Shown: positions 1-36,053 of the stretch, piece after piece
How the letters are laid out: every line of letters starts with the position of its first letter
Position numbering within the stretch: the first letter of the stretch is position 1
NCBI GenBank assembly: GCA_001303415.1
Contig: LJTN01000056.1
Coordinates: 1 to 36,053, forward strand
Length of the DNA stretch: 36,053 bases
From: Myxococcales bacterium SG8_38
Lineage (GTDB): Bacteria > Myxococcota_A > Polyangia > Polyangiales > Houyiibacteriaceae
Direction of reading: 5' to 3'
The notes under the pieces: model-generated
What the model was told of the DNA's origin: nothing
Seen by the model: only the letters and a program-made list of their open reading frames with translations
Database searches by the model: none
Program-made: the position numbers and the translations under genes

Positions 1-801
1 CCCGCGTTGGCCCGCGAGTTTCCCGGGAGGCTTTGGTTCGACCGCAACGCGCCGTACGCAGGCATCCCGCCCGGGAGGGACGTTTCCGCGATAGCCCGCA
101 CCTTCGTGGCTTTCGGGCAGCGCTCCGTCCCCTACTTGATTCCGCTTCTCGACCACGAGAACGCCGACATCCGTTACTACGCCACGCTTCTTGCTGCGGA
201 GTTCGTGCATCCCGACCTGGTTCAGCCGGTCGGGCGTCGATTGTTCGACGCGGACCCGGGCGTTCGCAGCAACGCGTATCGCACGTTGAGCGTGCTCTAC
301 GCCTGCGAGGTCGAGTTCACCCAGCTCATCGAGCGGCTGAGAGCCCTGGCCCGGGACGGCCGGAAGCTACAGAAGCAGATCACCTCGATCGATGCGCTAG
401 GGCGCTTGCGGGATACGGATTCGTTCGAGTTTTTCGTGTCGCTGCTCGAAAGCCCCGAGGCCGAGGTGGTGCGTGCCGCCCATGCGAGCTTGGTCCGCCT
501 CGCCTGCCAGGACTTTGGCACCAGCAAGCGCAAGTGGATCTCCTGGTTCGACAAGCATGGGGGGCGGCATCGCGTCGAATGGTTGATCGATGCGCTCATG
601 CACCCCGATGAAAGACTCCGGCGGCGGGCCGGCGACGAGCTCACACACCTCACCCAAGAGTACTTCGGCTATGAGCCGGGTCTTTCGAAAAAGGAACGCG
701 AAGCGGTGCAACAGAAATACCGCCTGTGGTGGGGCCGCGTTGGATTTCGTCTGTTCCTCGAGCCCGAGCCCCACGATTCTGGTCAGCCGCAGCGCGAGTG
801 A
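1..801 (+). CDS. HEAT-repeat-like protein, 5' end outside window
   Basis: The frame is open from base 1 to the TGA at 799-801. The TTG at 7 is the first possible start codon, but it is unlikely to be the real one. The protein aligns by eye along its whole length with the C-terminal two thirds of the minus-strand protein at 3842-4852, so about 100 or more N-terminal residues probably lie upstream. It consists of amphipathic helical pairs typical of HEAT-like repeats (for example VPYLIPLLD followed by IRYYATLLAAEF). It ends in a Trp-rich block with TSKRKWISWF, EWLIDAL and QQKYRLWW. No signal peptide or membrane helix is visible. The family usually serves as a protein-interaction scaffold and nothing here points to an enzyme. 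It lies 36 bases before the regulator gene on the same strand and may be co-transcribed with it. The partner is unknown. Confidence 0.75.
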   Translation, partial: PALAREFPGRLWFDRNAPYAGIPPGRDVSAIARTFVAFGQRSVPYLIPLLDHENADIRYYATLLAAEFVHPDLVQPVGRRLFDADPGVRSNAYRTLSVLYACEVEFTQLIERLRALARDGRKLQKQITSIDALGRLRDTDSFEFFVSLLESPEAEVVRAAHASLVRLACQDFGTSKRKWISWFDKHGGRHRVEWLIDALMHPDERLRRRAGDELTHLTQEYFGYEPGLSKKEREAVQQKYRLWWGRVGFRLFLEPEPHDSGQPQRE

Positions 802-837
802 TAAACTCGACAGCCTTCGTTTCAGCGAGCTAACCGT

Positions 838-3252
838 GTGCGAATCCCGAGGCTTCTGACAATTCTGGGCCCCGCGTCCGTTCTCTATGTTCTCGCGGCG
901 CGGGTCTCTTCAGACACCGCATCGTCGCCGTCGTGGTGGGTGGCTTTGTCGTCGTGTGCCTTTGCGTTGACGCCCCTTGCGGTCGCAGGCACGAGGAGCG
1001 TCCGCCGAAGCGCCTCCAGGTTGGCCGTGATGGGTCTCGGCATCGCCATCGCGATCGCTTCGGCGCGCAGCGGCTCGCCTGCGTTCGAACGCGCCCACGA
1101 TATCGCTTGGCTCGGCGTGTCCGTCGTCATGCTCGATTTGGTGCTGCTGCGTGCGACCCCGACCATCGTTCGGTACGGCTCGCTTGCGGGATTCGTGACG
1201 GCCGCGGTTGCGGCGTCGCTGCTTGCAAACGCAGGCTGGATTCCCGAGTCCGGGATTGCAGTGGTGGTCGTCGCTGGCATGCTGGCCGCCGGCGCTCTTC
1301 ACCAGATCTTGCTCGTCGAACGAGGCCACACGCTCGAAGGCGCGCTGTCCGGCGTCGCGTTGGTGGGCCTCGCCGTGGCTCTCGCATACGCTTGGCTTGG
1401 TCGCTTCGACGCTCCGTTGGCCGTCACGATCGAGCTCATGGTGGGCGCGCTGCTCTGGTCCGGGCACCTGGCTTGGGTCGACCCGCGATGGCGTTCATTA
1501 CGGCGCGTTGGAGTGCCTTTGATGGTGGCGAGCGGCTCGATCTTCCTGCTCGCCTATGCAGTCGCTTTGGCGCAGCCGTTGGGACGCTGGCAGCTCGGCA
1601 TGCTTGGACTGGGCTGTGGCATTGCGTGGTGGGCCGTCTTCTCTCTTGCACGGCGGATTTCGAGCCGGGCTGCATGGAGCTTGCCGGATCGCGTCTCCGG
1701 CGGGGCAGAGTCCGCCAGGCGCAATCTACTCGGAGCGACGACCGTCGAAGAGATTGCATCCGCCGTCGTGGCTCCATTGAACCGAGCATTCAACGAGAGC
1801 GATGGCGAGACCGAGCTCTACACGCTCGAGCCGTCGCTTCGAATCGCACTCGGCGCCGGCGACCGGGTGACAATCCGGTCTGCAGAGGTTCCAGAGCCCA
1901 TCTTGAAGGAAGTCTTCGCCGGGGAACAAGGCGCCATCTTGGATTTCGCCGATCTGCGCACCAGGGTGGTGCGGGAGCCTGCCATTCGCCCGTTGGTAGA
2001 GATCATGGAGGCGCGTTCGGTAGGAGCGATCGTTCCTTGCATGCACGACGGTCACGTCGAAGGCCTGCTCCTGGTTCCGCTGGCGGGCCGCTCGGAAACC
2101 CTTTCCCTCGTCGATCGCGAAGAGCTCGTCGAGTTGGGAGGCGTCCTAGGTGGTGCGCTTGCCTCCGCTCTCGCCCAGCGACGTGCGGAGATACGCATCC
2201 ATCGGCTCTCGACGTTGCACCGCGAAGCAGAGCGCCGCATCGGCCTGCTCGAAGGGGAGGTGGAACAGTTGCGGGGTCAATGTCACGTGCTCGGGCGGGG
2301 GCTCGCCGAGGATCAGACGTTGCACGTGGCTTACAGCCCATCGATGCGGCGCGTACAGACGCGGGCGATAGAGCTCGCGCCGCTCGACGAGCCCGTGCTG
2401 CTCGTCGCACCCGCGGGATCCCCGCTGCTGCCAGTGTCTCGCTTCATTCACGATCGTGGGCCCCGCTGGGAGGCGCCCTTCGTCGTTGCGGACTGCTCTG
2501 CCGCGTCTCCCGATCAGGTGATGGCCTTGCTTTTCGGCTCGCAAGAGGACCGGTACGCGGGCTGGTTCCACTCCGCCACCGGCGGAACTCTGTTACTGCG
2601 TGACCTCCCCGCGCTCCCGATGCCTGCCCAAGCTCGCCTCGCCGCGGCTCTATGCAAGTCGGAATCCCTTTCCGAGCATGGCGCGGAGGAGCAGCCGATC
2701 CCGCCGCGGATCTTGGCTACGTCTCGGATTCCGGCGAGCGAATTGCGACGGCGCGATGCTCTCGACGGAGACCTGGCTGCATTGCTATCGGGTCGAGGGC
2801 TCGCGATTCCGGCTTTGCGCGAGCGGCGCGAAGACATCCCGTCCCTGGTCTTGCTCGCGATCGACAGAGCATGCCGCATCCTGGCCCGAGATCCGGTCGG
2901 CATCGATCAAGACGCGATGGAAGCGCTGATCGCCCACGACTGGCCCGGAGACGTGGCCGAGCTCGAGCTGGTCATTTCGCTTGCGGTTTCGAAGACGAGC
3001 GCCAAGACGATCCCCGTCCGTGATCTGCCACCTCTGGCTTGGCCGGAAACGGCAAAGGAAGAACCGCTCGACGGCACCTATCTCGAGGTCGAGCGCCGCC
3101 TCTTGGAGCGAGCATTGCAACGAGCCGGCGGAAACAAGAGCGAAGCAGCCCGGCTGCTCGGCCTCAAGCGCACGACATTCCTCGACAAGCTGCGGCGCCA
3201 CGGGCTCGAGCAGCGCGCGCGGCATGACATGGGCGGGTCCGCGGTGAGGTGA
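838..3252 (+). CDS. Membrane-anchored sigma54-activator-like protein with degenerate AAA+ domain and Fis-type HTH
   Basis: The 804-residue protein starts at GTG. Residues 1-270 hold about ten hydrophobic helices. A GAF-like region follows at about 290-450, then a short coiled coil (about 455-490). Next comes a recognisable sigma54-activator AAA+ fold (about 500-720) and a C-terminal Fis-type HTH (about 750-792, with GGNKSEAARLLGL). The ATPase motifs are ruined. The Walker A region reads APAGSP (524-529) with no GK. Walker B reads GGTLLLRDL (582-590) in place of the family GGTLFLDEI. The GAFTGA loop is replaced by DRYAGWF (571-577). The sensor II arginine of WPGNVREL is Ala707 (WPGDVAEL). The surrounding fold signatures LRERREDIP and LLFG remain. 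It probably binds DNA while tethered to the inner membrane, without ATP-driven open-complex formation at sigma54 promoters. This is inferred from motifs, and its targets are unknown. Confidence 0.85.
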   Translation: MRIPRLLTILGPASVLYVLAARVSSDTASSPSWWVALSSCAFALTPLAVAGTRSVRRSASRLAVMGLGIAIAIASARSGSPAFERAHDIAWLGVSVVMLDLVLLRATPTIVRYGSLAGFVTAAVAASLLANAGWIPESGIAVVVVAGMLAAGALHQILLVERGHTLEGALSGVALVGLAVALAYAWLGRFDAPLAVTIELMVGALLWSGHLAWVDPRWRSLRRVGVPLMVASGSIFLLAYAVALAQPLGRWQLGMLGLGCGIAWWAVFSLARRISSRAAWSLPDRVSGGAESARRNLLGATTVEEIASAVVAPLNRAFNESDGETELYTLEPSLRIALGAGDRVTIRSAEVPEPILKEVFAGEQGAILDFADLRTRVVREPAIRPLVEIMEARSVGAIVPCMHDGHVEGLLLVPLAGRSETLSLVDREELVELGGVLGGALASALAQRRAEIRIHRLSTLHREAERRIGLLEGEVEQLRGQCHVLGRGLAEDQTLHVAYSPSMRRVQTRAIELAPLDEPVLLVAPAGSPLLPVSRFIHDRGPRWEAPFVVADCSAASPDQVMALLFGSQEDRYAGWFHSATGGTLLLRDLPALPMPAQARLAAALCKSESLSEHGAEEQPIPPRILATSRIPASELRRRDALDGDLAALLSGRGLAIPALRERREDIPSLVLLAIDRACRILARDPVGIDQDAMEALIAHDWPGDVAELELVISLAVSKTSAKTIPVRDLPPLAWPETAKEEPLDGTYLEVERRLLERALQRAGGNKSEAARLLGLKRTTFLDKLRRHGLEQRARHDMGGSAVR

Positions 3253-3256
3253 TGCG

Positions 3257-3841
3257 ATGACTCCGATTCTGCTCTGGGACGTCATGGGCACGCTCGTGCA
3301 CGACCCGTTCTTCATCGAGATGCCGCGGTTTTTTGGTATGACTTTCGATGACCTGCTCGAAGCAAAGCACCCGAAGGCGTGGGTGGAATTCGAACGAGGA
3401 GAGCGCTCCGAAGAGGAGTTCCTAGAAGGCTTCTTCGCGGACAGACGCGAGTTCGATCGGAAGAGCTTCGTACAATCGGTCCGTTCCTCGTATCGATGGA
3501 TCCCGGGGATGGAAGAGCTGCTTCGCGAGCTCCGCGAAGCTGGATGCTCAATGCACGCATTCTCGAACTATCCCATCTGGTATCGGTTGATCGAAGAGCG
3601 TCTTCGACTGTCGCGCTTTCTCGAGTGGACGTTCGTCTCGTGTCTCACCGGGTTTCGAAAGCCGGAGCCTGCCGCCTATGTCCACGTGCTACAGGAGCTC
3701 TCCGTAGCGCCCGACCGTTGTCTCTTCATCGATGATCGGCCGAGGAACTGCGAAGCAGCTCGCCAGGAGGGCATTCATTCCATTGTATTCGAAGGGGCGG
3801 CGCAGCTGCGCTCCTCGCTCGAACGCATGGGCGTCTTGTAG
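3257..3841 (+). CDS. HAD-superfamily hydrolase-like protein with altered motif I
   Basis: This is a 194-residue HAD protein of the haloacid dehalogenase/phosphatase type. Motif I is WDVMGTL, so the nucleophile Asp8 is present, but the +2 position is Met10, where phosphatases have the general acid/base Asp (DxDGT). Motif II is the Ser of SNYP. Motif III is the Lys of FRKPEP, and motif IV is FIDDRPRN. A helical cap of about 70 residues separates motifs I and II. The Met at +2 argues against simple phosphatase chemistry. Dehalogenase-type members also lack Asp there, but the substrate cannot be guessed. The gene starts four bases after the regulator stop, so the two are very likely co-transcribed. 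The next gene converges with zero spacing. The HAD assignment is firm and the activity is unknown. Confidence 0.88.
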   Translation: MTPILLWDVMGTLVHDPFFIEMPRFFGMTFDDLLEAKHPKAWVEFERGERSEEEFLEGFFADRREFDRKSFVQSVRSSYRWIPGMEELLRELREAGCSMHAFSNYPIWYRLIEERLRLSRFLEWTFVSCLTGFRKPEPAAYVHVLQELSVAPDRCLFIDDRPRNCEAARQEGIHSIVFEGAAQLRSSLERMGVL

Positions 3842-4852
3842 TCAATCTCGCCCACGTTCGGCCCACCAGCGTCGGTAGCGCTGCTGTACGTTGAGAAAGG
3901 CAGCGCGCTCGTCGGTTTCGGAAAGCGGCTCCAAGAAGCGAGTTAGCGCCCAGAGCTCGCGGGAAGCGAGCAGTCGGATATTGGCTCTGCCATCCCCGAG
4001 CCCTTCGATCAACCATTCGGTACGCGCCTGTTCCCTTCGCTCGGAAAGCCAACGAAGCCAGGATTCCTTGGAAGAGCCGAGCTCGTGCGCGGTCAAGACG
4101 CGCAAGCCGACGCGTGAGGCAGTTGCAACGCCGCGATCGAGGTCCGCGAGCAGCTCGACGAAAAGCGCCGTCGAAGCGTCGTCACGAAGCTGCGTCAGCG
4201 CGGAGATCGCGCGCCTCCTGAGCGGTGACGGCTGGCTGGCGTCCGACGCCTGGCGGCGGAGCTTGCCTAGGGCCGTCTGGTATGCGGGCTCGTGTCGGTA
4301 CTCGTTCAGCAAGTGGCGCGCGACGCGGCGGCAGTCCAGATCCTCGTCGAGCGCGGCCCGCGCCAACGGCTCGATCAGCCCAGTGTGTGAATATGCCGCG
4401 CAGACCAATGCAGCATGATAGCGGACGGTCTGCCGCGGGAGGCGCATGAGGCGATCCAAGTAGGGGACCGCCTCGTGTGCGAATGCCGCCAGGGCCGCGG
4501 CGGTGGCCGAGATCTCGTCTGGACGCGGCAACTCGGAGCCGACGATCAGTGGGGCATGCCACAGCGGCTCTGGGAAGCACTTGGCGATCTCCTCGAGCGC
4601 GAAGTTTCCGAGCGGAAGGAGCCGTCGAATGATCGGCCCAATTTGCGCCGGCTCGAGCGTCCGCAACTCCGCGACGAGGGATTGAGCTTGCTCGGCCGGC
4701 GTCTGCCCGCGGACGTTCGGCACGGTCGGGCGCCGAACGGCTGGCGGTGGAGCTTTCTGTCGAACGTGAGACCCTCCGTCCTCCGTGCGCTCGATCCGCT
4801 CCGTTGGAAGCACCCCTGCTGGAAGGAAGTGCTTTCGCCCTGACCCGTTCAT
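3842..4852 (-). CDS. HEAT-repeat-like protein, paralog of the protein at 1-801
   Basis: The 336-residue protein starts at ATG (bases 4852-4850). It has a Pro-rich N-terminus (about 1-50) followed by HEAT-like helical repeats. These include VPYLDRLM followed by VRYHAALVCAAY, and a Trp-rich end with SSKESWLRWL, EWLIEGL and QQRYRRWW. The same blocks occur in the same order in the protein at 1-801, so the two are paralogs flanking the regulator/HAD pair. There is no signal peptide. On the minus strand a TATAAA hexamer (4865-4860) sits about 7 bases before the start codon, and a GGGG stretch sits 3 bases before it. The mRNA may therefore be leaderless or have a very short leader. The role is probably protein binding, and the partner is unknown. 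Confidence 0.8.
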   Translation of the reverse strand: MNGSGRKHFLPAGVLPTERIERTEDGGSHVRQKAPPPAVRRPTVPNVRGQTPAEQAQSLVAELRTLEPAQIGPIIRRLLPLGNFALEEIAKCFPEPLWHAPLIVGSELPRPDEISATAAALAAFAHEAVPYLDRLMRLPRQTVRYHAALVCAAYSHTGLIEPLARAALDEDLDCRRVARHLLNEYRHEPAYQTALGKLRRQASDASQPSPLRRRAISALTQLRDDASTALFVELLADLDRGVATASRVGLRVLTAHELGSSKESWLRWLSERREQARTEWLIEGLGDGRANIRLLASRELWALTRFLEPLSETDERAAFLNVQQRYRRWWAERGRD

Positions 4853-4934
4853 TACCCCTTTTATACCAGGATGCCTCGAGATTTTGGGCGGCGCGCTAGT
4901 CGAGGCCTCATTTTGCGTTCAAACTGCCCGTTTA

Positions 4935-5909
4935 ATGTACCGAATGATCGTGCGTGAGCTGGGCGGGCCGGCTTCCCTCCTGCGCGAGGAGATCCACTCC
5001 ATTTCAGCGAGACCGGGCGAGGTCGTCATCGATGTGAAGGCCGTCGGCTGCAACTTCTTCGACATCCTCATCACACAAGGGAAGTACCAAGTCCGACCGG
5101 AGCTGCCCTTCTCCCCTGGAGCGGAGGTCGCAGGAACGGTGCGGGAGGTGGGCGAGGGCGTGGAAGGTCTTTCCGTCGGCGATCGCGTGAGCGCGCTTCT
5201 CGACTATGGGGGCTTTGCTTCTGCAATGGCCGTTCCGCGGGGCCGAGTCTTTCCCATGCCCGCCGGAATGACGTTCGAAGAGGCAGCCGCGTTGGGGCTC
5301 GTCTACCAGACCTCCTATGTCGGTCTCGTGCGGCGGGCCAATCTGCGGGAGGGTGAAACGCTGCTCGTGCATGCCGCCGCAGGTGGCGTCGGTCTGTCCG
5401 CCGTGCAGATCGGGGTGGCCCTCGGCGCGCGCGTCATTGGAACCGCGGGCAGCGCCGACAAGCTCGAGCTCGTGAAGCGAAACGGCGCGCATGCCGTCAT
5501 CAACTACCGGGACGAGAGCTGGGTCGAACGCGTGAGGGAGCTGACGGGAGGCCGTGGCGCCGACGTCATCTACGATCCAGTGGGCGGTGATACGTTCGAC
5601 AAGTCGATGAAGTGCATCGCCTTCGAAGGCCGCATCTTGGTCATCGGCTTTGCCAGCGGATCCATCCCGTCGGCCCAGATGAACCGCGTGCTCCTCAAGA
5701 ACATCTCCTTAGTCGGCCTGCATTGGGGTCTCTATTTCAAGGAAAATCCCCGAGTGCTCCAAGAGGCGCAGGAAGCGCTCTTCAGCCTCCATGCGGAAGG
5801 CAAGATTGCACCCTTGGTTTCAGAGACTTACCCCTTGGATCGGGCCAGCTCCGCACTGGTTGCGCTCGGCTCCCGCAAGACCACGGGCAAGATCGTCCTG
5901 ATTCCCTAA
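4935..5909 (+). CDS. NADPH:quinone oxidoreductase, medium-chain dehydrogenase/reductase family
   Basis: This 324-residue enzyme belongs to the zinc-independent quinone oxidoreductase branch (QorA/zeta-crystallin-like). An N-terminal GroES-like barrel carries GCNFFDILITQGKY and PGAEVAGTV. A Rossmann domain follows with the nucleotide loop AAAGGVGLSAVQIG. The C-terminus has TTGKIVLIP. No catalytic or structural zinc cysteine set is seen. The open frame extends upstream to 4785 into the divergent gene, but homology begins only at MIVRELGG. I chose the ATG at 4935; the ATG at 4944 is equally possible. The expected reaction is NADPH-dependent reduction of quinones or enones, and the physiological substrate is unknown. 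The 3' end overlaps the convergent chelatase-like gene by 4 bases. Confidence 0.9.
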   Translation: MYRMIVRELGGPASLLREEIHSISARPGEVVIDVKAVGCNFFDILITQGKYQVRPELPFSPGAEVAGTVREVGEGVEGLSVGDRVSALLDYGGFASAMAVPRGRVFPMPAGMTFEEAAALGLVYQTSYVGLVRRANLREGETLLVHAAAGGVGLSAVQIGVALGARVIGTAGSADKLELVKRNGAHAVINYRDESWVERVRELTGGRGADVIYDPVGGDTFDKSMKCIAFEGRILVIGFASGSIPSAQMNRVLLKNISLVGLHWGLYFKENPRVLQEAQEALFSLHAEGKIAPLVSETYPLDRASSALVALGSRKTTGKIVLIP

Positions 5910-6304
5910 TCCTCGCCGTTCGAGAGTCCCGCAAGCGCCTCCTGGCATCGCTCGATGACGGCGTCGATGATGCCCGAGTGGCCGCCGAGCGGCGGCGCCA
6001 TCACGAAGGAGACGCCGGCATGAGCCTCGGCCGCCTCGGAGACGAGCCTCGGCAAGTCCTCTGTGACGTGCCGACCGAGAGCGAGCATGAACGGATGGGC
6101 CACGACGAGCGTGGCTCCCTGCGCGACGCACCGAGCGAAGCCTTGCGCGATGGTCGGCTCCGCGATTTCCATGTGCGCCGCCTCGACGATTGCATCGCCA
6201 CCCAGTCGGTCCTTCACGCGAGATGCTATCTCGTCGAGAAGCGCATTGGCCTCGTTCCGCCGACTGCCATGGTCGATCAACAGAAATGCGCGGCGCTCGC
6301 TCAA
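5906..6304 (-). CDS. CbiX/SirB-like sirohydrochlorin chelatase family protein
   Basis: This is a single-domain, 132-residue class II chelatase-like protein. The family signature LLIDHGSRR near the N-terminus carries the metal-binding His, and AHMEIAEPTI carries the second conserved region. HPFMLALGRH matches the HPFxLxxGRH segment of CbiX/SirB. Proteins of this size act as homodimers that insert Co2+, Ni2+ or Fe2+ into sirohydrochlorin for cobalamin, F430 or siroheme synthesis. No other tetrapyrrole gene is in the window, so the metal cannot be assigned. The only suitable start is TTG (6304-6302), supported by a GGAG about 7 bases upstream. A TTGACA hexamer lies upstream (separate entry). It follows the kinase gene on the same strand after an 82-base gap. 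Confidence 0.85.
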   Translation of the reverse strand: MSERRAFLLIDHGSRRNEANALLDEIASRVKDRLGGDAIVEAAHMEIAEPTIAQGFARCVAQGATLVVAHPFMLALGRHVTEDLPRLVSEAAEAHAGVSFVMAPPLGGHSGIIDAVIERCQEALAGLSNGED

Positions 6305-6333
6305 ACGAACACTCCACCGGATCGCATGCTGAG

Positions 6334-6362
6334 GTTCTGGGACTCGGTCTGCTCCATGTCAA
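6334..6362 (-). promoter_or_regulatory. Possible sigma70-type promoter for the CbiX-like gene
   Basis: On the minus strand a perfect TTGACA (bases 6362-6357) is followed after 17 bases by CAGAAC (6339-6334). The second hexamer matches the -10 consensus at only 3 of 6 positions. It would give a leader of about 25 bases before the TTG start at 6304. The -35 match and spacing are good but the -10 is weak, so this is only a candidate. Confidence 0.3.
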
Positions 6363-6386
6363 GAACGACGGGCCGCGGCGGACGTC

Positions 6387-7247
6387 CTAGACGCAAGCTG
6401 CAAGCGCCCGCTCGACCGCGCCCACGTACGAGCCGCCGAACAAGTTGACATGGACCAACAAGGGATAGAGCTGATAGAGCGGCACCCGCTCGTCTGCGCC
6501 GGGCGCAAGTGGCGATACTTCCTCGTAGGCTGCAAACACGCGTTCGCCGAAGCCTCCGAAAAGGCGCATCATCGCGAGATCGACCTCTCGGTGCCCACCA
6601 TAGACCGCAGGGTCGATCAGACACGGCCGTCCGAGCTCGTCGACATGCAGGTTGCCTCCCCAAAGGTCACCGTGAAGGCGCGACGGAGGCTCCGCGGGGC
6701 CCGCCCGCTCGGCCAAAGCACTGCTCAACGCCTCGAACCTCGCGCGGCAGGACCCATCGATCAACCCGCGATCACAAGCGAGCCGCAACTGCGGCTCCAA
6801 GCGGGACTGCCAATAGAACGAGGGCCAATCCGCGGCCGTGGCATTCGATTGTGGAAGTCGCCCGATGTAGTTGTCGTGATCGAGGCCGAACGTCGGTGCG
6901 CCGAAAGCATGAAGGGCAGCCAGCGACCGACCCAGCTCTTCGTCGAAGTCCGGACGCCGTCTCGCGGCGATCAGCAGCTCGAGCGCGAGATACGCAGGCT
7001 CCTCGTCCGACACCGCGAGCACCTTCGGAACTCGAATCGCCTCGGCGCGATCGAGCCAGACGAGGCCCCGCGCCTCCGCGCCGAACATGTTTGGCGGCGG
7101 GCTCGGGTGCGTCTTGACGAAGATGTCGCGGCCGTCCTCCAAGGAGACCTCGAAGGCTTCGTTGATGTCGCCTCCGCCCAGCCGTTTGGCCGCTCGCACT
7201 TCGACGCCGAGTCGCCGTTGCAGGCTCGCGCGCAGCTCCGGGCTCAT
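6387..7247 (-). CDS. Fructosamine-3-kinase family protein
   Basis: This 286-residue protein has an aminoglycoside-phosphotransferase/protein-kinase-like fold. Visible features are the N-terminal GGGDINEAFEV loop, the nucleotide-binding lysine in IFVKTHP, GLDHDNYIG, the catalytic loop RLHGDLWGGN, and the metal-binding DPAVYGGHREVDLAM. This set is characteristic of the fructosamine/ketosamine kinase family. Family members phosphorylate ketosamines formed by protein glycation so that they fall apart. The start codon overlaps the stop of the phosphatase gene by 4 bases (ATGA), and Escherichia coli-type and other genomes also pair such kinases with small phosphatases. The link to protein repair is an inference from family and context. 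Confidence 0.9.
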   Translation of the reverse strand: MSPELRASLQRRLGVEVRAAKRLGGGDINEAFEVSLEDGRDIFVKTHPSPPPNMFGAEARGLVWLDRAEAIRVPKVLAVSDEEPAYLALELLIAARRRPDFDEELGRSLAALHAFGAPTFGLDHDNYIGRLPQSNATAADWPSFYWQSRLEPQLRLACDRGLIDGSCRARFEALSSALAERAGPAEPPSRLHGDLWGGNLHVDELGRPCLIDPAVYGGHREVDLAMMRLFGGFGERVFAAYEEVSPLAPGADERVPLYQLYPLLVHVNLFGGSYVGAVERALAACV

Positions 7248-7726
7248 AGGCGATGACGCTCACGGATGTGTTGAAGCAGACCACGACAGGCCGCTTCGCA
7301 AATATCGAGCACCGTCTCGAAGCCGTCACCTTCGCCGTAGTAGGGGTCGGGCACCTCGGCGTCCTGTGGCGAGTGCGGGTCGAAATCGCGCAGTAGCTGG
7401 ATCTTGCCATGCGCTTCCTCGTGAGGCGCGAGCTCTCGCAGGTCCGCCAGGTTCGAATGATCCATGACGATCAGGTAATCGAAATAGTCGAAGTCCTCGG
7501 TGGTGACCCGGCGTGCCGGGCCGCGAACGTCGAGGCCGCGACGGCTACCAGCCTCCCTGGCCCGGCGGTCGGGAGGGTGACCCACGTGCCAGTCGCCGGT
7601 TCCTGCGCTGTCGATCTGAACGAGCGCGGTGAGCTGCTCCGCCTCGAGTAGCCGTCGCATGGTGGCTTCAGCCGTGGGTGACCGGCAAATGTTTCCAAGA
7701 CAGACGAAGCAAATACGGACGGGCAT
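7244..7726 (-). CDS. Low-molecular-weight protein-tyrosine phosphatase
   Basis: The 160-residue protein opens with the P-loop C9-LGNICR-S16 (CxxxxxRS), which holds the nucleophile Cys9 and the phosphate-binding Arg15. The general-acid loop DPYY begins at Asp127. DSAGTGDWHVG matches the family core, and the length is normal. The family hydrolyses phosphotyrosine. In this setting, overlapping a fructosamine-kinase-like gene by ATGA, a role in removing sugar phosphates or phosphate from glycated proteins is conceivable but unproven. It begins 3 bases after the stop of the upstream oxidoreductase, so 8749 to 6387 reads as one tightly packed operon. Confidence 0.95.
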   Translation of the reverse strand: MPVRICFVCLGNICRSPTAEATMRRLLEAEQLTALVQIDSAGTGDWHVGHPPDRRAREAGSRRGLDVRGPARRVTTEDFDYFDYLIVMDHSNLADLRELAPHEEAHGKIQLLRDFDPHSPQDAEVPDPYYGEGDGFETVLDICEAACRGLLQHIRERHRL

Positions 7727-7729
7727 GGC

Positions 7730-8749
7730 CTATGGAGTCAGCAGCACCTTGCCGAGGTTTCGGCCAGCCTCGATGTAAGCATGCGCCTCGCTGGCCTGTT
7801 CGAAGGGAAAGGACCGATCGACGTGGGGCTCGATCGCGCCACGCTCGTAGAGATCGAGGAGGGCCGTGAAGGCCTCGGCCATGAGCTCTCGCTCCTCCCA
7901 GAGGTGGCCCATGTTCACGCCCGAGACGCCTTTGTTCTCGTGCATGAGCTTCATCGGGGTCCACCACGGCATGTGGGTCAGCTGACCGAGGACGTGTGTC
8001 ATCCGCCGTTTCCCATGTTTGGCCATGTTGGCCCAGCCGAATGGAATCAACATCCCGCCCGGACGGAGAAGCGAATATCCCTTCTTCCAGTCTTGGCCAC
8101 CGAGGGCGTCTAGCACTACGTGCACGCCCCGGCCGCTGGTGAGCCTTCGTATCTCGGTCGCGTAGTCCACCGAGTGATAGTCGATGGGATGGTCACAACC
8201 GTTGCTTCGCACATAGTCGTGCTTGCTCTTCGACGCCGTGCCGTACGTAGTCACGCCACCCACGGATCGGCAAAGTTGACTTGCCGCGGTGCCGACTCCG
8301 CCGGCGGCCTGATGAATCAACACGTGGTCGCCCGACCGAACGCGAAACACGTTGAACAGCATGTGGTACGCAGTCAGGTACGTGACGGGAAGCGCGGCGC
8401 CTTCCTCGAAGGACATTCGTTCCGGCATCGCGTAGACTAGGCCCTCGTCGACGCAAACTGCATCCGCATAGCCGCCAAACCTGGTCATTGCGAGCACGCG
8501 CAGTCCTTGCTTCCGCTCGTCGACGCCCTTGCCGACCGCATCGATGACGCCCGACACCTCGTATCCGACGACCATGGGCGGTGGAGGCGCGTCTTGGTAC
8601 AGGCCTTGGCGCGCCATGATCTCCGCGAAGTTGATCCCCGACGCGCGGACACGGACTCGAACTTCTCCGGGGCCTGGTTGCGGGTCCTCCGCGGTCCGCA
8701 CTTCCAGAACGTCGGACTTCCCGTATTTCGGAATCCAAACCGCCTTCAT
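7730..8749 (-). CDS. VAT1-like zinc-independent oxidoreductase (MDR family)
   Basis: This 339-residue medium-chain dehydrogenase/reductase resembles synaptic-vesicle VAT-1/quinone oxidoreductases. It begins MKAVWIPKYG. It has ASGINFAEIMARQGLY, VVGYEVSGVI, the dinucleotide loop HQAAGGVGTAASQL, and an end with GRNLGKVLLTP. The insertion between the Rossmann core and the C-terminus (about 240-290, with the WWTPMKLMHENKGVSG region) is typical of the VAT1 subgroup. No zinc ligands are visible. The expected activity is NADPH-dependent reduction of an unsaturated ketone or quinone. It is the first gene of the minus-strand cluster running to 6387. The 118 bases upstream separate it from the divergent thioesterase pair. 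Confidence 0.92.
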   Translation of the reverse strand: MKAVWIPKYGKSDVLEVRTAEDPQPGPGEVRVRVRASGINFAEIMARQGLYQDAPPPPMVVGYEVSGVIDAVGKGVDERKQGLRVLAMTRFGGYADAVCVDEGLVYAMPERMSFEEGAALPVTYLTAYHMLFNVFRVRSGDHVLIHQAAGGVGTAASQLCRSVGGVTTYGTASKSKHDYVRSNGCDHPIDYHSVDYATEIRRLTSGRGVHVVLDALGGQDWKKGYSLLRPGGMLIPFGWANMAKHGKRRMTHVLGQLTHMPWWTPMKLMHENKGVSGVNMGHLWEERELMAEAFTALLDLYERGAIEPHVDRSFPFEQASEAHAYIEAGRNLGKVLLTP

Positions 8750-8867
8750 CTTGGACGACTAACGCTCGCCAGAGCGATGTCAAGCAGCCGCGTCTCACCG
8801 ACCATTCCGACCTCTCGGCCGCAAGGGGGCTTGAGCCAACCAGCCCTCCGCTGCTACAGGTTGCCCG

Positions 8868-9344
8868 ATGTCGGATTCGTTTCTTCCGCAAAGAGATGAA
8901 ATCAGGCGGCGCCTCGAGGGGCGTTACGTCGGCTCCGTTCCTCACAACCGGGCGCTCAATCTTCGAGTCGCAGACTATCGACCCGAGCATCTGTCGCTCG
9001 CGCTTCCTTATCGCGAGGACCTGGTGGGAAACCCTGAAACCGGGGTCCTGCATGGTGGATGCATCACCAGCCTGATCGATGCGACCTGTGGAGGGGCGGT
9101 CATCTTGTCGCTCGTTGCGCCTCGCCGCATTGCAACCCTCGACCTGAGAATCGACTACGTGCGTCCTGCGCTTCCCCACCAAGAGGTGATTTGCGATGCG
9201 CATTGCTACAAAGTCACCCGACACGTCGCGTTCGTGCGAGCCGCAGCGCATCACGGAGACAAGGCGAGCCCCATTGCAACGGCTTCAGGCACGTTCGTCG
9301 TGTTCCCCGACGACAACCGCAGCAGCGGCGGAGAGCCGGAATGA
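8868..9344 (+). CDS. PaaI-family hotdog thioesterase
   Basis: This 158-residue hotdog-fold protein contains the family segment LHGGCITSLIDATCGGAV, in which His-Gly-Gly starts the central helix. It is followed by the beta strands RIATLDLRIDYVRPA. PaaI/YdiI-type members hydrolyse acyl- or aryl-CoA thioesters. The stop overlaps the ATG of the second thioesterase gene (ATGA at 9341-9344), so the two are translationally coupled and may form a heteromer. The ribosome-binding site is weak (AGG 7 bases upstream). The substrate is unknown. Confidence 0.9.
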   Translation: MSDSFLPQRDEIRRRLEGRYVGSVPHNRALNLRVADYRPEHLSLALPYREDLVGNPETGVLHGGCITSLIDATCGGAVILSLVAPRRIATLDLRIDYVRPALPHQEVICDAHCYKVTRHVAFVRAAAHHGDKASPIATASGTFVVFPDDNRSSGGEPE

Positions 9345-9778
9345 ACTTGCGCGAAGCGGTCGTCGCCGTGCGCGAGACGGGCGACTTCACGGCGTTGCAG
9401 GAAGCGATTCCCTATGCGCGATTCATGGGCATCACCGCGGAGCTGGTCGACGGAGACGTCGTTTCGCGAATGCGTTATTCGGATCATCTCGTCGGCAATG
9501 CATCCGTGCCCGCATTGCACGGGGGCACGCTCGGTGCGTTGTTGGAGTCGGCCGCGATCTTCAAGTTGCTTTGGCACGGGGAAACCACCTCAGTGCCCAA
9601 GACGATCAACATCACGGTCGAGTACTTGCGAGGCGCGCGAGCGCAGGACGTCTTCGCTCGTGCAGAGTTCACGCGTCGGGGACGTCGCGTCGCCAACGTT
9701 CGTGTGTTCGCTTGGCAGGATGATCCGCAAGAGCCGGTCGCCCTCGCCACGGCTCATTTCCTACTCGTGCAGGACTGA
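9341..9778 (+). CDS. Second PaaI-family hotdog thioesterase
   Basis: The 145-residue protein starts at the ATG overlapping the previous stop. An open frame continues upstream to 9059, but that part only shadows the first thioesterase. The hotdog hallmark is ALHGGTLGALLESAA with strands PKTINITVEYLRGA. The two neighbours share the fold but little sequence, so they are ancient duplicates or a recruited pair. Hotdog enzymes work as dimers or tetramers with active sites at subunit interfaces, which makes a heteromeric enzyme plausible. The rlmN-like gene follows 8 bases downstream. Confidence 0.88.
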   Translation: MNLREAVVAVRETGDFTALQEAIPYARFMGITAELVDGDVVSRMRYSDHLVGNASVPALHGGTLGALLESAAIFKLLWHGETTSVPKTINITVEYLRGARAQDVFARAEFTRRGRRVANVRVFAWQDDPQEPVALATAHFLLVQD

Positions 9779-9786
9779 CGCTTTCA

Positions 9787-10854
9787 ATGGTAAGGGTGGC
9801 AATTCACGGCCTGACTAACGCGGAGCTGGTGCAAAGAGCCCGCAAGCTCCTTCCGCGAGGCCACGGCTTTGCACGGCGCATCCATAGGCAGGTGATGCTC
9901 GAAGGCCGCTTCTGCCCCGCGAGCCTCGGTCTCGGGCGTGAGGCATGTGCCGCCTGGCACTCGAAGTTTTCGTTCGACCTGCCCGAGGTCGTGACCGTGC
10001 GCTCGGATAGCGGTGACCACGGCGCGACCTCCAAGGCGGTCCTCCGTCTGCACGATGGTCTCGAAGTCGAGTCGGTTTGCATTCCCATGGGCCGAGGCCG
10101 CTACACCCTGTGTGTTTCGAGCCAGGTCGGTTGCAAAATGAGGTGTGCATTCTGCGAGACGGGCCGCATGGGCCTTCTTCGACATCTGTCCACCGAAGAG
10201 ATCATCGCCCAGGTGCTCGTCGCGAGACATCGTCTCGGTTGGCCGATCCGGAACATCGTCTTCATGGGCATGGGAGAGGCGCTGGATAACGCAGAAAACG
10301 TCATTCACGCGCTGCGTGTCTTGAACGACGAAGCAGGTCTCGCCATCGGACAGGAAAGGCTGACTATCTGCACGGTCGGCCACGTCGAGGGCATTCGGCT
10401 TTTGGATCGACAAGGCTTCAAGCGACTGAACCTTTCGATCAGCCTGAACGCCGCCTCTGATTCACTCCGCAGCGAGTTGATGCCGATCAACCGGCGGACC
10501 AATCTCGCCGCGCTGCAAGAGGTGCTGGCGTCCTATCGACCGCGCCGGAACTTTGCGCTTGGAATCAACTACTGCCTCATACCCGGCGTGAACGACACCG
10601 AGGAGGATGCGCGCGCAATCACGAGCTTCTGTCAGCCGTTGGGCCGCGTTCTGGTGAACCTCATCCCTTACAATCCTGGCTCGCAGCCCATCTCTCGCGC
10701 TCCCGAGGAGGCCGAGATCGAGCGTTTCATCGGTTGGCTGCGCGATGCCGGCCTGGCGGTGCGCGAGCGCGTGACCAAGGGGCGAAGCGTCATGGCCGCT
10801 TGCGGTCAGCTCGGAAATCCCGACGCCCGCGCCCAACGGGCGGCTTCGGCCTAG
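9787..10854 (+). CDS. rlmN: RlmN-like radical SAM rRNA methyltransferase
   Basis: The 355-residue protein matches RlmN/Cfr enzymes, which methylate C2 of A2503 in 23S rRNA (RlmN also modifies A37 of some tRNAs). The cluster-binding CxxxCxxC is C116, C120 and C123 in GCKMRCAFC. TLCVSSQVGC carries a conserved Cys109. The catalytic methyl-carrying cysteine is C339 in AACGQL, and the probable base is Glu95 in VESV. Two departures from the usual sequence stand out. MGMGEPL is MGMGEAL here, and the stretch before the catalytic Cys is KGRSVMAACGQL instead of xDIDAACGQL. It may be a divergent RlmN subfamily, and a second copy elsewhere in the genome cannot be excluded. Confidence 0.88.
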   Translation: MVRVAIHGLTNAELVQRARKLLPRGHGFARRIHRQVMLEGRFCPASLGLGREACAAWHSKFSFDLPEVVTVRSDSGDHGATSKAVLRLHDGLEVESVCIPMGRGRYTLCVSSQVGCKMRCAFCETGRMGLLRHLSTEEIIAQVLVARHRLGWPIRNIVFMGMGEALDNAENVIHALRVLNDEAGLAIGQERLTICTVGHVEGIRLLDRQGFKRLNLSISLNAASDSLRSELMPINRRTNLAALQEVLASYRPRRNFALGINYCLIPGVNDTEEDARAITSFCQPLGRVLVNLIPYNPGSQPISRAPEEAEIERFIGWLRDAGLAVRERVTKGRSVMAACGQLGNPDARAQRAASA

Positions 10855-10864
10855 ACCGAGTACA

Positions 10865-10892
10865 CGCGGTCTAGCTACGGACCGCGCTTTTT
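10865..10892 (+). terminator. Intrinsic terminator after the rlmN-like gene, with an overlapping alternative hairpin
   Basis: A 7-base-pair stem CGCGGTC/GACCGCG (10865-10871 with 10880-10886, loop of 8) is followed by CTTTTT (10887-10892). It suits plus-strand termination although it overlaps the 3' end of der on the other strand. A second perfect stem, CTAGACCG/CGGTCTAG (10851-10858 with 10867-10874), shares bases with it, so the two cannot form together. Confidence 0.6.
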
Positions 10893-12242
10893 CCCCCGGT
10901 ATCGCACCCTGATCGGAGTGCCTTTGAAGCCAAACCTCTTTCGGATCTGGTTCATCACGTATCGCTGGTAGCTGAAATGGACGCCCTTCGGCTCGTTGGT
11001 CATGATCACGAAGGTCGGCGGAGCGACGCTCACCTGGGTGATGTAATAGAGCCGCACGGCCCGATGATGCATCGTCGGCGGCGGATGCTTCTCGAGGACC
11101 TCCTCGAAGAACCGGTTGAGCTCTGACGTGCTGATCCGCTTCCGGTGCTCGGCGACCGCATCTTCGATGCGACCGAGAAGCGCCGTCACGCCTTGCCCCT
11201 CGAGCGCGCTGACCGTGACCAATGGCGCCCAGGGCGCGAACGCCAATACCTCGCGTGTGCGATCGATGGCCATCTTCTGCTCCTCGCGCGTGAGCAGGTC
11301 CACCTTGTTGAGCGCGATGATCAGGGCTCGGCCTCTGTCGTATGCAAGACCGGCAATTTTGGCATCCTGCTCTCCCACTCCGGCCTGTGCATCGATCATC
11401 AACACGACCACGTGCGCACGCTCGATCGAGCGAATGGCCTGGATCACGCTGAGCCCTTCGATGCCCTTCTTCTTCACGCTGCGCTTGCGGCGGATGCCCG
11501 CGGTGTCGATGAGGACGAGCTTCGTGCCGTTGCGCTCGACGAAGGTGTCGATGCTGTCCACGGTCGTTCCAGGCCGCGCGTCCACCAGTTGACGATCCGC
11601 CCCGCAGAGCTGATTCACCAAGGACGACTTTCCGGCATTGGGCCTGCCGATGATCGCCACCCTCGGTACATCCAGCTCTTGCTCCTCGATCTCGATCGCT
11701 TTCGGAAGCCGTCTCAGGATGGCCTCCTCGAGCTCCCCGATGCCCCGTCCATGAAGGGCGGAAATCGGCAAGATCGACTCGATTCCGAGCTCGTAGTACG
11801 ACACCGCGTCCAGCGCCCTCTTTTCCGAGTCGGCCTTGTTGGCGACGAAGATCACCGGTTTTCCCGCGTCTCTCAGCAACGCGACGGCTTCCCGGTCTGC
11901 GGGTAGAGGCTCCACGGTGGCGTCGACCACGCACACGACGACATCGCATTCCTCGAGAGCAAGCCGCACCTGGCTGGCGATGCCCGCCTTCATCGGGTCG
12001 TCGCTTTCCGGATCGAAGCCCCCGGTATCGATCAGCACGAACTCTCGACCCAAGGCGAATGCATCCGCGTAGTGCCGATCCCGCGTCACGCCAGGAATGT
12101 CCTCGACGATGGCGATATGTTGGCCGACGAGGCGATTGAATAGTGTGCTCTTGCCCACGTTGGGACGGCCGACGATGGCCACGAGAGGCTTGCCCGTCAC
12201 GGATCCGGCCGGCCGCCGTGCGATCTCGCGTCGCGGGCTCAC
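10875..12242 (-). CDS. der: Ribosome-assembly GTPase Der (EngA)
   Basis: The 455-residue protein has two tandem GTPase domains and a C-terminal KH-like domain, the architecture unique to Der. G1 motifs are GRPNVGKST near residue 23 and GRPNAGKSS near the middle. G3 motifs are DTGG and DTAG, and G4 motifs are NKAD and NKVD. The C-terminal domain follows the second GTPase domain and ends in a basic tail. Der is essential in many bacteria for 50S subunit maturation. The GTG start (12242-12240) overlaps the era stop by 4 bases (GTGA), giving an era-der operon with likely translational coupling. Confidence 0.98.
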   Translation of the reverse strand: MSPRREIARRPAGSVTGKPLVAIVGRPNVGKSTLFNRLVGQHIAIVEDIPGVTRDRHYADAFALGREFVLIDTGGFDPESDDPMKAGIASQVRLALEECDVVVCVVDATVEPLPADREAVALLRDAGKPVIFVANKADSEKRALDAVSYYELGIESILPISALHGRGIGELEEAILRRLPKAIEIEEQELDVPRVAIIGRPNAGKSSLVNQLCGADRQLVDARPGTTVDSIDTFVERNGTKLVLIDTAGIRRKRSVKKKGIEGLSVIQAIRSIERAHVVVLMIDAQAGVGEQDAKIAGLAYDRGRALIIALNKVDLLTREEQKMAIDRTREVLAFAPWAPLVTVSALEGQGVTALLGRIEDAVAEHRKRISTSELNRFFEEVLEKHPPPTMHHRAVRLYYITQVSVAPPTFVIMTNEPKGVHFSYQRYVMNQIRKRFGFKGTPIRVRYRGKKRGP

Positions 12243-13177
12243 GCTTCGCCTTCCTTGATGGCGAGCTGCCTAGCCTTGACGGGATCGCGTGTCCAACCGG
12301 GCACGACTTTCACCCACAGGCGGAGGAATACTCTCTTGTTCAAGAGGCTCTCGATCTGTATGCGAGCCTCCGTGCCGATCTTCTTGATGGTTTCGCCACG
12401 CGCGCCGATCACGATCGCCTTGTGGCTCGGCTTCTCGACGATGAGCGTTCCCTCGATGCGCACGAGATCCGCCTCGTCACGATAGCTATCGAGCTCACAT
12501 GCGATGCCATACGGAACCTCCTGGCGCGTATTCAGCATTGCCGCCTCTCGGACAAGCTCGCTCACGAAGAACTTCTCGGGTCGATCGGTGAGAAAGTCCG
12601 GATCGTAGAGCAGACCCTCGGGCAGCCGCGAACGAATTTCCACGATGAGCGCCTCGAGATTGGTTCCGCGAGTCGCCGAGATCGGCACCACGGCATCGCA
12701 CTTGAATCGCTGCTGGTACGCTTCGATGAACGGAAGAAGTAGCGCTTTGTTCTTGAGCCTATCTACTTTGTTGACGGCGAGAATGACCGGCGCTTTCACC
12801 GTCTGGATCGCCTCCATGACCTCCACGTCGCCTTCGTGCACTCGAGGCGGCGTGCTCGCCCTCGGCGCCTCGGTCACGAATAGGACGCAGTCGCAATCCA
12901 TCAAGCCCTGCTTCGCGCTGTCGGTCAGCACCCGACCCAGTGCGCCCTTCGGGCGCTCCAGCCCAGGTGTATCGACGAACGCGATCTGTGTGGGCGGCTC
13001 TGTCGATGCGTAGACACCCAACACACACGAACGCGTCGTGCCCGGCCGCGGCGTGGCGATTGCCAGCTTTTGGCCCACGATGGCATTGAGCAGCGTGGAC
13101 TTCCCGACGTTCGGGCGCCCGACAATCGCACATCGGCCTGCGTGTGGCATGTCGGAGTCATGTTTGGGCGAGGTCAT
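12239..13177 (-). CDS. era: GTPase Era
   Basis: The 312-residue protein has an N-terminal Ras-like GTPase domain with GRPNVGKSTLLN, DTPGLERP and NKVDR. It has a C-terminal type II KH domain (VIGARGETIKKIGTEAR) that in Era binds the 3' end of 16S rRNA during 30S assembly. The open frame runs far upstream to 14095, but that extension is low-complexity Arg/Ala sequence antisense to two other genes. I chose the ATG at 13177-13175. The ATG at 13150 is also possible, since neither has a clear ribosome-binding site. It is the first gene of the era-der pair. Confidence 0.97.
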   Translation of the reverse strand: MTSPKHDSDMPHAGRCAIVGRPNVGKSTLLNAIVGQKLAIATPRPGTTRSCVLGVYASTEPPTQIAFVDTPGLERPKGALGRVLTDSAKQGLMDCDCVLFVTEAPRASTPPRVHEGDVEVMEAIQTVKAPVILAVNKVDRLKNKALLLPFIEAYQQRFKCDAVVPISATRGTNLEALIVEIRSRLPEGLLYDPDFLTDRPEKFFVSELVREAAMLNTRQEVPYGIACELDSYRDEADLVRIEGTLIVEKPSHKAIVIGARGETIKKIGTEARIQIESLLNKRVFLRLWVKVVPGWTRDPVKARQLAIKEGEA

Positions 13178-13264
13178 CGATGCGGGAGTGTAGCGGTGGG
13201 CCGCCTTGGATCGAGTCGGCAACGATGGCCCCGTCTGGGCCCGTGCGCTATGCTCGCCGCGCTC

Positions 13265-13675
13265 ATGCGCACGATTACTCCGCACTCGCTCTGGCTCGCG
13301 TTGGTCGGCCTGATTGGTTTGGTGGCTTGCACGGGAGGTGAAGGCACGACCTGCTTTCAGCCCGACGAGTGCAACAGCCCGCTGATCTGCTGTCACGTCG
13401 GAAGCCCCTACACCCAGGGATCCTGTGAGACAGAGGAAACCTGCGACGATCTGCAAGGAGGCACAGGGACCGGAGGGACCGGCGGCACCGCAGGCTCGGG
13501 TGGCGAAGGCGGTACCGGCGGCGTGGGCGGGGAAGGCGGAACCGGCGGCGCGGGCGGCGAAGGTGGAGCCGGCGGCATGGGTGGCACCGGCGGCATGGCC
13601 GGCGCGGGCGGTGAAGGCGGCCAGGGCGGAACGTCCGGAACGGGCGGCATGGGCGGCTCGGGGCAGGGTGTCTAG
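13265..13675 (+). CDS. Small lipoprotein with GGxGG-repeat tail
   Basis: The 136-residue protein has a signal peptide ending in the lipobox LVAC. A short Cys-rich part follows (six Cys between about 25 and 62, including ICC), and then a Gly-rich tail from residue 65 to the end made of GGTGG, GGEGG and GGAGG units. The ATG at 13250 would add five residues in front, but 13265 gives the cleaner signal peptide. The Cys-rich head may be a small disulfide-bonded domain. Gly-rich linkers of this kind are common in myxobacterial lipoproteins, where they normally connect the anchor to a distal domain, yet no distal domain follows here. The function is unknown. The PEGA gene starts 5 bases later, so the two are probably co-transcribed. 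Confidence 0.8.
   Translation: MRTITPHSLWLALVGLIGLVACTGGEGTTCFQPDECNSPLICCHVGSPYTQGSCETEETCDDLQGGTGTGGTGGTAGSGGEGGTGGVGGEGGTGGAGGEGGAGGMGGTGGMAGAGGEGGQGGTSGTGGMGGSGQGV
13457..13669 (+). repeat. Low-complexity GGxGG coding repeat
   Basis: The DNA encodes about 70 residues dominated by Gly-Gly-X-Gly-Gly units. Codons vary (GGC, GGA, GGG, GGT), so the repeat is conserved at the protein level more than the DNA level. The opposite strand carries a long Pro-rich open frame as a by-product. Confidence 0.85.
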
Positions 13676-13680
13676 CCCGC

Positions 13681-14634
13681 ATGAAACCTCTCGCGGCGGC
13701 AATGCTGCTTCTCGGCCTCGCAGGGCAAGCGCAAGCACAAGCCGAGCTCGAGCCCTCCACCGCACCCCCGTTGCCGACCGATGACGAGCTGACCGACTTC
13801 CTCGCCGACCCGCGCACGACGGCCGATGCTGCCTATCGCGTTGGTGCGCGTCTGTTCGAGGCACGGCGCTTCGACGGGGCCGAGCGCGCGTGGCTCCGCG
13901 CCTACTCGTTGGGGCGAGAGCCGACCCTGCTCGTGGCGGTCGCCGACACGCGGCAGCGCCGCGGTGACGAACCCGGCGCCGTGGCGATGCTCGAGCAGTA
14001 TCTCGATCAGAAGCCGGACGCGCCGGATCGCGTCTCGATCGAAGCGCGGATCGCGGCGCTCCTGCGGAGCCCCGGGAGGCTGGTGATTCGGTCACGGGAG
14101 CCCGGATGTGCGATCCTGATTGACGGTGCGCCAGTCGAGCCGAAGACGCCCGCGGAGATCGAGGTGGAGCCTGGCACGCACACGGTCATCGTCGTAGGCG
14201 AGGGCACGAGGGCCGGAGAAAAGACGGTGCAAGTCGGCTACGGAGAGGTGAAAGAGCTGGACTTCGCACCGGAGCCTCCGAGCGAGCTGATCGTCCAGGA
14301 AACCGAGGAAGCAAAGCTCGAGGCCAAGCTCGTCGAAGAGAGAGAGGATCTCATGATTCGTCGGGCGGTGATCTCGACCGGCAGCATCGCGGCGGCCGCG
14401 TTGGTCCCAGGGACGGTGCTTCGCATTTGTGCCGAGCGCGAAGGGCAACCGACGGACAAGACCGATCGCCTCGCCATCTTTTCGAACGTCTCGTTCGGTA
14501 TCGCCGCGCTTTCCGCAGTTACTTCCTTCACGTTGTTCATGACTCACAAGAACAAACGCGCGCGTGAGCGCGATTTCGCTCGCCTGCGGATCGACACGCG
14601 AGGTGCGGGGGCTTGGGCGACCTTGCGCTTCTGA
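13681..14634 (+). CDS. PEGA-domain envelope protein with TPR-like N-terminus
   Basis: The 317-residue protein has a signal peptide (about 1-20, ending QAQAQA). An alpha-helical TPR-like region at about 50-135 includes YRVGARLFEARRFDGAERAWLRAY. A PEGA-type beta domain at about 136-200 includes GCAILIDGAPV and PAEIEVEPGTHTVIV. A charged coiled segment follows, then two C-terminal hydrophobic helices at about 235-255 and 265-290. PEGA domains are surface or periplasmic beta modules common in Myxococcota, often in proteins that carry a tail of transmembrane helices. No enzymatic motif is seen. It lies 5 bases after the lipoprotein gene. It probably has a structural or scaffolding envelope role, which is inferred. 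Confidence 0.85.
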   Translation: MKPLAAAMLLLGLAGQAQAQAELEPSTAPPLPTDDELTDFLADPRTTADAAYRVGARLFEARRFDGAERAWLRAYSLGREPTLLVAVADTRQRRGDEPGAVAMLEQYLDQKPDAPDRVSIEARIAALLRSPGRLVIRSREPGCAILIDGAPVEPKTPAEIEVEPGTHTVIVVGEGTRAGEKTVQVGYGEVKELDFAPEPPSELIVQETEEAKLEAKLVEEREDLMIRRAVISTGSIAAAALVPGTVLRICAEREGQPTDKTDRLAIFSNVSFGIAALSAVTSFTLFMTHKNKRARERDFARLRIDTRGAGAWATLRF

Positions 14635-14660
14635 CCATGCGCACCAACCCCGAGAACGGT

Positions 14661-15899
14661 CTAGCGCCCCAGGCGGTGGACGCGCGTTCGGAGCGACCGC
14701 ATGACTGCGAGCTGGGTGGCCGCTACGAATCCGTGCGAGAAGTACGTGTTGCCCGCGATCAGCTTCCGGATGAGCTTGGGAGAATCGGCGGGGTCGAATG
14801 TCGCCCAGGCGATGACGCCTGCTTCTCCGCCCGGATAGGTGTGCGTGTCGAAGCGCCATCGGCCCTTCGACAACGTTCCCGAGATCCCGTCAACCGAGAT
14901 CACCGTTGGGCTCGGTCGCAGGATCATCTCACCGCCGACGTGAAGAAGTGGAATTGGGATCTCCCATTCGAAACGGGTTCCCGCGGCGGTTCGCTCCACC
15001 ACCTCGGCGCACGTTCCGTGCAGGAGTGACTTGCCGAACTCCTCCGGATCCAACATCACGCGCCGCACTCTCCCCACACTCGCGCCTGTGCGTCCCACGA
15101 CGGTGACACGCTGCATCGTTTCCCCATCGAGATCCATGAGAACCAAGTCGCCGCGCGCCAGCAACTGATGGAGGGCCTTCATGTCTACGTCGGGTCGGGC
15201 AAGAGGCTTCGTGCGAAACTTGCCATCGATGTGCGTTCCAGAGCGCCGTTCGGCTTCTTTCTTCACCTCTAGCAGCGTGACCATCGCCACGGCCACGTTG
15301 ATCGTGCGGTTGACCGCGTTCCCCTCGGAAGAAAGCTGACGGGTGATGTAGTTCGCGTCGCGCATGTCGAGCCGCGAAGAGAACACCACCAAAGACTCGT
15401 CGGCGCCGTCTGGATACACGCGCCACATCACCCGCCCTATGCCCAGGTCACCGCCGAGCGTTCGGATGTCGAATCGGTAACCCCGCTCGGCGTCTCCCGG
15501 GTACGTGGTCATCACGTTTTGACCGGTCATCGAGAACAAGGTCACGCCCCAGGTCCAGTCGAACGCCATCATCGCCCCGTTCACCGACCGGACGTCGACC
15601 GAGGTCAACGCGCGCATGAAGCTCGGATACTCCGTGGGCGTTCCAATGATGCCCGCGACGGTCTGCGCGGGTGCGCGAACCCGGGCGGCGTAGATCACAG
15701 CCGGAAGGTCGGTTTGGCGGTTCTGGAACTCCGTGAGGATGACGGGGCCTTGAGCCAGGTGGGGTGCGAGCAGCTTTCGTTCTTGCGGGCTCAAGGTGCC
15801 TAGCTGGGCGACCGTGGCCTCGGCCTTGCTGGTTCGTTGCTCCGCCTGGGCGGTCGCGGAAACCGCCAAGAGGATGAAGACCGTGACAATCCTGCGCAT
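14661..15899 (-). CDS. Secreted protein with two tandem START-like (SRPBCC) domains
   Basis: The 412-residue protein has a signal peptide (about 1-19, cleavage after AQA). Two START-like lipid-binding modules follow, at about 55-205 and 255-400. The first has the typical opening AARVRAPAQTVAGIIGTPTEYPSFM, split here as AARVRAPAQTVAG then TPTEYPSFM, matching the polyketide cyclase/COQ10-type pattern of a strand, then helix, then Tyr-Pro. The second has RVMLDPEEFGKSL with WEIPIPLLHVGGEM. No catalytic residues are evident, so binding of a lipid or hydrophobic small molecule in the periplasm is the most likely role. It ends facing the PEGA gene with a 26-base gap. Confidence 0.75.
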   Translation of the reverse strand: MRRIVTVFILLAVSATAQAEQRTSKAEATVAQLGTLSPQERKLLAPHLAQGPVILTEFQNRQTDLPAVIYAARVRAPAQTVAGIIGTPTEYPSFMRALTSVDVRSVNGAMMAFDWTWGVTLFSMTGQNVMTTYPGDAERGYRFDIRTLGGDLGIGRVMWRVYPDGADESLVVFSSRLDMRDANYITRQLSSEGNAVNRTINVAVAMVTLLEVKKEAERRSGTHIDGKFRTKPLARPDVDMKALHQLLARGDLVLMDLDGETMQRVTVVGRTGASVGRVRRVMLDPEEFGKSLLHGTCAEVVERTAAGTRFEWEIPIPLLHVGGEMILRPSPTVISVDGISGTLSKGRWRFDTHTYPGGEAGVIAWATFDPADSPKLIRKLIAGNTYFSHGFVAATQLAVMRSLRTRVHRLGR

Positions 15900-15966
15900 G
15901 CTGATTGGACGCCCTGGTTTGCCGATTCTTCATTCGCGGGGCAAAACCCACATCGAGGCTTGAGCC

Positions 15967-16122
15967 GTGCGCCCAAAGAGCCAGTGGACGCCAGGGAACG
16001 TGGTATTGTGGCTGATCGCCGCCATCGCCGCGACCCTCATCGTGTGCTCGCAGCTGCCGTCCGCCTCCCGGCCGCCTCCGGAAGGTGACGGGGAAAACCT
16101 CGACGTCGAGATCGTGGACTGA
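15967..16122 (+). CDS. Putative 51-residue single-pass membrane protein
   Basis: The frame GTG(15967)-TGA(16122) encodes a short hydrophilic N-terminus, one hydrophobic helix at about 12-27 ([15 protein letters not shown]), then a Pro-rich and acidic tail ([16 protein letters not shown]). A GAGG (15955-15958) lies 8 bases before the GTG, which is a good ribosome-binding site. This is below usual gene-calling lengths, and I do not recognise a family. The gap between the START-like gene and the aldolase gene is otherwise empty, which favours it being real. Confidence 0.5.
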
Positions 16123-16172
16123 AGGAGATCTCAGCGTTCCGGACGGAGTTTCCGCCGGAGGGGAGGGTCTGC

Positions 16173-16201
16173 TTGACCGTGCGAGCCCGGCGACCTTTAC
16201 T
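16173..16201 (+). promoter_or_regulatory. Candidate promoter for the aldolase gene, possibly leaderless
   Basis: TTGACC (16173-16178) is followed after 17 bases by TTTACT (16196-16201), with 5 of 6 and 4 of 6 matches to the sigma70 consensus. Transcription would start about 7 bases on, at or next to the ATG at 16208. No ribosome-binding site precedes that ATG. Confidence 0.4.
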
Positions 16202-16207
16202 AAACGC

Positions 16208-16855
16208 ATGCAGATTTTCATCGACACCGCCGACATCGAGGAGATTCGCGACGCTGCCGCCATGGGCGTGATCGATGGCGTGACGACCAATCCCTCGCTG
16301 GTCGCGAAGACCGGTCGACCCTTCAAGGAGGTCCTCGTCGACATCTGCGAGGTCGTCGACGGCCCGATCAGCGCCGAGGTCCTTGCGACCGATTACGATG
16401 GAATCCTCAAAGAAGCGCGTGCGCTCGCCGCGATGCACGAGAACATCGTCGTCAAGGTGCCTCTGATCGCCGAAGGCCTCAAAGCGGTTCGGACTCTTGC
16501 CGGCGAAGGCATTCGCGTGAACGTGACGCTCTGCTTCAGTCCCACACAAGGTCTCCTCGCAGCGAAAGCAGGCGCAACCTACGTGAGCCCGTTCGTCGGC
16601 CGCGTCGACGACATCAGCGGAAATGGGATGGAAATCGTGCAGCAGCTGGTGACCATCTACCAAAATTACGGCCTCGAAACGCAGGTGCTCGCAGCCAGCA
16701 TCCGCCATCCTCTCCATGTCGTCCAGGCATCGCTCATCGGAGCGCACGTGGCGACGATTCCGCACAAGGTGATCCATCAGCTTCTCAAGCATCCGCTCAC
16801 CGACATCGGATTGGAGCGGTTTCTTGCCGACGCCAAGAAGATTCCGAACGGCTGA
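16208..16855 (+). CDS. Fructose-6-phosphate aldolase/transaldolase-like protein
   Basis: The 215-residue TIM barrel matches the short transaldolase/FSA (TalC, MipB) group. It begins [28 protein letters not shown] marks the second strand, and the Schiff-base lysine is K83 in NIVVKVP. Further segments are [19 protein letters not shown] and [10 protein letters not shown]. An open frame continues upstream to 16085, but homology begins exactly at this ATG. Members either transfer dihydroxyacetone units between sugar phosphates or cleave fructose 6-phosphate. The two activities cannot be separated from sequence at this level. It heads a plus-strand run to 22541. Confidence 0.93.
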
Positions 16856-16891
16856 GGCCTGACGCTTCGCGATCTTCCACGCGAGTCACGC

Positions 16892-17803
16892 ATGCGGCCC
16901 AGAGTCCTCGTCGTCTACAAGAAGAGCACGTACCAGCGGTATGTTGGAAGCGCCCAGAAGCGGCTCGAGGAGCTGATCGAGCACCACGACATTTCGGTCG
17001 AGGGGCTGCTGCAAGAGCACGAGATACATCAAGAAACGCTCAGGCGAGCGAAGGAGGCTCTGCGCGATCTGGGCGCCCGCGCGGTGCTTCGCTACCGCCC
17101 AGAGCCTTTGCCCGATGAAGGATCATGGGACCTGATCGTCACGTTGGGCGGGGATGGCACGCTGCTTTGGGCGTCCCATCTGGCCGATTCTTCCACGCCC
17201 ATGTTGGCGATCAACAGCGCCCCTGACACCAGCGTCGGCTACTTTTGCGCCGGCAACGGACACAACGTGAGAGAGGTCCTCGCTGCGGCGTTGGCCGGCC
17301 GGCTGAAATCGAGCCGTCTCGCCCGAATGCGAGTCGACCTCAACGACGAGGTGATCTCGACGCGCGTGCTGAACGACGCCTTGTTTTGCCACGAGAGCCC
17401 AGCCGCGACCTCCCGGTACATTTTGGAGCATCGCGGCGAGTGGGAGCGCCAGATGTCGAGCGGAGTCTGGGTGGGCCCTGCCGCTGGGTCGACAGCCGCA
17501 ATTCGATCCGCCGGTGGCAAAGTCATGCCCATCCGGTCTCGGCGGCTTCAATTCGTGATCCGCGAGCCTTATCACGGAGTGGAGCAGAAATACCGCCTGA
17601 CCAAAGGGATGGTCTCCCCAGGCGAGGACCTCAGGATTACGAGCCGCATGACCAAGGGATGCATCTTCCTCGACGGCACGCAGAAGGTCCATGCAGTCGG
17701 GATTGGCGACTGCGTTCGGCTCACCCTGTCCGACGAGCCGCTCACGCTCCTCGGTCTCGATCGACGAGCCGACGGATCGAGCGTGGCAGCGCCATTTAAG
17801 TAA
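16892..17803 (+). CDS. nadK: NAD kinase, ATP-NAD kinase family
   Basis: The 303-residue protein carries the family motif GGDGT at residues 86-90. It also has NSAPDTSVGYF (the usual NxGxxGF region), LNDALF (usual LNDVV) and GSTAAIRSAGGKVMP (usual GSTAYSLSAGGPI). The family phosphorylates NAD to NADP. Several motif positions differ from the common bacterial form (N-D-A, A-A-I-R, G-G-K-V), so this is a divergent member, possibly of the subgroup related to eukaryotic mitochondrial NADK2. The C-terminal beta region with the FLDGTQKVHAV segment is present and the length is normal. There is no clear ribosome-binding site at the ATG. Confidence 0.85.
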   Translation: MRPRVLVVYKKSTYQRYVGSAQKRLEELIEHHDISVEGLLQEHEIHQETLRRAKEALRDLGARAVLRYRPEPLPDEGSWDLIVTLGGDGTLLWASHLADSSTPMLAINSAPDTSVGYFCAGNGHNVREVLAAALAGRLKSSRLARMRVDLNDEVISTRVLNDALFCHESPAATSRYILEHRGEWERQMSSGVWVGPAAGSTAAIRSAGGKVMPIRSRRLQFVIREPYHGVEQKYRLTKGMVSPGEDLRITSRMTKGCIFLDGTQKVHAVGIGDCVRLTLSDEPLTLLGLDRRADGSSVAAPFK

Positions 17804-17840
17804 GTTGACCCCTCGAAGACGCGAGCGGTAGGTAGTGTCG

Positions 17841-18452
17841 ATGGCATCGGATCGCAGCCACGTTTCACAGACGGTCTGGCCCATGCTCGCTCTGTTTCTG
17901 GTGGAGCTCGCTCGGATGTGGCCGGCGCTCGACGGCGCGCAGTCCTTTGCCGCCGCATCTCCGGTGAGTTGGTCGTCCCTGGCCGCATTCACGGTGGTCG
18001 TGACGGTGTTCTTTGGAGCGTACGTGCGCGGGTGGAGGGTCCTGAGCCGGGAGTCCACGTCAGGCCCCGCGCCCTATCGGAACCCGGGATGCAGGCGTTT
18101 GCAGAGCTTGGCTGGCGGCATGGCCTGGGCGCTGGTGGCCGCGCACTTGATCTTGCTCTGGGTCATGACGCTTCGCGCCGGGCCCGTCGCGTTAAGTCAC
18201 TACGAGCTACTGCGAAGGTTCCTGTCGAGGCCGTTGGTGCTTGCGTTTTACATGCTCGGGCTCGGCGCGCTCGGCCTCTATCTATCGCAGGGAATCGCGG
18301 CTTCCTTTCGCGCCTGGGGTTTCGGGACTCGGCCCAAAAGTTCACTCCGCCTCGAGGTAGGTTGTACCTTGGGATCGGCCATTCTGATGCTCCTCGCGAT
18401 CAACGTCTTGAGTCATTTCGTGACGGGGCGGGCGTATTGGGGTGCCTCGTGA
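17841..18452 (+). CDS. SdhC-like (succinate dehydrogenase/fumarate reductase cytochrome b fold) membrane protein lacking heme-ligand His
   Basis: The 203-residue protein has about five transmembrane helices (about 8-27, 41-62, 88-110, 132-158 and 168-190). The spacing and segments AFYMLGLGALGLYLSQGIAASFRAWG and GGMAWALVAAHLILLW resemble the five-helix SdhC/FrdC subunits found in Myxococcota and Bacillota. In that family the corresponding segments carry heme-ligating histidines (LHLYHG and VHLL), but here the positions read LYLSQG and LVELAR. Only His102 in AAHLIL is retained. No sdhA or sdhB is nearby. The ATG at 17841 has AGG 8 bases upstream (GTG at 17835 is an alternative). The stop overlaps the next gene by GTGA. 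It is probably a repurposed membrane protein with no respiratory role. The relationship is by eye and needs a profile search. Confidence 0.6.
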   Translation: MASDRSHVSQTVWPMLALFLVELARMWPALDGAQSFAAASPVSWSSLAAFTVVVTVFFGAYVRGWRVLSRESTSGPAPYRNPGCRRLQSLAGGMAWALVAAHLILLWVMTLRAGPVALSHYELLRRFLSRPLVLAFYMLGLGALGLYLSQGIAASFRAWGFGTRPKSSLRLEVGCTLGSAILMLLAINVLSHFVTGRAYWGAS

Positions 18453-19384
18453 GCTTTGCCCGAATCTACGCAATCGCGCTCAATACGTACCGCGAGGCCG
18501 TACGCGATAGGGTGCTCTTCGGGGTCCTCGTGCTCGCCGCGGCCGTCCTCGCCCTCACTCTCGCGCTCGCAGAGCTGTCCCTCGACCAGCAAATGCGTGT
18601 CGTCACCGACTTGGGGCTAGCGTCCATTTCCCTCTTTTCCGTCGTCGTCGCCATCTTTTTGGGGTCGTCGCTGCTCTACAAGGAGATCGAGCGCAAGACC
18701 CTATACGTCATCTTGCCGAAGCCAATTGCCCGCTACGAGTTCTTGCTCGGCAAGTACTTCGGCATCATGGCCACCGCCGGCGTATTCGTCGCGATCATGG
18801 GAGCGCTTCTCCTTCTCGTAACCGCCATTCAAGCCGAGGCCTCCATGGTGTGGGTGGCCGCGATTGCGGCAGGCCTGTGCATCGCGCTCGGGATCGCATT
18901 CTTGCTGGCCAAAGATCGCACTCTGGTCGTTCCGCTCTGGTCACTGGTCGCGCTGGGCGCGACCGCGTGGCTGTGCTCTACGGTGGACGTGGAGCTCTTC
19001 CGGTTGCTGGCTTCCTTCGTTCTAAACGTGGGCGAGGTCTTCATTCTGGCCGCGGTTGCGTTGCTCTTTTCGTCGTTCTCGACGCCGTTCTTGACGGGTG
19101 CATTCACGTTCGGCGTGTGGCTGGTGGGCCGCGCAGCCCACGACATGGTTGCGATGAAAACGCGTGTGCTGAACCCAACCATGAAGCAGATCCTTAGCTG
19201 GCTGGCGGAAGTCGTCCCCAACTTCAATCTCTTCGTCCCAGGCCGCAGCACGCTCGTCACGAGAAGCGCCGATTATGGAGATCCGCTCACCTATCTCATC
19301 ACGTCCATGGGATACGCCGTCCTATACGCAGCGGTCATCCTCTTCGTGGCCGCCGTCATCTTCCGGCGCCGGGATTTTCTGTGA
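18449..19384 (+). CDS. ABC-2 type transporter permease
   Basis: The 311-residue protein starts at the GTG overlapping the upstream stop. It has six or more transmembrane helices and the signature ERKTLYVILPKPIARYEFLLGKYFG, here split as ERKTLYVILPKP and YEFLLGKYFG, typical of ABC-2/NosY-type permeases. The last helix ends AAVIFRRRDFL. No ATP-binding partner lies beside it, so the ATPase is probably encoded elsewhere or shared. An upstream open frame to 17918 is only a shadow of the SdhC-like gene. Its stop overlaps the next start by GTGA, so three genes (17841-20025) are translationally coupled. The substrate is unknown. Confidence 0.88.
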   Translation: MSFARIYAIALNTYREAVRDRVLFGVLVLAAAVLALTLALAELSLDQQMRVVTDLGLASISLFSVVVAIFLGSSLLYKEIERKTLYVILPKPIARYEFLLGKYFGIMATAGVFVAIMGALLLLVTAIQAEASMVWVAAIAAGLCIALGIAFLLAKDRTLVVPLWSLVALGATAWLCSTVDVELFRLLASFVLNVGEVFILAAVALLFSSFSTPFLTGAFTFGVWLVGRAAHDMVAMKTRVLNPTMKQILSWLAEVVPNFNLFVPGRSTLVTRSADYGDPLTYLITSMGYAVLYAAVILFVAAVIFRRRDFL

Positions 19385-20025
19385 AGCGGCTCGGCGAACG
19401 GCCGATCTTCGTCGTGATCGTGGCCCTTGGCCTCGCGATGGCGCTCATGCTGGGACGAGCGGTTTCGGAATCCCGCTCCGAGTTCGCCAACGCTCGATCC
19501 TATCGGCACAGTGGAGAGCTGATGCGCGCAATCGAGCATTATCGAAGGGCATTGCGGTGGTCGTTCCCGCTGAGCCCCCATGCGTCGGAGGCCGCTTCGG
19601 AGCTAGAGGCCTGTGCGGCGGAATTGGAGGATGCGGGGGACCGCGCGGGAGCCTTGCTGGCCTGGAGATCCCTTCTCGGCAGCGTCATGGCAACTCGCTT
19701 CCTTCATGCGCCGGCTGACCCAGAAATCGTGCGTGCACGCGCGGAGATTGCGCGCCTAGTCGCCCTCGACGCCGACGCGCGGGCCGAGGCGGGCCCTCAG
19801 ACCGAGCGGCTCATCACCGAGCCACGGAGCATCGCCGTTGCCCCGAATCCCGTGTGGGGCACGTTGCTCCTGTTCGGTTTTGCGACATGGCTTGTATCGC
19901 TGGTCGTGCTCACCCGACGTGGCTTCGACGGCAGAGGGTACTTTCAGTGGCCCTCGGCCCGAGCTCCCGTCTGGACCGCGCTGGCGGGTTTCCTCGCGTT
20001 TCTTGTCGGGCTGTCGCTTGCCTGA
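19381..20025 (+). CDS. Membrane-anchored TPR-like protein
   Basis: The 214-residue protein starts at the GTG overlapping the permease stop. A hydrophobic N-terminal helix (about 9-27) is followed by a TPR-like helical region at about 35-110 that includes SYRHSGELMRAIEHYRRALRW. Two C-terminal membrane helices lie at about 160-182 and 194-213. The soluble part would face the periplasm if the first helix is a signal anchor. The coupling to the permease gene makes it a likely accessory subunit. I do not recognise a named family. Confidence 0.75.
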   Translation: MKRLGERPIFVVIVALGLAMALMLGRAVSESRSEFANARSYRHSGELMRAIEHYRRALRWSFPLSPHASEAASELEACAAELEDAGDRAGALLAWRSLLGSVMATRFLHAPADPEIVRARAEIARLVALDADARAEAGPQTERLITEPRSIAVAPNPVWGTLLLFGFATWLVSLVVLTRRGFDGRGYFQWPSARAPVWTALAGFLAFLVGLSLA

Positions 20026-20062
20026 AGTTGCCCCAACCGTGGCCACGCGGTAACAGGGCGGC

Positions 20063-21328
20063 GTGGACTCGCTCGAGATCATCGGGGGCAACAGGCTGGT
20101 CGGCACCGTGCCCATCAGCGGCGCCAAAAACGCCGCCCTGCCCATCATGACCGCCGCCCTGTTGGCCGACGGAGAGCACGTGTTTCGCAACGTGCCGGAT
20201 TTGCGCGACGTCCACACGATGACGCGTCTCCTCGGCCGGCTCGGCGTGCAAGCGGTGTATCGGGACGGCGAGGTGCAGATGACGTCCTTCGGCGACATTC
20301 AACCGACCGCCCCGTATGATCTGGTCAAGCAGATGCGCGCCTCGGTGCTGGTGCTGGGACCCCTGGTGGCACGCTGCGGCCGAGCGATGGTCTCACTGCC
20401 TGGCGGGTGTGCGATCGGCGCACGACCGATTGATCAGCACCTCAAGGGGCTTTCGGCGATGGGCGGCCGCGTCGAGCTGCGCCATGGATACGTCGAAGTG
20501 ACCGTTCCACGCGGTCGCCTGCGAGGCGCGGACATCACCTTCGACTTCCCGACGCACACCGGAACGGAGAATCTCATGTGCGCCGCCGTCCTGGCCCAAG
20601 GCCGTACGACGCTCGTGAACTGCGCGCGCGAGCCCGAGGTCGAGGAGCTCGCACGGGTGTTGAACAAGATGGGGGCTCGGATAGAGGGGGCAGGCACCTC
20701 GGTGATTTCGATCGAGGGTGTCGAATCTCTCCACCCGGTCGATCACGCGATCATGCCCGATCGGATCGAGGCCGGTACCTTCATGGTGGCCTCGGCGGCT
20801 ACCGAGGGGGATATGCTCGTGGATGGCATCGGCTTCGAGCCGCTTGAGGCGGTGATTGCCAAGCTCCGCGAGGCTGGCGCCGGCATCGAGCGCGAGGGCG
20901 GCGGGATCCGAGTCGTGGGCTCGCGCCCCATTCGACCGACCGACGTGATCACGCAGCCACATCCTGGCTTTCCAACCGACATGCAGGCGCAGCTCATGAT
21001 GTTGATGTGCCTTGCCAAAGGGACGAGCCGCATCACCGAGACCGTCTTCGAGAACCGATTCATGCACGTGTCGGAGCTGAATCGGATGGGAGCAGACATC
21101 GAAATCAATGGAAGAACGGCGGTCGTGCGGGGCGTCGACAAGCTCGAGGGCGCCGAGGTCATGGCCACCGATCTGCGAGCAAGCGCATCTCTGGTCTTGG
21201 CGGGTTTGGTCGCCGAAGGCACCACGCACGTTCGGCGGGTCTACCACCTCGATCGGGGCTATGAGCAGATCGAGAAGAAGCTGGCGCCCCTCGGTGCTCG
21301 AATCAAGCGAGTGGCTGGCAATGCCTAG
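20063..21328 (+). CDS. murA: UDP-N-acetylglucosamine 1-carboxyvinyltransferase
   Basis: The 421-residue enzyme catalyses the first committed step of peptidoglycan precursor synthesis, transferring enolpyruvate from PEP to UDP-GlcNAc. It shows the N-terminal [10 protein letters not shown] with the conserved Lys. The active-site loop Cys is C116 in [14 protein letters not shown]. This is the fosfomycin-sensitive Cys form, since some lineages have Asp there. It also has [10 protein letters not shown] and [12 protein letters not shown]. Length is normal. The start is GTG at 20063. It overlaps hisG by 8 bases. Confidence 0.98.
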
Positions 21329-21959
21329 ACGCAACAAAGATACCGTCGTGATCGCCGTGCCCAAGGGGCGCATCCTCGAACAGCTGAGCGAGCGGCTCCA
21401 GCGAGCGGGCATCCCTGCAGAGGCATTGACGGCCAACAGCCGTAAGCTCGTTCGCGAGGACGAGAAGTCCGGGCTACGCTACCTGCTGCTCAAGCCCGAC
21501 GACGTACCGACCTACGTTGAGTATGGGGCCGCGGACCTCGGCGTCGTCGGACGCGACGTGTTGATGGAGCGCAACTACGACGTGCTCGCACCGGTCGATC
21601 TGGACATCGGCAGATGCCGCATGATGGTGTGCGGCCTCCCCGAAGAAAGCCTCACCGGGGAGCGCGAGCGCCCGCTGCGCGTCGCCACGAAGTTCCCCCA
21701 CATCGCGGAGCGGCACTTCCGTTCCAGGGGCATTCCCGTCGAGCTCATCTTCTGTCAGGGCTCGGTCGAGCTGGCTCCTCTGACCGGGCTTGCAGACGTC
21801 ATCGTTGACTTGGTCGAAACAGGAGAAACATTGCGCCAGAACGGTTTGGTCACCTTGGAGAAGATCGCGGACATCAGCTCGGTGTTGATCGCGAATCGGG
21901 CGGGGCTCAAGCTCCGTCGCTCTGCGATCCAGCCCATTCTGGACGCGCTGCGCGACTAG
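21321..21959 (+). CDS. hisG: ATP phosphoribosyltransferase, short form
   Basis: The 212-residue enzyme catalyses the first step of histidine biosynthesis (ATP plus PRPP to phosphoribosyl-ATP). It has [33 protein letters not shown] and the PRPP-binding segment [15 protein letters not shown]. It lacks the C-terminal regulatory domain of long HisG, so it should require the HisZ partner, which is not in this window. The start overlaps murA by 8 bases. An upstream open frame to 21108 is a shadow of murA. Confidence 0.97.
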
Positions 21960-21968
21960 CACTCCGAC

Positions 21969-22541
21969 ATGCTTCGACTCCGGACCGCGACCGACTCCAA
22001 ATGGATCCGCATCGTCCTCGAGGATTTCGACTCGTTCCTGGTGGACCATGCAGCATGCGAGCGCAAAGCGTCCGCGACCGCGCTCAAGCTGGTTTCTCAC
22101 TACTCGGATAGGACGCTGCTGGTGCGCGAGCTGATTCCCTTCGCCCAAGAAGAGCTCGAGCACTACGCCCAAGTGATGGAGATCATCCTCGATCGGGGCA
22201 TCCCGAATCGGCCCGACGAAAAGGACCCGTACGTGGGTGCGCTGATGGGCCTGATCGAGCGCGGGCCCGAGCAGTACTTCTTGGATCGCCTTCTGATCCT
22301 CGGAATCGTGGAAGCCCGCGGATGCGAGCGTTTTGGCATCGTCGCCGATGCGCTTGAGCCCGGACCCATGAAGCGCTTCTACACCGACATCACGCGATCC
22401 GAGGCACGGCATCATGGCCTGTTCGTTCGACTGGCGCGCGAGTATTTCCCGCAGTCGAGGGTGCAAAGACGACTGGACGAGCTGCTCATCGCCGAGGCAA
22501 CAATCATCGAAGCGCTCCCACCCAGAGCCGCAGTGCACTGA
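21969..22541 (+). CDS. miaE: tRNA-(ms2io6A)-hydroxylase MiaE-like protein
   Basis: The 190-residue helical protein has the carboxylate and histidine pattern of a ferritin-like diiron hydroxylase. It includes DHAACERKASATAL, FAQEELEHY (ExxH), VEARGCERF and TRSEARHHGLF (ExxH). This set matches MiaE, which hydroxylates the isopentenyl group of ms2i6A at tRNA position 37 using oxygen. It implies the organism also makes ms2i6A (miaA, miaB) elsewhere and is aerobic at least part of the time. It sits 10 bases after hisG. There is no visible terminator after it, but an inverted repeat follows. Confidence 0.92.
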   Translation: MLRLRTATDSKWIRIVLEDFDSFLVDHAACERKASATALKLVSHYSDRTLLVRELIPFAQEELEHYAQVMEIILDRGIPNRPDEKDPYVGALMGLIERGPEQYFLDRLLILGIVEARGCERFGIVADALEPGPMKRFYTDITRSEARHHGLFVRLAREYFPQSRVQRRLDELLIAEATIIEALPPRAAVH

Positions 22542-22605
22542 GCACCGTCAATGAGAACCACTATGTTTGGCGACTCGGCTCCCGGAGGACGGGTCGCGAC
22601 GGGCT

Positions 22606-22712
22606 TAGGCGCTAGCGTGGGGGAGGCGAGGTGGGGATGATGGGTCCGTGTTCCGACGTTGCTGCTGCGCTCAGTCGCATATCCACAGACCGTCAACGCA
22701 CGCTAGCGCCTA
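22606..22712. repeat. 107-base inverted-repeat element between miaE and the acetyltransferase gene
   Basis: A perfect 14-base inverted repeat TAGGCGCTAGCGTG (22606-22619) and CACGCTAGCGCCTA (22699-22712) encloses 79 bases. The outermost base pair is TA on both sides, so it fits either a 12-base terminal repeat with TA target duplication (IS630/mariner-like MITE) or a long-loop hairpin. The centre of each arm, CGCTAGCG, is itself palindromic. No coding frame of note lies inside. Confidence 0.6.
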
Positions 22713-22760
22713 CCTCGTGTCGTGTTTTTCCGAGCCCGTGCTTACGACTCACTGCCCAAC

Positions 22761-23258
22761 TCACAAACGCTTTCGGTAGATCACACGGATTTCGCTGAAG
22801 CCGAGGGCGTCGTGGGCTCGGCGCGCGCCTTCATTGCCGGACCACGTGGCTGATTCGACGAGCTGGCATCCGGCGCTGACGAATCGCTTTTCGAGCTCGT
22901 GCAGCAGCAGTGCCCCGACGCCGGATCCGCGCGACTCGGGGACGACGTACCAGTCCTCCACGATGCCGCGGCGGGGCAAGAGCCGTCTCGGCTCGACGGT
23001 GACGCGCCCGGTGATGTAGCCGACTGCAGTGCCGCGTGCCTCGGCGATCAACACGTGCGTGCTCCCACCAGCGAGCAACGCCGTGACGTCGTCACGAAGT
23101 ATGCGTTCGTAGTCGCGGTACTCGATGAGTGGCAGATCGCGCTCGGGCACGACTAGGTCGCGATGCTGCTGATAGAGGCTCTTGTGCAAGCCGATCAGCA
23201 GATCGCGATCGGAGCTCTCCGCGTCGCGTATCCGGAGCGTCGGATCCATGAGACGCAA
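22761..23258 (-). CDS. GNAT-family N-acetyltransferase
   Basis: This is a 165-residue GNAT-fold protein. The acetyl-CoA pyrophosphate loop is RGSGVG (R/QxxGxG), preceded by VEDWYVVPES. The C-terminal ALGFSEIRVIYRKRL matches the end of the fold. The N-terminal part RIRDAESSDRDLLIGLHKSLYQQH corresponds to strand 1 and helix 1. The acceptor substrate (amine, peptide or small molecule) cannot be inferred. It faces miaE across a 219-base gap holding the inverted repeat. Confidence 0.9.
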   Translation of the reverse strand: MRLMDPTLRIRDAESSDRDLLIGLHKSLYQQHRDLVVPERDLPLIEYRDYERILRDDVTALLAGGSTHVLIAEARGTAVGYITGRVTVEPRRLLPRRGIVEDWYVVPESRGSGVGALLLHELEKRFVSAGCQLVESATWSGNEGARRAHDALGFSEIRVIYRKRL

Positions 23259-23289
23259 CGTAGAAGGTTCCGAGCCCGCTCGGTAGCTG

Positions 23290-23598
23290 TTAGCGCACGC
23301 GGATCGAGCCCCGGATTCGGCCGAAGGTCTTTCGGCCGATACCCGGTACGCGAAGAATGTCCTCGATTCGACGAAATCTGCGCTTTTCTCGTTCCGCGAT
23401 GATCGCCTCGGCTCGGCTGGGACCGATCCCCGGCAGCCGCACCAACTCCTCGACCGCCGCTTCGTTGACGTTGATGCGGCTGTCTTGCTCCTCGGTCGGA
23501 GGGCCCGTTTCGAGGGGACCGACCCCGTGATCGACGGCGCCTGCCGTGCCCGCGTGGAGCGCGAGCAGGGTGAGCACCAACGCGAGCCGCTTTTTCAT
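23290..23598 (-). CDS. ComEA-like helix-hairpin-helix protein with signal peptide
   Basis: The 102-residue protein has a signal peptide (about 1-21, ending AGA) and a ComEA-type double helix-hairpin-helix DNA-binding domain. The domain starts INVNEAAVEELVRLPGIGPSRAEAII, read here as INVNEAA, LVRLPGIGPSRA and VPGIGRKTFGRI. In ComEA the domain binds incoming DNA during natural transformation, but related short secreted HhH proteins occur in many non-competent species. It starts one base overlapping the stop of the 71-residue gene (TGATG). No other competence gene is visible. Confidence 0.9.
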   Translation of the reverse strand: MKKRLALVLTLLALHAGTAGAVDHGVGPLETGPPTEEQDSRINVNEAAVEELVRLPGIGPSRAEAIIAEREKRRFRRIEDILRVPGIGRKTFGRIRGSIRVR

Positions 23599-23813
23599 CA
23601 GGCTGCCTGTTCGCGGGCACCAGCCTCCCGGGGCTCGCGGGGCTGATAGTCGCGGATCTGCAGCTCCCCGTTGACCGGCATGGCATCGAGCCGAACGCTG
23701 AGGCTGCCGTCACGATTGACGAACGCGGCGCCGACCCGAACCCAGAACTTCCTCCCGTCTTTGTTTCGCTCCACGATTGTGTACGCGATTTTCACCTTGT
23801 TGTCTTCGAGCAT
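23598..23813 (-). CDS. 71-residue conserved-type hypothetical protein
   Basis: The 71-residue protein has beta strands YTIVER, FWVRVGAAFVNRDGSLSV and LDAMPVNGELQIRDY. The pattern resembles small proteins common in Myxococcota, with an aromatic-W-x-R-V-G-x-A-F core, but I do not recognise a named domain. The start is fixed by a perfect AGGAGG ribosome-binding site 4 bases before the ATG (CCTCCT at 23818-23823 on the plus strand). The open frame upstream of this ATG (to 24053) reads into the leader and is not supported. It overlaps the ComEA-like gene by one base. Confidence 0.75.
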   Translation of the reverse strand: MLEDNKVKIAYTIVERNKDGRKFWVRVGAAFVNRDGSLSVRLDAMPVNGELQIRDYQPREPREAGAREQAA

Positions 23814-24017
23814 GTGTCCTCCTGGTTGGGATGTCTCCTTGGCTCGATGCACGTCCCGTTCCATTGATCCTCCGACAAATTCTCGACGGGTACGCCCCGC
23901 GACATGGCGAGCGCGGCACCAGGCGATGGCGGCCGCCACGCGCATCCGGCATCGCCTTGGTTTGTTGCGAGTGAGACTTCCTGTCAGGATTGCGCCGATT
24001 TGACCGGAAGGAGCCAG

Positions 24018-25484
24018 ATGAAGATTACACTTTCTGAGGGTACCTGGGACCAATCTGCTACCGACATCGTCGCGATCGCGATCCCGTCGGCCAAGACAAA
24101 GCTCAGCAGAGCGCTGCGGCGGATCGAGTCCGTGACGGGCAAAGACAGCATCAAGCTCCTCGCTTCGGATGAGCGTTTCGAGGGCAAGGCCTCTCAGACA
24201 CTCAAAGTGGCCGCTGCCGGAAAGGCGAAGGCGCGCTGGTTGCTACTGGTCGGCATCGGAGAAGAACAGGACCCGCAGAAGATCTCGTGGACCATCGCCC
24301 ATGCAGTCGCCTCGGGAGCAAAGGCACAGAAAACAGCGGCCGTCGAGCTTCCAGAAGTGACGCCCGACGCGGTGCGCGCAGCGTCTCAAGGTCTCATGGC
24401 CGGGAGCTACCGTTACACCGAGTACAAGAGCGACAAGAAGGCGGAATCGACGCTCAGCTCGGCCGTGATTCTCGATGCGCCCAAAGACGCGCGAGGGCTT
24501 GCTGCCGCCATTCGCGCTGGAAAGGCGATCGGGGAGAGCGTCAACTTCGCCCGTGATCTGGTCAACCGACCCCCCAACGATCTCAATCCGATTACGCTCG
24601 CCCGTGCTGCATCGAGTGAATCGCGAAAGCTCGGTCTCACTTGCCACGTGTGGAACAAGGCACGCATCGAAAAAGAAGGCATGAGCCTTCTGCTTGCCGT
24701 CAACCAGGGCAGCGCGATCGACCCGCGAGTCATTCACGTCGTCTACAAGCCGTCGCGAGCCAAGAAGAAGATCGTCTTCGTCGGCAAGGGGCTCACGTTC
24801 GACGCGGGGGGGCTCTGCATCAAACCGGCGGCGTCCATGGTCGACATGAAGTGCGACATGGCCGGCGCGGCTTCTACGCTCGGAATCGTATTCGCTGCTG
24901 CACGGCTCAAGCTTCCCGTCGAGGTCCATGCAGTGGTCGGATCCACGGAGAACATGACCGGCGCGAAGGCCTATCGGCCGGGTGATATCTACAAGTCGCT
25001 CGAAGGCAAGACGGTCGAAATCGTGAACACCGACGCCGAAGGTAGATTGGTCCTTGCCGACGTGCTGACTTGGGCGACCCGCAAGCTCAAGCCCGACTAC
25101 ATGATCGATCACGCGACCCTGACCGGCGCCTGCATGATCGCGCTCGGCCCCTGGCGCGCCGGGCTGTATACGGACGACGACGAGCTGGCCGCGAAGTATC
25201 TCGACGCGGCCGACGGCGAGGGTGAGTCTTTTTGGCGGATGCCGCTCGATTCAGATCTGCGGGAGCTGCTCAAGAGCCCCGTCGCCGATCTGAAGCACAT
25301 CGGTGGCCGCTACGGGGGATCGATCACCGCGGCGCTATTTCTCAAAGAGTTCGTCTCCGAGACCACCTGGATGCATCTCGACATCGCGGGGCCCGCCTTC
25401 GTCGAGCGCGCCCATGGACGGCTCCCGAAGGGCGGGACGGGATTCGGCGTAGCGACCGGCGTCAGATTTCTCGAAAGCCTGTAA
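24018..25484 (+). CDS. pepA: Leucyl aminopeptidase (M17)
   Basis: The 488-residue protein is a cytosolic M17 metallopeptidase. The metal ligands and catalytic residues are present: K257 and D262 in VGKGLTFDAGG, MVDMKCDMAGAAS, and the signature NTDAEGR at 337-343. The N-terminal macro-like domain is divergent, as is usual. Two Mn2+/Zn2+ ions remove N-terminal residues from peptides. The start ATG at 24018 has a clear AGGAG ribosome-binding site. The upstream open frame to 23904 covers the 204-base leader region and is not supported by homology. Confidence 0.97.
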   Translation: MKITLSEGTWDQSATDIVAIAIPSAKTKLSRALRRIESVTGKDSIKLLASDERFEGKASQTLKVAAAGKAKARWLLLVGIGEEQDPQKISWTIAHAVASGAKAQKTAAVELPEVTPDAVRAASQGLMAGSYRYTEYKSDKKAESTLSSAVILDAPKDARGLAAAIRAGKAIGESVNFARDLVNRPPNDLNPITLARAASSESRKLGLTCHVWNKARIEKEGMSLLLAVNQGSAIDPRVIHVVYKPSRAKKKIVFVGKGLTFDAGGLCIKPAASMVDMKCDMAGAASTLGIVFAAARLKLPVEVHAVVGSTENMTGAKAYRPGDIYKSLEGKTVEIVNTDAEGRLVLADVLTWATRKLKPDYMIDHATLTGACMIALGPWRAGLYTDDDELAAKYLDAADGEGESFWRMPLDSDLRELLKSPVADLKHIGGRYGGSITAALFLKEFVSETTWMHLDIAGPAFVERAHGRLPKGGTGFGVATGVRFLESL

Positions 25485-25491
25485 GCCCTGC

Positions 25492-27192
25492 TCAGAGGCG
25501 GTAGGGGAACGTCACCTTGAACGAGGACTGCTTGAAGCGCGGTAGACGAGCTCGCTTGACGGCGCTTTCGATGCACGATCCGACCGGGCTGCCCTTGAAG
25601 GGCCCCGAAGCCACCTTCGCGCTGGTGGCGCGGCCCGTCTTGCCGCTGAAGACCACATCGACCGTTGCCGTTCCGCCTTCGTCTTTTCGGCACGCGCGCA
25701 CTGCTCCGCTCACCCCTTGAAGCGCGGTTTTCACGTCGTCGCGGGAAGGCGAATCGGGAAGGCTCGAATCGGTGGAACGCTGCGCCGAAGCCTCCTTGGC
25801 CGCCGACTTCGCAGGCGAGCCTCCCACGACCTCGTCCATGAGCGCGTCGAGGTTGTTGCCGCTGCGCTTTCTGGGCTCGGGATCCTCGGGCTCGGCCGCG
25901 GCCCGCTCGGTCCGCTGGCGGCGCGGTGGGGCGGAGCGGCGATCCTTCGGCTCGGGCCCGGCCCTTCGCGCCTCGGGCTCGGGGGCCGCGTCGGAGTCGT
26001 CGGTGGGCTCTTCGAGCGTGGCCGCTTCTGCAACTTCAGCCGGCTCCGCCTCGTCGAGCGCATCGTCTCCGAGCTCCCCAGGGGCTTCCGCCGCGACTGC
26101 CACCTCGGTCGAATCGGACGATGGCTGGTTCGGTGGCTGCTCGGCTGCGGCGGTGATCTCGAGCGCGTCGTCGTCCCCGCCTCCGAGTGCCATGCCGACG
26201 CCGATTCCCGCCCCGACGATGGCGATCACCGCGATCGCAGCGCCGCCGATCCAGAGCCAACGGTTGCTGTCGGAGGTCTCCAGGGGAGCAGGTCCCAGCA
26301 GCGGCGCACCCAGCGCACCTCCGCCGCCGGCTCCGATGGCGAGAAGATCGTCGACGGACTGCGAGGAGGCGGTCTTGCTTGCCGGAGTCGTCGACTGGGC
26401 GAGCGCGCGAATGTCGATGAGCCCCGAGCCCTCGGCGCCCGCGAGGGGCGCGCTCTTCTGGGCCCCAGAAGAAACCTGAGCCCGACTCGGCGACGCAGAA
26501 GTCGCGGCCGGCCCGCCACCCGATGCGAGCTGCTGAAGATTGCTGAGTGAGAACAGCACCGAGTTCTCGTTGCGCTGGCCGGTCATGCGTTGTGGCGTGG
26601 AGGCTGCGCCCATGGCGCCTGCACCGAAGCTGCCGGGCGACGGGGCCTCGCTCCCCACCGCGGTGGCAGAGTTTTCCAAATCCGTGGGGGTCGGGCTCTC
26701 GTCGAAGCTTGCGAACATGCCGCCGCGGGCGTCGATCTCGCTCGTCGGCTCCCGCCCTCCATCGCTGAACAGATCGCCTGCCGTGCCGAACGACGAGGTG
26801 TCATCTACGGATGCAGACGAACGCTTTGCTTGCGCCGCCGCGCCCCCGAAGACCTGCGACAGCTCCGGGACGTCGCCCGCCACTTTCCAATCGTCGAAGC
26901 CTTCCTTCCACACATAGGAATCCAGGCCCACGCTGCCTTTGGCGAAGAGCTGACTGAGCTGAATCGGCGGCAGCGGACCCTTCTGCTCGCCATCGACGAC
27001 GATGTACCAAACAGCCTCGGTACCCGGGTCCTGGAACGAGCCGGCGACATCCAACGGATGCGCCCCCGTCTGGTCGCCGCGCACCTCCAGCACCGAAGAG
27101 CACTTCTTGCATCGGATCTTGAAGATTTTTCCAGCGACCTTCTCGTCGGCGATCGAGTACTTGGCTCCGCAACTGTCGCAAACGATCTTCAT
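25492..27192 (-). CDS. Zinc-ribbon/GYF-domain membrane protein with AgmX-type C-terminus
   Basis: The 566-residue protein starts at the ATG at 27192. An MJ0042-type zinc ribbon uses C5, C8, C28 and C31. A GYF_2-like domain follows at about 60-110 (VWYIVVDGEQKGPLP and WKEGFDDWKVAGDV). A long disordered Ser/Ala/Pro/Glu region leads to one transmembrane helix (about 315-338). A low-complexity periplasmic stretch comes next, and then a TonB-C-like domain (about 475-566, with a conserved Cys pair ACRK and SCIES). The layout matches the AgmX/PglI-type proteins of Myxococcota, members of which are linked to adventurous gliding. This particular protein may have another role. It ends 8 bases from the convergent pepA stop. 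Confidence 0.85.
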   Translation of the reverse strand: MKIVCDSCGAKYSIADEKVAGKIFKIRCKKCSSVLEVRGDQTGAHPLDVAGSFQDPGTEAVWYIVVDGEQKGPLPPIQLSQLFAKGSVGLDSYVWKEGFDDWKVAGDVPELSQVFGGAAAQAKRSSASVDDTSSFGTAGDLFSDGGREPTSEIDARGGMFASFDESPTPTDLENSATAVGSEAPSPGSFGAGAMGAASTPQRMTGQRNENSVLFSLSNLQQLASGGGPAATSASPSRAQVSSGAQKSAPLAGAEGSGLIDIRALAQSTTPASKTASSQSVDDLLAIGAGGGGALGAPLLGPAPLETSDSNRWLWIGGAAIAVIAIVGAGIGVGMALGGGDDDALEITAAAEQPPNQPSSDSTEVAVAAEAPGELGDDALDEAEPAEVAEAATLEEPTDDSDAAPEPEARRAGPEPKDRRSAPPRRQRTERAAAEPEDPEPRKRSGNNLDALMDEVVGGSPAKSAAKEASAQRSTDSSLPDSPSRDDVKTALQGVSGAVRACRKDEGGTATVDVVFSGKTGRATSAKVASGPFKGSPVGSCIESAVKRARLPRFKQSSFKVTFPYRL

Positions 27193-27247
27193 CTTTCGCC
27201 CCCATCTCGTCCGAGCGCCGAGGGCGCCGAATCGAAGATTCCCCTTT

Positions 27248-27309
27248 AGGACCGCGATCATAGCGGTCCTGTCCTGTGCCGAGCAAGAACTCCACGAAGG
27301 CTTTGCTCG
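27248..27309. repeat. Two consecutive inverted repeats upstream of the zinc-ribbon/GYF gene
   Basis: A perfect 8-base stem AGGACCGC/GCGGTCCT (27248-27255 with 27263-27270, loop GATCATA) is followed by CGAGCAA/TTGCTCG (27280-27286 with 27303-27309, 16-base loop). Both lie in the 157-base gap between two minus-strand genes. Neither is followed by a T-run. The first could be an operator, or both could form the stem-loops of an RNA. Confidence 0.55.
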
Positions 27310-27320
27310 ACCCTTTGGAC

Positions 27321-27351
27321 CCCAAGCTCGCCCAGTCCTTGGGTATTTTTT
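27321..27351 (+). terminator. Intrinsic terminator oriented on the plus strand between two minus-strand genes
   Basis: CCCAAG (27321-27326) pairs with CTTGGG (27338-27343), loop 11, followed by TATTTTTT (27344-27351). It is in the third hairpin position after the two inverted repeats. On the minus strand there is no T-run, so it works only for plus-strand transcripts, although no plus-strand gene is known just upstream. Confidence 0.5.
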
Positions 27352-27853
27352 AGTTTACGATCACCAGCTCGGTGCCGTCTTGCCCGCAGAACAGGTGGGA
27401 TGAAGCGTGACGCACCCCACATTCCGGGCAGATCTTGCTCGCGTCGATCCTCAGCGCGGAGCGGGTCGAGCTCGCGGCTCCATAGAGCCCGTAGGGCACC
27501 AGCTCCTCGGCGTCCTCGGGACAGAAGCTCGCGTCCGCGGGATAGCCTCGCCGGCAGGCGGGGCAGATCATGCCGTGGACGAAAGACCCTGCGCTCGCCC
27601 CCTCGACCAGCGCTGCGCCATCCCGGAAGCAGAAGCGATTTTGCGCCGGGTGGTCCGACAGACATACGGGGCAGCTTCTGGAGGTATGCTGGGAGCCCGC
27701 CTCGGGCACCTGCCGCGCCGCGGCCTCGGTCTTCCCGGTGGGCTTCGGCTTCGCGCGCGTGCCCAGGGCCGCCTTTTTTCGGCGCTCCCTGCGCATCGCG
27801 AGCGATGCCAGGGTTGCGAGCGCGATCACCAAGGTGACAGCCGACCAAGCCAT
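27350..27853 (-). CDS. Membrane-anchored protein with three zinc-ribbon repeats
   Basis: The 167-residue protein has an N-terminal hydrophobic helix (about 3-20) and a basic linker. Three repeats of CPxC-x8-9-F-C-x2-D-x3-L follow: CPVC and FCFRDGAAL, CPAC and FCPEDAEEL, and CPEC and FCGQDGTEL. Each has three or four Cys, so metal binding or a degenerate double-zinc-ribbon is likely. I do not know a family with exactly this triplet. It reads toward the zinc-ribbon/GYF gene. The overlapping frame at 27258-27890 is a shadow. Confidence 0.78.
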   Translation of the reverse strand: MAWSAVTLVIALATLASLAMRRERRKKAALGTRAKPKPTGKTEAAARQVPEAGSQHTSRSCPVCLSDHPAQNRFCFRDGAALVEGASAGSFVHGMICPACRRGYPADASFCPEDAEELVPYGLYGAASSTRSALRIDASKICPECGVRHASSHLFCGQDGTELVIVN

Positions 27854-27890
27854 TTCTCAATAGTGCCGGATCGTCCGATAGGCCGGCCAC

Positions 27891-27920
27891 AAAAAAGCCC
27901 GGGAGACAGGCTCCCGGGCT
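27891..27920 (-). terminator. Intrinsic terminator of the etfBA operon
   Basis: On the minus strand a 10-base-pair stem AGCCCGGGAG/CTCCCGGGCT (27896-27905 with 27911-27920, 5-base loop) is followed by six T residues (27896-27891). It lies 32 bases after the etfA stop. It is the clearest terminator in the window. Confidence 0.92.
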
Positions 27921-27951
27921 GGTTCGCGCGTTGGTGAGGCTCGCGGGACGC

Positions 27952-28914
27952 CTAGAGCTTCTTCACCGCCTCAGTCAGCGCGGGCACTGCTTCGAATAGG
28001 TCGGCCACCAGGAAGTAGTCGGCAACCTGCGCGATCGGAGCTTCCTTGTCTTTGTTGATTGCGACGATGGTCTTGCTGCCCTTCATCCCCGCCAAGTGTT
28101 GGATGGCGCCGGAAATGCCGATCGCGACGTAGAGCTTGGGTGCGACGACCTTGCCCGTCTGGCCGACTTGCAGCTCGGGCGCCACATAGCCTGCGTCGCA
28201 CGCAGCGCGCGAAGCACCCATGGCTGCGCCCAAGGCATCGACCAGCGGCTCGATGATGCTGGTGAAGTTCTCTGCGCTCTTGAGAGCTCGACCGCCGGCG
28301 ACGACGATGTCGGCCTCGCTCAGGTCCGGACGCTCGCTCTTCACGACTTCGACGCCGAGGAACTCGACCTTGTCTGCTGCGGGATCGGTCTGAATCGCAA
28401 TCTCTTCGACGGGGCTCGAGCCGCCGGACTCCTGCGCCGCGCCGAACTCGGACTGACGCACGGTGACCACCTGCTTGTCAGTCTTGATCGCCACGGTTCC
28501 AAACACGTTGCCGGCATACATCGGACGCGTGTAGGAGAGACTGCCTCCTTCGGTATGCACCGCCGAGATGTCGGAGGCTACGCCTGCCCCCAGCTTTGCG
28601 GCAACGCGCGGAAGCAGGTCTTTGCCGAAGGCGCTCGCGCAAGCGACCAGGACATCGTAGCCCTTGCCCGCCGCGGCGACCGTCGCGGCGTATTTTTCGC
28701 ACGTGTAGCCGCCGGGGATTTCCGCCTTCAGCACCTTGCCCGCGCCGTAGCCGGTGAGCTCCTCGGCTGCTGCGCCTGCACCGTCTCCGATGGACAGGAC
28801 GTCGAACGAGCCGCCGGTTCCTTCGGCGATCTGCTTTGCCGCCGTGATGGCGCTCTGGGTGGTCTTGCGTGCCTTGCCCTCAAGCAACTCGGCAACGACG
28901 AGAACATTGGCCAT
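27952..28914 (-). CDS. etfA: Electron transfer flavoprotein alpha subunit
   Basis: The 320-residue FAD-binding subunit has the N-terminal ETF fold ([12 protein letters not shown]). The C-terminal FAD domain shows [39 protein letters not shown] and [12 protein letters not shown]. With EtfB it carries electrons from acyl-CoA and other dehydrogenases to the membrane ETF-quinone oxidoreductase. etfB lies 30 bases upstream on the same strand, and a strong terminator follows. Confidence 0.97.
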
Positions 28915-28944
28915 GATGGATGCTTCCTTTCCGTTTCTCGAGGG

Positions 28945-29796
28945 TTAGATGACCTTGGCAGTGTTGTGGAGCTTGTCGACGAGCTCCGCGACGTCCTCGA
29001 CGAACGTCGTCTCACCGGAACGCGCGGGCGGCAGCTCGAACTTGGTGTAGCTCAGCGCCTTGGTGGTATCGACGCCCAAGTCGCCTAGCGACATCTGGTC
29101 GATTGGCTTTTTCTTCGCCTGCATGATGCCCTTGAGCGACGCGTAGCGGCCGCCGACTTCGAGCTTCGCGTATTGATGGTCATCCGGAGTCACGCCGTTC
29201 TTCACGGAGCCCGGCTGCAGGATACGGTCGGACGTGGTGAGCACCGCCGGGCCGGTCACCTTGACGGTCGCCACGCCGGTATCGAGCTCGCGCTGAACCT
29301 CGAGTGTCTTGCCATCGTCGTTGGTCTTGATCTTCATCGCGTAGTTGATGATCGGCCAACCGAGCTTTTCCGCGAGCTTGGTGCCCGCAACGTTCGAATC
29401 ACCGTCGGCGGCCTGCTTGCCCATGACGACCAGATCCGGGCTTTCCTTGTCGACCACGGCCTTGAGCACGGATGCCACGATGTCCGAGTCGAGACCGACG
29501 TCTTGCCCGTCCACCAGGATTCCTCGCTCGGCGCCCTTGGCGAGCCCTTCACGGATGATTCTCTGCGTGTGCTCGTCGTTCGGTCCAATGGAGATCAAGA
29601 CGACCTCTCCGACACGTGCGTTCTTTTCCGCGGCATTCTCGGTCAATCGGAGGGCGGCCTCGAGGCTCCAGTCGTCGAACGGATTCATCTTCCATTCGAG
29701 CCCTTCGGATGTGACGGACTTGCCGTCGGCGCTCACCTTGAGCTTGCTTGCGTTGTCCGGATCTGCAACGCGTTTGATGGGTACGAGGATCTTCAC
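28945..29796 (-). CDS. etfB: Electron transfer flavoprotein beta subunit
   Basis: The 283-residue EtfB has KILVPIKRVADP at the start and an AMP-binding region with VVMGKQAADGDSNVAG. It is somewhat longer than the typical length of about 250 because of the C-terminal extension. The start is a GTG at 29796, decided by a perfect AGGAGG ribosome-binding site 4 bases upstream. The longer TTG frame to 29829 lacks one. It forms the heterodimer with the downstream etfA product. Confidence 0.96.
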   Translation of the reverse strand: MKILVPIKRVADPDNASKLKVSADGKSVTSEGLEWKMNPFDDWSLEAALRLTENAAEKNARVGEVVLISIGPNDEHTQRIIREGLAKGAERGILVDGQDVGLDSDIVASVLKAVVDKESPDLVVMGKQAADGDSNVAGTKLAEKLGWPIINYAMKIKTNDDGKTLEVQRELDTGVATVKVTGPAVLTTSDRILQPGSVKNGVTPDDHQYAKLEVGGRYASLKGIMQAKKKPIDQMSLGDLGVDTTKALSYTKFELPPARSGETTFVEDVAELVDKLHNTAKVI

Positions 29797-29838
29797 GCTT
29801 CCTCCTGGATCAGAGAGCCCTTGGGCCAATAACTACCG

Positions 29839-29866
29839 AAAAACGCAGGCGATCTAGGAGCGTTTT
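29839..29866 (-). terminator. Weak candidate terminator at the end of the LOG-like gene
   Basis: The arms AAAACGC/GCGTTTT (29840-29846 and 29860-29866, 13-base loop) form on the minus strand, with a short T-run at 29843-29839. The stem has only three GC pairs and overlaps the gene's stop codon. Confidence 0.3.
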
Positions 29867-30405
29867 GCCGAGCTGTCAAGGAGCGCGGTGAGCGCTTCTC
29901 GGACGAAGGCTTTGACTTCCTCGAAGCTCTCGACCACTCGAACGCTCTCGGGAAGCCTAGGAATGTCGGAGCGCTGCTGCAGATACGCGACAATCGGCTT
30001 TCGATATCGAAGCGCGAGCTCGACCTCGCTGCGCGTTCCCCACGACCCTGCCATCGCGATCAGGACATCGCAGCTCAGTACGTTGATGTGATTTCGCGAA
30101 GCGACGTCGGTGCCCTGCGATCCGCTGAGGTGCAGATGGGTCCGGATCGGAATCTCGACCCAGGGGTTTGGATATCCTTCCGGAGCTTCTCCACCCCCAG
30201 CGCTCGAAGCGGGCAAGATGCCGAGAACGAGCCCTGCCCGGTTCCGCGTTTCGAAGAAGGCGCGGCTCACCGCGCTCATGACGCCCCCGCCACCGCCCGT
30301 GAGAAGGTGCACACGTTCCCCGGCAAGCCAGCGCCCGAGCGCGACACAACGCTCGCGGTCGGAGTAAGCGCCCGACCCCATCACGCCGACGATGGGGAGC
30401 CGCAT
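29854..30405 (-). CDS. LOG-family-like protein (TIGR00725-type)
   Basis: The 183-residue Rossmann-like protein has the features of the LOG/lysine-decarboxylase-like family: PIVGVMGSG at the start, LTGGGGGVM, and SWGTRSEVELAL, the counterpart of the family PGGxGTxxE motif. Here PGG is replaced by AGS (MAGSWGTRSE), so catalysis by the usual phosphoribohydrolase mechanism is uncertain. LOG proteins cleave the ribose phosphate from nucleotide monophosphates, including cytokinin-type ones. The start at 30405 has AAGG upstream. The frame continuing to 30459 overlaps the divergent SDR gene and is rejected. Confidence 0.8.
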   Translation of the reverse strand: MRLPIVGVMGSGAYSDRERCVALGRWLAGERVHLLTGGGGGVMSAVSRAFFETRNRAGLVLGILPASSAGGGEAPEGYPNPWVEIPIRTHLHLSGSQGTDVASRNHINVLSCDVLIAMAGSWGTRSEVELALRYRKPIVAYLQQRSDIPRLPESVRVVESFEEVKAFVREALTALLDSSAKRS

Positions 30406-30443
30406 CTGGCCTTCATACGCCACGTGTGTGATAGAAGCGCGCC

Positions 30444-31304
30444 ATGGGAAGAGACGCAAGAGCCACCCGCTACGCGCTAGTGACAGGCGGCAGCAGCGGG
30501 ATCGGCCTCGAGACAGCGCGCGGGCTGGTGACGCACTTCGACGTCATCGGCATCGTAGGGCGGAACAGCGAGCGACTCGCGGAAGCCGCCCAAGATCTTC
30601 GGTCCGAAGGGGGCCACATCGAGACGTTTGCCGCAGATTTCTCGTCCTTGCGGGAAGTCCGCCGGCTCGCGGCCGAGGTGAAGTCTCGATTCGATTCGCT
30701 GAACGTGCTGGTGAACAATGCAGGGGTCTGGCACAAGCAAAGAACGCTCAGCAAAGATGGTTACGAAGACACCTTCGCGGTGAACCACTTGGCTCACTTC
30801 CTGCTGACCAACGAGCTCAAGGACCTGCTCGTGGCTGGCGCTCCATCCCGCGTGGTGAACGTATCGTCGTCCATGCACTTCCGGCCCGAGTCGCTCCACT
30901 GGGAGGACCTCATGTTCGAGAAAGGGTGGCGGGGCTTCTGGGTCTACGGGCACTCGAAGCTCGCCAACGTGCTCTTTTCGAACGAGCTCGCCCGCCGGTG
31001 GAAGGACCTCGGCGTCACCTCGAACGCCCTCAATCCGGGAAACGTGCGCAGTCGCATCACACGCAACAACGCGTTTCTGAACGCGCTTCACCGTTCGCCG
31101 ATCGCGCGAGTGTTCATCATGTCCGAAGCCGAAGGTGCGCGGACATCGGTATATCTCGCAACGGCGCCCGAGCTCGAAGCCGTTACGGGGCGCTATTTCG
31201 ACAGGGAGAAAGAGGCCAAGCCGAGCAAGGCCGCGACCGATCCCGACGATGCACGACGCCTGTGGGAGATCAGCGAGCGGTTGGTGAGAGACGTTCTCGA
31301 GTAG
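30444..31304 (+). CDS. Short-chain dehydrogenase/reductase, retinol-dehydrogenase-like
   Basis: The 286-residue SDR has the cofactor motif TGGSSGIG near residues 14-21, NNAG in the fourth strand and the catalytic YGHSK (YxxxK). VVNVSSS supplies the catalytic Ser. The insert with FEKGWRGFWVYGHSK and the downstream ALNPGNVRS place it with the retinol-dehydrogenase/WW-domain-oxidoreductase-like SDRs. It should use NAD(P)H to reduce a ketone or oxidise an alcohol, and the substrate is unknown. It is divergent from the LOG-like gene with a 38-base gap. Confidence 0.92.
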   Translation: MGRDARATRYALVTGGSSGIGLETARGLVTHFDVIGIVGRNSERLAEAAQDLRSEGGHIETFAADFSSLREVRRLAAEVKSRFDSLNVLVNNAGVWHKQRTLSKDGYEDTFAVNHLAHFLLTNELKDLLVAGAPSRVVNVSSSMHFRPESLHWEDLMFEKGWRGFWVYGHSKLANVLFSNELARRWKDLGVTSNALNPGNVRSRITRNNAFLNALHRSPIARVFIMSEAEGARTSVYLATAPELEAVTGRYFDREKEAKPSKAATDPDDARRLWEISERLVRDVLE

Positions 31305-31385
31305 CGGCCCGCGAGGCTCCGTCGGGGTGTTCCGTGGTGGGAATTGCACAAGCAACGTCCCTGCAACATTTCGATTGAGGCTCCT

Positions 31386-31401
31386 GGTCGGTAGACCGAC
31401 C
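31386..31401. promoter_or_regulatory. Perfect palindrome upstream of the Kazal-like gene
   Basis: GGTCGG-TAGA-CCGACC forms a 6-base-pair stem with a 4-base loop, 20 bases before the ATG at 31422. It could be an operator or a hairpin in the leader. No -10/-35 pair is convincing in the 117-base region. Confidence 0.25.
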
Positions 31402-31421
31402 TTGGGCTAGCGTTGCGCCCC

Positions 31422-32102
31422 ATGCCGACGCGCAAGCTCTCACTTCTGATGGTCGGCCTAGCGGCTTTCGCCGGCTCATGCGACACCGGAGCAGGGCGCA
31501 TCGATGCGGCGTGCCGGTCGAACGACGACTGCGAAGAAACCGAGCTGTGCGCCACTGGGATCTGCGAAAACGGGCTCGGCCAATGCATCGCGGTCCCGGT
31601 GTCGTGTCCGGATACCGTGAGATTCGTTTGTGGCTGCGACGGGCGAACCTACGAAAACGACTGCCTTGCTGCACAAGCCAAGGTCCGCCTGGCGACTCTC
31701 CAGGCATGCCTATGCGCAGACGGCTCGGAGTGCGTCGAAGGGCAATTCTGCGCGCTCGACGACAGTTGTTTGAACGGCGGCAGCTGCTTGCCTAGACCCG
31801 AGACTTGTGATCCGAGCGACACCCAGCAAGTCTGCGGCTGTGACGGCATGACTTACGACAACGAGTGCTTGGCGTTCCAGGCTGGGGTCCGGGTTTCGGC
31901 GCTCGGATCGTGCGAGTGCGATACCAACGCGGATTGTGACCCCGACGAGTACTGCAACGCGACGACGTGCGATGGACCCGGCGCGTGCGAGGTCCGTCCC
32001 GCGACCTGTCCTCCTCCCGAAGATGAGGTCACCGGATGCGATGGCGTCGTTTACGACAGCGCGTGCATCGCGGCATCCGAGGGCATTCGCGTCCGGCCCT
32101 GA
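31422..32102 (+). CDS. Cys-rich lipoprotein with Kazal-like domains
   Basis: The 226-residue protein has a signal peptide ending in FAGSC (a slightly relaxed lipobox). Alternating Cys-rich modules follow. At least two contain the Kazal hallmark CGCDGxTYxNxCLA (positions about 70 and 145), and a third degenerate copy near the end reads GCDGVVYDSACIA. In between are EGF-like CxxxxxC patterns. Kazal domains inhibit serine proteases, and bacterial lipoproteins of this kind occur in predatory Myxococcota. They could act on host, prey or self proteases, but inhibition is inferred. The start at 31422 is the better ATG, since TTG at 31413 is a frame extension. Confidence 0.8.
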   Translation: MPTRKLSLLMVGLAAFAGSCDTGAGRIDAACRSNDDCEETELCATGICENGLGQCIAVPVSCPDTVRFVCGCDGRTYENDCLAAQAKVRLATLQACLCADGSECVEGQFCALDDSCLNGGSCLPRPETCDPSDTQQVCGCDGMTYDNECLAFQAGVRVSALGSCECDTNADCDPDEYCNATTCDGPGACEVRPATCPPPEDEVTGCDGVVYDSACIAASEGIRVRP

Positions 32103-32112
32103 GCACGCGCCG

Positions 32113-32730
32113 TCAGTGCGCTCGCAAGCCCTCCAAAAACAAGCTCGCGCAATGGGTAGCAGCCTTGCGCAGCGATGCGGGGTCCGCTTCTCCGAGCGCC
32201 CACGTCAGCAGTATCGCATCGAGCGCGCCGAAGAGGCCTCGGGCGACGACGCGAGGATTGAGATCCTTGCGGAACGCGCCCTGCTTCTGGCCATCCCGAA
32301 CGAGCCCTGCGATTACGTCGATGTATTCCATGAAAAGCGGTGCCGCATATTGCTTGAGCAGGGTGGAGGACTGCCTGAGATTGACCGTGATCACCTCCGC
32401 CAGGTCGCGCTGCTCCTCCAACAACCCGAGCTGAAGCTCGATGATGCGGCTGACCCGCCGATCGAACGGCTCGTCGGACGCGGCGACTTCCCGAAGGATG
32501 GCCAGCAGCTGCTGGATGCCTTCCTCGAAGATGGTGATGAGGACGTCGTCCTTGTTCTTGAAGTACAGATAGATGGTCCCGTCGGCGACCCCTGCGGCCT
32601 TGGCAATCTCGCTCACTCGCGTGGCATAGAACCCGTTCTTCGCGAAGACCTTGATGGCGGCCTTCAGGATGCGCTCCCGCTTCTCCGGAGCGGCGCCCTT
32701 GCGCTTGCTCGCTGTTGAATGAACCGCCAT
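32113..32730 (-). CDS. TetR-family transcriptional regulator
   Basis: The 205-residue protein has an N-terminal TetR HTH at about 18-62 (RERILKAAIKVFAKNGFYATRVSEIAKAAGVADGTIYLYF, shown here as ILKAAIKVFAKNG and VSEIAKAAGVADGTIYLYF). It has a ligand-binding helical C-terminal domain of the FadR/AcrR type. The target and ligand are not deducible. The nearest gene is plsY on the same strand upstream (32775), a membrane lipid synthesis enzyme, so lipid-related regulation is a guess. Confidence 0.93.
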   Translation of the reverse strand: MAVHSTASKRKGAAPEKRERILKAAIKVFAKNGFYATRVSEIAKAAGVADGTIYLYFKNKDDVLITIFEEGIQQLLAILREVAASDEPFDRRVSRIIELQLGLLEEQRDLAEVITVNLRQSSTLLKQYAAPLFMEYIDVIAGLVRDGQKQGAFRKDLNPRVVARGLFGALDAILLTWALGEADPASLRKAATHCASLFLEGLRAH

Positions 32731-32774
32731 TCAGCTGCCGGTATCACAGGCCCGGGCTTGGCGTCAAACGAGCG

Positions 32775-33353
32775 CTACTCTGGCGGTTCTTGGCCGCGAA
32801 GCAGGCGGCCGATGTTGGACGTATGCCGCGCAACGATGAGGATCCAAAGCCCCACCGCCAGACGGGCGGGCCAGTCTGCGCCGTAGAGCGTCAGGGCGAG
32901 CCCCGCTGCGAGGGTCGCGGCAGCGAGTGATGCAACGCTGGCTCGCCGGCTCGTCTTCTTGACGGCGAGCCAGGTCGCGAACGTGGCAATGCCGATCGCC
33001 GGAACCGCTGCCAACAGGACGCCGGCGGCCGTTGCAGCTCCTTTGCCTCCGCGGAGGCCGTGCCAGATCGGAAAGCAGTGTCCCACCACGGCCGCAATGC
33101 CCACCATCGTGATCCAGGGCCATGAAAGGTCGAAGCTCCATCGGGCCAGCGCGACCGGTACGAAGCCCTTGAGCAGGTCGAGGACCAAAACCCTACGGCC
33201 AGTTCCTCGGCCTAGCGCCCGACCCACGTTCGTAGCGCCTACGTTCCCGCTTCCGATGCTTCGTAGATCGATGCCCTGTTTCGACGCCACGATCAGGCCG
33301 AACGAGATGGACCCGACCAAGTACGCTGCGACGGTGAGCAGAGCGCCAAGCAC
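32775..33353 (-). CDS. plsY: Glycerol-3-phosphate acyltransferase PlsY
   Basis: The 192-residue integral membrane protein transfers an acyl group from acyl-phosphate to glycerol 3-phosphate, the first step in phospholipid synthesis. Family motifs are SIGSGNVGATNVGRALG, read as GSGNVGATNVGR, and GHCFPIWHGLRGGKGAAT, read as GHCFPIW and GGKGAAT. It has five or more hydrophobic helices. The GTG at 33353 is the supported start. The longer open frame to 33890 overlaps the PilZ gene and the DGC start and is rejected. No clear ribosome-binding site is seen. Confidence 0.93.
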   Translation of the reverse strand: MLGALLTVAAYLVGSISFGLIVASKQGIDLRSIGSGNVGATNVGRALGRGTGRRVLVLDLLKGFVPVALARWSFDLSWPWITMVGIAAVVGHCFPIWHGLRGGKGAATAAGVLLAAVPAIGIATFATWLAVKKTSRRASVASLAAATLAAGLALTLYGADWPARLAVGLWILIVARHTSNIGRLLRGQEPPE

Positions 33354-33431
33354 CGCATCAGGATAATGCCGAGCACGTCCCCCAGGCGTAGCTTTTTTGC
33401 TTGCAAGAGCGCGCTGCTCGTAGCCTCCGGC

Positions 33432-33803
33432 ATGATGGGGTGGGGTGCCTACCGCGAGACTTGGATGCCGGTTGCGCTCGATGCGGAGCTCGTGGCCGAG
33501 GAGGAAGTCTTGCCAGCCTTCGTCACCGGCATTGGTGAGCACGGGGTGCGTCTCGATTCGCTCGCCATTCTCGGCAACCGGTCCACCGACCGGTTGCATC
33601 TGCAGCTGACCCTCCCGGGTGAACATGCTCCCTTGTGGATTGGCGCCGAGGTGGTTCGGGATCGACAAGGCTTGTTGCTCCACGACGTGGCGGTCCGATT
33701 TCTCGTCATGGCCGACTCCGATTGGCGTCGCCTCGAGCGCTGGGTCCGGGAGCGGGTGCTCGCGATGACCGCGCCGTGCAACGAGATTCGCCGCGCAGCA
33801 TGA
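33432..33803 (+). CDS. PilZ-domain-like protein, degenerate c-di-GMP motif
   Basis: The 123-residue protein has the beta-barrel pattern of PilZ: PAFVTGIGEHGVRL corresponds to the (D/N)xSxxG strand, and the later strand is HDVAVRFLVMADSDWRRLERWV. The consensus Asp and Ser of DxSxxG are Gly and Gly here (GIGEHG), and the N-terminal RxxxR is not evident, so nucleotide binding is uncertain. It may be an xPilZ or effector-type domain that interacts with a partner instead. It overlaps the diguanylate cyclase by ATGA (33800-33803), giving strong coupling. The start is uncertain: an ATG at 33366 would add 22 residues of unrelated sequence. Confidence 0.6.
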   Translation: MMGWGAYRETWMPVALDAELVAEEEVLPAFVTGIGEHGVRLDSLAILGNRSTDRLHLQLTLPGEHAPLWIGAEVVRDRQGLLLHDVAVRFLVMADSDWRRLERWVRERVLAMTAPCNEIRRAA

Positions 33804-35059
33804 CGACCCACCTCGATCCTGACCCGCCCGAACCTCGCAGCTCGAGACATGGGGCGCGGAGTCTGACCCGCTCCGAGCCGCGTGCGGCAATCATTCCCTG
33901 GAGCGCCTCGTTGCTGCCCACTGGCTCGCCTTTCGGTTGGAGCGCGCGGGATCGAAGCTCGTACGTGCAGTTCCTCACCGCACTCTTGATGATCATCGTG
34001 ACGGCATCGTTCGTGCTGCTCGATGGTTGGCCTTTTCTGCTCGAGCGCCCCCGAAACGAAGCCGCTCTTCGCACGACCAACCTGCTCGCCATCACCGTCA
34101 CGGTGTTTTGGATCGGGCTCTATCTGTGGACTCGACGATGGCATCGGAACCACGTAAACGGCTTTTCGTGGCTGCTGTTTGGCACTCTCGCGGCCCACAT
34201 CATCACCGGCACGGCGGTCTGTTACGCCATCGGTCCGTACAGCGCAGCGAGCGGTCTCATCATGGTGGCCGCCATTTTGATAGGTATGGTCCTTCTGGAC
34301 CGGCGCTCCTTCTGGATGGCGGTCATCGGTTGGTTCGTGTCGATGCTCGCGATGCATTTCGGAAGCAAGGCAGGATGGCTGCCCTTTCTTTCGTTGTTCG
34401 AAGCATCCTTGGAGCAGCCGCTACTCTCCAAAGTGGCGGCCGAGCGTGCGGTTGCAGCGGCTCTCATCTACGTGCCGCTCGCCATCGTCATGGATCATCT
34501 GGTCAGTGTGTGGCGCAGGGATGAGCGCAGCTTGCACGAGGCGGCCCAGCTCGACTCGCTGACTGGGGCCTACACCCGCGGCTTCGCGATGGAGGTGATG
34601 CAGCGCGTGCTCACCAGAGCCCGGAACGAGAACAAGCGTTTCGCCGTGCTGATGCTCGACCTCGACCACTTCAAGCGGATCAACGATGCGCACGGCCACG
34701 CGCGTGGCGACGTCGTGCTCCAGCACACCACACGTGCCGTTCAGTCTACGCTACGCGCCGACGACATCGTGGGCCGGTTCGGCGGAGAGGAGTTCGTCGT
34801 CGTTCTTCCGGGCGCAGATCTGCAACAAGCCATGGGCGCCGCGCAGCGATGTCGGGTTGCGGTCGAGAGCATGGAGATCCCGGGCGCGCCCTATCTCGCG
34901 GTCACGGCCAGCGTCGGCGTGGCGGCGTTTCCCGATCACGGTCAAGATCTCGATACACTGCTCAAAGCCTCCGATCGCGCCATGTACATCGCCAAGGCAA
35001 ATGGACGCAATCGAGTCGAGAGCGCACGGGCCGAGAAGTTAGGGGGTAGGTATGTGTAG
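33800..35059 (+). CDS. Membrane diguanylate cyclase (GGDEF)
   Basis: The 419-residue protein has about six hydrophobic helices at about 55-235, a short linker and a C-terminal GGDEF domain (about 255-405). The active site is GGEEF (328-332), which is catalytically competent. An RxxD inhibition site (R319-D322, RADD) lies five residues before it, so feedback inhibition by c-di-GMP is possible. DSLTGAYTR and LMLDLDHFKRINDAHGH are normal. The start is the ATG overlapping the PilZ-like stop. Open frames upstream to 33635 are shadows. Confidence 0.92.
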   Translation: MTTHLDPDPPEPRSSRHGARSLTRSEPRAAIIPWSASLLPTGSPFGWSARDRSSYVQFLTALLMIIVTASFVLLDGWPFLLERPRNEAALRTTNLLAITVTVFWIGLYLWTRRWHRNHVNGFSWLLFGTLAAHIITGTAVCYAIGPYSAASGLIMVAAILIGMVLLDRRSFWMAVIGWFVSMLAMHFGSKAGWLPFLSLFEASLEQPLLSKVAAERAVAAALIYVPLAIVMDHLVSVWRRDERSLHEAAQLDSLTGAYTRGFAMEVMQRVLTRARNENKRFAVLMLDLDHFKRINDAHGHARGDVVLQHTTRAVQSTLRADDIVGRFGGEEFVVVLPGADLQQAMGAAQRCRVAVESMEIPGAPYLAVTASVGVAAFPDHGQDLDTLLKASDRAMYIAKANGRNRVESARAEKLGGRYV

Positions 35060-35456
35060 GTTTTCATGGGGGATGATCCTCTGGGTGGCTCTTTCCGGTG
35101 GTCTCGGGGGGTGCAACGACGGCGAGACCGAGGCGGACCGAGTCGGTGTAGGCGCCGAATGCGGCTCCACCGCGGAGTGTCCGACACCCATGGAGGTGGA
35201 GCTCGATTGTCTCACCCAGTTCAAGGGGGGCTATTGCGGTCTGGAGGGCTGCCAGGGGGATGCCGATTGCCCCGACGGCTCCGCCTGCGTCACCCATTCA
35301 GACGGGCAGAATTACTGCTTTCGAGAGTGCCGGGACAAGCCGGACTGCAACCTCAATCGATCGCTCGAAAACGAGGCCAATTGCGTGGGTAGCATCGTCT
35401 TCGTCGATCCGAGGAACGACCGAAAGGCCTGCGAGCCACCCTCGGCAGGCCTGTGA
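35052..35456 (+). CDS. Cys-rich lipoprotein
   Basis: The 134-residue protein has a signal peptide ending in the lipobox LGGC (cleavage before Cys21). About ten Cys follow, in spacings such as CGSTAEC, CLTQ, CGLEGC, CPDG and CFREC, indicating a disulfide-rich domain without a named family. The start overlaps the DGC stop by 8 bases, so it is co-translated with the c-di-GMP enzyme. It ends 56 bases before the first tRNA. Confidence 0.75.
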   Translation: MCRFSWGMILWVALSGGLGGCNDGETEADRVGVGAECGSTAECPTPMEVELDCLTQFKGGYCGLEGCQGDADCPDGSACVTHSDGQNYCFRECRDKPDCNLNRSLENEANCVGSIVFVDPRNDRKACEPPSAGL

Positions 35457-35468
35457 GCCGTGATTACC

Positions 35469-35497
35469 TTGACTTCCCGGGGGTCGGACCGTAGTAC
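35469..35497 (+). promoter_or_regulatory. Promoter of the tRNA-tuf cluster
   Basis: TTGACT (35469-35474) is followed after 17 bases by TAGTAC (35492-35497). The -35 matches 5 of 6 and the -10 matches 3 of 6. It lies 15 bases before tRNA-Thr(TGT). Placement ahead of a tRNA cluster supports it. Confidence 0.55.
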
Positions 35498-35512
35498 AGC
35501 CGCCGCCGTGAT

Positions 35513-35585
35513 GCTGGCGTAGCTCAATCGGTAGAGCACCGGTTTTGTAAACCGGCGGTTATGAGTTCAAGTCTCATCGCCAGCT
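35513..35585 (+). tRNA. tRNA-Thr (anticodon TGT)
   Basis: 73 bases. The acceptor GCTGGCG pairs with CGCCAGC, and the anticodon stem-loop CCGGT-TTTGTAA-ACCGG gives TGT. The T-arm is ATGAG-TTCAAGT-CTCAT. CCA is not encoded (TCT follows), so it must be added by the nucleotidyltransferase. Confidence 0.95.
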
Positions 35586-35609
35586 CTACCGAGAAAGGCA
35601 TGGTATCAG

Positions 35610-35695
<86 letters not shown>

Positions 35696-35721
35696 GGACA
35701 GGAGAACGAAAGACAGATCAT

Positions 35722-35797
35722 GCGGGTGTAGCTCAGTTGGTAGAGCGTCAGCCTTCCAAGCTGAATGTCGCCGGTTCGACCCCGGTCGCCCGCTCCA
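35722..35797 (+). tRNA. tRNA-Gly (anticodon TCC)
   Basis: 76 bases with encoded CCA (35795-35797). The acceptor GCGGGTG pairs with CGCCCGC (one T-G wobble). The anticodon stem-loop TCAGC-CTTCCAA-GCTGA gives TCC. Confidence 0.96.
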
Positions 35798-35842
35798 ATA
35801 TACGACCCCTCCACAGGTGAAGATCAGCACGAATCAGGTTAT

Positions 35843-35914
35843 GCCCAGGTAGCTCAGCGGTAGAGCACCTCCTTGGTAAGGAGGAGGTCGTGAGTTCAAG
35901 TCTCATCCTGGGCT
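35843..35914 (+). tRNA. tRNA-Thr (anticodon GGT)
   Basis: 72 bases. The acceptor GCCCAGG pairs with CCTGGGC, and the anticodon stem-loop CCTCC-TTGGTAA-GGAGG gives GGT. CCA is not encoded. It is the last tRNA before tuf, as in the Escherichia coli thrT-tufB order. Confidence 0.95.
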
Positions 35915-35963
35915 CCGTGAGCCCACCAAACCTCACAGACAACGACGAAGCAGGAAACGAACG

Positions 35964-36053
35964 ATGGCTAAAGAAAAGTTTGTCCGGGACAAACCACACA
36001 TCAACGTAGGGACGATCGGTCACATCGACCACGGCAAGACGACGCTGACGGCA
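35964..36053 (+). CDS. tuf: Elongation factor Tu, 3' end outside window
   Basis: Thirty codons are visible: [30 protein letters not shown], here noted as the opening MAKEKF and the P-loop GHIDHGKT. Escherichia coli EF-Tu has GHVDHGKT, so the Val-to-Ile change is conservative. EF-Tu delivers aminoacyl-tRNA to the ribosome. AGGAAA about 8 bases upstream serves as ribosome-binding site. It lies 49 bases after tRNA-Thr and is likely co-transcribed with the tRNAs. Confidence 0.97.

Follow-up and report, generated by a model that had tools for sequence, protein, structure and literature searches.

A predicted membrane-anchored relative of the sigma54 activators in Polyangiales, with the ATPase motifs of its AAA+ domain lost

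The sequence analysed here, referred to as the window, is the 36,053-nucleotide stretch of contig LJTN01000056.1 from Myxococcales bacterium SG8_38. Near its start lies a gene for an 804-residue protein related to the bEBPs, preceded after a gap of 36 bp by the truncated end of an MshEN-HEAT gene, whose MshEN domain is seen in a full-length copy from the same genus (L063), and followed after 4 bp by a gene for a HAD-like hydrolase. The GTG start is supported by the consensus of the aligned relatives, which opens with MRIPRLL. Related HEAT-repeat genes, at 1-801 and 3842-4852, bracket the bEBP-like gene and its HAD neighbour. The features on which the argument depends are as follows.

1..801, + strand: HEAT-repeat 3' part of the MshEN-HEAT gene, cut by the contig start (HEAT by Pfam)
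838..3252, + strand: gene for the motif-dead bEBP-like protein, predicted to be membrane-anchored (804 aa, GTG start)
844..1680, + strand: ten predicted transmembrane helices, residues 3-281 (hydropathy and AlphaFold2 helices)
1690..2112, + strand: GAF-fold domain, residues 285-425 (predicted model)
2107..2313, + strand: long helix, residues 424-492, a probable coiled-coil linker (helix from the predicted model, coiled coil inferred)
2317..3042, + strand: motif-dead AAA+ fold of the bEBP type, lid included, residues 494-735
2407..2427, + strand: Walker A relic APAGSPL, residues 524-530, Lys gone (alignment)
2539..2568, + strand: L1 loop with GAFTGA deleted, residues 568-577, GWF at its end (alignment)
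2584..2607, + strand: Walker B relic GTLLLRDL, residues 583-590, DE changed to RD (alignment)
2707..2727, + strand: sensor I relic RILATSR, residues 624-630, Asn changed to Arg (alignment)
2941..2964, + strand: sensor II segment WPGDVAEL, residues 702-709, Arg changed to Ala in the genus (alignment)
3079..3198, + strand: Fis-type HTH, residues 748-787 (Pfam HTH_8)
3257..3841, + strand: HAD-like hydrolase, 4 bp after the bEBP-like gene (Pfam)

The order of segments given in the original prediction, hydrophobic helices followed by GAF-like, AAA+-like and Fis HTH parts, is borne out by Pfam and the predicted model together. The proposed comparison with Pfam Sigma54_activat and HTH_8 places both matches above their curated cut-offs, at 46.5 bits (residues 499-646) and 45.4 bits (residues 750-787) respectively, as it does AAA_lid_14 at 53.2 bits, such that the features marking bEBP-fold descent, a Sigma54_activat AAA+ fold with its AAA_lid_14 and a C-terminal Fis-type HTH, are both present. 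The AAA+ fold is still well predicted, as judged by the AlphaFold2 model and a structure search which, though run with the full model, probes chiefly residues 490-737. The GAF fold is apparent in the predicted model, and Pfam yields no GAF match in this protein at E<=1. The early count of about ten hydrophobic helices also agrees with later predictions, ten hydropathy peaks within residues 6-271 (averaged over the alignment) and ten helices in the AlphaFold2 model, so that the protein is predicted to be an integral membrane protein with ten transmembrane helices.

This fold is retained in a protein lacking the hallmarks of a functional sigma54-dependent bEBP, namely the Walker A lysine, the GAFTGA motif and the Walker B DE pair, and likewise both arginine fingers and the sensor II arginine (the roles of the bEBP motifs are treated in PMC7175178). 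Conservation of these losses was followed in an alignment of 59 rows, comprising the window protein, 27 loci of the same family matched at E<=1e-60, 17 other loci of the order, a further 13 loci (ten from f3 and one each from f1, f9 and f12) and L085; the set includes partial rows, and its rows are partly non-independent. That Walker A (APAGSP) and Walker B (LLLRDL) had been lost, as first noted from the sequence, is confirmed throughout: the Walker A lysine, found in 5/5 canonical proteins, occurs in 0/59 rows, as do the Walker B aspartate and glutamate, the latter position being occupied by Asp in 53/59 (residue 589 in the window protein). The sensor I asparagine is similarly absent from all 59, with Arg in its place in 49 (residue 630), and the first arginine finger from every row. 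In some members of the order, such as L168 (GEPGTGL), Walker A is intact except for the lysine.

Two of the earlier statements on motif loss require amendment. GAFTGA is indeed gone, but it was not replaced by RYAGWF: the L1 loop between its flanking glycines has shrunk to 7 residues, compared with 14 in 5/5 canonical proteins, and RYAGWF is the remnant at and after the shortened loop. Across the alignment this loop measures 1-12 residues in 54/59 rows and 15 or 30 in the other five, which also lack GAFTG, and no GAFTG string occurs in any of the 59. Similarly, loss of the sensor II arginine (Ala707) holds for the window protein and is common to the 18 aligned genus rows, but the arginine is kept in 22/59 rows of the family; at the second arginine finger position, Arg is present in 21/59 and absent from the window protein. 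The original prediction had named orthologs with intact motifs as the observation that would overturn it. None appears among the 59 aligned rows, and the 133 database proteins P0002-P0134 (P0002 is the window protein itself and P0134 is partial) contain neither a G-x4-GK nor a Walker B DE string; four matches to a loose GAFTG-like pattern all fall within the transmembrane region. The underlying protein search gave 154 matches, of which 120 were listed. The loss of the ATPase motifs is thus family-wide in the rows aligned.

The family is widespread within the order and is maintained by selection. A match at E<=1e-60 was found in 28/33 genomes of the same family, including 18/19 of the genus, and one at E<=1e-50 in 50/183 genomes and 23/83 genera of Polyangiales (families f1, f2, f5-f9 and f12). 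Searching the class at E<=1e-40 returned 241/289 genomes, mostly by the AAA+-HTH part only, which resembles what canonical bEBPs would give, and added further colinear relatives in f3. None of 72,556 plasmid records held a match covering 80% of the query; in the contig search the single-protein query retrieved no relative, and the alignment query retrieved relatives. In one genus genome two halves of the protein lie far apart (G019:C1:2286591-2287952 and 206429-207463), possibly through misassembly or rearrangement.

Among the 12 closest genus pairs, whole-protein omega (NG86) ranges from 0.129 to 0.204. Within the six closest, it is 0.10-0.25 for the AAA alpha/beta part and 0.04-0.08 for the HTH, the part with the lowest value being the HTH in four and the long helix in two (L037-L041 and L041-L042); in a separate pair, L049-L050, the omega of the HTH (0.28) exceeds that of every other part, the AAA part being at 0.23. 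All parts are under purifying selection in the pairs tested. By mean identity to the window protein in 44 genus rows and 12 family rows, respectively, the HTH is the most conserved of the six parts (89% and 79%), followed within the genus by the lid (71% and 51%), the AAA part (68% and 42%), the long helix (67% and 30%), the transmembrane part (57% and 23%) and the GAF domain (50% and 29%).

Taken together, we consider it reasonably probable that this protein is a one-component regulator, predicted to be held in the inner membrane by its ten helices, in which the motif-dead AAA+ domain likely acts only as a folded scaffold, passing a signal from the membrane or the GAF domain on to the Fis-type HTH. 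Since the Walker A lysine and GAFTGA are both missing, neither ATP burning nor the usual engagement of sigma54 would be expected, and since the core residues of the ATP-using motor are gone in all aligned members, gene control by this family likely proceeds without ATP. Canonical bEBPs and a sigma54 gene are present in the same genome. The transmembrane and GAF parts could sense a signal, which the 69-residue helix would transmit, probably as a dimer, to an AAA+ domain that may set the spacing or pairing of the HTH; the HTH would then bind DNA and, by analogy with VpsR, could activate or repress promoters of the main sigma factor in an ATP-free manner. The initial reading of a tethered DNA-binding protein devoid of ATPase activity stands insofar as a predicted membrane-tethered bEBP relative that has an HTH but lacks the ATPase motifs is well supported. 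A DNA dyad with 6-bp half-sites was sought in 33 upstream regions, and none was common to more than two loci; such a dyad was rejected as a binding site, its sharing being limited to the congeneric pairs L188/L189 and L191/L192.

Known systems offer partial parallels. The canonical bEBPs NtrC, ZraR, PspF, FlrC and DmpR have the same AAA+ fold and lid and mostly a C-terminal Fis-type HTH, but possess the ATPase and sigma54-contact motifs lost here, and the GAF domain of NifA (8jrc) differs in that ten predicted transmembrane helices precede that of the window protein. In the NtrC proteins of Rhodobacter capsulatus and Caulobacter there is a receiver domain but no transmembrane helix, and VpsR of Vibrio cholerae has a receiver-type N-terminal domain in contrast to the ten transmembrane helices and GAF domain of the window protein. 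VpsR and the GAFTGA-less NtrC nevertheless provide precedents (PMC10274813): in R. capsulatus and Caulobacter NtrC, as in the window protein, GAFTGA is deleted from L1, and both are reported active at sigma70 promoters, but the former requires ATP binding and the latter its Walker residues, which the window protein lacks. VfmH is a further precedent (PMC10714721).

Although the HTH is so strongly conserved, it is not universal. L215, L216, L217 and L221-L224 of f3 and L226 of f1 end shortly past the lid, such that 8/58 rows (L047, cut by its contig, excluded) keep the transmembrane, GAF and dead AAA+ parts and have no HTH; it is also absent from P0138 and P0140 and retained in the f3 members L218-L220. 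In the HTH-less rows a short tail, acidic in most, stands in place of the HTH. Because these eight relatives do without it, the family can dispense with DNA binding, and they speak against a purely DNA-binding role. These rows, in which the core is kept, lend some weight to a different view, to which we would give perhaps a minor share of credence, that the protein serves mainly in membrane signalling or as a scaffold, together with the MshEN-HEAT protein, and that its DNA binding is a dispensable output.

The gene order bears on this view in both directions. The MshEN-HEAT gene is the immediate same-strand upstream neighbour in 10/10 genus loci (nine fetched and the window), where gene-caller-based counts place a HAD hydrolase downstream in eight, a convergent HEAT gene in nine, and prmA and rsmE upstream in eight and six, respectively. 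Outside the genus it occurs in the fetched flank of 11/24 loci and of 1/12 more (L226), hence in 12/36, where L200, common to the two sets, enters only once and L074, with its target uncalled, is omitted; the profile behind these counts derives in part from the proteins it scored, and MshEN is confirmed by Pfam in nine of the 12, with L191, L192 and L203 resting on the profile only. However, no such gene was seen in the fetched flanks, some of them short, of the other 24/36 loci, nor in the flank of 7/8 HTH-less rows. Where present it lies directly upstream only in L197, L198 and L226, with one intervening gene in six loci and three in two, and L072 has it downstream on the opposite strand; ligA and a Ser/Thr kinase also recur among the neighbours. 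From this order the MshEN-HEAT protein is likely a partner of the bEBP-like protein, yet the HTH exceeds every other part in mean identity, within the genus as in the family, which speaks against DNA binding as a dispensable output. A link to c-di-GMP through this partner was also considered and rejected: by-eye comparison with the MshEN motif and its RLG, as described in PMC5013675, finds the MshEN segments lacking the Arg and Gly of RLG, and canonical c-di-GMP binding is therefore doubtful.

A less probable alternative, which we hold to be unlikely, is that the protein is a regulatory subunit joining the rings of active bEBPs in the same cell and damping or tuning them. Suitable partners exist, for the genome contains canonical bEBPs: 15 other loci (L009-L023) score 216-256 bits for Sigma54_activat against 50.6 for the locus at 838..3252, all 15 with the Walker A pattern, 14 with GAFTGA or GSFTGA and one with GAFTDA; two further loci score 146 and 75 bits, the latter with an internal stop. 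The retained AAA+ fold and the arginines persisting in some rows at sensor II and the second finger position would also suit such a role. Conversely, the first arginine finger is lost in 59/59 rows and GAFTG is found in none, and the neighbours scanned with Pfam, which are part of the total, reveal no consistently placed canonical bEBP. In L191 a canonical bEBP lies one gene away, and L192 has a gene of the same cluster.

An artefact of annotation or assembly, or a pseudogene in decay, as the low Sigma54_activat score of the gene relative to the 15 other loci might suggest, is extremely improbable, given a stop-free match in 18/19 genus genomes (one split in two places and one cut by its contig), omega well below 1 and relatives with open frames and identical losses, by which pseudogene and sequencing error are ruled out.

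Returning to the ATP-free membrane regulator, we may ask how it arose. A FastTree phylogeny of 76 sequences unites the motif-dead rows included, a selection of those available from which the later f3 set was excluded, in one clade (41/41), with weak splits for the family (0.715) and within it (0.604). P0137 and P0139 join this clade next (0.932), with the Walker A lysine kept and Walker B and GAFTGA lost, and are possible intermediates of motif decay; L087 and L093 join thereafter (0.854), having the lysine but no GAFTGA, and in L087 also an altered Walker B. The node beyond is unsupported (0.475), and the 31 comparison rows, L087 and L093 among them, have the lysine in 31/31 and the Walker B aspartate in 30/31. 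This successive branching is as stepwise decay would give. P0137 and P0139 have a different, membrane-type N-terminus. L087 and L093, candidate sigma54-independent regulators from records titled Acidobacteria and Thermoanaerobaculum, have an N-terminal segment that appears FHA-like by eye. Tentatively, and with somewhat less assurance than we attach to the present-day function, we propose that an ancient Polyangiales family could have turned a sigma54 activator into an ATP-free membrane regulator by losing GAFTGA, Walker B and Walker A in that order, with the AAA+ body retained purely as a scaffold for signal relay, and that one branch may have lost the HTH too, becoming a membrane pseudo-AAA+ protein that signals via protein partners.

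Where members of the family have been given a name in sources, as with P0035 and several JGI names, it is that of an NtrC-family or sigma54-dependent regulator, a label that is likely misleading. The literature search, with most subscription journals outside its scope, listed no bEBP-like protein that is bound to the membrane and has lost every ATPase motif. Such a protein raises the question of how a membrane-fixed DNA-binding protein would reach its DNA sites, and the graded set of proteins, beginning with canonical ones, passing through those without GAFTGA and Walker B and ending with the fully dead, offers a means to test what role remains for the bEBP AAA+ domain when ATP is no longer hydrolysed.
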